Shown here: positions 1-42,958 of the stretch, piece after piece
How the letters are laid out: each line of letters begins with the position of its first letter
Numbering within the stretch: position 1 is the first letter of the stretch
Origin: Halorubrum sp. CBA1125
GTDB taxonomy: Archaea > Halobacteriota > Halobacteria > Halobacteriales > Haloferacaceae
Reading direction: 5' to 3'
Assembly (NCBI RefSeq): GCF_009742825.1
Contig: NZ_WPCE01000006.1
Span: 1 to 42,958, forward strand
Length of the DNA stretch: 42,958 bases
The notes under the pieces: model-generated
Seen by the model: only the letters and a program-made list of their open reading frames with translations
Told to the model about the DNA's origin: nothing
The model's database searches: none
Position numbers and translations under genes: made by a program

Positions 1-1013
1 GCCGCGACGCGGTCGCCGCCGTCGCCTGCGAGGGGGCGGACGCGCTCGCACTCTTCGCGCTCGACACCGGCGAGCCGCTCGGCGAGATCCCCGTCGGTAG
101 CCACCCGGTCCACGCGACGACAGTTCGCGGACAGACGTTCGTCGCCACGATGGGCGACCGGGCCGTCAGCGTGGTCGGCCCCGATGGAACCGTCTCGCGG
201 ATCGAAACGGGAGTGCTCGGTCCGTCTCACTTCGCGATGGCGGACGGGAAACTGTTCGTCTCCTGTTCGGCCGGAGACGTACTGGCCGTTATCGAACCGG
301 ACGAACGGACGCTCGTCGACAGGATCGGCGTCGGGGCGGAGCCTCACGAGATGGCGGTCTCGGCGAACGGACGCTGGCTGTACGCCGGGAGTCGGCGCGA
401 CGGCGTCGTCGACGTGATCGAGGTCGAGACGCGTGAACGCGTCGCTGCCGTCGACATCGGTGCGGGAGCCAGGGTGCAAGGAGTCGCACTCTCCCCGGAA
501 GCGGAGCGCGGGTACGCGGTCGACCAGCGTGGCGAACGGGTCGTGGCCTTCAAGACGGACGAATCGACCGGCACCGTGACCGTTCCGAACCCCGGATCCG
601 CGGTCGACCCCGACGCCACGCCGATCGTCGGTACCGCGGAGGTCGGCGCAGATCCGTACGACCTCGTCGTGGCCGATGGTCGCGTGTTCGTCCCGGGTCG
701 AGAGGACGGGACCGTCAGCGAGTTCGATCTCGACCTGACGCTCCGGACAGTCCACGACGGGTTCGTCCGGCCGGTCGACCTGTGCCGTCTCGACGAGCGC
801 TGGTGGGTACTCGACGCGGGCGACGCTCGTATTCGGTCGCTCGACGGCGAGGTGATATCGACGACCGCGCCGGGACTCTCGGCGACGACCGCCGGTGACC
901 GGCTCGTGGTCTCTCACTACGACGACGACGCGGTCTCGGTCGTCAGCGTCACCGCCGGGACGGTCTGGACGGCCGACTCGCCGGCGCACCCGTTCGGATC
1001 CGTGGTCGTTTGA
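1..1013 (+). CDS. Beta-propeller (YVTN/NHL-like) protein, 5' partial
   Basis: The reading frame is open from base 3 to the stop at 1011-1013, so the gene begins left of the window. An internal ATG at 150 is not a convincing start because the same frame upstream already encodes a propeller strand (residues reading LGEIPVGSHPVH). The visible ~336 residues are a series of ~40-residue repeats with the pattern small-strand, 'VGxxPxxxxxxxDGRLFV' turn, strand, typical of YVTN/NHL or cytochrome-d1-like beta-propellers (for example VGAEPHEMAVSANGRWLYA and VGADPYDLVVADGRVFV). No heme-binding CxxCH or catalytic motif is seen in the visible part. Such proteins are usually surface or cytosolic scaffolds. 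The exact function cannot be told. The next gene, a DsrE-like protein, follows after 113 bases on the same strand. Confidence 0.75.
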   Translation, partial: RDAVAAVACEGADALALFALDTGEPLGEIPVGSHPVHATTVRGQTFVATMGDRAVSVVGPDGTVSRIETGVLGPSHFAMADGKLFVSCSAGDVLAVIEPDERTLVDRIGVGAEPHEMAVSANGRWLYAGSRRDGVVDVIEVETRERVAAVDIGAGARVQGVALSPEAERGYAVDQRGERVVAFKTDESTGTVTVPNPGSAVDPDATPIVGTAEVGADPYDLVVADGRVFVPGREDGTVSEFDLDLTLRTVHDGFVRPVDLCRLDERWWVLDAGDARIRSLDGEVISTTAPGLSATTAGDRLVVSHYDDDAVSVVSVTAGTVWTADSPAHPFGSVVV

Positions 1014-1126
1014 GCGGTGCGGGGTCGCGGTCGTTCGAACGGTACGGAGCACGGCGGGTCGTCATCGACGTCGGGGATTCCTGCCGAAGCCCGAGCGACG
1101 ATAATCTCCGTGGTCGTGGTCCGCCC

Positions 1127-1510
1127 ATGAAAGTCGCCTACGTCTTCGCGACGGCGGGTCAGACCATCGATTACGTGCTCGGGGACATGATCCTCCCGCA
1201 GCTAGAGGCCGGTACGCACGGCGTCGACGTGGTCGGGATGTTCTTCTTCCACGACAACACGTTTGCCCTCCGCGAGGACGACCCGCTCGGTCGGCGGCTC
1301 GCGAGCGTCGCGAGCGAACAGGGGATCCTCCTCATGCTGTGCGACCAGTGTGCGAGTCGACGTGGACTCGCGGAGTTCGACCGAACCGACGAGCACGGCC
1401 GCGATCACTACGAGCCGACGAATACGGTCGAAGGAGTCACTGTCGGTTGTTTCCCGGACCTCTATGACGCGCTCGGAGAGGTGGGTGTCGATCACGTCAT
1501 TACGCTGTGA
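1127..1510 (+). CDS. DsrE/TusD-like small sulfur-relay family protein
   Basis: A 127-residue protein beginning MKVAYVFATAGQT. The ATG at 1127 is chosen over an upstream GTG-type start because the Rossmann-like first strand starts exactly there. The fold signature is that of DsrE/DsrF/TusD proteins: strand KVAYVFAT, a helix with DYVLGDMILPQL, a second strand VVGMFFFHDNTF, then LMLCDQCASRRGL with the pair of cysteines where family members carry the reactive sulfur-accepting Cys, and a C-terminal VEGVTVGCFPDLY...VITL. Family members carry persulfide sulfur or act as cytosolic redox partners. Its substrate here is unknown. A second DsrE-family gene lies at the right edge of the window. Confidence 0.8.
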   Translation: MKVAYVFATAGQTIDYVLGDMILPQLEAGTHGVDVVGMFFFHDNTFALREDDPLGRRLASVASEQGILLMLCDQCASRRGLAEFDRTDEHGRDHYEPTNTVEGVTVGCFPDLYDALGEVGVDHVITL

Positions 1511-1614
1511 CCACCGCTTCTCGGATCTCTCCGGCTGTCCAGCAGCCGATTCGACGGATCACACGAACGGATCCGCGAAACGGAACCGCGCTACGTGGGG
1601 AGTCCGCCGCGCGG

Positions 1615-2412
1615 TTAGAGCCGGTCCATGCTCTCGGCCGAGGCCGTCGCCGAATCGGTGGAGTCGACGGTTACGGGCCCGCTTTCGCCGTCCCCCCCGT
1701 CGTCACGAACCCGGAGGTACGCCTCCGCGGTCACGCCGTAGAGGAACACGAACAGCACGCTCCCGAGGGTGTTGGTGACGAGCTCCGCGACGAGCGGCTC
1801 GTTGGCGATGTCGAACACGCTCCCGACCACGCCGAGGACGAGCCCGAAGACCGCGGCCACGACGACGATCAGGGCGAGCCGGAGCCGGTTCCCCCGCGAG
1901 AGCGCCCAGCTCCGCTTGAGCGCCCCGACGACGCCCCGGTCTTCGACGCCGACGGCGAACATGAAAAAGATGAAACAGGTGCTGAGGAACACGCCGGGGA
2001 AAAAGAACAGGGCGGTCCCGATCGTGACCGCGATCCCGACGACGATCCCGCCGACCAGGGTCGTGAGCGTCGATCGACCGATCCGCCGCGTGTACAGTTC
2101 AGAGGGGAACGTCGCGAGCTCCCGCCGCGGGCGCGTGAGCGCCCGGGAGACCGCGACGACGTACGCGGAAGCGAGCACGACGCCCGCGGCGAGGAGACCG
2201 CCCGCAACCCTCCCCGAGACGGGGAGCGTCACGCCGAGGTACGCTTCTAGTTCACCGGCCGGTCCGGGCGGGAAGAAGCCGACGACGGCCGTGTTGATCG
2301 ACGCCTGGATCAGCAACTGGATCGCAACGAGCGCCGCTATCAACACGCCGCCGGTTCGGGTGAGTACCCGTCCGATGCCGTCGCGTACCGTCTGACCGAG
2401 GTGGAGGGCCAT
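1615..2412 (-). CDS. DUF7847-like polytopic membrane protein
   Basis: A 265-residue protein with about six hydrophobic segments and an acidic, hydrophilic C-terminal tail of ~30 residues rich in D, S and T. The start MALHLGQTVRDG at 2412 is chosen because the upstream extension of the frame (to 3255) runs antisense through the DUF2071 gene and has no membrane character. The arrangement (amphipathic N-terminus, six TM segments, 'ALKRSWALSRGNRLRLALIVVV' type helix pair) matches the haloarchaeal DUF7847/glycerophosphodiesterase-membrane-domain-like family, of which two more members are at 10608-11447 and 12047-12856. Function unknown. It is divergent from the next gene, with 162 bases between. 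Confidence 0.75.
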   Translation of the reverse strand: MALHLGQTVRDGIGRVLTRTGGVLIAALVAIQLLIQASINTAVVGFFPPGPAGELEAYLGVTLPVSGRVAGGLLAAGVVLASAYVVAVSRALTRPRRELATFPSELYTRRIGRSTLTTLVGGIVVGIAVTIGTALFFFPGVFLSTCFIFFMFAVGVEDRGVVGALKRSWALSRGNRLRLALIVVVAAVFGLVLGVVGSVFDIANEPLVAELVTNTLGSVLFVFLYGVTAEAYLRVRDDGGDGESGPVTVDSTDSATASAESMDRL

Positions 2413-2574
2413 GTGCGACCGTTCGACGGAGTGGCTATAACGGTCCCGGTGACTCACAGCCGCGTTTGAGTGTCTCTGCGGGATCAATTGCGGGGTGTGT
2501 GAACCGTTCTGTGACCTCGTTACCGCGGAGTGGCAAGTGAGAGGCTTTTTCGCCGGTGTGCGTGAATATCCTGT

Positions 2575-3288
2575 ATGGTCGTCCCGCTGGAGATGGGCTG
2601 GCGACAGCTGCTGTTCGAGAGTTGGCCGGTCGACCCGGAGGTGATGGACGCCCATCTCCCCGAGTCGCTCAGCGCGGACCGTCACGACGGGAACGCGTGG
2701 CTCTCCGTGATTCCGTTCACGAACGTCGCTGTCCGGCCGAAAGGACTCCCCCGACCGCTGGGCGTGCGGCTCCCAGAGATCAACGTCCGGACGTACGTCA
2801 CTCGTGACGGCGTCCCGAGCGTCTACTTCTTCAGCCTTGACGCGCAGGGGCTCGCCGGCGTCACGGGCGCCCGCCTGTTCCACCATCTCCCGTACTATTA
2901 CGCCCGTATCTCGTTGGCGGTGGCCGACGGGTGCGTTCGGTTCGAGAGCTGCCGATGCCATCCCGGGGCCCGTCCCGGGCGATATGAGGCCACCTACTGG
3001 CCGACCGGCGAGCCGTTCGACGCGCTTGCAGACCCGCTGGCGGAGTTCCTCGTCGAGCGCTATCGCTTCTACACCGAAGCGCCCGACGGTTCCGTCCGCT
3101 ACACCGACGTCGATCACGACACGTGGACTCTCTATCCGGCCGACGCGACCGTTGAAACCGACACGCTGGTACGGGCCGACGGCTTCGCTCGCCCGGACGC
3201 GGACCCGGTGTACTACTACAGCCCCGGGTTGGACGTCGTCGCGTCTCGGAGCCAACGACTACGGAAGGAAGCCCAGGATGACCGCTGA
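2575..3288 (+). CDS. DUF2071 (YqjF-like) protein
   Basis: A 237-residue cytosolic protein beginning MVVPLEMGWRQLLFESWPVD. The opening 'M.W..LLF.sWPVdpe.l...lP', the central 'vYFFSLDA.....v.gAR..HHLPYYyArisl' and the later 'E.FLvERYrFYt...dG..rytdVdHdtW.L' are characteristic of DUF2071/YqjF, an acetoacetate-decarboxylase-like beta-rich fold. No catalytic role is established for the family. The stop overlaps the start of the downstream DCC-family gene by 11 bases, so the two are probably translated from one message and may work together. Confidence 0.85.
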   Translation: MVVPLEMGWRQLLFESWPVDPEVMDAHLPESLSADRHDGNAWLSVIPFTNVAVRPKGLPRPLGVRLPEINVRTYVTRDGVPSVYFFSLDAQGLAGVTGARLFHHLPYYYARISLAVADGCVRFESCRCHPGARPGRYEATYWPTGEPFDALADPLAEFLVERYRFYTEAPDGSVRYTDVDHDTWTLYPADATVETDTLVRADGFARPDADPVYYYSPGLDVVASRSQRLRKEAQDDR

Positions 3289-3709
3289 AACAGACAGCGA
3301 AACGGATTCCGCGCCGGAAGGGCCAGTCGTACTGTTCGACGGCGTCTGCAATCTCTGTAACGGCCTCGTTGCGTTTCTGATCCCCCGCGATCCGGAGGGC
3401 CGACTCCAGTTCGCCCCGCTCCAGTCGGAGGCGGGCCACGAACTCCTGACCAGACACGACCTTCCAACGGAGGACTTCGACTCGTTCGTGGTCCTCGAAG
3501 GCGACCGACTGTATACGAAGTCAGACGCCGCGATCCGAGTTGCGGAACTGCTCGGCTGGCCCTACCGGGTGGCACGCATCGGTCGCCTCCTCCCGACCCG
3601 TCTCCGCGATTACCTGTACGACGTCGTCGCCAACAACCGCTACGACTGGTTCGGGCGCAAGGATCGGTGTATGATTCCCGACGAAGACGTCAGCGACCGG
3701 TTTCTCTAA
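3278..3709 (+). CDS. DCC-family thiol-disulfide oxidoreductase (DUF393)
   Basis: A 143-residue thioredoxin-fold-like protein. After ~18 acidic residues it shows the family signature DGVCNLCNGLVAFLIPRD, with the CxxC redox pair, followed by FAPLQSEAG, 'DSFVVLEGDRLYTKSDAAIRVAELLGWPYR' and a conserved ending NRYDWFGRKDRCMIPD. The signature is that of the DCC (DxxCxxC) family, predicted thiol-disulfide oxidoreductases. ATG 3278 lies inside the end of the DUF2071 gene (translational coupling). The 3' end meets the convergent membrane-protein gene, with stop codons overlapping at 3706-3709. Confidence 0.9.
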   Translation: MTAETDSETDSAPEGPVVLFDGVCNLCNGLVAFLIPRDPEGRLQFAPLQSEAGHELLTRHDLPTEDFDSFVVLEGDRLYTKSDAAIRVAELLGWPYRVARIGRLLPTRLRDYLYDVVANNRYDWFGRKDRCMIPDEDVSDRFL

Positions 3710-4137
3710 CTCAAAGCGACCGCGAGGTGGAACAGTCCGAGGAGTGCGAACCCGGCTGCGACCAGCCGATCGCCCGTCCGCGACCCCATATGACGCTGGG
3801 TTGCCGCACGGAGGAACCACCACCCGGCGATCCACGCGAGCAGGTACGGCGCGAACCACGCCGCAAGCCAGCGCGACGCGAGTAAATCGACGATCCCAAT
3901 CGAGACGAGGGTATAGCTGACGGCGTGATTCATGATCTGGGCAATACCGCGGAGATCCGACCGCTTCGTCTGGTATGTGACGACGCGCAGCTCGAGCGGA
4001 CGTAACGGGTCCCCGTCGACCGGGATGGCGCCGTCGAAGTCCAGCAGCCACGGCATAGCGAAGTGAACGAGACCCAGTACGACGGTGAACGCTCCACAGA
4101 CGAGGAAGCCAGCCGTGAGAACGAAATCAGAAACCAT
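3706..4137 (-). CDS. Four-TM membrane protein, LxxxHFxMP motif
   Basis: A 143-residue protein with about four transmembrane helices. The first helix carries LGLVHFAMPWLLDFDGAIP, and a second cluster reads YQTKRSDLRGIAQIMNHAVSY. This pattern recurs in small haloarchaeal membrane proteins of unknown function. No enzymatic motif beyond the His in helix 1 and His in 'NHAVSY' is visible. It is convergent with the DCC gene, sharing four bases at the stop codons. Confidence 0.7.
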   Translation of the reverse strand: MVSDFVLTAGFLVCGAFTVVLGLVHFAMPWLLDFDGAIPVDGDPLRPLELRVVTYQTKRSDLRGIAQIMNHAVSYTLVSIGIVDLLASRWLAAWFAPYLLAWIAGWWFLRAATQRHMGSRTGDRLVAAGFALLGLFHLAVALS

Positions 4138-4199
4138 CGGTAAACCGGATGTTTGTCGGGAGAGGTATTGGTGCTGATGGTTCAGTTACCGTTCAGAGA

Positions 4200-4376
4200 T
4201 CACTTCTCCGCGTGTTTCAGTATCTGTGGAGTGACGATCACTTCGAGGGCAGCAATCCCGAGTGCGACCCAGCGGATCGTACCCTCAAGGAGGACGAAGG
4301 CGATGATAGCGATAACCGCGGCACTAACGAGGCTCATCCCATAACGGATGGCTGGACTGTCAAAGATGGAGGGCAT
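4200..4376 (-). CDS. Small two-TM membrane protein (58 aa)
   Basis: Reading the minus strand from ATG at 4376 to TGA at 4200 gives a 58-residue protein beginning MPSIFDSPAIRYGM, with two hydrophobic stretches (residues ~14-30 and ~35-50) and a basic end ILKHAEK. The composition and the RY/MS junction before the first helix are typical of real haloarchaeal small membrane proteins, while the overlapping frames give low-complexity shadows. It lies 211 bases downstream of the HTH gene on the same strand and may belong to the DUF2178-HTH cassette. Function unknown. Confidence 0.6.
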   Translation of the reverse strand: MPSIFDSPAIRYGMSLVSAAVIAIIAFVLLEGTIRWVALGIAALEVIVTPQILKHAEK

Positions 4377-4587
4377 CTGTATGGTCCGATCAGGAGCACA
4401 ATATTATTCTTTTATGTCTCTCATCATAACGACAGGAATCAGCTTCCGATCAGAGATCGACATCCTCACTCGTCTGAAACAGTTGGTCGCTGAAAGATGC
4501 GTATACAACGATTCTCGACCGAGCCGCAAGAATACCCTCCGAATTAGAGATCTGGATGTGCGGTTTGTCAACACAGTTACCTGAATC

Positions 4588-4794
4588 TCACGCCGATCCA
4601 CCGTCTTCGGGCTGGAAGATGTCCTCGATGTGGCACTCGAAGTGGGCTGCGAGCTTGAAGGCTAACTCCAGCGATGGGTCGTAGCGCTCGCGCTCGATAG
4701 CGTTGATCGTCTGTCGGGTGACGCCGACTGCCTCGGCCAACTCACTCTGGCTGAGTCCTGCCGCCTCGCGTCGTCGTGGAAGGTTATTCTCCAT
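4588..4794 (-). CDS. Xre-family HTH regulator of the DUF2178 cassette
   Basis: A 68-residue single-domain helix-turn-helix protein beginning MENNLPRRREAAGLSQSELA. The HTH core reads LSQSELAEAVGVTRQTINAIERERYDPSLELAFKLA, a textbook Xre/Cro fold, followed by the short tail HFECHIEDIFQPED seen in small YozG-type regulators. ATG 4794 is only five bases from the stop of the DUF2178-like gene, so both are in one operon. Regulators of this type commonly repress their own operon. The palindrome CTTTACAGTAAAG that overlaps the promoter upstream of 5228 is the likely operator (inference). Confidence 0.9.
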   Translation of the reverse strand: MENNLPRRREAAGLSQSELAEAVGVTRQTINAIERERYDPSLELAFKLAAHFECHIEDIFQPEDGGSA

Positions 4795-4799
4795 TATTG

Positions 4800-5228
4800 T
4801 TATCGTCGCTTGACGATCCCGTAGGCGACACCCCACAACAAAAAGAGTCCCGAAGCGAGGAATATCGCGCCAGTCACTTCCGGCGGCGCTTCGATGCGTC
4901 CTGCAGCTTCAAGCACGTAGATCACCGGGATGATTGAAAGTCCGCCCACGAACAGGACACCCAGCGTCAACCCGCTAGCACGGTTGTAGAGATCCGTATC
5001 GCGCTCGTCTTGGAGCGGTACGTCGGTCAGCTTCGGAGCGAGAAATGATATTCCGCCGCCAAGCCACACACCAACACAGTAGATACTCGTTCCGATGAGT
5101 TCCCGCCCTGTGGCCATCCCGGCGAGTAATCCAATGATCGCTACCGTCACGATGGCGTACACGCTCCGGTAGTACAGACGGCGGGCGCGTCCTGGATCGT
5201 CCGTTTCGGGTACTACGGTGTCAAACAT
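4800..5228 (-). CDS. DUF2178-like membrane protein
   Basis: A 142-residue protein with four predicted membrane helices: ~25-42, ~46-62, ~88-105 and ~118-136. Between the helix pairs is the segment KLTDVPLQDERDTDLYNRASGLTL. The motif 'DERD..l..rAs..tl' is the hallmark of DUF2178 proteins, which are often paired with a small Xre regulator exactly as here. Function unknown. Start ATG 5228 lies about 30 bases downstream of a TATA-like element. A related promoter and gene start occur again at 21324-21379. Confidence 0.85.
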   Translation of the reverse strand: MFDTVVPETDDPGRARRLYYRSVYAIVTVAIIGLLAGMATGRELIGTSIYCVGVWLGGGISFLAPKLTDVPLQDERDTDLYNRASGLTLGVLFVGGLSIIPVIYVLEAAGRIEAPPEVTGAIFLASGLFLLWGVAYGIVKRR

Positions 5229-5229
5229 A

Positions 5230-5264
5230 CTTTACAGTAAAGCCTGCTTTACAGACGATATAAA
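5230..5264 (-). promoter_or_regulatory. Promoter and double dyad operator of the DUF2178-HTH operon
   Basis: On the plus strand, bases 5230-5242 are a perfect 13-bp palindrome CTTTACAGTAAAG. This is overlapped by a second dyad TAAAGCCTGCTTTA (5239-5252), so three CTTTAC half-sites are stacked. Read on the minus strand, a TATA-like TTTTATATCG lies just upstream (about 5256-5265), and the ATG is at 5228. A repressor bound to the dyads would cover the transcription start. The encoded Xre protein is the natural candidate (inference). Confidence 0.7.
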
Positions 5265-5286
5265 ACTTTGCCTGGGAGATGGGGCG

Positions 5287-5976
5287 GTGTTCAGATAAGG
5301 ATTGAAAGGTGAGGCGGTGCGTTCTCAAAGTGATCTATGCCCGAAAACGACCGCCTCTGCGGCTGTTTAGACGAGATCAACTTAGAGTTTGTGGAGCGAG
5401 AAGCAACACCGCGACTGTTGATGAAGCTCAGGATTCAGCTTCATTTGTCTGGAGTATCGCTTTCGAATACTGTCTCGTTTCTTGAGGTATTCGGTGTTGA
5501 TCGGGTTCGATCCACTGTTCATAACTGGGTTCACAAGGCCAATTTACAGCCGGAATTTGGTCGGATCCCGAATCACGTTGCGGTCGATGAAACGGTGATT
5601 CAGCTTGACGATGAACAATATTGGCTGTACGCCGCCGTCGATCCTGACTCGAACAATTTTCCCCACACAAAGCTTGAACCGACAAGAACGAACGTGATCG
5701 CAGATCAGTTTGTCGCGGAACTCCGCGACACACACGATGTGGATGACGCGATCTGTCTCGTTGATGGTGCGGTTCCACTTCACCGAGCCTGTGAAAAACA
5801 TGGCCTCGATCTCAGAAACGAACGACATGGAAATCGGAACAGCGTCGAACGTATCTTTCGTGAGGTAAAACGCAGAACTATCTGTTTCTCAAACTGTTTC
5901 AGCAACGCCGAAGCAGAAACTGCCAACGAGTGGTTGAGATCGTTCGCTTTCGCATGGAATCAGCTTATCTGAACAC
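5287..5976 (+). mobile_element. IS6-family insertion sequence
   Basis: A complete compact element of about 690 bp. The left inverted repeat GTGTTCAGATAAG (5287-5299) matches the right end CTTATCTGAACAC (5964-5976) perfectly in inverted orientation. The transposase nearly fills the space between, and the right repeat overlaps its last codons, as is usual for haloarchaeal IS6 elements. The 8 bases flanking each end (ATGGGGCG on the left, GACCTCTC on the right) differ, so there is no target-site duplication. That suggests that one flank was rearranged after insertion. Confidence 0.9.
5337..5972 (+). CDS. IS6-family transposase (DDE)
   Basis: A 211-residue DDE transposase, the usual length for archaeal IS6 enzymes. 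Visible parts: an N-terminal HTH region (LSGVSLSNTVSFLEVFGVDRVRSTVHNWVHKA), the first catalytic Asp in HVAVDETVIQLD, the second Asp in ICLVDGAVPLHRACEKHGL and the catalytic Glu in RNSVERIFREVKRRT. The frame is intact, so it may still be active. It catalyses cut and replicative joining of the element's own ends. Confidence 0.93.
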   Translation: MPENDRLCGCLDEINLEFVEREATPRLLMKLRIQLHLSGVSLSNTVSFLEVFGVDRVRSTVHNWVHKANLQPEFGRIPNHVAVDETVIQLDDEQYWLYAAVDPDSNNFPHTKLEPTRTNVIADQFVAELRDTHDVDDAICLVDGAVPLHRACEKHGLDLRNERHGNRNSVERIFREVKRRTICFSNCFSNAEAETANEWLRSFAFAWNQLI

Positions 5977-6028
5977 GACCTCTCCAACTCTCAAGATTTA
6001 TTGACAGCCCTGGTCAATTATCCAACAA

Positions 6029-6868
6029 ATGTCCCTCCACGCGGTCGTTTGGAAAGACTTCAACGACTCAATCCGTTCAGGATCATTCCTCGCCACCACG
6101 CTGTTATTCGTCCTCGTCTCCGGGTTTTGGGCGGCGATCCAGCACGTCCCTCAGATGTATTCCAATAGCGATGTCCCGACCAGTACCCTAGCACTGCTCA
6201 ATAGTATGGGCCAGCCAATGGCCTTCTTTGTCCCGCTGCTGGGATTGGGACTCTCCTACGGGGCCATCGCTGGAGAGCGCGACAGCGGGAGCATCATGTT
6301 CCTGCTCAGCCTGCCGAACTCCCGCTGGGATGTCGTTCTCGGAAAGTTCATCGGTCGGTGCGCCGTATTGACTTTCGCAATCCTCAGCGGCTATTCGGCC
6401 GTTGGCGTCTTCGCACTGGCAACCTACGAATCATTCGCCGCCATCAAGTTCCTCCTCTACACCGTACTGACAATCTTCTATGGTGCAGTCTACGTCGCAA
6501 TCGGCATCGGGTTCTCGTCGGTGATGAAGTCTCAACATACGGCGTTTATCGGTGCAGCGGGCCTCTACGCCCTGTTTCAGTTGGGATGGGATGTCGTAAC
6601 AGCAATTCTACAGACAATCACCGTCGGCTACATTCCCCCAGAATCCGGTGCCCCTCCCTGGCTGATCGTCGTCCACGCTCTCAACCCAACAGCAGCAGTC
6701 GGCTACGCAACACGGGCGATAATCCCCACGTTTGACGAACTAATGTCATACCCAGTATCAGCCACGTTCCACCCCCCGAAATGGACCGGGTTCGCCATAC
6801 TCACGGCTTGGCTCATTCTATCACTCGGATTCGGCTATCTTCGATTCCAATCAGCAGACATACTGTGA
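6029..6868 (+). CDS. ABC-2 type transporter permease, orphan
   Basis: A 279-residue integral membrane protein with six TM segments. The short cytosolic N-terminus (MSLHAVVWKDFNDSIRSGSF) is followed by a first helix, a large extracellular loop with VPTSTLALLNSMGQP and the coupling-helix region SYGAIAGERDSGSIMFLLSLPNSRWDVVLGKFIGR. This is the diagnostic 'ER..G....LLslP.sR.....gKf' motif of ABC-2/NosY-like permeases. An ATP-binding subunit would normally lie immediately upstream. Here that position is taken by the IS6 element, 52 bases away, so the partner has probably been lost or displaced. Substrate unknown. Confidence 0.88.
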   Translation: MSLHAVVWKDFNDSIRSGSFLATTLLFVLVSGFWAAIQHVPQMYSNSDVPTSTLALLNSMGQPMAFFVPLLGLGLSYGAIAGERDSGSIMFLLSLPNSRWDVVLGKFIGRCAVLTFAILSGYSAVGVFALATYESFAAIKFLLYTVLTIFYGAVYVAIGIGFSSVMKSQHTAFIGAAGLYALFQLGWDVVTAILQTITVGYIPPESGAPPWLIVVHALNPTAAVGYATRAIIPTFDELMSYPVSATFHPPKWTGFAILTAWLILSLGFGYLRFQSADIL

Positions 6869-6909
6869 ACAGCCTGCCGGCCACCATCCTACTGATACGT
6901 GATCGTGTC

Positions 6910-7013
6910 GCGTGACTCTTCCGGAACACACACGCGTCACACGTTCCGTAGGCCGGGTCGTCATCGCGGTAGCACGACTGTGTCAGGTCGTACGGCACAT
7001 CGAGCTGCTGCAC
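6910..7013 (-). pseudogene. queC C-terminal remnant
   Basis: The minus strand encodes a short stretch (LDVPYDLTQSCYRD, then GTCDACVFRK) that matches the zinc-binding C-terminus of QueC, 7-cyano-7-deazaguanine synthase, whose usual form is 'l.W.SCY.......CG.CdaCvlR'. The frame is stopped by a TGA just upstream, so only the tail survives. One zinc-ligand Cys is replaced by Tyr (AYGTC instead of CG.C). This is a decayed fragment left between the ABC permease and the helicase. The assignment rests on motif recognition alone. Confidence 0.6.
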
Positions 7014-7035
7014 GACGAACCAACATCACAGCACG

Positions 7036-7197
7036 TTCAACGAACTAGAGAAGCTAGGACTTCGGGAGAGCATCTATTGCCCCCCACGCTACCCACTCGT
7101 TATGGCTCTCAGCAAAGGGACCAACAGGGCCTCAATCCTCGTTTGTGAGCAGCGTTGCACCAGCGGGCGTGAGGACCGTTCATCGGTGTACGGATGA
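7036..7197 (+). other. Possible 3' tail of an unidentified gene
   Basis: On the plus strand a frame without start reads FNELEKLGLRESIYCPPRYP, continues through a hydrophobic VMALSKG-type segment and stops at 7195-7197. It looks like the end of a genuine protein (a Cys-Pro-Pro-Arg-Tyr-Pro segment, balanced composition), but the upstream half is missing where the queC remnant begins. I do not recognise the family. It could be the trailing piece of a gene deleted during the rearrangements in this region, or chance. Confidence 0.25.
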
Positions 7198-10100
7198 ACC
7201 AAACCCTAGATGAATGGTGCGGCATCTACTGTCAGATGAGGATAAGTTTTATTGAGCCAACGACTTGGAATTGTATCTTGATCGTGATCGGCCCGGATAC
7301 TCCAAACGTACCGGATATCTCCGTTGAAGACCCAGACTGGAAGACATTCGAAGACATTGAATCATATATTTCCCGTGAATCAACTGGGATCCTCCAACGG
7401 TTACTCCCAAGTACTGTCTGGGAATACTTTTTTGCCCCAACCGACGCCGATCCATCGATACTTCGACGAACTCGGGAAACAGTCGTAACGCAACACCAGA
7501 ACGTTCGACATATTTGTGATGCTGCGATAACACGACTTGATATTGATGCTGCGTCCTCTGCTGAAGTCTCTTCAGGCCACCTATACGAATTCTTCCCAGC
7601 AAATACTCCAGAACAATACCCGTTCTCCTCACCCAATTCTATCAATTATGACGATCGAGCAGAGTACCTGTCTGCTGTCCGCTCAGCGATCACTACCGAA
7701 CGTGAACTCGTTACCATAATCAACCACTTATTAAGTCACCCTGCGGCCGCGTTTCTCCAACGCAGTGAAAAACAGGTTCTCGCTACTGCACGCACTGCCT
7801 TCGAACATTCCATTGAACAAAGCCGAGATATCGTTGAGCACACCGAGTGGTTTGACGACCAATTCGAAACGCTACAGGACCAGTGGACGCGCCTCCTTGA
7901 TACTGCTACTCCATTCATCGAATACGAGCAGTACCTTACTGACCCGACGCGGGAGGAACTTACAGACCACATCAACGAACTACGAACCCGGATACGTCAT
8001 ATCGCTGGTGAGATGGACTCCGACCTGCTTCGGGAATCAGATCTAACCCAGTTTGAACACCTCCGCGACCGCCTTGATTCCGTTGAATCTCAATTAGAAG
8101 GATACAACCCTGAGTTCGTCGCCCGGCAGCGAAAAGCCTGCAAACCACTGTTCACTGATATCGGCCCAGAGAAGCTCGATTTAACAGCCGAACAGGAACG
8201 CGCTGTGATCCGCAACGGGATCTACAACCAAGTAATCGCTGCTGCCGGCACCGGGAAAACCCTCACCCTCACGACACGCGTTGCGTATCTAATCAGCGAA
8301 CAAGACGTTGACCCGGATGACATCCTCGTTGTCACCTACACGAACGAGGCAACCGACGAAATGCGAGAACGACTCAGAAACCAGTTCGGAATCACCGACG
8401 TCTCCGTGCAGACCATCCAATCATTCGGGTACGGGTTGATTCAAGAAACACAGGATGAGTTCGTCGAATCTATCGATCCGAACGAACAACGGAATTTTAT
8501 CGATCAGCAGATTCGGGACGCCCGGAACGATGCGTCGTCCGCATTTCTGAATCACTACTACGAATTCCTCGTCCATTTTGATGACGTGTATTATGATGAA
8601 TCCGATTTCGAAACGCGGAAAGCGTACGTTGAGGCACGATTGGAACAAACGTACGTGACGCTGAAAGGTACTGAAGTGAAATCACGAGCGGAGAAGCTAG
8701 TCGCCGACTTCCTGTTCACACACCAAGTCGAATATCAATACGAAGCCCGTGCATCGTGGGCTGAGTCTGCAGCCGACAAAGCCGGGTATACACCCGATTT
8801 CTACCTCCCAAACCACGACCTCTACATTGAGCACTGGGGGATCGACGAGTCAGGCTCGGTTGCACCGTGGTTCTCACAGCGTTCTGGGGAGTACCGTGAA
8901 AAAATTCGCTGGGGACGCGAACAGTTCACCGATACCGACCATACACTCGTCGGAACCTACGAGTTCGAACACGAAGCCAACCGCCTCAAACAAGCGCTTC
9001 GCCATCGACTCACACATCACGGGGTCAAACTTGACCGCTTAGAGTTCGAAGAACTCGTCGATACTGCGTTCGAATACGATCAGCGTGAAGGATGGATCAA
9101 AAGCCGGTTTGTCAATTTCATCGAGAACGCCAAGCGATTCGACGTTAAGCCAGCCGACATCACCGCGCAGCTCTCAGAAGAGAACCCACGCCAGTACCAC
9201 TTCGGGCACTGCGGCGTCCACCTGTTACAACAGTACGTTCTGTACCTCACACGAACGGTCTGATCGATTTTCAGGACATGGTACACGACGCGGTGGACAC
9301 TATCCAACAGCACCCAGAACTGTACAAAGATCGATATGAACACTTACTTGTTGATGAGTTTCAGGATATCGGGAAAGGAAAACTCGAACTCATTCAAGGG
9401 CTCACTGGTAAAAACGCAGCGCAATTATTCGCCGTCGGCGACGACTGGCAAAGTATCTACTCGTTCCAGGGCGCGGTTATCGACTACTTCACCGACTTTC
9501 GCACTTACTTCGGCGATCCAGTCCGAACGGAATTAACTGCGAACTTCCGATCACCACCCACCCCCATCGAAGCAGGGAACGACCTTATCGAGAACAACTC
9601 AAACCAGCTCGACAAGACCGTTCAACCAACGCTTGACCGCGATCACACACCACGCGTTCACGTGTTACGCGGGTACCAATTCTACGATTACGTCCGACGT
9701 GTTCGACGTTACGCTGTGAACCTAGTCAGTGAATACATCGCTTCAGGCGCTGATCCAAGCGACATCATGGTGTTGTGCCGGTACGATGATGCCGTACCGT
9801 ACCTCAGCGAAATCAAAGACGGACTTCAATCACAACACATCCCGTATACCGGGAAATCTGACCAGTACCGAGGTCCTAACGGCTCCAACGACGACGGCGT
9901 CTCCGTGTACTCACTGTACCAAGCCAAAGGCCGTGAAGCAAAACACGTCATCCTTGTTCACGCTGCTGAAGGCCCGTACGGGTTCCCATCTGATCGTCGG
10001 GAGAGGGAGTTACTCGCCCCTGTCAAACCATTAGAGATCGGTGGCCTTGAAGAAGAACGCCGTGCGTTCTACGTCGCCATCACTCGAACCAAACATACAC

Positions 10101-10480
10101 TCGGCTTCCTCACGCGGGCCGAGAAGCAATCCCAATTCCTCGACGAGATCGACGAGTACACCGACACGATCGACGCTGGGCAGGTTGAACCACTCGACGA
10201 TGTCGGTGAACGAATGACTGTTATCGCCGAAGTGGACCAGTTACTGGACCCGTGGACGAAGCAACATCAACGCGGTATCCTCGCCGACCGGTACGGCGGA
10301 TCCGCACGGTTTGTTTCTTGGTCTAACACCGACCCTCCAACACTCGAAGCAGACGAGTGGTACCGACTAACGAACCTCAAGGTCGGTGAGTTCAACGACG
10401 AGAAAGAACTGACTTGGACCGCCGATAGTACAGCACAGCAACTGTCCACCGCCCCGTCAATTACGGAAAATTCGAGGTGA
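7194..10480 (+). pseudogene. UvrD/helicase IV-like superfamily 1 helicase, frameshifted
   Basis: Two consecutive frames, 7194-9263 and 9278-10480, together make one ~1095-residue helicase. The first part holds a ~340-residue helical N-terminal region, motif I AAAGTGKT (~residue 349) and motif Ia VVTYTNEATDEMRERL. It also has an inserted domain YTPDFYLPNHDLYIEHWGID (~531-551) that resembles the PD-(D/E)xK-like insertion of helicase IV. The second part holds Walker B VDEFQD, GDDWQSIYSFQG, TANFRS and EERRAFYVAITRTKHTL (motif VI). The frames join near 9245-9262: reading through the alternative frame gives TNGLIDFQDMVHDA, the expected sequence before Walker B. A single-base loss, or a -1 recoding event, therefore separates the ATP-binding from the ATP-hydrolysing half. 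The start is uncertain: ATG 7194 or ATG 7236. GC is lower than in the denitrification island, suggesting transfer. Confidence 0.85.
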
Positions 10481-10514
10481 AAGCCTCGCACTTCAGCACG
10501 AGGAGGATGTCAAT
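10478..10514 (+). repeat. IS200/IS605 (IS1341-type) right-end-like remnant
   Basis: Directly at the helicase stop lies the hairpin CCTCGCACTTCAGCACGAGG (10484-10503) followed by AGGATGTCAATG. Haloarchaeal IS200/IS605-family elements end with a similar GC hairpin followed by GGAGGATGTCA. No tnpA or tnpB coding sequence is next to it, so this is either a solo end left by excision or deletion, or a chance match. The assignment is from memory of such ends. Confidence 0.45.
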
Positions 10515-10607
10515 GATACGAGTTCGATCCCGACAGAGCCAGTCGTGATCGCAGCGATCGTTATCGATGCGATTCAAGGAAATTGAATCTCCGGCCCAAG
10601 CCTCAGT

Positions 10608-11447
10608 TTACGACACGATCCCTTGGACGTAGATGTGCGCGTAGGCGCTTGCCCACACGATTGAGAGTAGTTCACCGACACTCGCTGAGATCACGCTCAA
10701 AACGGGGTTCAACGAGGCCAAACTCTCCCCCATCTCGGGAAGATATGTTGGCAGATAGAGGCTAAGTGCACTTCCGGTAGCGATCATCCCGATAAGCACA
10801 AACTTTCCCCGGTAGTTTGTCGTAATGTGCCAGCTAACCCGTAGTGATTTGAGCGGGCCGTATTGGCCGATGACGCACGCCTCGGGCGCGAACCAGAACT
10901 TGAACAAGAGGAACAGAAACGGCACGGCAAAGGCGATTCCACCGACCGCCGCAGCGACGGGAAACCCCACCATATTCACGGGATTCCCTGGAATCGCGCC
11001 GGCCAGAACCAGGAGTGGAAGAAACACGAGGAACGGGATCGTCATCAGGGAAAACACGATGAGAAGGATAACGCCGACTAACGATGGTGTCCGAGCGAGG
11101 CTTCGACGGAGTCCCTTACGTATCGTGACAGACTCTCCTGTCAATTCGCTGACGACAATCGTTCCCACGTAGGCGCGAATCGAGATAATAAACACGAACG
11201 CTGTCAGGACTTCGGCTACGCCGATTGCGGGCATCGGAAGCACGGTAATAATGTCTGTTTCGAGAAGCCGGTTGGCCAAGATGATCACACCCGCAAAAGC
11301 CAGGATTGACGGATAGGATCGAAACAGGCGAACTGACCAGACGAGCGCGTCAAGGACGGTACGATTGGTGGTGGTTGTCTCGATGTTGCGGCATTCGAGA
11401 CAGCCACAGCCATCGACATCGTCTCGGGCCTTGATCGTCGGTGCCAC
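10608..11447 (-). CDS. DUF7847-like membrane protein with N-terminal Cys motif
   Basis: A 279-residue protein starting at GTG 11447. The N-terminal ~25 residues contain CGCLEC, a possible metal-binding knuckle, before six to seven TM helices. The pattern (paired helices, 'GPLKSLRVSWHITTNYRGKFVLIGMIATG' between helices 4 and 5) is the same architecture as at 12047-12856 and 1615-2412. It is third in an apparent minus-strand operon: membrane protein 12856-12047, ArsR-type regulator 11954-11502, this gene. Function unknown. Confidence 0.7.
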   Translation of the reverse strand: MAPTIKARDDVDGCGCLECRNIETTTTNRTVLDALVWSVRLFRSYPSILAFAGVIILANRLLETDIITVLPMPAIGVAEVLTAFVFIISIRAYVGTIVVSELTGESVTIRKGLRRSLARTPSLVGVILLIVFSLMTIPFLVFLPLLVLAGAIPGNPVNMVGFPVAAAVGGIAFAVPFLFLLFKFWFAPEACVIGQYGPLKSLRVSWHITTNYRGKFVLIGMIATGSALSLYLPTYLPEMGESLASLNPVLSVISASVGELLSIVWASAYAHIYVQGIVS

Positions 11448-11501
11448 GTCACACGTAGTTGTGTTGTCGCCGGTAGAAGTGCTTCGAATCGGTGTGTTCG
11501 C

Positions 11502-11954
11502 TCATTCGGCAGTAACGAATTGAGAGATGGATTCGCCGGCAGCAAGCAGAATCGATGGCGGGCCGAGCAGCGAGGCGAAGGACTTGAACGCGCGTTTGAG
11601 ACTCGGCCGGTCGTCCTCGGTGCCGAGAAAGAGCAGCGTCGGATCTTCAGAGACGACGTACACGCTCATCTCCCGGCCCTTCTCCGAATAGCAGGTGTCC
11701 GTGACTTCGATCACGCCAGCCGATTCGAGATTCTCCAAGTGGTAATGGACGTTCTGCACGCTCTGGTCGAGCTGATCAGCGATCCGCGACGGGGTCGCCG
11801 GCGTCTCGTTGAGCAGCTGGAAGATCTCGTAGGCGGTCTCGGAAGACAATGCCTCGATCACGTCTCGCGTCGTGTCGTCGTCGAGACTCAGGACGGCTGG
11901 GGTATCGCTTCGTTCGACGGTTGCGTCAGTTTGTGTCGGGAGGATCCGTGACAT
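11502..11954 (-). CDS. ArsR-type winged-helix transcriptional regulator
   Basis: A 150-residue DNA-binding protein. The N-terminal arm is followed by TRDVIEALSSETAYEIFQLLNETPATPSRIADQL, then DQSVQNVHYHLENLESAGVIEV, a winged helix with recognition helix QNVHYHLENL, and a wing TDTCYSEKGREMSVYVVS. The C-terminal ~50 residues are moderately hydrophobic (FASLLGPPSILLAAGESISQFV) and may contact a membrane partner. It sits between two DUF7847-like membrane protein genes on the same strand (gaps 92 and 54 bases), so it probably regulates them (inference). Confidence 0.88.
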   Translation of the reverse strand: MSRILPTQTDATVERSDTPAVLSLDDDTTRDVIEALSSETAYEIFQLLNETPATPSRIADQLDQSVQNVHYHLENLESAGVIEVTDTCYSEKGREMSVYVVSEDPTLLFLGTEDDRPSLKRAFKSFASLLGPPSILLAAGESISQFVTAE

Positions 11955-12046
11955 AGGGTTTGGCTAGTTTCTGTGGGTGGCGATCGCAGGGATCTGATCT
12001 GGTCGGTGGCTGTTCGAAGCTAGCGTACGTAATTGTTGGTGGATGG

Positions 12047-12856
12047 TCATACTGAGTCCAGAGTATCAGTTGAGGCAGCGATTAATCGCATATAGTAGGC
12101 CGTGTACACCGTGTAGAAGTACGCGAAGCCGACCGCGGAAAGAGCGATCCCGATCGGGAGCAGGACAGCGATCGGAATCCCGAGCTCGATCGGTAATACG
12201 TCAGCTGGGCCAGCGTCTGTCATCGTCAACTGGAGCAGGTATTCCGGAATGAAGAAGACGTTTAGTAGGACGAGCCACGCCACGGAGAATCCAGCGACGC
12301 TTTTCAGGTTCGAGCGAACGAGTCCAACGCTTCTCCGGAACGCATCAGTAACACTCGCGTTTTCGATGACGATCGCCGTGTCGTAAAACTGCACGAACAT
12401 AATGACAACGAGGATCGACACGAGCCAAATAAGCAGAGAGATGACGCCTGCTGCGAACGCAGCCATCTCGTGAATCGCGGTGAGCGCTATCGATCCGATA
12501 CCGAGGATGAACCCGATGAGCCCAAATCCGATCGCGGTTCCAAACACGAGTAGCACGAACACCACAGTTGCAAGGAGAAGCCGAAGGTAATGAGTCCGGG
12601 CTACAGTGAAAAAGTGAGCCAGCGACGCGTCTGTGCCGTCGATCGCAGCTCGGGCAGTGCCGATGAACCCGCCGAGAACGAACGGGAAGACGATCAGCCA
12701 GGCGAGCGACACGCCAGCCGAGAGGAGTGGTGATTCAATCAGGTGATCGACGTATTGCAGCTGGCCGCCGGCCCCGACGAGCAGGCCGGCGGCGAACAGG
12801 ATCGGATTCGCGCGGAGGGCGGTGAATCCATCTTTGAATGCGGAGACGGTGACCAT
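12047..12856 (-). CDS. DUF7847-like membrane protein
   Basis: A 269-residue protein with six TM segments beginning MVTVSAFKDGFTALRANPIL. Between helices 4 and 5 it has the family's amphipathic stretch FYDTAIVIENASVTDAFRRSVGLVRSNLKSVAG. It opens the minus-strand operon that continues with the ArsR-type regulator and a second DUF7847-like protein. No enzymatic motif is seen. Upstream, 12857-13113 (257 bases) is AT-rich and holds the divergent promoters of this operon and of the Tat lipoprotein gene. Confidence 0.75.
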   Translation of the reverse strand: MVTVSAFKDGFTALRANPILFAAGLLVGAGGQLQYVDHLIESPLLSAGVSLAWLIVFPFVLGGFIGTARAAIDGTDASLAHFFTVARTHYLRLLLATVVFVLLVFGTAIGFGLIGFILGIGSIALTAIHEMAAFAAGVISLLIWLVSILVVIMFVQFYDTAIVIENASVTDAFRRSVGLVRSNLKSVAGFSVAWLVLLNVFFIPEYLLQLTMTDAGPADVLPIELGIPIAVLLPIGIALSAVGFAYFYTVYTAYYMRLIAASTDTLDSV

Positions 12857-13113
12857 CGTGTCTACGGGTTACCGCTGTCATATATTAGGTCGAACGTAGT
12901 ATCAAAACCATATTTAACCATTTGAGGCCTTCTATCGCCTGTTTCGCGGACACGACGCAAAGCACAGTTTCGATTTGAGCTATCGGGGTCTTGAAGCATC
13001 CCGCCCAGCGATAACTGGCTACTCGTGATACTACGTCAGTATCGTCTATTGTTCGACCAGTTCTGTGGGGCAGAACCGTTTCGAACCTTCTCGGTGATCG
13101 GTGGACGGGGCAA

Positions 13114-14130
13114 ATGAGTGCTCAATATACTCGACGGACATTGTTGACGACACTCGGGGCAGCGGGCGTCACGAGTGTCGCTGGCTGTCTCTCGTCAGGT
13201 GATAGTCGCTTTCGATTGAGTGCGTATCCGACAGAGGATCCGTACGAGTCGTTCCTACTGACAGATCCAGCGGGACACCGGGCCCAGTTCGCTATCGATT
13301 ACCCTGACGAGTACAAGTGTGCCGTCTACGACGAACTGCTTGCGAGCGGCTCGGTTACCGTGCTGAACTACCAGTTGGCCTACGAGTACGAGTTCGGCTC
13401 CGAGCAACGGGAACGCCCCCAGTTCGCTACGGACGGCGATAGTTACTACCGGACCCACGTCGAGACGGTTCGCACTGTCGAACGAGACTGGTGGGAATTC
13501 TATCTCGACTTGCAGGGTTCGGAACTGCCTGACGGTGCTGATCCGGCGACAGTACCGATCACGTCACTGTCGGATCGTGACCAGCAGATACTCCAGCAGG
13601 CGATGGAAGCCGCCGCCGCGGATCGAGATCCGGCGATCGATGTCGGTGATCAGGAGCCCGGTTCACGCGGCGTCACGTATCACCACTACCTCGATACCGA
13701 AGCAAGCGATCTCGTCCCGTCGCCGCCGTTCGAGTATCTGCAACACAACGACTATCTGTTTCAGGCACGAGCCGAGCAGAATGCCATCCCCGTGACCGAA
13801 CGGACGTTCACGGCCGAGCAGATCGGGAGATCACAATCTGAATACGAGCGACACGTACGCGATACCGTTCTCGAAGTCGACTTTTCCACGGTCTCGCTCC
13901 CAAGCGAGGCGACGGACGTACTCGACACGGCAACGGACGGACGCCCAGTCTCGGGATTTTATGAAGAGTCGCCACCAATGTCGGACGGACTCGACACAGT
14001 CCTCACGCAGCTCAACGCCGCCGACCACGTCCAGGAACACAGCGAGTATACAGAATATACGACGTTTCCGAATATGTACGCGGTCTACGACGGGAGTTGG
14101 TACGAATTCGAGTTAGCTGTCTATCCCTGA
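13114..14130 (+). CDS. Tat-exported lipoprotein, unknown
   Basis: A 338-residue protein with a clear haloarchaeal Tat lipoprotein signal: TRRTLLTTLGAAGVTSVAGC, with the twin arginine at residues 7-8 and the lipobox Cys at ~25. The mature part is acidic and aromatic-rich, with several tyrosine clusters (YEYEFGSE, DSYYRTHVETV, VTYHHYLDTEA) and no recognisable catalytic motif. It is expected to be anchored on the outer face of the membrane. Function unknown. Confidence 0.8.
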   Translation: MSAQYTRRTLLTTLGAAGVTSVAGCLSSGDSRFRLSAYPTEDPYESFLLTDPAGHRAQFAIDYPDEYKCAVYDELLASGSVTVLNYQLAYEYEFGSEQRERPQFATDGDSYYRTHVETVRTVERDWWEFYLDLQGSELPDGADPATVPITSLSDRDQQILQQAMEAAAADRDPAIDVGDQEPGSRGVTYHHYLDTEASDLVPSPPFEYLQHNDYLFQARAEQNAIPVTERTFTAEQIGRSQSEYERHVRDTVLEVDFSTVSLPSEATDVLDTATDGRPVSGFYEESPPMSDGLDTVLTQLNAADHVQEHSEYTEYTTFPNMYAVYDGSWYEFELAVYP

Positions 14131-14217
14131 GCGAAATCACCAGCTGATAGCTTTTGATCTGGTTGCGGTCTGTATAACTAGGTGATTGATTAAGTGCCTC
14201 GATCAAAATTGTGAATT

Positions 14218-14622
14218 ATGCCAAACACAAGCCCTTCTATACTTTTTGAAAAGAAAGGTGAGGGACGCCCACCAGTAGATGTCCTCGGTCTTGTAGCCGG
14301 ATTAGCGGTGTTCTCAGCCCTTTCGTTCCTGTTTGCGGCACTATCTCAGCTATCGGGGCCAGTTGTTGAAACGGGGGTCAGTCCCCAAACTGTCGCTGCT
14401 TTCCAATGGAGTGTGGTAGGCATTGTACTTGGTATACTGACGGGTTTTGTCTATCAACAAAGGCCTATTGGCTGGTACGGAACACTCGTAGCGGCGATAG
14501 CTAGTGCGATTCAGGCTGTGAGAATAGATATTCCATTTGGGGTATTGATCATCTACCTATCAGTCCCAACGGTCGTGATCACTCTCCTGTTGGTACGCCG
14601 AGACACATTCTTTGGTCGGTAG
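14218..14622 (+). CDS. Four-TM membrane protein, unknown
   Basis: A 134-residue protein with a polar N-terminus (to residue ~20) and four hydrophobic segments. A short positively charged tail (LLVRRDTFFGR) closes it, so both ends are likely cytosolic. No family is recognised. It lies 87 bases downstream of the Tat lipoprotein on the same strand. The gap contains a short TATA-like AT-rich stretch, so it may have its own promoter. Confidence 0.6.
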   Translation: MPNTSPSILFEKKGEGRPPVDVLGLVAGLAVFSALSFLFAALSQLSGPVVETGVSPQTVAAFQWSVVGIVLGILTGFVYQQRPIGWYGTLVAAIASAIQAVRIDIPFGVLIIYLSVPTVVITLLLVRRDTFFGR

Positions 14623-14695
14623 GTTCGCACTCTTCAGCGACCAGCTGTTTCGGATGAAATATACCTGATGGATAAGATTTCAACAGCAATCGGAT

Positions 14696-15409
14696 TTAGC
14701 TTCGATCGCCAAGTGCCGCTGTCAGCGCCCGGATTTGCCCCCATCCGTTGGATCGAAGCGCTGCAGGCAAGCGGTGACGCGCTCCATCAAGGGCCGTCCT
14801 CAAAGCCGGCGAGGCGTTCTCAAAGATTCCCTGGCCGTGTCCGACGAGGATTCGTTGTGGAGACAGCTCCTCGAACACGGCTCGGGGTGGTGTAAACCGG
14901 CATAGAAGGTACATTCCGAGCCGCTCCTCACCCACGGTGAACAGCGGCGCAGTCCCGAGTACGTCGGGGACGTAGAGCGTTTCATCGGATCCACGATACG
15001 CAACTGCTTCGGACCAACCCGGAAATGGGTGGCAACGACGGAGTTCGAATCCGGACGTACCGACGGTACTCGTTTCCAGTTCGATCACAGTATCGAGTTG
15101 AGATGTCGCCCGAGAGAGCCACGGGGGACAGTACACTGGTACGTCGTGACGCGCCGCGAACACGTCCGCGTCACGGACGTGGTAGTTCGAACAGACGATC
15201 ACACCGTGTACGTCGCCAAGCGTCGAAAGCTCTTCATCAATTCGTGGCGCGTCGATCGGATCGATGAGCCACACGCCACCGTTCTCTCCAACAACGGCGT
15301 GACTCGTCCGGCGACCGGTTTCGTTCGGATGTGCGAGCCACCCGATCCCGCCGTCCCATCGATCGACTACCTCGTACTCCGAAGGGGGACGCCGGTCGTA
15401 GATCGGCAT
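14696..15409 (-). CDS. Metallo-beta-lactamase-fold-like protein lacking the zinc motif
   Basis: A 237-residue protein with MBL-fold landmarks: SHAVVGENGGVWLIDPIDAPRIDEEL, then VHGVIVCSNYHVRDADVFAARHDVPVYCP, GFELRRCHPFPGWSEAVAYRG, 'ETLYVPDVLGTAP' and RILVGHGQGIFENA. In active MBLs the second segment is 'viLTHxHxDH...'; here it reads CSNYHVRDADVF, with the first His and the DH pair changed, while an Asp and a late His (VGHG) remain. It may bind a single metal or be non-catalytic. It starts two bases after the DUF6159-like gene's stop, so the two are co-transcribed. Confidence 0.7.
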   Translation of the reverse strand: MPIYDRRPPSEYEVVDRWDGGIGWLAHPNETGRRTSHAVVGENGGVWLIDPIDAPRIDEELSTLGDVHGVIVCSNYHVRDADVFAARHDVPVYCPPWLSRATSQLDTVIELETSTVGTSGFELRRCHPFPGWSEAVAYRGSDETLYVPDVLGTAPLFTVGEERLGMYLLCRFTPPRAVFEELSPQRILVGHGQGIFENASPALRTALDGARHRLPAALRSNGWGQIRALTAALGDRS

Positions 15410-15411
15410 CG

Positions 15412-16239
15412 TCAGCTCTCGGGGAAGACCGTGTCCGGATCCCGATCCTCGAACGGGCCGACCCCTTCACCCGTCGTCGCGTATCGATACAGCGCGGTCC
15501 GGACGATTGCAGATGCCGTCTGCGAGCCGACGATGGCAGTGACGATGATCACGCCACCACCGACGAGCGCCCCCGTAGCGACTATGCCATCAAGCACGAA
15601 GTATCCAACTGCACCCAGTGCGACACCGGGCAGCGCAACGAGTAGGAAGACGAAACTCACGCCGAGCGTAGCGGAGACGCTTTCACCCCACGTGTCTCGA
15701 AAGAGCGACCCACTTCGCCGTAGCTGGCGGCGCAGACTCCGTCGCTGATCGAGGACGATGACCGGCACGATGAAGAATGTCAGGAGCGCCCACGCGAGAT
15801 TGAAGACAGCTCGTGTCAGGCTTCCGACGACGCCGAACTTCTCATCGAGGATGTACAAGACCGTCCCGAGCGTCGCGGCGACGACGGCCCACACAGCGAT
15901 CTGACGGCGGGCACGCCACGCTGCGGCGAGTCCATCTCGAACGGATGTCGAGTTACCATCGAACAGCTGGGCCGCACAGTGCACCACGGCGGCGTTGAAA
16001 AACGTCGCTACGCTCGACGAGATCGCAATCGCACAGAACAACGCCCCGTACTGGTAGAGATCGTTGGTGACAAGCGACTCGACGAGTCCCTGCTGGAAGG
16101 CGATCGCTGCGAGCACAGCGAAGGCGCTCCCGACGGCGAGAAGGCTCAACACCGGCAGGAGTATCAGACTCGGTTCTCTGGTGAACACGCGCAGGCTGTC
16201 ACGGGTAATGTCGAAGCCGCGTCGGTATTTAGAGGCCAT
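15412..16239 (-). CDS. DUF6159-family membrane protein
   Basis: A 275-residue protein with six TM segments. The start MASKYRRGFDITRDSLRVFTREPSLILLPV and the middle AAWRARRQIAVWAVVAATLGTVLYIL are typical of DUF6159-type haloarchaeal membrane proteins, which have a basic N-terminus, helices in pairs and an amphipathic linker. The C-terminal tail (GVGPFEDRDPDTVFPES) is acidic and cytosolic. Function unknown. It is followed with a two-base gap by the MBL-like gene. Confidence 0.75.
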   Translation of the reverse strand: MASKYRRGFDITRDSLRVFTREPSLILLPVLSLLAVGSAFAVLAAIAFQQGLVESLVTNDLYQYGALFCAIAISSSVATFFNAAVVHCAAQLFDGNSTSVRDGLAAAWRARRQIAVWAVVAATLGTVLYILDEKFGVVGSLTRAVFNLAWALLTFFIVPVIVLDQRRSLRRQLRRSGSLFRDTWGESVSATLGVSFVFLLVALPGVALGAVGYFVLDGIVATGALVGGGVIIVTAIVGSQTASAIVRTALYRYATTGEGVGPFEDRDPDTVFPES

Positions 16240-16253
16240 ACTGAATCACCAAT

Positions 16254-16640
16254 TTAGGGCGGCGTTGCAACGACGAAGCCGATTTCGTCCGTGGAGACAC
16301 CGACCGATAATGCGTTCTCTGGATCGGTTTCTTCCCATCGATACGTGTTCTCCAATCCGGTTTCCGTGCGAATCGTCACGTCAAGTGGTTCATTAGACAC
16401 GAGACCAGTGTATCCGTGATCGCCGTTTGCCGAAATGGCTGCTGTGTCGTCGACGAGAACCTTGCTATCTTCTACAGTGCGGATGACCGTCGTGATGTCC
16501 AGTTCGCGCTTCGTTTGATTGTTCACGATCAGATGCGGCGCGTTCTTCTGTGTCGTATGTGCCACGGCACCGCCGATTGCGCTGAGAGCAACACACCCTG
16601 TGAGCAGGCCAATCGTCTTTCGTCGCGTGATGGAGGGCAT
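16254..16640 (-). CDS. Tat-exported small protein, unknown
   Basis: A 128-residue protein with an N-terminal signal TRRKTIGLLTGCVALSAIGGAVA, twin arginine at residues 6-7. The mature ~100 residues are predicted to be a small beta-sandwich: LIVNNQTKRELDITTVIR, 'NGDHGYTGLVSNEPLDVTIR', TYRWEETD. The strand pattern resembles extracellular Ig-like or halocyanin-sized domains, but no Cu ligands (Cys/His/Met set) are visible. It lies 14 bases upstream of the DUF6159-like gene and is probably in the same operon. Confidence 0.7.
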   Translation of the reverse strand: MPSITRRKTIGLLTGCVALSAIGGAVAHTTQKNAPHLIVNNQTKRELDITTVIRTVEDSKVLVDDTAAISANGDHGYTGLVSNEPLDVTIRTETGLENTYRWEETDPENALSVGVSTDEIGFVVATPP

Positions 16641-16731
16641 CTGTAGCAGGATTCAACAATAGAATATATAAAAACTTGGAAGAGTCAAAACGGGCTTGAA
16701 CGAGAACGAGAAGCGAAATAGATAGTGCCAG

Positions 16732-17244
16732 TTATGCCTGTGCGAAGTCGCTCAACGACTCGCCAACGATAAAGCCGATCGCGTCATCGACCTCTTCCAT
16801 ACCGAACGCGATGGCGAGCATCTCCTCTGACGTGTCATCAATCGAGATTGACTCTGATGCAGTGGATTCTCCCTGAACTTCGGAATCACCATCCAATTCG
16901 ACACTGGCTTCATAGGTGCCAGGATCAGTCCACACGTCTTCGTAGGCCGTCACGCCGTCTTCGTCGTTGTTCTCGTCAGTATCGTCGTCATCCGATTCTG
17001 GTGGTAAATCGAACGATTCTGAGAGAACAGTCTCATCTCCCGGACCGATGATGGTCACAGTACCGGTAAGGACATCCTCAGTTTCGTTGAAGAGATTGAC
17101 ATCGCCTAACGCGAGATCGGCAAGGCTGTCCACGATCGTCGTACAGCCAGCAGTGCTGCCGAAAAGTCCAACGCCACACGCGGCGAGGAATCGGCGTCTA
17201 TTGGGGCTGTTCGAACACGAGCTAAGTGTCTGATAGAGGGTCAT
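16732..17244 (-). CDS. Tat lipoprotein, unknown
   Basis: A 170-residue protein starting at ATG 17244 (an upstream extension of the frame adds a non-conserved 45 residues). The signal reads NRRRFLAACGVGLFGSTAGC, a Tat lipobox. The mature region is very acidic, with a DDDDTDENNDED run at ~85-96, and contains beta-strand-like VNLFNETEDVLTGTVTIIG, which suggests a small Ig-like extracellular fold. The neighbour 16254-16640 has the same general design (Tat plus small beta domain), so these two may be paralogous surface proteins. Confidence 0.75.
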   Translation of the reverse strand: MTLYQTLSSCSNSPNRRRFLAACGVGLFGSTAGCTTIVDSLADLALGDVNLFNETEDVLTGTVTIIGPGDETVLSESFDLPPESDDDDTDENNDEDGVTAYEDVWTDPGTYEASVELDGDSEVQGESTASESISIDDTSEEMLAIAFGMEEVDDAIGFIVGESLSDFAQA

Positions 17245-17364
17245 ATGTAGCATCAAAGTGCAGGCAATGTCAATATCTCGAACGTTCAAAATCTGTTTTG
17301 AGAAACGGCTATCGTTTCCCATCAATCGCAGTGATTTTAGTGCGTGTTTCAGGAAGACACCAGT

Positions 17365-18477
17365 ATGGCTGCCCTCCAAGCCACGCTGCCCTCGATTAGT
17401 GCCGCGATCGCCGCATTTGTTGGACTTGCGCTCATCGGTGGCCTCATCGGGCTCGTCGGTACCGTCGTGGTTCGCCGGCTTCGAAACCCCGTCGGAAAGT
17501 ACCGGTTGCTGTATGGAGCCGTGCTATTCCCGTACGCATTACTCTCCTACGGCGTGTTCGCTCTCACTGGATCCGGGGCCGCGTTCCTCACGGCGCTCCC
17601 CGCTATTCCGGAACTGCTGGACGGAGTGCTCTCGCAATTCGTCACGTTCCTCGCGGCCGGCTGCATCTGGCTCGTTTCGTATCTCCCGACGGTACGTGGT
17701 GTCCGCGAAGTACGTGATCTAGAACTTGCCACTAGCACCGCGATCAGCAAGATGGCACGGTACATCGTTGGACTTAGCGTCCTTCTCACGGTCATACTCA
17801 CACCGTTGCAAGTGTTCTCGCTTGAATCCTCACTACTTGCCCCAGCACTCACACTCATCGTTCTCATACTTGGTTTGCTGTACGCGTCCCCATGGGTAAT
17901 CCCGCTACTTCGTTCGACGGCGACACCAACTGGAGAACGTGCCGACAGACTGGAACAACTCCGTTCACGGGCCGGTCTCAGCGTTCGAGACGCCCGAATC
18001 CTCGATACTGAAAACGAAGAAACGGCGAGTACAATCGTTCGCGGGCCACCAAACTACCGACGCCTCTTCGTCACAAGTACATTTCTCGATGTATTCGACG
18101 ATGAGACAGCCACTGCGCTGCTTGCAATCGAGGCAGGGAAACTTCGGACCCATGTTTTCGAGATCAGGCTTGGTACTGTCCTCGTTGCGAGTATCGCACT
18201 CATCGCGTCCGTCATCGGTATCGGACCACAGTGGCCGTTACTCGGACTCTCACTTGGAGTGGTTCTTATCGGGTTTTGGCTTGCCCGTCGACGAATCCGT
18301 GCAACTGACGAGTACGCTGCCGAACAGGCCGGGCGGACAACCGTCGCTGATGCGCTCACCGAATATGCCGACGTGCACGCCTTAGAACCAACACGAAGGC
18401 GAGTCCCGAATCCGCTCTCTATCAAGGTGGCGCTCGGGGATCGAATCGATCGGCTTCGCACAGCCCGCGATCGATAA
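17365..18477 (+). CDS. M48 peptidase-like membrane protein lacking HExxH
   Basis: A 370-residue protein (ATG 17365 preferred to GTG 17344) with about five N-terminal TM helices, a cytosolic/luminal domain, and two more helices. The soluble part follows the M48/HtpX plan: GERADRLEQLRSRAGLSVRDARILDTE, then NYRRLFVTSTFLDVFDDETATALLAIEAGKLRTH. In active M48 enzymes the last segment carries the zinc-binding HExxH ('aHElgH'); here it is IEAGK, with no His. It should therefore be a non-proteolytic member, perhaps a binding or regulatory protein. The substitution is seen directly; the role is inferred. Confidence 0.7.
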   Translation: MAALQATLPSISAAIAAFVGLALIGGLIGLVGTVVVRRLRNPVGKYRLLYGAVLFPYALLSYGVFALTGSGAAFLTALPAIPELLDGVLSQFVTFLAAGCIWLVSYLPTVRGVREVRDLELATSTAISKMARYIVGLSVLLTVILTPLQVFSLESSLLAPALTLIVLILGLLYASPWVIPLLRSTATPTGERADRLEQLRSRAGLSVRDARILDTENEETASTIVRGPPNYRRLFVTSTFLDVFDDETATALLAIEAGKLRTHVFEIRLGTVLVASIALIASVIGIGPQWPLLGLSLGVVLIGFWLARRRIRATDEYAAEQAGRTTVADALTEYADVHALEPTRRRVPNPLSIKVALGDRIDRLRTARDR

Positions 18478-18524
18478 CTGATGTGCTATGTAGAACACAT
18501 AATCCAGAAAACAGGGTTCTAAGT

Positions 18525-18809
18525 ATGCCTTCCAAGCGTGACCTACTCAAAATGGATACACCATATGATGGATCAAACTGGTCCGAGTTTCAGTGGGACC
18601 GGATCTTAGCCTTCATTGGTGGAGTCGTTATGACTGTACTCTACCTCTTGACGGATCCATTCCAGCATTCTCCAGATTGGACTGCGGCGGCGCTCGGATC
18701 AGTCCCCGTTGGATTCCTCTTTTATAGTTTCAGTTCGCAGTCTTGGCAAACCTGTGCGAAAATCGCCGCCGGTACTGCAATCGGAATAAGTCTTGGAACG
18801 TATTTTTGA
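18525..18809 (+). CDS. Small membrane protein, unknown (94 aa)
   Basis: A 94-residue protein from ATG 18525 (AAGTATG). It has a charged N-terminus (MPSKRDLLKMDTPYDGSNW) and about three hydrophobic segments ending in ISLGTYF. It follows the M48-like gene by 47 bases on the same strand and converges with the DUF5518-like gene four bases later. No family recognised. Confidence 0.55.
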   Translation: MPSKRDLLKMDTPYDGSNWSEFQWDRILAFIGGVVMTVLYLLTDPFQHSPDWTAAALGSVPVGFLFYSFSSQSWQTCAKIAAGTAIGISLGTYF

Positions 18810-18813
18810 GATC

Positions 18814-19239
18814 TTACTTGATCTCGGGATTGGTTTTCTTAGCGACCCATCCGCCGAAGAAACCGCCGAATACGCCGATTAGTGTCGCCAACATCCCCGT
18901 GGCAAGAATAAGAAAACACAGAAGCACGACCGCGAATATCTGCCCACCTTCGGAAGCCGACGTGATAAACCAGCCTCGTAGAAAGTCAGACGACCATGCA
19001 AAGGCGGGAACTGTTCCGAGGATACCGGCACCCATCCCCGCTCTTTTGAAATGCCCCGATCCGTTCGCGGCGAGAAAACCGGCGAAACCACTGCCGACAA
19101 TTACTCCTGAGAGGTGATAATACGATTCTGCCCCGATGAACAGATTATGTACTGTCACCACCAGAATACCGACCACGCCGCCGAAGAGCGCATACACATA
19201 CGTTGGCAGATCCTGGTCGAACAACCAATCTAGATCCAT
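18814..19239 (-). CDS. DUF5518-like membrane protein
   Basis: A 141-residue protein with four Gly/Ala-rich TM segments. The opening MDLDWLFDQDLPTYVYALFGGVVGILVVTVHN and the final 'GVFGGFFGGWVAKKTNPEIK' (Gly-rich hairpin, basic end) fit the four-helix DUF5518-type haloarchaeal proteins. A glycine-rich loop (VIVGSGFAGFLAANGSGHFK) sits between helices 2 and 3. Function unknown. Confidence 0.65.
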   Translation of the reverse strand: MDLDWLFDQDLPTYVYALFGGVVGILVVTVHNLFIGAESYYHLSGVIVGSGFAGFLAANGSGHFKRAGMGAGILGTVPAFAWSSDFLRGWFITSASEGGQIFAVVLLCFLILATGMLATLIGVFGGFFGGWVAKKTNPEIK

Positions 19240-19351
19240 ACTGACTAATTCAAAAAAGGAGCATATATTCGCTCCGCTGGCTCAAACTGATCTCGAAGCT
19301 ATCCATTCAAATCTGGGAGTAGATAGTAGCTTCAATTCTTGCTAACTATGT

Positions 19352-19534
19352 CTACGATGTAATCGCGTCTGTGTAGCCTTCAAAAAAGAATTTCAGTATC
19401 CACAGTAATGCAATGACGACACCAACGAACACGATAAGTGCCTGCGCGATGCCTTCAACAGCCTGAGCCGCAGAAAGCGTTATCCCAAGAACGATGAGGA
19501 TGCCAACTGAATCCTGGAGAGACCAGCCGTTCAT
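19352..19534 (-). CDS. Small membrane protein (60 aa)
   Basis: From ATG 19534 the minus strand gives a 60-residue protein beginning MNGWSLQDSVGIL, with two hydrophobic helices and an end FFEGYTDAITS. ATG 19534 is favoured over a longer upstream extension that has Cys-rich, non-membrane composition. It forms part of a run of small haloarchaeal membrane proteins on the minus strand. Function unknown. Confidence 0.5.
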   Translation of the reverse strand: MNGWSLQDSVGILIVLGITLSAAQAVEGIAQALIVFVGVVIALLWILKFFFEGYTDAITS

Positions 19535-19604
19535 AATTTCCGATACTGCTGTTTCCGTAATCGGTCTTTTGTTACTGAAGGTGGTTCCGAGGCAGCCGAG
19601 ACTA

Positions 19605-19808
19605 TTATTGAGATACACCCCACAGATACAACCCGACACTCGCAAAGACGACGGTTGTCAGCCAGACTGCTTCGAGTTCAGACGCGAATGATGCAACGAG
19701 ATGGACGGTAAAGAGATACCCAACAACCCCACCAATAGCACTCGCAAGGACAACAATCGAAACCGCGTGATTCACCGGAATCACCGTCTCATCCGAGTCC
19801 TGACTCAT
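19605..19808 (-). CDS. Small two-TM membrane protein (67 aa)
   Basis: A 67-residue protein from ATG 19808: MSQDSDETVIPVNHAVSIVVL then a Gly-rich first helix (IGGVVGYLF) and a second helix ending YLWGVSQ. The acidic leader and two helices match typical small haloarchaeal membrane proteins. It is 70 bases upstream of the 60-residue protein on the same strand. No function can be given. Confidence 0.5.
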   Translation of the reverse strand: MSQDSDETVIPVNHAVSIVVLASAIGGVVGYLFTVHLVASFASELEAVWLTTVVFASVGLYLWGVSQ

Positions 19809-19890
19809 GGCTTCGATGTCTCTTCAACAGGTAAAATATCTTGACACCGTTCTGGATGCGTTATTCCACTATCAGGGCACTGTGTGCCAA

Positions 19891-20322
19891 TTAATCGAGA
19901 GCGAACGCAAGTGAGATGAGCGCGCCGTTGATACCCAGAAACCCAGTAATGAGAAGGCCCAGCGGCGGATCGTCGCTTGATGACGTAACGAGGAGCGCGA
20001 ACGATCCGATTCCAACAGCACCGAGACACACCGTCAACACGAGATCGGACCACACGTTCCAGGTGTCTTCAAGTGCCGGCTCGACTCGACTCAGCCACCA
20101 CTCTGTTTCCTGTTTTTCGTCCGTATTCGGTTCCGCGCGTCCGGCCAGCCGTAGCACAGCTGTCTGCCCGCCAGCCGCGAAGAGGGCGACGATCGTGACA
20201 ATCCCGATCGTCAGTAGAACCGGCAGTGAAACGAGCCCCGTCTGCGCAAACAGAAATATCAGCACGAACCCCACCCCCGAGAGTCCGGCAACGAACCCCC
20301 GAAGAATGGCCCGGATCTTCAT
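19891..20322 (-). CDS. Four-TM membrane protein, unknown
   Basis: A 143-residue protein starting at ATG 20322 (MKIRAILRGFVAGLSGVGF). The open frame extends upstream to 20691, but that part runs antisense to the next gene and lacks membrane character. It has two helices, a charged central loop (RLAGRAEPNTDEKQETEWWL) and two more helices. It is divergent from the 287-residue membrane protein, with a 112-base intergenic region that can hold both promoters. Confidence 0.6.
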   Translation of the reverse strand: MKIRAILRGFVAGLSGVGFVLIFLFAQTGLVSLPVLLTIGIVTIVALFAAGGQTAVLRLAGRAEPNTDEKQETEWWLSRVEPALEDTWNVWSDLVLTVCLGAVGIGSFALLVTSSSDDPPLGLLITGFLGINGALISLAFALD

Positions 20323-20434
20323 CCTAGTCGGGAGATAGCGCCGACTAACGAGGTTAATCTGGCGGTCGATAGGGAACGGTGAGATAGTAGCTGACACCAC
20401 CACTTCTAACTCGATCTCCCGTGAGTGGTTCGAT

Positions 20435-21298
20435 ATGCCCTCCACGAGCATCGAGCAAGGAGATTCAGGTCTCAGCTGGGAGACGAACCTACACGGCATT
20501 CGTCGGCTCCCACACCGGATGGCGGCATTCATCGTCACGATGCACCCTATGATCTGGGGTGGCTTTTTCATCGTGCTACCGCTGGCGGTTCTCGGTTCAA
20601 TGACCGTCTTCGGCTCTCGGGCAGCTATCGCGTACGTGATCGTCTGTGCGTGCCTGTGGTTGATGGTGTGGTTTTCGAGTGCGGGATTCAAAACAAACCA
20701 TTACCGGCTCAATCCCGAGAAGCAAACATTAACGATCAGGCCTGAATTCGACGATCCAGAGACCACACAGTTCGCAGCCGCTACCGGCACTGACGAACGG
20801 ACGATCGATGTCGACACAGTAGACGCGCTTCAAATGATTCCACTCGGCCCGATCGTTGCCGCTCGACTCCGCTATCAGTCTCCTACTGTCACGAAACCGG
20901 AAGGGATCTTCATACCGCGCGAACAGGTACGCGAAATTGCGGGTGACTTTCGGTCATGTGGTGTGTCAGTCTCTGAACTGACGCCTGGCGATCGCCCGAC
21001 GCCGGAGCGCCGGCCGCTCCGTCCTGTGGCCCGGATCGCAACAACGCCGATTCTGATCGGCGTACTCCCGGTCTATATCGTACAGGTTCGACTCGGAATC
21101 GACGTGTGGCCGTTTCTGTTCGGGTTTGTGCTTGTCACGTGGGTCGTGATCGTTCGACACCTAACGGTCCGGTTCGGTATTCGCCCCGAGGGAGCGCGGG
21201 TGCGAGACTGGTTGCTTCGATGGACGATTGATTTAGTCGTCGCCGCGCTTGGCTTGGCAGGTGCGTTCGGGCTTCTCACCATCGTGGGATCGAGCTGA
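20435..21298 (+). CDS. Membrane protein with PH-like middle domain, unknown
   Basis: A 287-residue protein: a polar ~30-residue N-terminus, two TM helices (~31-50 and ~60-80), a soluble middle of ~110 residues, and three to four TM helices at the C-terminus. The middle reads HYRLNPEKQTLTIRPEFDD, 'DVDTVDALQMIPLGPIVAARLRY', GIFIPREQVREIAGDF, a strand order like bacterial PH-type domains. The fold assignment is tentative. Function unknown. Confidence 0.6.
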   Translation: MPSTSIEQGDSGLSWETNLHGIRRLPHRMAAFIVTMHPMIWGGFFIVLPLAVLGSMTVFGSRAAIAYVIVCACLWLMVWFSSAGFKTNHYRLNPEKQTLTIRPEFDDPETTQFAAATGTDERTIDVDTVDALQMIPLGPIVAARLRYQSPTVTKPEGIFIPREQVREIAGDFRSCGVSVSELTPGDRPTPERRPLRPVARIATTPILIGVLPVYIVQVRLGIDVWPFLFGFVLVTWVVIVRHLTVRFGIRPEGARVRDWLLRWTIDLVVAALGLAGAFGLLTIVGSS

Positions 21299-21323
21299 CA
21301 ACCGATTCTGAAGATAAAGATTC

Positions 21324-21379
21324 ATATAACATGGAAAGTAAGCTTTACTGTAAAGTGTATTTGACACCACGACACCCGT
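21324..21379 (+). promoter_or_regulatory. Second copy of the DUF2178-type promoter and gene start (truncated)
   Basis: A CATATAAC TATA-like element is followed by the perfect 13-bp palindrome CTTTACTGTAAAG (21343-21355), then TTTGACACC and CACCC. This is the same arrangement as the minus-strand sequence upstream of and within the start of the DUF2178 gene at 5228, where GCTTTACTGTAAAGT precedes ATGTTTGACACC. Here the start codon is GTA and homology ends after about five codons, so it is a decayed copy. The rest of 21299-21555 holds no gene I can support. Confidence 0.6.
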
Positions 21380-21555
21380 GATGAAGGTGCGAAGGTGGGC
21401 ACCCCGCGTGACTACCGGGTTAGGTAGAGAGATATGGCTGTCTCAAACCACAACATCCGGCTGGCCACCTTCACCGGAGCAACGTAGGTACACGCTCAAT
21501 CAGACGACTTGTCCCGCCTTTCACGGCGTGAATCGTCTTTCACACACTCCCACCG

Positions 21556-23457
21556 ATGCCCTCCACACTCTCACGACGCAGATTCCTGTCGCGGTCCGCG
21601 GCCGTCGGCGCTGGCACCGCCGTCGCGGCCAGCGGTCTCGCCAGTGGTTCGACCGAACCGACTCAAACGACCAGCGTGGATGCGCTCGACGACGCGGCCA
21701 CCCGCGCGTTAGCTGACCACGATGCGGGCGGGCTGACGGTCGCCGTCGTCGACGGTGACACGGTCCACACGAGCGGCCACGGTCACGCATTCCGAAGCGA
21801 GGATATCCCGGTTCGAGCGGACGAGACGCTCTTTCGTGTCGGCTCCGTCTCGAAAGTCGCTACCTGGACGGCTGCGATGCAGGCCGTCGATCGCGGGCAG
21901 ATCACACCAGACGCACCGGTGGATGATCACCTCGAAACCGTTGATCTTCCCGAAACGTACGATGAACCAATCACGCTCGAACATCTCGCCACCCACACGC
22001 CAGGATTCGAGGTCCGCGGTCGAGGCGATTCGGTGCGAAAGCCCGAGCACGTCCGTCCCCTCGCTGAGTCGGTGTCGACAGACGTACCGGCGCGTGTCCG
22101 CCCGCCCGGCGAACTCCATCAGTACACCAACTATGCCGCGGCACTCACCGGACAGCTGATCGCGGACATCTCAGGGAAACGCTTCCGGTCGTTCGTCACG
22201 GACAACGTGTTCGCGCCGCTAGGCATGTCGAACAGCACGTTCCAGCCAGCACCCCCCGGCCTCGTGCCCGCCGATGGAACGACCGTCGAAGACGTTGTGA
22301 GTTTCTACTCCGACGTGTCACCGGCGTCCGGCCTTCACACGACCGGAGCAGACATGGCACGGCTGCTCCAAGCGCATCTACACGGTGGCGTCGTCGACGG
22401 CGAACGGATCCTCTCGGAGAGCGCGGTCGACGCGATGCACCAGCAGTGGTTCACCCCACACGAGCGGGTCGACGGGATGACGTTCGGGCTTTTCGAGGGA
22501 TCGCGTGGGGACACCCGACTGGTGCGTCACGGTGGTAGCGTCCCGCAGTTCGCCGCTGAATTCACGCTGATCCCAGAGGAAGATGTCGGCCTATTTGTTG
22601 GTGCTCACGGCAACGAAGCGTCCGGGGCGAAGCAGGAAGTCGTAGATACACTACTCGACGAGTTCGCACCCGTTGATTCAAGCGGAAATCGACGGACGCC
22701 CGACGGGATGCCCGAACATGCCGACGAACTCGAGGGCCGTTACCGGTCGGTGAACACGACCGACACCGTCAGCGCTGAGAAACTCGTCTACGGGCTGCTC
22801 ACAAGCCAGCCAGTCGACGTCCGAATCACTGACGACGGGCGACTGATAACCGAACAGGGAGACAGAACGGACGAATGGATCGAAGTCGAGCCGCTCGTCT
22901 TCGAACACGTCGAGGAGGACTCGACGCTGCTGTTCCGGGAGACGGACGGTGAAGTGACCCACCTGTTGAACGGACTCAGCGCGTACGAACAGATCGGCTA
23001 CCACGAGCAGCTGTCAGTACAGGGATGGTTAACGGTAGCTGCTTCGGTGATGGCGCTGACCGGATTGGTGGGGTGGCCAGCAGCCCGAGGGTGGCGTCGG
23101 TATCGCGGCGGCGAGTCACCACCACAATCCGTTACCCGCGCTCGATGGGTGGCTGGCGCGGGCCTCGCCGGGCTCTTGCTATTCGTCCTCGTCTTCGTCG
23201 GTGTTACCATCGCCGTGGCGTCGATGGACAGACCGACGCTGTTCAATCGTCCGCCCGCGTGGTTCGAGGTCGTGTTCGTTGTGCCGACGCTGGGAGTCAT
23301 CGCCACCGCTGGCGCAGTCGCCTACGCGGCTCGTGCGTGGCTGCGAGACGACTGGTCACTCGTCACTCGTGTCCACTACTCGGCGGTCGTTGGCGCGACG
23401 AGCGTCTTGTACTGGATCCTCCAGTATTGGAACCTGCTGTGGGTCCGGATGGGCTGA
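21556..23457 (+). CDS. Serine beta-lactamase/penicillin-binding-fold hydrolase, membrane-anchored
   Basis: A 633-residue protein. It has a Tat signal at the N-terminus (SRRRFLSRSAAVGAG) and a ~350-residue class C beta-lactamase/D-peptidase-like domain. Catalytic motifs: SxxK in GSVSKVATW (residue ~98), YxN in HQYTNYAAALTG (~193) and HGG in LVRHGGSVPQF (~325). A ~130-residue beta-rich extension (YRSVNTTDTVSAEKLVYGLL) follows, then four TM helices that anchor it to the membrane. Haloarchaea have no peptidoglycan, so the substrate is probably an ester or peptide other than a beta-lactam. All three catalytic motifs are present, so it should be active outside the cell. Confidence 0.88.
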   Translation: MPSTLSRRRFLSRSAAVGAGTAVAASGLASGSTEPTQTTSVDALDDAATRALADHDAGGLTVAVVDGDTVHTSGHGHAFRSEDIPVRADETLFRVGSVSKVATWTAAMQAVDRGQITPDAPVDDHLETVDLPETYDEPITLEHLATHTPGFEVRGRGDSVRKPEHVRPLAESVSTDVPARVRPPGELHQYTNYAAALTGQLIADISGKRFRSFVTDNVFAPLGMSNSTFQPAPPGLVPADGTTVEDVVSFYSDVSPASGLHTTGADMARLLQAHLHGGVVDGERILSESAVDAMHQQWFTPHERVDGMTFGLFEGSRGDTRLVRHGGSVPQFAAEFTLIPEEDVGLFVGAHGNEASGAKQEVVDTLLDEFAPVDSSGNRRTPDGMPEHADELEGRYRSVNTTDTVSAEKLVYGLLTSQPVDVRITDDGRLITEQGDRTDEWIEVEPLVFEHVEEDSTLLFRETDGEVTHLLNGLSAYEQIGYHEQLSVQGWLTVAASVMALTGLVGWPAARGWRRYRGGESPPQSVTRARWVAGAGLAGLLLFVLVFVGVTIAVASMDRPTLFNRPPAWFEVVFVVPTLGVIATAGAVAYAARAWLRDDWSLVTRVHYSAVVGATSVLYWILQYWNLLWVRMG

Positions 23458-23526
23458 ATACGCCATCTCCACTCCAATCCGACTCACTCTGATGTGTGTG
23501 TAGCCGAGCGAGTAGGGCAGGATAGT

Positions 23527-24327
23527 TCATCGTTCCCCACTTGCTTCCCACTCTGGACGTGGTGTCGGGGATGGAAGTTCGTCAACGACAGTTCGAAGTT
23601 CGTCCTCTGTCGTCCACGGGAAGCACCGATCGTGGAGTTCGAATTTGCGGAACTTGTTGAGATGGACCCAACTGTACGTGGCCGGTTCTTCGCCCTCATC
23701 TATCCGGTCATCGATCACATTCCAAACCTCTTTTTCGTCGATGTCAAGACCGCTCTCTTGTGCGCGATCAACGAGCGAATCGACCTTTGATTGGACCTCA
23801 TCTGCCGACAAATCGTCTGCGAACGCAATCTCAAGGGCGGCCTGAATGGCGTGCTGTTTCGAGTCAAGGTTCGCGTCAGTTACCCACGCGTAATCACGCG
23901 GGAACACGTACGACTTGTCGAAATACGGTGGGTCATCGATCTGACCCAATTCAGGAGCCTCACCACCACTCTCCTTCTCGAAGACACCGACGATGTAGTC
24001 GCTGTATGTCGCGAGCAACGAAAACATAATATCGAACGTATTGAGCCGGTCAGTCGGAAGCTCGAGGAGATCACCCATAATGAACGGATAGGCACTGAGC
24101 TGCTTCGTGAGTTCGTTCTGGACGGCGCGGAGCCGGCGGAGATAGGGGTCGCGATAGCTCCCCAGGATGAAATACGACGTCCGCTGACTCCAGAGATACG
24201 GCAATTCACGCCGGGCGAACCGCCAGATCTCCCGTTTCTCCGCTGGTTCAAGTTCGATGCCCCCGACGGCCTCGTGAACGACTGCCATAATCTCCCCAGC
24301 GGCCGGCGGAGAGCTTGGATCAGTCAT
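23527..24327 (-). CDS. Haloarchaeal protein with possible TIR/deoxyribosyltransferase-like domain
   Basis: A 266-residue soluble protein (ATG 24327 preferred to the TTG five codons upstream). Residues ~50-130 show an alternating strand/helix order: SYFILGSYRDPYLRRLRAVQNEL, 'AYPFIMGDLLELP', 'IMFSLLATYSDYIVGVFEKESGG' and EAPELGQI. The order (strand with 'GSYRD', D/L loop, 'SDyivgv.E..gG..ElG') resembles nucleoside-deoxyribosyltransferase/TIR-like NAD-processing domains, where the final Glu is catalytic. The C-terminal half is helical and acidic. This is inference from motif order only. It is divergent from a winged-helix regulator, 115 bases away. Confidence 0.45.
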   Translation of the reverse strand: MTDPSSPPAAGEIMAVVHEAVGGIELEPAEKREIWRFARRELPYLWSQRTSYFILGSYRDPYLRRLRAVQNELTKQLSAYPFIMGDLLELPTDRLNTFDIMFSLLATYSDYIVGVFEKESGGEAPELGQIDDPPYFDKSYVFPRDYAWVTDANLDSKQHAIQAALEIAFADDLSADEVQSKVDSLVDRAQESGLDIDEKEVWNVIDDRIDEGEEPATYSWVHLNKFRKFELHDRCFPWTTEDELRTVVDELPSPTPRPEWEASGER

Positions 24328-24442
24328 TAGCTGTCGATTCAAACCACAACACCTTATCCCTTCTGAATCACTTTGGTTTTTTCTATTTTAACCAACTTGG
24401 ATGACCCTAACTATTATAGCGCCCCTTCTCGTACCATCACGT

Positions 24443-24931
24443 ATGAGCGAAACCGACACTGGCGGGGCCGATGCGGGGCCGTTTGCGGAACAACAGCGGC
24501 TGTTCAAGCTGCTGTCCCAGGATACGCGCCATCTCATCATCCAGGAGCTGCTGGGCCACCCCGCCCATCTGATGTCGCTCGCCGAACTTGAGTATATGAC
24601 TGGGAGGAGTCAGGCAGCAATCAAAGACCAGCTGGAGACGCTGATCGACGCCGGGCTCCTCGCACGCTACACGTACGAACCAAGTGAGGAAAAACGTGAT
24701 CTCCCGGCACAGTTCTACGGGTTCACCGAGCGGGGCGTCGGGGTCCTCCACGACTACAAGTATCTCCGTGGCCTCCCGGTCGCACGCGCTCTCTACGAAA
24801 ACACACGTAAAACCGAAAAAATCGACCGCCACGAATCGGCGCCCCGCCCGGAGCTTCCGGATGCTGTCGCAGACGCACTCGAGTTCGACGAACCCGATCT
24901 CGACGCCGTCGATGGTGGCACGAACCCATAG
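24443..24931 (+). CDS. Winged-helix transcriptional regulator (ArsR/PadR-like)
   Basis: A 162-residue protein from ATG 24443. The winged helix reads QQRLFKLLSQDTRHLIIQELLGHPAHLMSLAELEYMTGRSQAAIKDQLETLIDAGLL, followed by a wing and an amphipathic C-terminus (YGFTERGVGVLHDYKYL). The 'LSQDTRHLIIQ.LLgHP..L.S..El' opening is typical of a large haloarchaeal regulator group often found in variable regions. It is divergent from the possible TIR-like gene and may control it (inference). Confidence 0.85.
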   Translation: MSETDTGGADAGPFAEQQRLFKLLSQDTRHLIIQELLGHPAHLMSLAELEYMTGRSQAAIKDQLETLIDAGLLARYTYEPSEEKRDLPAQFYGFTERGVGVLHDYKYLRGLPVARALYENTRKTEKIDRHESAPRPELPDAVADALEFDEPDLDAVDGGTNP

Positions 24932-24995
24932 TCCGTCGTCGAACAGCACCGTTCTCAACGCCGGAGGCTGAAGGTACGGCGACTTCGTACCCTGG

Positions 24996-25200
24996 TCAGG
25001 ACTCTGTCGGCGCCAGCGTGGCTGGCTCGACGTTGATCCGGAGGCGATACGTGCTGTTGGTCGAGCCCGTTTCAGGTTGCGTCGGATCCAGCAGCGAGTA
25101 CCCACTCGTGAACGATTCGACGAGGTCTTCGCGGACGGGGAGGTCGATGCCGAGTTGGTCGGCGATGCGTCGATCGTTCGCGAAAGCGTCACCGAATTCA
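24996..25200 (-). pseudogene. C-terminal remnant of an unidentified protein
   Basis: On the minus strand a frame ending at 24996-24998 reads DAFANDRRIADQLGIDLPVR, then VESFTSGYSLLDP and NSTYRLRINVEPATLAP. It looks coding (acidic haloarchaeal composition, clean stop), but it has no start: the frame meets a TGA upstream near 25268. I do not recognise the family. The remainder of 24932-25355 holds only the palindromic site at 25301-25312. Confidence 0.4.
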
Positions 25201-25300
25201 CCGGTTGAGATTTTCTTCGGAAAACAGCCGAGTATCCTGTACTGGATTGGTGAGCATTCGATAATTCACTCCTCGACTCCGTCTTGTTTGATGGATATCC

Positions 25301-25312
25301 CGAACAAGTTCG
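25301..25312 (+). promoter_or_regulatory. NarO-like palindrome upstream of the four-domain DUF2249 gene
   Basis: CGAACAAGTTCG, 11 of 12 matches to the local consensus CGAACATGTTCG. Its centre is 49.5 bases before ATG 25356, slightly longer than the 43-47 seen at most other members. Confidence 0.65.
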
Positions 25313-25355
25313 GCTGAGGGTCCATCCCTCTTCGCGACCGTACTCGATCCGAGAG

Positions 25356-26438
25356 ATGGTTACTGAAATCGACCTGCGTGATTCCTCGCCTCACGAGTTT
25401 CCAGACCGGATCTACGCCGCGCTCGACGAGACCGAGACAGGTGTCGAAGTTCTCGTTATCGCTGATCGAGATATCGACGCTCATCTGATCCAGTACCAGA
25501 TCGAACGGGACTGTGCCCTCGACTGGGCCCACGAGGATCCTGACGCGGAGCCCCGCGAGGTTCGGGTGTCCAAACAGGAACCACTCGGTGACGATGAGTT
25601 AGGGACGTTCGACGTGCGTGACCTGATACCGCAGCGGCGACACGAGGTGTTGCTCGATACGTTCGATCGCCTCGGACCCGGCGAGGGGTTCGTGCTGGTC
25701 AACGACCACGACCCGAAGCCGCTCTACTACGAACTTCGATCGATGCATGGCGATGTCATCGAGTGGGAGTACGCGAGTCGCGGGTCGGGTGAATGGCGCG
25801 TCGAGATCGTGAAGACCGACGCCTCGATAGCCGACGACGAGGGCGTGATCACGCGATACGATGTCCGGGAGATCCCGAAGCCGGATCGCCACGAGACGAT
25901 CCACCACCGGTACGGCATGATACCCGATGGGGAGACGATGGAGCTCATCGCTCCGCACGAGCCGCAGCCGCTCCGTCGCGAGTTTCGGGAGCAGTACGGT
26001 GACGCGTTCGACTGGGAGGTAGTCGAAGAAGAGCCCGGCCGCTGTCGGGTACAGATCACGAAGGCCGAACGAAGCGATGCCACATCCGACGGTGAGGAGC
26101 CCACGTCCGCGACGGCTGACAATGACGGGGTGTCCGCGGAAGCGTCCGACGAGATACCAGAGAGTGCGGCAGAGCTCGACGTCCGCGATCTTCCACCCGC
26201 TCAGCGCCACGAGAAGATCTTCAAGGCGTACGCGGACCTCGACGACGGAGAGGGATTTACCCTCGTGAACGACCACGACCCGAAGCCGCTGTACCACCAG
26301 TTCGACGCCGAGGCCGGCCCGGAGTTCTACTGGCAGTACCGCAAGCGTGATCCCGGCGAGTTCAGGGTGCTGATCGGGAAGACAGAAACGCACAGCGGTG
26401 AACCAACTGTCTCAGAGGATCCGAACGCACCGTTCTGA
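25356..26438 (+). CDS. Four tandem DUF2249 domains
   Basis: A 360-residue soluble protein made of four ~70-residue DUF2249 repeats. The first (residues ~4-75) is degenerate. The second (~85-155) starts FDVRDLIPQRRHEVLLDTFD and has LVNDHDPKPLYYEL. The third (~168-238) starts YDVREIPKPDRHETI and has IAPHEPQPLRREF. The fourth (~275-345) starts LDVRDLPPAQRHEKI and has LVNDHDPKPLYHQF. The conserved HDPKPL loop and the LDVR/RHE start define the family. DUF2249 is commonly encoded with denitrification and hemerythrin/RIC genes, but its chemistry is unproven. A linker (~239-270) rich in E, S and D separates domains 3 and 4. Confidence 0.9.
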   Translation: MVTEIDLRDSSPHEFPDRIYAALDETETGVEVLVIADRDIDAHLIQYQIERDCALDWAHEDPDAEPREVRVSKQEPLGDDELGTFDVRDLIPQRRHEVLLDTFDRLGPGEGFVLVNDHDPKPLYYELRSMHGDVIEWEYASRGSGEWRVEIVKTDASIADDEGVITRYDVREIPKPDRHETIHHRYGMIPDGETMELIAPHEPQPLRREFREQYGDAFDWEVVEEEPGRCRVQITKAERSDATSDGEEPTSATADNDGVSAEASDEIPESAAELDVRDLPPAQRHEKIFKAYADLDDGEGFTLVNDHDPKPLYHQFDAEAGPEFYWQYRKRDPGEFRVLIGKTETHSGEPTVSEDPNAPF

Positions 26439-26529
26439 CGAGTCAGTTTCGCAGACAGACGGATTCGGAGAGACTGCAGATCGCAGTGCTAACCGTGTAG
26501 TGTCCGTTGCCCCAAATGACTAGTCCCTC

Positions 26530-27153
26530 TCAGAATGGAGCGTCCGTCGATCCGCGGCTCGGACCGTCATTCTCCATCGATCGTTCCATCGGGTTCGACC
26601 CGATCTCGGTACCGCCCGCTGGGTCGGCGGTCACGTCCCCCGTCTCGAGATAGGTGTGCTCAAGTTCGGCGAGCTGCTCGTTAATCGCTTCGCTCTGGTG
26701 GTGCATCGGTGCTGCACGGACGCGGACGAGGTCGTACTCGTGCCGATCCGAGAGCCCGTTCCATGCGCGGAACGACCCGATCGTCAGCGTGTGGGTCTGC
26801 GGACAGAACGGGGTGGTCGGCGTGAACTCCGCACGGAGTACGCGGTCGATGTCCGCCGCTTCGATAGCGTCGGCGGCGTCGTCGCGTTCGACGGCGTAGC
26901 GGTAGCCGGCGCCCGTGTGACGCGTGTCGAGGTTCAGCCGTGCGAGGTTGTAGTTGAACGTCATATCGTACACCTTCCGGTCCTCGAAGCAGTCGCGCGT
27001 GAGGCGGTGAAACGCGACGTGGTCCGCCCCGGTGAGCAGGTCGTGAGGCTCGAGGAACTCGCCCGGTCTCGGGAGGTGAGCCGCGACGAACTCGTCGTAC
27101 CCGTCGAAGAGATCGCTGTCATCAGATCCGAACGGAGACGGAAAGCTGGGCAT
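26530..27153 (-). CDS. MIP18/DUF59-like protein associated with denitrification
   Basis: A 207-residue soluble protein from ATG 27153. The start is supported by a NarO-like palindrome centred 44.5 bases upstream. Central landmarks: LTGADHVAFHRLTRDCFEDRK, 'YDMTFNYNLARLNLDTRHTG', then AEFTPTTPFCPQTHTLTIGSFRAW. The TPTxPxC core resembles the reactive-Cys segment of MIP18/DUF59 Fe-S maturation proteins ('TPTvP.C..a..ig'), although the rest is diverged. A role in repairing NO-damaged iron-sulfur clusters would fit the context but is inference. The C-terminus is disordered and acidic. Confidence 0.5.
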   Translation of the reverse strand: MPSFPSPFGSDDSDLFDGYDEFVAAHLPRPGEFLEPHDLLTGADHVAFHRLTRDCFEDRKVYDMTFNYNLARLNLDTRHTGAGYRYAVERDDAADAIEAADIDRVLRAEFTPTTPFCPQTHTLTIGSFRAWNGLSDRHEYDLVRVRAAPMHHQSEAINEQLAELEHTYLETGDVTADPAGGTEIGSNPMERSMENDGPSRGSTDAPF

Positions 27154-27191
27154 ACGCACGTGTTCGAGACCGGAAGTGGTACTCCTGATCC

Positions 27192-27203
27192 CGTACATGT
27201 TCG
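27192..27203 (-). promoter_or_regulatory. NarO-like palindrome upstream of the MIP18-like gene
   Basis: CGTACATGTTCG, 11 of 12 to consensus, centred 44.5 bases before ATG 27153. A weaker related sequence CGCACGTGTTCG (27155-27166) lies next to the start codon. Confidence 0.65.
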
Positions 27204-27267
27204 AACCGAGCGGCTCGTCGCTCCGGAAATTGCCGTCCTGTCGGCTGTTCCGTTCGTCGATCTATCC

Positions 27268-28626
27268 TCACTCCTTGACCGTCTCGTCGGAGCCGTGTAC
27301 TCGAAGCGGCGAGAACGACCCCAACACGATCCGATCGATCGAGTGAGGGCTGTGACGGACCAACACGAGGACCATGTTCGACACGAACGCCACGACGCCG
27401 ACGCCCACGAGTACCCCGCCGAGGAGCGCCGGCGTTCCGGTGACTTCCAGTAGGTTCGCGCCCACGATCAGTGCGCTTCCGCCCCCGAGGAGTACCCCGT
27501 CGATCGCGGCGATCCGGTCGCCGTAGAGGTCGTCGATCATCGGGACGTCCTCTAATCCTAGCAGATCGCTGTACCGGTTGACCCAGATAACGAAGGGAAT
27601 GATGTGATAGAGCGTCCCCACGACGACGAACCCGATCGCTCCCAACAACAGCAGATGGCCGGCGTTCGCCGCGCCGAGCAGATGATCGCGCGTCAACGGG
27701 TCAGATATCCACGCGGGCACTGAGACGGCGATCCACAGCGCGAGTGCGCCGACCGCCACGATGTACCGCGTGTGCATCGGAGTCCGTTCGACCTGCATCT
27801 CGTACAGTTTGCGTGCCAGGATGAGACAGAACGCCGACGCGGCGAACAGGATCAACAGACCACCGACCCTCGAGGCGGGGGCGTGAGCCACGAGTCGTCC
27901 AAACGCGAGCACGACCACGCCGGTGGGATGTGCGATCTCCTCGATCGAACGAAGACGGTGGTCGATCCCGTGTAGTTCCGTCTGTGTGAACATCGTCCCG
28001 AGCTGGTACAGCGCTCCGTACATCGTCGTGAGTACGGCACCGAAGACCGCGAGGGTCGCGTGGGCTCCAACCACCCCGGACCGGCTGACGCCGATCCGCG
28101 AGAACGTCGGAACCGTGAAATCGACCGCGAGGAGGACGCCGAGAACGGTCAACAGAAGGAAGAAGCCGAGCGCACCGAGGAAGTGCCGTTCGGTGACGTC
28201 GTACTCCTCGACCGTGCCGAGCGTTCGGATGATGTTGTACGCGAAGGCCCAGAAGCCGACGAGCATGAGCGCCGCGAACGGGATCAGCCACGCCGTCTCG
28301 ACTAAGAGAAACGCGACGACGAATCCCGAGAGACCGGCGACGACCAGCCCCAACTGCAGATTCGCGAGCCGCCGCGAGTGGAGGATCGCTCCCGACCAGA
28401 CGGGCACGAACTGCGTCATCGCACCCATGATCGTGATACAGATCCAGCCGGCTAACAGGAGATGGACATGAGCGAGCCGGCCCAGTCCGGGAACGGCGTT
28501 CAGATGTAAGCCAATCCCGAGTCCGACTCCCGCGACGAGGAAGGCAAGCCCGACGACAAAGTGTCGTAACGGGACCGTCATCGGGGGCTGTTGGTCCGTC
28601 TCGATATTGCCTGGGATGGCGCCCAT
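27268..28626 (-). CDS. Heme-copper-oxidase/NnrS-like 12-TM membrane protein
   Basis: A 452-residue protein with about 12 TM segments and conserved histidines placed as in NnrS and single-subunit oxidase-like proteins: LAHVHLLLAGWICITIMGAMTQF (residues ~51-73), 'GAHATLAVFGAVLTTMYGALYQL' (~185) and NAGHLLLLGAIGFVVVGTLYH (~340-360). It lacks the HH pair of a catalytic oxidase subunit I. The start ATG 28626 fits a NarO-like site centred 44.5 bases upstream, so the alternative ATG 28581 is less likely. Homologues of NnrS are heme- and copper-containing proteins linked to NO metabolism. The exact family is uncertain. Confidence 0.65.
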   Translation of the reverse strand: MGAIPGNIETDQQPPMTVPLRHFVVGLAFLVAGVGLGIGLHLNAVPGLGRLAHVHLLLAGWICITIMGAMTQFVPVWSGAILHSRRLANLQLGLVVAGLSGFVVAFLLVETAWLIPFAALMLVGFWAFAYNIIRTLGTVEEYDVTERHFLGALGFFLLLTVLGVLLAVDFTVPTFSRIGVSRSGVVGAHATLAVFGAVLTTMYGALYQLGTMFTQTELHGIDHRLRSIEEIAHPTGVVVLAFGRLVAHAPASRVGGLLILFAASAFCLILARKLYEMQVERTPMHTRYIVAVGALALWIAVSVPAWISDPLTRDHLLGAANAGHLLLLGAIGFVVVGTLYHIIPFVIWVNRYSDLLGLEDVPMIDDLYGDRIAAIDGVLLGGGSALIVGANLLEVTGTPALLGGVLVGVGVVAFVSNMVLVLVRHSPHSIDRIVLGSFSPLRVHGSDETVKE

Positions 28627-28664
28627 GGGGCTGGCTACGTTCTCTTCGCACCTGACAGTACCAC

Positions 28665-28676
28665 CGAAGATGTTCC
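28665..28676 (-). promoter_or_regulatory. NarO-like palindrome upstream of the NnrS-like gene
   Basis: CGAAGATGTTCC, 10 of 12 to consensus, centred 44.5 bases before ATG 28626. Confidence 0.5.
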
Positions 28677-28783
28677 CCTTCTCCCCACTGTGGTCCTCCT
28701 CGTATTCGGATGGAAGTGACCACTACCTCGGCTCGTCTGGGTACCAGAGCGAACGTGACTCAACAGGACGCGACGTCCGTACC

Positions 28784-28795
28784 CGAACACGTTCG
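28784..28795 (+). promoter_or_regulatory. NarO-like palindrome upstream of the copper ATPase gene
   Basis: CGAACACGTTCG, 11 of 12 to consensus, centred 44.5 bases before ATG 28834. Confidence 0.7.
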
Positions 28796-28833
28796 CGGAT
28801 AGCGACTCCCGGGTCGCCGGACGATCACGATCG

Positions 28834-31359
28834 ATGGCTGATTGCCGTCTCTGTGATCTCCCGACTTCGGACTCACCTATCAGGACTGCCGATATCGATG
28901 GGGAGTTCTGCTGTCGCGGCTGCTTGGAGGTGGCCCGTCGCCTCGACGACTTGGATCACGTGAAGGATGCGGGCGGGGTCGGGACAGACTCAGGGCCGTT
29001 GGGAGATGCGACGACCGAAAGCGGCGGATCGGCAACTGAGACGGCACTTCCGTCGGGAGCCACCGAGGCCTATCTGGCGGTCGACGGGATGCACTGTACG
29101 ACCTGCGAGGCGTTCCTCGGACTACGCGGTGACGACCAAGCCGGAATCCACGCCGTGGAAGCGAACTACGGCACCGAGACCGCCCGCGTCGTCTACGACC
29201 CGGGGGAGATCCAACGGACAGCCCTCCCGGAGGCGCTCTCCGGTTACGGCTACACGCTCCGACTTCGAGACGAGACATCGGCAGACAACGGTGCGGCCGC
29301 CGGTGATACCCGCACGTCCTCACAGAACGATCGGTCGGTCGAGCGACTCGTCGTCGGCGGCTTCCTCGCGATGCTGATCATGCCGTGGTACGTCCTCTCG
29401 CTGTACCCGAGGTATCTCGGCGTGGAGACGAACGTCCTCACAATCGATACGACCACGGCGGTCGGGTGGTACCTTCCGCTGGCGTTCATCGCGCTCCTCA
29501 CGACCGTTCTGTTGGCGTACACGGGCGCGCCGCTCCTCCGAGGCGCGTACGTAAGCGTTCGAGCACGCCGGCCGAACATGGACCTCCTCGTCGCGGTCGC
29601 CGCGCTGTCAGCGTACGCGTACAGTACCCTCGCGCTCGCGACCGGCGGCACGCATCTGTACTACGACGTCACCGTCGCCGTCGTGATGGTCGTCTCGCTC
29701 GGCCGGCACTACGAGCGACGAGTCCGATCGCAGGCGACTGACCTCCTCGAGACCGTCACGGCCGCTCGCGTCGAAACGGCCACGCGGATCACCGAAACCG
29801 GCTTCGAGACCGTCCCGATCGGGGACCTCGATCCGGGCGACCGCGTTCGAGTCACACCGGGGGAACACGTGCCGATCGACGGCACCGTTATCGAGGGGGC
29901 CGCCGACGTCGACGAGTCCGTGATCACCGGAGAGTCGCTCCCCGTGCGAAAGCGACCCGGCGAGACCGTAATCGGCGGTGCGACCCTACTCGGCGATGTC
30001 GGTCGAACCGACCAGGGGGAAGCCGAGGGGAACGGGCCGGCCGGTGCGATCGTGATACGGGTCGGCGAGGACGCGGAGAGCACCGCGGATCGCCTCGCCG
30101 CCGCACTCTGGGAGGTCCAGACCGCCACGCCGGGGATCCAGCGGTTCGTCGATAGGCTCGCGACCGTCTTCGTACCGGTCGTGCTCACACTCGGGCTGCT
30201 CGTCGCTGGCTGGCAACTTGCGACCGGCAGAACGGTCGCCGCTGCGATGCTCGCCGGGCTGACCGTTCTCGTCGTCTCGTGTCCGTGCGCGATGGGACTC
30301 GCGACGCCGCTCGCCGTCTCCGGCGGGCTGCGCGACGCGCTCGATCGCGGCGTGGTCGTCACGGACGCCTCGGTGTTCGAGGTCGCCCAGGAAGCTGAGA
30401 CGGTCGTGTTCGATAAAACGGGAACGCTCACCGCCGGGGAGATGCGCGTCAGCGCGACGTACGGCGACGACCGGACGCTCCGGCGCGCCGCCGCGGTCGA
30501 ACGCCGCGCCGATCACCCAGTCGCGGATGCGATTCGGGAGGCGGCTACCGGCGACCGGCCGGCCAACGTCCACGCCACTGAGGCGCCGACGGTCGAATCG
30601 TTCACCCACCACCCCGGATCGGGGGTCTCGGGGACGCTCGCTGATGACGATCCCGACAGATCCGGTCCTCGACCGGGTGGAACACGCGTCGTCGTGGGGA
30701 CCGCCGAGCTCGTCGAACGGGAGTGTGGTCCGGTCCCCGAAGAACTGCAGGAGCACATCGAAGCCATCACGGGCCGGGGCGCGCTGCCGGTCGTCGTGGG
30801 CTGGAACGGTGCGGCCCGCGGGATGATCGCCGTCGAGGACCGCGAACGAACGGGCTGGACGGCGACGCTGGAGGCGTTCGCCGATCGAGAGGTGGTCGTC
30901 CTGACCGGCGACGAAGGTCCTCGGGCCGATCGATTCCGGGATCATTCCGCGGTGGACGAGGTCTTCGCGGGCGTGCCGCCGAACGGAAAGCTCGAGGCGC
31001 TCCGCGGGTTCGCGTCTGCCGGGCCCACCGTAATGGTTGGCGACGGGACCAACGACGCGCCGGCGCTCGCGGCGGCCGACCTCGGTATCGCGATGGGCGA
31101 CGGGACGGCTCGCGCCGTCGAGGCCGCGGATGTCGTGATCACCGACGAGGATCTCCGTGCAGTCGAGACGGTATTCGACCTCGCGGCAGGGACGCGACGG
31201 CGCATTCGGGAGAACGTGGCCTGGGCGCTGTGTTACAACGCGGTGGCCATCCCGCTCGCGGTTGCGGGGGCGCTCAACCCATTCTTTGCTGCGCTGGCCA
31301 TGGCCGCCAGCAGCGGTATCGTCGTGACGAACTCGACGCGATCGGTGCTCCGAGACTGA
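28834..31359 (+). CDS. Copper-transporting P1B-type ATPase (CcoI/FixI-like)
   Basis: An 841-residue heavy-metal P-type ATPase. At the N-terminus is a Cys-rich treble-clef-like module (C4, C7, then CCRGC at 26-30), typical of the CcoI/FixI group that supplies copper to terminal reductases. A ferredoxin-like HMA domain with MHCTTC (~86-91) follows. The core has six to eight TM helices, VITGES (actuator), SCPCAMGLATP (~482, the CPC ion site), DKTGT (~526, phosphorylated Asp), RADHPVADAI (the HP motif) and GDGTNDAPAL (~735). It exports or delivers Cu(I) using ATP. Location between the NnrS-like gene and the CuA reductase operon suggests copper delivery to the reductase and NirK (inference). Confidence 0.92.
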   Translation: MADCRLCDLPTSDSPIRTADIDGEFCCRGCLEVARRLDDLDHVKDAGGVGTDSGPLGDATTESGGSATETALPSGATEAYLAVDGMHCTTCEAFLGLRGDDQAGIHAVEANYGTETARVVYDPGEIQRTALPEALSGYGYTLRLRDETSADNGAAAGDTRTSSQNDRSVERLVVGGFLAMLIMPWYVLSLYPRYLGVETNVLTIDTTTAVGWYLPLAFIALLTTVLLAYTGAPLLRGAYVSVRARRPNMDLLVAVAALSAYAYSTLALATGGTHLYYDVTVAVVMVVSLGRHYERRVRSQATDLLETVTAARVETATRITETGFETVPIGDLDPGDRVRVTPGEHVPIDGTVIEGAADVDESVITGESLPVRKRPGETVIGGATLLGDVGRTDQGEAEGNGPAGAIVIRVGEDAESTADRLAAALWEVQTATPGIQRFVDRLATVFVPVVLTLGLLVAGWQLATGRTVAAAMLAGLTVLVVSCPCAMGLATPLAVSGGLRDALDRGVVVTDASVFEVAQEAETVVFDKTGTLTAGEMRVSATYGDDRTLRRAAAVERRADHPVADAIREAATGDRPANVHATEAPTVESFTHHPGSGVSGTLADDDPDRSGPRPGGTRVVVGTAELVERECGPVPEELQEHIEAITGRGALPVVVGWNGAARGMIAVEDRERTGWTATLEAFADREVVVLTGDEGPRADRFRDHSAVDEVFAGVPPNGKLEALRGFASAGPTVMVGDGTNDAPALAAADLGIAMGDGTARAVEAADVVITDEDLRAVETVFDLAAGTRRRIRENVAWALCYNAVAIPLAVAGALNPFFAALAMAASSGIVVTNSTRSVLRD

Positions 31360-31405
31360 AACGTGACCGCCCCGTCCAGAGTGATGGGTTATCCCAACAG
31401 CCGCG

Positions 31406-32095
31406 TCAGACGATCCGAATGAATCGACGGAGGGTCTCGCCGTTCGAATCCCGAAGTTCGATCACGAACTGCGCCCCGGACGGCCCCTCGGAGAGTGAAT
31501 CACGCGGCGCTGAAACCGCGTACGGCGGCTCGTCACTCCGATCTATCTCTTCGCCTCCGGAGAGGAGTACGACGTGGTCGACACCCGCTGCGGTCTCGAG
31601 CTCGCAGGTGATCGGGTCGCCGTCTGTCTCACAGACGAGGTCTGCGGTCACGTCGCTGCCGTCGGTTCCAAAGCCCGACGAGAAGTCGAGCAACATCACG
31701 CCGGGCCCGACCGTCCCCACGACCGCGACGATCACAAGGAACGTCGTGAAGTTGATCTTCGATCCGTGGCGGACGATCCGCCGCACGACGGGATTCTCGG
31801 CGGTACGACGCAGCCGAATCACGGCCGGCACGACGACCAGGTGGGTGAGCGGTCCCCACGCGATCAGGACGAAGCCGTAGGCGGTCGCGTACCGCAGCGC
31901 GGTCGCGTCTATCCAGTAGGCCAACAGGACGTTCCCGCCCATCCACAGAAAGAGCCCGAGGAAGACGAGCGCCCCGCTCTTGAGCCAGCGCCAGACCGGC
32001 GTGTTGGCGTAGTACACGCTCAGGAAGTCACGCCAGGCCTGGCGAACGATACCACCGAATCGTGTCCGAGGAGTAGTTCGGGAGGTGTCAGTCAT
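31406..32095 (-). CDS. Reductase-operon membrane protein with extracellular beta domain
   Basis: A 229-residue protein from ATG 32095. It has a short cytosolic N-terminus ending WRDFLSVYYANTPVWRWLKSG, two TM helices, a charged loop RLRRTAENPVVRRIVRHGSK, a third TM helix and ~110 extracellular residues. The extracellular part is a beta-sandwich-like segment (VTADLVCETDGDPITCELE with two Cys, 'GAQFVIELRDSNGETLRRFIRIV'). The Cys pair could form a disulfide. It lies 49 bases downstream of the catalytic subunit gene, with no NarO-like site of its own, so it belongs to that operon. I do not recognise the family. It may be an accessory or assembly subunit. Confidence 0.7.
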   Translation of the reverse strand: MTDTSRTTPRTRFGGIVRQAWRDFLSVYYANTPVWRWLKSGALVFLGLFLWMGGNVLLAYWIDATALRYATAYGFVLIAWGPLTHLVVVPAVIRLRRTAENPVVRRIVRHGSKINFTTFLVIVAVVGTVGPGVMLLDFSSGFGTDGSDVTADLVCETDGDPITCELETAAGVDHVVLLSGGEEIDRSDEPPYAVSAPRDSLSEGPSGAQFVIELRDSNGETLRRFIRIV

Positions 32096-32144
32096 TCGTT
32101 GGATGTCGCACAGTCGGTCGGTCAGTAGTCCGGGCGGTCGGCGG

Positions 32145-33869
32145 CTACGCACCGATCGCCCACAGCTGGGTCAGCAGATACCAGTTCAACACGTAGACGG
32201 CGACGAAGACGCCGAGGAAGATCAGACAGAGCGCGAAGGTTCCGCGGAGCTCCACCGCGTGGACGGGCTCTCCGCCGTCTGCGTGGAGTCCCCCCTCGGG
32301 TAGCATTCCGCCGTCGTCACCGTCGGGGAGCCGCCCGCCGAACAGCAGCGAGCCGACCGAAACGACAACGAACAGGACCCCGGAGAGAGTCGCCAGCAGC
32401 GCGAAGACCCCGAAGATCATGAAGATCGGGATCGCGGCCGAGAAGCTGAACTCCGAGCCGGGGATGTTCCGGACCACTTCGGCGGTCCGGCGCGGCACGC
32501 CGTAGAGGATTCCGGCGTACATCAACATCAGCGTGGCGACGCTCATCGCGCCCCCGTAGGCGTACGGGATCGCGGTCGCCAGCGTGTCCGAGACGAAGTC
32601 CCGCCGAAACATCGTTTTAATCACGAAGAGGACGAGCCCGAAGAACGCGAGCGTCGTCCCGAGCGCGACGGTGGCGTGGAAGTGTCCCACCGTCGCGAGG
32701 GTATTGTGCCAGGTCATGTTCACCTGTATCTGCCCCATCACGACGCCGGTGATCCCGCCGAGAAAGCCGAAGAGGATAATGCTAAAAATCGTCGCAGCGA
32801 AAACGGGATTCTTCCACGGCGCAGAGGTGAGCCAGCCGAAGAGCCCGCCGCCCTGTCCTCGACGGCGACGACCGGCCTCGATCCCCGCCGGGATCGCGAA
32901 CGCGTGAATCATGCTCGCGAAGGCCGCGCCGTAGAAGGCGTAGGAGGTGTTCCAGATCCGCCAGCCGGCAGAGACACCGGGATCGACGAGGAGGTGGTGG
33001 GCCGCTCCGAGATTGATGAAAAAGAGGTAGAGTATGAACGCGGTCCGAGAGACCTTCTCGGAGATTACCACCGCGCCGCCAACGACGTGGGTGAGGAAAT
33101 ACCACACCGTGATCATCGCAAGCAGGTTGATCTGCTGAGTTCCGTGGCCGACGATCCAGTAGAGCTGCCGGTAGATCCCCGGATCTACCGAGGCGATGAG
33201 GTCGACACGCCAGGCGAGCGCGTACGCGAACGCGGCGATCCCGCCGAGGATCGCTTCGACGGCGATAATCCCGGTGACGAACGCGCCGAACGCGACGAGC
33301 GGGAGCGTTCGCCGGCTATCGCGGGTCTCCGACCAGATCGTCGCGAAGAACGGCACCGCGGCGATCGTGGCTCCGATCAGAAAGACGATCGCCGTTCCGT
33401 AGAACCACGGCGTGACGGGAAGCGGGACGTACGCCGTCAGAAGCGGCGCCTCGTTGGGCGCCTCGGACAGCCAGATGGATGCGTTCACGCCGATCGCCCC
33501 GGCGACCATGGTGATCCACCCGACAGTCGCGAGCCGCCGAAGCGGGAGCTTCCGGCCGAGCACCATCGGGCCGCCGACGTAGAGGACGGCGATCTCCATG
33601 AACACCATCCAGAAGATGAGCAGGTTCCACGCGTGCATGCTCAGGTGCGTGTAGTAGCTGCTCGGGTCGAGCAGACCGACGAACTCCCAGCGCGTCATCG
33701 CGACGGAGAAGGCGAAGCTCCCGCCGACCGCGAGCGCGATCACCGCGGTCAGCCCGAACAGCTTCACGTAGTTCTCCACGGATCGGTGGATGTCGAGGCC
33801 GGTCACCGAGCACGTGCGGAAGCCGTCCGCGCCGTAGTCGTTCCGGAACAGAGAGGCGATCGCCGACAT
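32145..33869 (-). CDS. Heme-copper reductase catalytic subunit, Tyr-less (putative CuA-type nitric oxide reductase)
   Basis: A 574-residue subunit I with ~14 TM helices. Ligands: H79 (helix II, HLSMHAWN) and H398 for the low-spin heme, H396 (helix X, HNTLATVGHFHAT) for the active-site heme, and H242, H291 and H292 (GAAHHLLVDPG) for the second metal. The helix VI motif is GHGTQQINLL instead of GHPxVYxxxLP, so Q246 stands where oxygen reductases have the cross-linked Tyr. The helix VII and X sequences resemble ba3/B-type oxidases. Loss of that Tyr is a hallmark of the heme-copper NO reductase families (cNOR, qNOR and the newer eNOR/sNOR/gNOR/nNOR types). With NirK next door, NO reduction is the most economical assignment. 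A ba3-type O2 reductase remains possible until tested. Confidence 0.85.
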   Translation of the reverse strand: MSAIASLFRNDYGADGFRTCSVTGLDIHRSVENYVKLFGLTAVIALAVGGSFAFSVAMTRWEFVGLLDPSSYYTHLSMHAWNLLIFWMVFMEIAVLYVGGPMVLGRKLPLRRLATVGWITMVAGAIGVNASIWLSEAPNEAPLLTAYVPLPVTPWFYGTAIVFLIGATIAAVPFFATIWSETRDSRRTLPLVAFGAFVTGIIAVEAILGGIAAFAYALAWRVDLIASVDPGIYRQLYWIVGHGTQQINLLAMITVWYFLTHVVGGAVVISEKVSRTAFILYLFFINLGAAHHLLVDPGVSAGWRIWNTSYAFYGAAFASMIHAFAIPAGIEAGRRRRGQGGGLFGWLTSAPWKNPVFAATIFSIILFGFLGGITGVVMGQIQVNMTWHNTLATVGHFHATVALGTTLAFFGLVLFVIKTMFRRDFVSDTLATAIPYAYGGAMSVATLMLMYAGILYGVPRRTAEVVRNIPGSEFSFSAAIPIFMIFGVFALLATLSGVLFVVVSVGSLLFGGRLPDGDDGGMLPEGGLHADGGEPVHAVELRGTFALCLIFLGVFVAVYVLNWYLLTQLWAIGA

Positions 33870-33870
33870 A

Positions 33871-34413
33871 CTACCCCTCCACCACGGTGAAGCGGCCGTG
33901 CATCGTTCGGTGTCCCTGTCCGCAGAACTCGTTGCAGACGACGTGGTAGGTGCCCGGTTCGTCGAAGGTCATCGGGATCACCCACTCGGAGCCCGGAAAC
34001 ACTTGGAGATTGATCTGCTTGTTCAGGTTCTCCTCGGGCCTGACCGAGAAGCCGTGTTGGACGTCGTAGGCACCGAGGTGGATGTCGTACTCGCGTCCCG
34101 CTTCGAGGACGGCCGGGAGTCCGTCCCAGTTGAACCGCATCGCGCCGACGTACACGTCGTCGTTGGGCGGGACCAGTCCGTCTTCGGTCTCTTCGGCTGC
34201 GTCCTTATACTCGCCGACGCGTTCCTGATACCGATCTGGATCGACATCGTAGGTCGTGCCGATCGGATTCTGATCGCCGAACTGGGTGAACCCTGCCATC
34301 CACGTGAAGATGCCGAGCGACCACGCACCTGCAATTCCCAGCCAGATGCTCTCACGACGGTTTACCGGGGAATTCCACCAATCGTCGTCGGGGTCCTCGA
34401 GCGGATTACTCAT
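33871..34413 (-). CDS. Reductase subunit II with CuA centre
   Basis: A 180-residue protein: N-terminal TM helix (residues ~22-40), linker, then a cupredoxin domain with a full CuA set: H120 in YDVQHGF, then C160, E162, C164, H168 and M171 in CNEFCGQGHRTMHGRF. The short length and single TM fit ba3-type subunit II. CuA takes electrons from a soluble or anchored cupredoxin (halocyanin). None is encoded nearby, so the donor is elsewhere. The start of subunit I is one base from this stop. Confidence 0.93.
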   Translation of the reverse strand: MSNPLEDPDDDWWNSPVNRRESIWLGIAGAWSLGIFTWMAGFTQFGDQNPIGTTYDVDPDRYQERVGEYKDAAEETEDGLVPPNDDVYVGAMRFNWDGLPAVLEAGREYDIHLGAYDVQHGFSVRPEENLNKQINLQVFPGSEWVIPMTFDEPGTYHVVCNEFCGQGHRTMHGRFTVVEG

Positions 34414-34420
34414 GCAGAAG

Positions 34421-34576
34421 TCACCTCACGGACAACGAGAGGAGGTCGAGCAGCCCCCAGCCGACGTAGGCCACGAGGAAGAAGACCATCGCGGCCACGG
34501 CTAACAGCCAGATACGGTTATAGAGGCGTTGCATCGCCGGGATATTGCCGTCGTCGTGTGTCGGTTCGTTACTCAT
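34421..34576 (-). CDS. Small single-TM subunit of the reductase
   Basis: A 51-residue protein from ATG 34576 (MSNEPTHDDGNIPAMQRLYNRIWLL) with one TM helix (~24-46) that ends LLSLSVR. It opens the operon, seven bases upstream of subunit II, like the CbaD-type small subunits of haloarchaeal ba3 oxidases. The acidic N-terminus should be cytosolic. A NarO-like site lies 55 bases upstream. Confidence 0.75.
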   Translation of the reverse strand: MSNEPTHDDGNIPAMQRLYNRIWLLAVAAMVFFLVAYVGWGLLDLLSLSVR

Positions 34577-34625
34577 CGATCGCTCACATAGAAGGGTACA
34601 GACACGCTCGTGGTGGAAGTTATCA

Positions 34626-34637
34626 CGCACATGTTCG
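34626..34637 (-). promoter_or_regulatory. NarO-like palindrome upstream of the reductase operon
   Basis: CGCACATGTTCG, 11 of 12 to consensus, centred 55.5 bases before ATG 34576. The spacing is ~10 bases longer than the norm, so the message probably has a short leader. Confidence 0.65.
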
Positions 34638-34739
34638 ACGGCCGTTTCGGATCGTGAGAACACGAGGCGTGAGCGGGGAGGGGGATCCGGGGTCGGCAGT
34701 TCGGATCGGCGGGTCCGCCGACGGTCCGGCGATCGCTGG

Positions 34740-36101
34740 CTACAACACGAGCGTTTCGACGAGGATCGCCACGAGTACGGTCCCGAGGTAGGCGTTCGAG
34801 GCGTGGAAGCTTCGGTAGGCGGCAGCCCGTTCGTCTTCGGATCCCCGTGGATCGACGTCGTACTGTCGGACCACGCTTCGAACGAACACCGCTCCGAGCA
34901 CCGTGGTGGTGAGCGTGTAGAGGATACCGAGATCGGTAGCGGCTCCCAACAGAACCGCGGCGATCAGGGTGACTCCGAGCCAAGCAAGAATCCGCTGGCG
35001 GGCGGTCCGCACACCGGCGACGACGGGCAGCATCGGGTAGTCGGCGCGGGCGTAGTCCTCCCGGTGGGCGATCGCGAGGTTGTAGAAATGCGCCGGGGTC
35101 CAACAGCAGACGACGATCGCAAGCAGAATTGCGGGGAGGCTAACGGTCCCTGTCACCGCAGCATATCCGATCAGCGCGGGTAACGCCCCGGATCCTCCGC
35201 CGATCACGGTGTTCCACCGCGTAGTCGGCTTCAGAAGGACCGTGTAGACGTACGCGTAATAGACGATCGCTGCCGCCGTGAGCGCGGCCGTGAATACGTT
35301 AGCGAACGCAACCATCACCGCCATTGAGGCGACGACGAGCACGATGCCGAAGCCAGTCGCGCGTCGAACACCGACCCGATCGGTCGCGATCGGTCGGTCA
35401 GCGGTCCGTCGCATCTTGCGGTCGCGATCCCGTTCGTACACGTGGTTGAACGTCCCTGCTGCGCCGATCGCGAGAACGCCGCCGCCGAGAGTCGCGACGA
35501 CCGTCACGCCGTCGAGTTCGGCGCCGGCCGCGACGGCCAGTCCCATCCCTGCCAGCGCCAGCAGGCACAACAACCACATCAATCGAGGCTTAGTCAACTC
35601 GAGATACGCCCGAACCCGGTCGCGGAACCGAGTCGTATCGGTTTCGGCTACTTGGGTAAGAGTGTCTCCATCAGACACGTTCGGCGTCACGCGGTTGCTT
35701 GGACCGTTCGGAGAGCTGTCGTCGACTGATCCCCCCGCGACCGTCTCTACTCTGATCACGAGCGTCACGAGGAGGACGGTAAACACTGCGATCCCGCCCA
35801 GCAGGTGGAGCCCGCCGTCGAACGGCACGACGTCAGTTTGGCCCGCGAGCCCGACACCGGCTTGTGCCAAGTACGTGATCAACACCGCGAGCGTTCCGAC
35901 ACGGACACTACGCGAGGCCGCCGTTCGGTGGGCAAGCAGAGCCGTAACGGTGAGCAAAACACCGACAGCCACGGCGGAGGCGTGGTGGACCACGACGACT
36001 ACGGAGCCGGTGTCCGTCGCAGCGGTCGCTCCAAGCGCAACGAGCAGGTATGTCCCCACGACTGACCAGATCAAAAGCGTCGTGAGCCGTGGCAGATACA
36101 T
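34740..36101 (-). CDS. ctaB: Heme O synthase (protoheme IX farnesyltransferase) with N-terminal membrane domain
   Basis: A 453-residue protein. Residues ~1-120 form four TM helices with VVHHASAVAVGV and FDGGLHLLGGIAVF, resembling half of a CtaA/COX15-type domain. A disordered linker follows, then a UbiA prenyltransferase domain: LELTKPRLMWLLCLLALAGM, the first Asp-rich motif NHVYERDRDRKMRRT and the second part YTVLLKPTTRWNTVIGG. It attaches a farnesyl group to heme B, giving heme O for the reductase. The fused N-terminal domain is usual in haloarchaea. It has its own NarO-like site centred 43.5 bases before ATG 36101. Confidence 0.92.
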   Translation of the reverse strand: MYLPRLTTLLIWSVVGTYLLVALGATAATDTGSVVVVVHHASAVAVGVLLTVTALLAHRTAASRSVRVGTLAVLITYLAQAGVGLAGQTDVVPFDGGLHLLGGIAVFTVLLVTLVIRVETVAGGSVDDSSPNGPSNRVTPNVSDGDTLTQVAETDTTRFRDRVRAYLELTKPRLMWLLCLLALAGMGLAVAAGAELDGVTVVATLGGGVLAIGAAGTFNHVYERDRDRKMRRTADRPIATDRVGVRRATGFGIVLVVASMAVMVAFANVFTAALTAAAIVYYAYVYTVLLKPTTRWNTVIGGGSGALPALIGYAAVTGTVSLPAILLAIVVCCWTPAHFYNLAIAHREDYARADYPMLPVVAGVRTARQRILAWLGVTLIAAVLLGAATDLGILYTLTTTVLGAVFVRSVVRQYDVDPRGSEDERAAAYRSFHASNAYLGTVLVAILVETLVL

Positions 36102-36138
36102 ACGTATGATTCACGTTCGCCCCTCGCGTTCCTTCCGC

Positions 36139-36150
36139 CGAACATATTCG
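36139..36150 (-). promoter_or_regulatory. NarO-like palindrome upstream of ctaB
   Basis: CGAACATATTCG, 11 of 12 to consensus, centred 43.5 bases before ATG 36101. Confidence 0.7.
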
Positions 36151-36239
36151 GCGCGACGATCTGGAACTCTCTGCGACTCACTATCTTTCTAACTCCTCGC
36201 CGCTGTCATGACCGGGTGTATTGAAGCCGACGATAGACG

Positions 36240-36251
36240 GGAACATATTCG
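36240..36251 (+). promoter_or_regulatory. NarO-like palindrome upstream of the DtxR-family gene
   Basis: GGAACATATTCG, 10 of 12 to consensus, centred 45.5 bases before ATG 36291 (42.5 before GTG 36288). Confidence 0.6.
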
Positions 36252-36290
36252 GAGGTACCCTCATGTCCTGATCGTGTCGAACGTACGGTG

Positions 36291-36773
36291 ATGGCTATCG
36301 ACCACTCCCAGGCGGATGTCTGCGGCTGCACACGGCCCACCGTCTGCGTTGATCGGCACAGGGGGCTGTATCTCGTCACTATCGGACGGGTCGGTATTGA
36401 CCGCGACGATCGGGTTCGGACCGGGGAGGTGAGCGATCGTCTCGACGTCGCGCCGTCAAGCGTGACAGAAATGTTCGAGCGACTCGCCGCGGCTGGACTC
36501 CTTCGATACGAGAAGCAGGCCGGGGTTGTCCTCACCAATCGGGGGAGAGAGATTGCGCTGGAATTGGAAACGCGCCAGTGTGCCGTCCGAACGTTCTTTC
36601 GCCGTCGAACGGGATTTGACATGTCCCTCGAAGTGGGCTACCGAATCGGATACGCTCTTCCGGACGAGGCGATCGAACGCCTGCAAGTACTCGTCGATGA
36701 GATGTCGAACCCGTGCTCTGCGACTCCACCAACCGGAATCGAACAGTGCCCGTTCACAGAAACCGGGTGTTAA
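36291..36773 (+). CDS. DtxR/MntR-family metal-dependent regulator
   Basis: A 160-residue regulator (ATG 36291; a GTG three bases upstream is the alternative). After a Cys-rich lead (DVCGCTRPTVC) the winged helix reads RTGEVSDRLDVAPSSVTEMFERLAAAGLLRYEKQAGVVLT. This is the diagnostic DtxR recognition helix region 'tgdlA..L.vs.psVtemlkkLa..GLv.y'. The dimerisation part is short and ends in a Cys-containing tail (NPCSATPPTGIEQCPF). The extra cysteines suggest redox or metal sensing beyond the usual family. Its own promoter carries a NarO-like site, so it is a member of the regulon rather than obviously its master. Confidence 0.85.
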   Translation: MAIDHSQADVCGCTRPTVCVDRHRGLYLVTIGRVGIDRDDRVRTGEVSDRLDVAPSSVTEMFERLAAAGLLRYEKQAGVVLTNRGREIALELETRQCAVRTFFRRRTGFDMSLEVGYRIGYALPDEAIERLQVLVDEMSNPCSATPPTGIEQCPFTETGC

Positions 36774-36792
36774 ACCTCATCAACGGTTCTTC

Positions 36793-36804
36793 CGGATACG
36801 TTCG
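36793..36804 (+). promoter_or_regulatory. Weak NarO-like palindrome upstream of the single-domain DUF2249 gene
   Basis: CGGATACGTTCG, 9 of 12 to consensus, centred 43.5 to 44.5 bases before the CTG codon at 36842. Weak by itself; the spacing is what makes it notable. Confidence 0.35.
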
Positions 36805-36841
36805 GGGGAACACGCACCCTCTCGTCGACTCTTGAACAGAT

Positions 36842-37075
36842 CTGGCCACCGAGCGAAACGAGACCGGTCGACGCCTAGACATCCGAGGGATCGATGGCGA
36901 ACCGTTCGGAGACATCATGGCCGAACTCGAGGCGCTTCCCGACGACGAGACGCTACTGTTACTCAATAGCTTCGAGCCAGAGCCGTTGTATCAGGTCCTC
37001 GAAGAACGCGATTTTCAGTATGAGACGATGTCTGGCGGCTCCGATGTATGGTATCTCGAGATTCGACACGAATGA
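36842..37075 (+). CDS. Single-domain DUF2249 protein, possible CTG start
   Basis: A 77-residue DUF2249 domain: RRLDIRGIDGEPFGDIMAEL, then DDETLLLLNSFEPEPLYQVL and GGSDVWYLEIRHE. Relative to the family, the HDPKPL loop is changed to FEPEPL. The only ATG in frame (36917) would remove the first strand. The frame is closed upstream by TGA 36833, and no ATG, GTG or TTG lies between; CTG 36842 is the only near-cognate start and gives the natural N-terminus MATERNETGRRLDIRG. Either it starts at CTG or the start codon has mutated. Confidence 0.6.
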   Translation: MATERNETGRRLDIRGIDGEPFGDIMAELEALPDDETLLLLNSFEPEPLYQVLEERDFQYETMSGGSDVWYLEIRHE

Positions 37076-37148
37076 ACTGACTCTCCGATATCTGTCGATT
37101 CCCGGTGTATCAGATTCTGAACCGCTACCCGAGAAGACTCGACTTTAC

Positions 37149-37160
37149 CGAACATGTTCG
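37149..37160 (+). promoter_or_regulatory. NarO-like palindrome upstream of the peroxiredoxin gene
   Basis: CGAACATGTTCG, a perfect 12 of 12 palindrome, centred 45.5 bases before ATG 37200. A TATA-like TTATCC (37169-37174) lies ~28 bases before the ATG, so the transcript is probably leaderless and the site sits directly upstream of the TATA/BRE, an activator position. Confidence 0.8.
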
Positions 37161-37199
37161 TGTGAACCTTATCCTTTGGAGAGCTGGATAGCTAACCTG

Positions 37200-37679
37200 A
37201 TGGTTGCACTTTCAGATACTGCACCGCTGTTTACCGCAACGCGTGGAACGAGCGATCACGAATCGTTCGAATTAGCAGATCACTTGGGTGACGGACCGAT
37301 CGTACTCGCGTTTTTCCCAGGTGCGTTCACGCCGCCATGTACCAACGAGATGGTCGCGCTTCAAGACAATCTTGGGGCGTTCCAGGACGCCGGAGCGACG
37401 GTCTTCGGCGTGAGCGCCGATTCACCGTTCTCACAGGGCGCTTTCCGCGACGAACACGGGATCGAATTTGATCTCGTTAGCGACATGAGTGGTGATGTGA
37501 TCCAGAAATACGACCTCGAGATTGACATCGAAGAGCTCGGACTGTACGGGATCGCGAACCGGGCGGTGTTCCTACTCGATGAGGCAGGCACGGTAACGTA
37601 TCGGTGGGTTGCAGATGATCCCACGAACGAGCCCGACTACGAGGAACTGCTTGAGGCTGTGAATACAACAAACGAATAG
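37200..37679 (+). CDS. Peroxiredoxin (AhpE/BCP type)
   Basis: A 159-residue thioredoxin-fold peroxidase from ATG 37200, confirmed by the promoter layout. Key site: LAFFPGAFTPPCTNEMVALQ, the Pxxx(T)xxC motif with the peroxidatic Cys. Further landmarks are FGVSADSPFSQGAFRDEHGIEFDLVSD and the C-terminal YRWVADDPTNEPDYEEL. No obvious resolving Cys is seen, so it is likely 1-Cys or uses an external thiol. It reduces peroxides or peroxynitrite, fitting a NO-stress regulon. Confidence 0.92.
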   Translation: MVALSDTAPLFTATRGTSDHESFELADHLGDGPIVLAFFPGAFTPPCTNEMVALQDNLGAFQDAGATVFGVSADSPFSQGAFRDEHGIEFDLVSDMSGDVIQKYDLEIDIEELGLYGIANRAVFLLDEAGTVTYRWVADDPTNEPDYEELLEAVNTTNE

Positions 37680-37757
37680 AACGGAACGGTACATGTACGG
37701 CGGACAGGTCGCCGATCACGTTTGAATATCCCTCTTTCCAACGTCACTCTGTATTCC

Positions 37758-38108
37758 ATGATGGCTCCCGAACGTCCCAACACGGAACGGCAGTCGAACT
37801 GTCGTGACGACGCTACCGATACCGAGATCGACCCCGACTGGGTTTGGAGACGACTTCACCGCCGGTCGGCGCGGATCGAACGGCGTGAGGTCGAGGAAGC
37901 CCTCTCCAAACTCGAGGCCTGCGGTGACCTTACCGACGAGCAGCGGCGCACTGTCCGACAGCTTGGAGATTCCCTCGCTTGGCGGCTAACGCTAGCCCCC
38001 GAATTGGCGCTGAAACGAAGCTCCCGGGATGAGCAAACGACTGTCTGCACCGTCGCACGACTGTTCGACCTCTCTCCAGAGATCCGTTTTGACAGCGATT
38101 GCGAGTAG
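37758..38108 (+). CDS. HemA C-terminal-dimerisation-like small protein
   Basis: A 116-residue acidic protein (ATG 37758 preferred to TTG 37722). The core RREVEEALSKLEACGDLTDEQRRTVRQLGDSLAWRLTLAPELALKR follows the heptad layout of the glutamyl-tRNA reductase C-terminal dimerisation helix ('.ElerALakL.....l...er..v..la..l..rLl..P..aLr'). The catalytic and NADPH domains of HemA are absent. It may tune tetrapyrrole synthesis for heme-demanding denitrification. The match is by pattern and the role is inferred. A Cys near the end (RFDSDCE) is the penultimate residue. Confidence 0.55.
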   Translation: MMAPERPNTERQSNCRDDATDTEIDPDWVWRRLHRRSARIERREVEEALSKLEACGDLTDEQRRTVRQLGDSLAWRLTLAPELALKRSSRDEQTTVCTVARLFDLSPEIRFDSDCE

Positions 38109-38206
38109 TCGTGGTGTGTTCGTCTTCGTCCCAATATGGATGCGTTCGCGGACACCAACTCAATATCGACGGCTCCGAGTGAGTTCTGTCGTATCGGATT
38201 ACGTAG

Positions 38207-38219
38207 GTATTTAATACCC
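38207..38219. promoter_or_regulatory. Perfect dyad upstream of nirK
   Basis: GGTATTTAATACC is a perfect odd palindrome about 100 bases before the nirK start, followed by CCCCTATACCGGGG (38218-38231). The TATA region of nirK (TATATATTGTATATA) is at ~38267-38281. No CGAACATGTTCG-type site lies at the usual distance, so nirK may be controlled by a different factor binding this dyad. Confidence 0.4.
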
Positions 38220-38315
38220 CCTATACCGGGGAGAAGGACATTTTTATCTCGATATTAGGGAACAGTATATATTGTATATATCATCAGAACACCTCGGACG
38301 AAGTAGGGACGTATC

Positions 38316-39413
38316 ATGTCACAAGACCTCAGCAGACGGAAGATGGTTACAGCTCTCGGGATTGGAGCGGTCGGCGCCGTTGCTGGCTGTATTGGCGCAC
38401 CCGTGAACGCGGAGCCGACTTCCGACACCGAAGCGACCCCGGACGTAGCCCCAGAGCTGGACCCCGCACGCGGCGTCGACGTGGACCGGATCGCGGCCGA
38501 CCCGACCGACGTACCGGCGCCGGTCGACTGGGACGAGCCGCGCGAACACGACGTAACGCTCCGGACGAAGGAGCTCGTCGCGGAGATCGAACCCGGTGTC
38601 ACGTTCAAGTACATGACCTTCGAGGGGCGGGTCCCAGGGCCGATGATTCGCGTCCGGCGGGGCGACACTGTGAACCTCCGGTTCGAGGTGCCGGCCGACG
38701 ACAACAACGACATCCACAACGTTGACTTCCACGCGGTGTACGGGCCCGGCGGCGGCGCCGTCGACACGACGCTCGTGCCCGGCGACGACGTGGCGGAACT
38801 GAGATTCCGCGCCGAGTTCCCTGGACTGTTCACCTACCACTGTGCGGTGCCCGCGATGGACCACCACGTCAGTTCCGGGATGTTCGGCGCGATCCTCGTC
38901 GAGCCCGAGGGGGGGCTGCCAGCGGTCGACCGCGAGATCTATCTCGGTCAGCACGAACTGTACACCAAGGGTGACCTCGGTGAGAAGGGTCACCACGCCT
39001 TCGACCACGGGTCGATGCTCGACGAGGCCCCGACCTACGTCGTGTTCAACGGCGAACACCACGGCTTCACGAAGGACCGTCTCGGCGCGATCGGTGCCGC
39101 GGTCGGCGAAACCGTCCGCGTGTTCTTCGTCAACGGCGGCCCGAATCAGTCCAGCTCGTGGCATCCGATCGGGAACGTCTGGTCGCGGCTGTACCGCGAC
39201 GGTGACCTCGTCTCGCCGCCCGCACGGTACGTCGAGACGACGCCGGTCACACCGGGCACGGCGACCGTCGGCGAGATGGACCTCGTAGTTCCAGGCCCGA
39301 TCAAGATCGTCGATCACGCGCTCTCCCGGGCGGGCCGGCGCGGAGCACTCGCGGTCGTTGACGTCGAGGGCGAACCGAACCCGGATGTGTACGACCCGAA
39401 GACTGACGAGTAG
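38316..39413 (+). CDS. nirK: Copper-containing nitrite reductase
   Basis: A 365-residue two-cupredoxin enzyme that reduces nitrite to nitric oxide on the outer face of the membrane. N-terminal Tat lipoprotein signal: SRRKMVTALGIGAVGAVAGC. Type 1 copper ligands: H134 (IHNVDFHA), C176 and H184, M189 (TYHCAVPAMDHHVSSGM). Type 2 copper ligands: H139, H175 and H334 (IVDHALSRAG). Catalytic Asp-137 and His-283 (SSWHPIGNVW) are present. All active-site residues of the family are intact, so it should be functional. The start MSQDLSRRKM at 38316 fits the Tat motif. Promoter features are at 38207-38281. Confidence 0.96.
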   Translation: MSQDLSRRKMVTALGIGAVGAVAGCIGAPVNAEPTSDTEATPDVAPELDPARGVDVDRIAADPTDVPAPVDWDEPREHDVTLRTKELVAEIEPGVTFKYMTFEGRVPGPMIRVRRGDTVNLRFEVPADDNNDIHNVDFHAVYGPGGGAVDTTLVPGDDVAELRFRAEFPGLFTYHCAVPAMDHHVSSGMFGAILVEPEGGLPAVDREIYLGQHELYTKGDLGEKGHHAFDHGSMLDEAPTYVVFNGEHHGFTKDRLGAIGAAVGETVRVFFVNGGPNQSSSWHPIGNVWSRLYRDGDLVSPPARYVETTPVTPGTATVGEMDLVVPGPIKIVDHALSRAGRRGALAVVDVEGEPNPDVYDPKTDE

Positions 39414-39549
39414 GTGCCGATATTTCGCCGTGTCGTGTTTTTTCAGTATCTCGTCTGGCGTTTTGGGTTGGTAGGGTCGAAAAGAGAGGATATCCGTCGA
39501 AGCAGATGTCGAGGGAGGACTTTTGATTCTGCGACCTCGGCTTTGTCGG

Positions 39550-39561
39550 CAAACATGTTCG
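39550..39561 (+). promoter_or_regulatory. NarO-like palindrome upstream of the multicopper oxidase gene
   Basis: CAAACATGTTCG, 11 of 12 to consensus, centred 72.5 bases before ATG 39628 but exactly 45.5 before an in-frame TTG at 39601. Confidence 0.65.
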
Positions 39562-39627
39562 GACTACTCCCCACCAGATGGGGTTTGCCCGGCCTCCTAT
39601 TTGCATGAACTGGCTAGCGAGTACGTG

Positions 39628-41463
39628 ATGGGTGACAAGGCTGAACAATCCCGAAGCGATGTTACGCGGCGGAGATTTCTCGCGGCCGTGGGTCTCACCG
39701 GTACCGCGGCGTTCGCGGGCTGTTCCGGGAAGAGTATCGGCGCCCCGGTAGCTGCAGAAGAGCTGGAAGACACCGAAGGAGCATCCGACGCGACCCATAC
39801 GTCACCGGATCTCGAACGGTGGGTCGACGAGGTGCCCCGTCCGGGCGTTATCGAACCGAGCGGAACGAAGGATGGCCAGCCCCACTACGAGGTGGAGATG
39901 GCCGAGATTGAACAAAAGCTCCACCGTGACCTCCCGCCGACGACCCTGTGGGGCTACGGCGGCCAGTTTCCCGGTCCGACGATCGAAGCCGAGCAGGGCG
40001 AACCAATCTATGTTCGGTGGCAGAATCACCTGCCGGACGAGCATCTGCTCCCAGAGGATCCGACGATCCACGGCGACATCATCCCGTACGACGAGCCGGG
40101 CACCCGCGTCGTACCGCACCTCCACGGTGGCAACGTCGAACACGAAAGCGACGGGAAACCGCAGGCGTGGTTCACCCGCAACTTCGAGCAGACGGGCCCC
40201 GACTTCGAGAAGAAGGACTACTACTATGCGAACGACCAGCCGCCGGCGACCCTCTGGTACCACGACCATTCGCTTGGCATCACGCGGCTGAACGTCTACG
40301 CCGGCCTCGCGGGGTTCTATCTGCTCCGGAGCGATCACGAGCGGGAGCTCGACCTCCCGACGGGTGACAACGAAATCCCGCTCGTGTTGCAGGATCGGAG
40401 TTTCAACGAGGACGGCTCGCTGTACTACCCAACGGACGTCCCGGCGACACAGGAAGATGATGACGACTCACGCCCCGACCCGAGCATCGTTCCGCAGTTC
40501 TACGGTGACACGTCGACGGTCAACGGGAAGGCGTGGCCCCGATTGTCTGTCGATCCCGAACAGTACCGGTTCCGCTTGCTCAACGGAGCCAACAGCCGAT
40601 ACTACAACCTCAAGTTGCTCGAATACGACGAGGAAGCAGGCGACACGGGCGATGCGGGGCCACCGTTCGTCCAGATCGGTAACGACGGTGGTCTCCTCTC
40701 GGAGCCGGTCGAGACCGCCGACCGCCTCGAACTCGGATCGAGTCAACGGGCGGATGTCGTCGTCGACTTCAGCGAGTACGCGGGCGAGACCCTGCTCCTG
40801 CATAACGATGCTCCGGCAAAGTATCGCGGGACGAGCGGGATCGGGCCGGACGACGCCGAACCCCTTCCGGAGGTTATGCTCATCGACGTGGCCGCCGCGG
40901 AAAGCGAAGTGGAGTCGACGCAACTCCCAGACGAATTGACCCAAGTCCCCGAGATTCCGACGGAGTCCGTCGACACCGAACGATACCTCACGCTCGCCCG
41001 GCAAACAGACGAGTACGGTCGCCCGCTCTTTGCGCTCGGGACTCGCAACGAGAAGACCGGATTCGAACTCACGGACCCGGTCACCGAGACTCCAACGCTC
41101 GGAGACACCGAGATCTGGAGTCTCGCTAACTTCACGGGGATGTCCCACCCGATGCATCTCCACCTCGTTCACTTTCAGGTGTTGGGCCGACAGTCGGCCG
41201 CCGATTACGATCCCTCCGAAGACGAGGTCGATCTGGACGCGCTTGACGGGCCCGAGTCGTACGAATTCGGGTGGAACGACGTGGTCACTGTCGACCCGGG
41301 CGACGTGGTGCACGTGATCGCGCACTTCGGAGAGTACGAGGGGTTATTCTCCGATCAGACGGGTGATTACATGTGGCACTGTCACATGATCGAGCACGAG
41401 GACCACGACATGATGCGACCGTTCAGGGTTCTGTCGCCCGACGACGAAGGTGGAAGTGACTAG
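39628..41463 (+). CDS. Multicopper oxidase (CotA/bilirubin-oxidase-like)
   Basis: A 611-residue three-cupredoxin enzyme with a Tat lipoprotein signal (TRRRFLAAVGLTGTAAFAGC). The four copper motifs are intact: VVPHLHGGNVEHE (~163), TLWYHDHSLGITRLNVYAGLAG (~210), HPMHLHLVHFQVLG (~508) and MWHCHMIEHEDHDMMRPF (~580, type 1 Cys with axial Met). It oxidises substrates such as metals or phenolics while reducing O2, or may act as a copper-protective oxidase. ATG 39628 is the conventional start, but promoter spacing would fit TTG 39601, which adds nine residues before it. Confidence 0.93.
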   Translation: MGDKAEQSRSDVTRRRFLAAVGLTGTAAFAGCSGKSIGAPVAAEELEDTEGASDATHTSPDLERWVDEVPRPGVIEPSGTKDGQPHYEVEMAEIEQKLHRDLPPTTLWGYGGQFPGPTIEAEQGEPIYVRWQNHLPDEHLLPEDPTIHGDIIPYDEPGTRVVPHLHGGNVEHESDGKPQAWFTRNFEQTGPDFEKKDYYYANDQPPATLWYHDHSLGITRLNVYAGLAGFYLLRSDHERELDLPTGDNEIPLVLQDRSFNEDGSLYYPTDVPATQEDDDDSRPDPSIVPQFYGDTSTVNGKAWPRLSVDPEQYRFRLLNGANSRYYNLKLLEYDEEAGDTGDAGPPFVQIGNDGGLLSEPVETADRLELGSSQRADVVVDFSEYAGETLLLHNDAPAKYRGTSGIGPDDAEPLPEVMLIDVAAAESEVESTQLPDELTQVPEIPTESVDTERYLTLARQTDEYGRPLFALGTRNEKTGFELTDPVTETPTLGDTEIWSLANFTGMSHPMHLHLVHFQVLGRQSAADYDPSEDEVDLDALDGPESYEFGWNDVVTVDPGDVVHVIAHFGEYEGLFSDQTGDYMWHCHMIEHEDHDMMRPFRVLSPDDEGGSD

Positions 41464-41487
41464 TTGGTCGACCGAGCCGATCTGATC

Positions 41488-41499
41488 TGAACATGTTCG
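41488..41499 (+). promoter_or_regulatory. NarO-like palindrome upstream of the 37-residue ORF and cupins
   Basis: TGAACATGTTCG, 11 of 12 to consensus, centred 46.5 bases before ATG 41540 and 156 bases before the first cupin. The spacing identifies the small ORF as the first gene of the transcript. Confidence 0.7.
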
Positions 41500-41539
41500 T
41501 CCAAACGCTATTGTGAATGTCTGCTACATACTGAAACGC

Positions 41540-41653
41540 ATGAGTTTAGGCCTACCTAAAGTAATTCAAACAGTCGAATCATGGGCCGTCACCGAGCTAC
41601 TCGCTGTCCGAACGAACGACTGCGGAACCTGTCGACTGGGTGACTCAATATGA
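41540..41653 (+). CDS. 37-residue Cys-motif protein leading the cupin operon
   Basis: ATG 41540 opens a 37-residue frame beginning MSLGLPKVIQTVESWAV, with a CGTC pair near the end (TNDCGTCRLG). Its TGA (41651-41653) overlaps the ATG of the first cupin (ATATGA), implying translational coupling. Support for it being real: the NarO-like site at the standard 46.5-base distance and the overlapping stop/start. No similarity is recognised. The CxxC motif suggests redox or metal binding. It is too short for routine gene finders. Confidence 0.6.
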   Translation: MSLGLPKVIQTVESWAVTELLAVRTNDCGTCRLGDSI

Positions 41654-42030
41654 CTGCCATCGATTTCGATGCGGAACGGACGTACGACGACGAGAAGTTC
41701 GCAACAGTTGAAGTGTTCCGAAGCGAACGGATGAAAGTCGTCTGCGGCTACTTCGAACCGGGTCAGTTCATCCCGGTTCACGCGCCGTCCAGTGACGTGC
41801 TGATCGACGTCCGTTCCGGCACCGGCCTCGTCCGCGACGGTGACGAGGAACACCGTGTCGCACCGGGAGATGTCGTGACCGTCGAGGCGGACACCGATCG
41901 CGGTATCAAGGCCGACGACGATGTGCGGCTCGAAGCGCTGCTCGTCACCGCTCCACCGCCGACCGATGCCGAACACGAACCGGTCCGTCGGGGACTCCGA
42001 ACTGGCGAGTTCGCTCCGACCAACACATGA
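41650..42030 (+). CDS. Cupin-domain protein 1
   Basis: A 126-residue single cupin: VVCGYFEPGQFIPVHAPSSDVLIDVRSGTGLVRDGDEEHRVAPGDVVTVEADTDR, with the beta-barrel G(X)5HxH...E and G(X)5PxG...N positions recognisable but with only one His of the usual motif 1 (VHAP) clearly placed. Metal binding may be incomplete. The start overlaps the previous stop and its own stop overlaps the next start by four bases (ATGA), so three genes are coupled. Confidence 0.85.
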   Translation: MTAIDFDAERTYDDEKFATVEVFRSERMKVVCGYFEPGQFIPVHAPSSDVLIDVRSGTGLVRDGDEEHRVAPGDVVTVEADTDRGIKADDDVRLEALLVTAPPPTDAEHEPVRRGLRTGEFAPTNT

Positions 42031-42332
42031 CGACGATACACACCCTCAACGAACTGGACGGACAACCCCACGCCAACGTCTTCCCCGACAAGGAACCGAA
42101 GACGATCAGACTCACCCTTGATGCGGGTGGCGAAGTAGCACCTCACTCGCATCCCGACCGCGAGATCGTATTTTATCTCATCAAGGGAACGATCGAGTTG
42201 GACCTTGGTGACGAGACACACGAGCTGTCAGTAGGCGACATTGCCCGCTTCGACGGCGACCAAGAGATTGCTCCGCGTGCCGTTGAGGAAAGCACCGCAT
42301 TGATCGTCTTGGCGTCCCGGTCCGACGAGTAG
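42027..42332 (+). CDS. Cupin-domain protein 2
   Basis: A 101-residue single cupin with a complete metal motif: VAPHSHPDREIVFYLIKGTIELDLGDETHELSVGDIARF. This has H-x-H and the Glu (E) of motif 1, and 'GD' plus a downstream region of motif 2. Small cupins of this type are common with denitrification and sulfur metabolism genes. The substrate is unknown. It is the last gene of the coupled trio. Confidence 0.88.
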   Translation: MTTIHTLNELDGQPHANVFPDKEPKTIRLTLDAGGEVAPHSHPDREIVFYLIKGTIELDLGDETHELSVGDIARFDGDQEIAPRAVEESTALIVLASRSDE

Positions 42333-42405
42333 TCCGAGTCCCGGCGACAGTACGTCACGGAACGTGAGACGTTTGGACGGCCCGGTTCGATGCGATACGA
42401 TCCGA

Positions 42406-42622
42406 TTAGGTCGGGGGGATCTCCTCGATCGTGCCGTGAACGTACTCACGATAAGGTATCCTCGAGCTCAGACGCTGTCGAATCCTCGACCAACGTTTCG
42501 AGCGCGTCTGGATCGATGACCTCTGCTAATGGCGGCTCGCGTTCGACCGCCTCGGCGTTTTCTGCTTCGGCGACGGCATCGATGGTGTGGGTAATTGGGT
42601 CTTTGAGTTCGATTATCGGTGG
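42406..42622 (-). pseudogene. HalOD1 output-domain remnant
   Basis: Directly after the stop of the DsrE-like gene the minus strand reads DPITHTIDAVAEAENAEAVE, then EPPLAEVIDPDALETLVEDS, the hallmark of HalOD1 (haloarchaeal output domain 1: '..ia...g......LpPLy.viDpdALd.L'). There is no start codon: the frame begins at the preceding TAA. It is stopped by TGA at 42446-42448; the lost C-terminal part continues one frame off as YREYVHGTIEEIPPT to 42406. So the gene has lost its start and is frameshifted. Confidence 0.65.
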
Positions 42623-42958
42623 TTAGACGAGCAGCTGGATGTCGGCGTCGGCCATATCCTGGAGGGCGGTGGCTGCGCCGACGCCGGTGGTGATGCCGTC
42701 GTAGAAGTCGTCCTCGTCGTAGTCCATCAGGTCGATCGTCATCTGGCAGGCCTGGAACTCCACGCCCATGTCGAGGCTCGTCTCGAGTAGCTCCTCGATG
42801 GAAGCCGTATCGTTGTCCTCGATTTTTTTCTCCATCATCTTCGTCGTGACGCGGTCCATCCCGGGGAGCGCGGCGACCGCGTTCGGGACGGGCATGTTGG
42901 GGTTGCCGACGGAGCTGAGCTTGAGGTTCTTCGAGCGCTCCTCGTGGAGGATGTCCAG
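42623..42958 (-). CDS. DsrE/DsrF/DrsH-like family protein, 5' partial
   Basis: The frame is open to the right edge of the window, so the N-terminus lies beyond it. The visible ~111 residues read LDILHEERSKNLKLSSVG, PNAVAALPGMDRVTTKMMEKK, SIEELLETSLDMGVEFQACQMTIDLMDYDEDDFYDG and TALQDMADADIQLLV. The conserved Cys in EFQACQMTIDLM and the closing A..D..l.v are those of DsrE/DrsH-like 'peroxiredoxin family' sulfur-handling proteins. It probably acts in cytosolic persulfide transfer. A second DsrE-family gene is at 1127-1510. Confidence 0.9.
   Translation of the reverse strand: MDILHEERSKNLKLSSVGNPNMPVPNAVAALPGMDRVTTKMMEKKIEDNDTASIEELLETSLDMGVEFQACQMTIDLMDYDEDDFYDGITTGVGAATALQDMADADIQLLV

Follow-up and report, generated by a model that had tools for sequence, protein, structure and literature searches.

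A haloarchaeal operon that very probably encodes a CuA-type nitric oxide reductase of the eNOR family, with a conserved fourth gene

Heme-copper enzymes that reduce nitric oxide (NO) and those that respire oxygen lie, in the case described here, a handful of residues apart, and general annotation models label eNOR an oxidase. A locus of Halorubrum sp. CBA1125 raises the question of which of the two reactions its product catalyzes and to which family it belongs; the first-pass annotation had described a heme-copper enzyme with glutamine in place of the active-site tyrosine, had proposed NO reduction, and had left the family open. The window analyzed here is the whole stretch of 42,958 nucleotides (contig C315) from a host genome of 3.23 Mb in 379 contigs that is 84% complete. 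The interval 32145-34576, correctly placed at the outset, comprises three adjacent genes on the minus strand (the 51-aa ORF, subunit II and subunit I; Table 1), and in 40 haloarchaeal loci the genes for subunit II, subunit I and the fourth protein follow one another in this order, preceded in 39 of them by a homologue of the small ORF at the equivalent position. Sequence comparison indicates that the operon very probably encodes a haloarchaeal member of eNOR, a family of CuA-type nitric oxide reductases related to the B-family (ba3-type) oxygen reductases. What we add to this family is a regulatory link, counts of denitrifiers in which our searches found no NO reductase other than eNOR, and a tightly linked fourth gene, which was the least expected part.

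Table 1 Features of the operon and its surroundings (window positions; motif refers to CGAAYATDKTYG)
Feature	Position	Strand	Remarks
DUF2249 protein, four domains	25356..26435	+	denitrification motif 43 bp upstream
Heavy-metal P-type ATPase	28834..31359	+	homologue near most haloarchaeal eNOR operons
Fourth operon gene, 229 aa	31406..32095	-	conserved in 40/40 haloarchaeal loci
Probable eNOR subunit I, heme-copper catalytic subunit, 574 aa	32145..33869	-	Gln246 at Tyr position
Probable eNOR subunit II, 180 aa	33871..34413	-	complete CuA site
51-aa single-helix membrane ORF	34421..34576	-	operon gene 1; subunit IIa-like by position
Motif CGAACATGTGCG, 1 mismatch	34626..34637	-	ends 49 bp before first operon gene
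ctaB, heme o synthase, extra N-terminal membrane domain	34740..36101	-	NCBIfam heme o synthase, above cut-off
Exact motif	36139..36150		between ctaB and DtxR-type regulator, 37 bp before ctaB start
Exact motif CGAACATGTTCG	37149..37160		close upstream of AhpC/TSA-type peroxiredoxin domain
nirK, copper nitrite reductase	38316..39413	+	TIGR02376 356 bits, cut-off 296
Exact motif	39550..39561		before multicopper oxidase gene

Active site of subunit I and CuA site of subunit II

Subunit I matches the Pfam COX1 family (E 4e-49), and its closest PDB sequences are entries of the Thermus ba3 oxidase (E 2e-35), to which it is about 25% identical; for subunit II the match is to the CuA subunit of ba3 (E 2e-15). 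A structure model of subunit I (pLDDT 85) has the heme-copper oxidase fold. Searches with this model do not settle the family, because A-family and ba3 oxidases score alike (Z 33-35; Z 33 for Thermus thermophilus ba3, PDB 1ehk), and no NO reductase is among the matches listed.

Alignment with Thermus ba3 bears out the presence of all six histidine ligands, namely H79 and H398 of the low-spin heme, H396 of the high-spin heme, and H242, H291 and H292 of CuB. It likewise confirms the loss of the tyrosine from helix VI, where the sequence reads GHGTQQIN as against GHPxVYFW in the tyrosine oxidases, such that Q246 aligns with Tyr237 and N248 with Trp239 of the Thermus enzyme. Of the positions equivalent to the ba3 K-path, three are kept (Glu15 of subunit II as E21, which is invariant in 41 haloarchaeal copies, Ser309 as S319 and Tyr248 as Y257) and two are changed (Thr312 to H322, and Tyr244, lost, to Ile/Val). 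The CuA site of subunit II is complete, as had been proposed, with H120, C160, E162, C164, H168 and M171 conserved in 41/41 haloarchaeal copies.

Because Q245 and Q246 are identical in all 125 relatives that we compared (41 haloarchaeal and 84 bacterial), the glutamine is neither a chance substitution nor a sequencing oddity. These relatives also share, without exception, N248, H322, E92 and an RxC motif near the N-terminus, and the entire set is missing from four tyrosine-type comparison proteins. The bacterial loci were collected partly by patterns that include QQ[IV]N and the bacterial subset is thus biased towards glutamine, whereas the haloarchaeal set, from whole-protein searches, and the plasmid set, from tblastn, are free of this bias and agree on glutamine. 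Four of the 84 bacterial relatives have lysine at a low-spin heme ligand (GHFK for GHFH), among them the eNOR-like subunit I of two Thermus thermophilus plasmids (L037 and L038).

Promoter motif and neighboring genes

In Haloferax mediterranei the motif CGAAYATDKTYG is found in the promoters of narGH, nirK, nor and nosZ, and the results of site-directed mutagenesis pointed to a role in the control of nor and nosZ (PMC10062603, PMC11218638). When at most one mismatch is allowed, the window holds 24 strand hits (14 sites) where 3.8 would be expected, and all but one of the four exact sites in the 3.2-Mb genome fall within it (chance about 1e-5). Specifically, copies lie 36-43 bp before ctaB and the genes for the DtxR-type regulator, the copper ATPase and the DUF2249 protein; there is no copy at this threshold within 200 bp upstream of nirK. 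Haloarchaeal eNOR operons carry the motif upstream in 24 of 41 cases (at most one mismatch), as compared to 0.33 in shuffles, mostly at 40-50 bp from the start. The host qNOR gene is preceded by a copy with one mismatch, and the regions upstream of the host aa3 and ba3 oxidase genes are devoid of the motif when up to two mismatches are searched. A shorter motif linked to NarO, CGAACNNNNGTTCG, is only weakly enriched in the window and was set aside in favor of the published one. These patterns suggest that the operon is probably induced together with denitrification through a factor that would bind CGAAYATDKTYG.

The neighboring nirK, copper ATPase and ctaB genes, which the first-pass annotation had read as favoring NO reduction, are supported by profile matches, and all recur near haloarchaeal eNOR loci, with nirK no more than about 9 kb from the operon in 14/40 of them. 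The P-type ATPase probably supplies copper for CuA and CuB. In bacteria, eNOR genes are also adjoined by ctaB in Defluviimonas and Thermomicrobium, and in Ardenticatena maritima NirK and eNOR are encoded in one operon (PMC4653789). DUF2249 proteins have been proposed to be N-oxide sensors, and Haloferax mediterranei induces their genes when it denitrifies (PMC11218638). The label NnrS-like given earlier to the gene at 27268-28626 (minus strand) is not backed by Pfam, which yields just a sub-threshold COX1 match; the product is a multi-helix protein that may be a member of the NnrS superfamily, and a denitrification motif lies upstream of its gene. The product of ctaB has about 150 additional N-terminal residues with membrane helices and histidines, perhaps a half-CtaA fusion, and the heme o synthase that adjoins eNOR in Thermomicrobium is likewise extended, at about 600 aa.

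nirK, qNOR and the fourth gene across haloarchaea

Among 292 haloarchaeal genomes we found eNOR in 53, with subunit I at 60-96% identity to the present copy; ordinary ba3 oxidases score sharply lower, at about 30%. In a comparison of eNOR copies, those of other haloarchaea are 59-96% identical to it and those of bacteria about 38-44%. A nirK gene is present in 50 of the 53 genomes with eNOR and in 108 of the 239 others (odds ratio 20, p 4e-12), and when only genomes without qNOR are considered it is present in 17/18 with eNOR versus 21/113 without. Such p-values overstate independence because related genomes are counted, although the direction is unchanged within the genus Halorubrum itself, where nirK occurs in 5/5 eNOR genomes and in 6/30 others.

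The 158 genomes with nirK divide into 87 with qNOR only, 33 with both enzymes, 17 in which eNOR is the sole NO reductase found, and 21 in which neither was found by these searches. These counts disagree with a 2021 survey in which NorZ is the only class of NO reductase in haloarchaea (PMC8400030). Given the 17 genomes with eNOR only, the potential for N2O formation and the completeness of denitrification in hypersaline settings would be undercounted if qNOR alone were sought.

The host genome does contain a qNOR gene (on contig C219), a check that had been called for at the start. Haloarchaeal qNOR (NorZ) resembles the enzyme described here in its proposed reaction (NO to N2O), in its denitrification motif and in its presence in this genome, but it is a single-subunit quinol enzyme without CuA and belongs to another branch of the superfamily. 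The presence of both enzymes in one genome, together with the observation that a characterized eNOR reduces NO under microoxic conditions (PMC11388526), raises the possibility that eNOR serves mainly to detoxify NO at low oxygen while qNOR is the respiratory enzyme. This division of roles, which is compatible with our assignment and differs from it only as regards function, we consider possible though rather unlikely, since 17 genomes with nirK yielded no NO reductase apart from eNOR and the two enzymes have the denitrification motif in common.

The fourth gene follows eNOR closely. It is present in 52 of the 53 eNOR genomes and matched in only two of the 239 other haloarchaeal genomes, one match being a fragment with a stop and the other being weak; in the one eNOR genome that lacks it (G034) the match to subunit I is itself incomplete. 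It is absent from the 84 bacterial eNOR loci, a set that includes some with short flanks. Besides predicted membrane helices, the protein has an outer domain in which a pair of cysteines is invariant, and it matches no Pfam family above the cut-off; among weak matches Big_7 is the most frequent (6/15, best E 0.002). In a single-sequence model, weak overall (mean pLDDT 58), the outer domain is seven-stranded with pLDDT 76-88 in most blocks, and comparison with the PDB (best E 0.004) points to an Ig- or FnIII-like outer domain and nothing more specific. The product is most likely an eNOR subunit or a dedicated assembly factor, and perhaps docks halocyanin or helps to build CuA. With moderate confidence we propose that this fourth subunit or assembly factor is specific to haloarchaea and that some denitrifiers rely on the four-gene eNOR instead of qNOR. 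Together with the promoter motif, the fourth gene provides a simple handle for finding and testing eNOR.

Family assignment and proposed reaction

That the enzyme reduces NO as opposed to O2, as first proposed, is favored at the level of sequence by the glutamine shared across the family, the distance from tyrosine oxidases, the association with nirK and the denitrification motif in the promoter. The alternative, a divergent B-family oxygen reductase that functions without the cross-linked tyrosine, would account for a general fold and a CuA subunit that match oxygen reductases and for Pfam and NCBIfam models that return oxidase only. We regard it as very improbable, because the tyrosine is missing from every one of the 125 relatives, because the host genome already encodes two oxidases, of the aa3 and ba3 types, in which it is retained, and because the denitrification motif precedes the eNOR operon and neither of those oxidases; assignment to the ba3-type reductases by the GHPxVY tyrosine is ruled against by the sequence GHGTQQ. 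Thermus thermophilus ba3 has in common with subunits I and II the B-family fold, the CuA subunit and the equivalents of the subunit II Glu, Ser309 and Tyr248.

The eNOR family reportedly goes back to Hemp and Gennis in 2008. It is one of four biochemically characterized NOR families and is related to the B-family oxidases (PMC11388526), and it has been reported in Natronomonas, 'throughout Halobacteria', and in Chloroflexi, Thermus, Rhodothermus and Proteobacteria (PMC8756737). The residue at the tyrosine position is diagnostic, being Q in eNOR, N in sNOR, D in gNOR, N in CuA-NOR and E in cNOR/qNOR (PMC8756737). In a tree of 75 proteins, which contains neither the biochemically characterized Rhodothermus marinus eNOR (it is also not among the 80 loci retained) nor reference sNOR, gNOR, bNOR or nNOR sequences, the haloarchaeal copies form a single clade (100/100). 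This clade joins bacterial glutamine-bearing sequences from Anaerolineales, Ardenticatenaceae, Thermomicrobium, Thermus plasmids and Alphaproteobacteria, and the glutamine-bearing sequences are separated from four tyrosine oxidases at 100/100. We therefore answer the question of family with eNOR, as the enzyme has the diagnostic glutamine and groups with sequences from Thermus and Anaerolineales, groups that PMC8756737 counts as eNOR. Subunit I is not a new family, since the family was already known from Halobacteria. The locus shares with other eNOR loci the glutamine for tyrosine, the CuA subunit II directly upstream, the six histidines, and ctaB and nirK nearby; haloarchaeal operons differ in having the conserved fourth gene, which was not found in bacterial loci.

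Membership of sNOR, gNOR, bNOR (CuA-NOR) or nNOR, all of which are, like eNOR, CuA-type relatives of the B-family oxidases (PMC11388526), is highly unlikely, because glutamine is present where the published residues are asparagine in sNOR and CuA-NOR and aspartate in gNOR (PMC8756737), with nNOR lying outside this comparison. Glutamine and a CuA subunit likewise set the enzyme apart from cNOR and qNOR, for which glutamate and no CuA are expected.

In the eNOR that we propose, a small copper protein, for example halocyanin, would donate electrons at CuA of subunit II, and these would pass to the low-spin heme (H79/H398) and on to the high-spin heme (H396) and CuB (H242, H291, H292). There, judging from the family, two molecules of NO would be converted to N2O and water. 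Q246 would stand in place of the tyrosine needed for O2 cleavage and, with Q245 and N248, may form a polar pocket. Protons would probably be drawn from the cytoplasm by a modified K-type path (E21 of subunit II, S319, H322 and Y257), and the enzyme may therefore conserve energy. In the cell, eNOR would clear the NO that is produced by the neighboring NirK.
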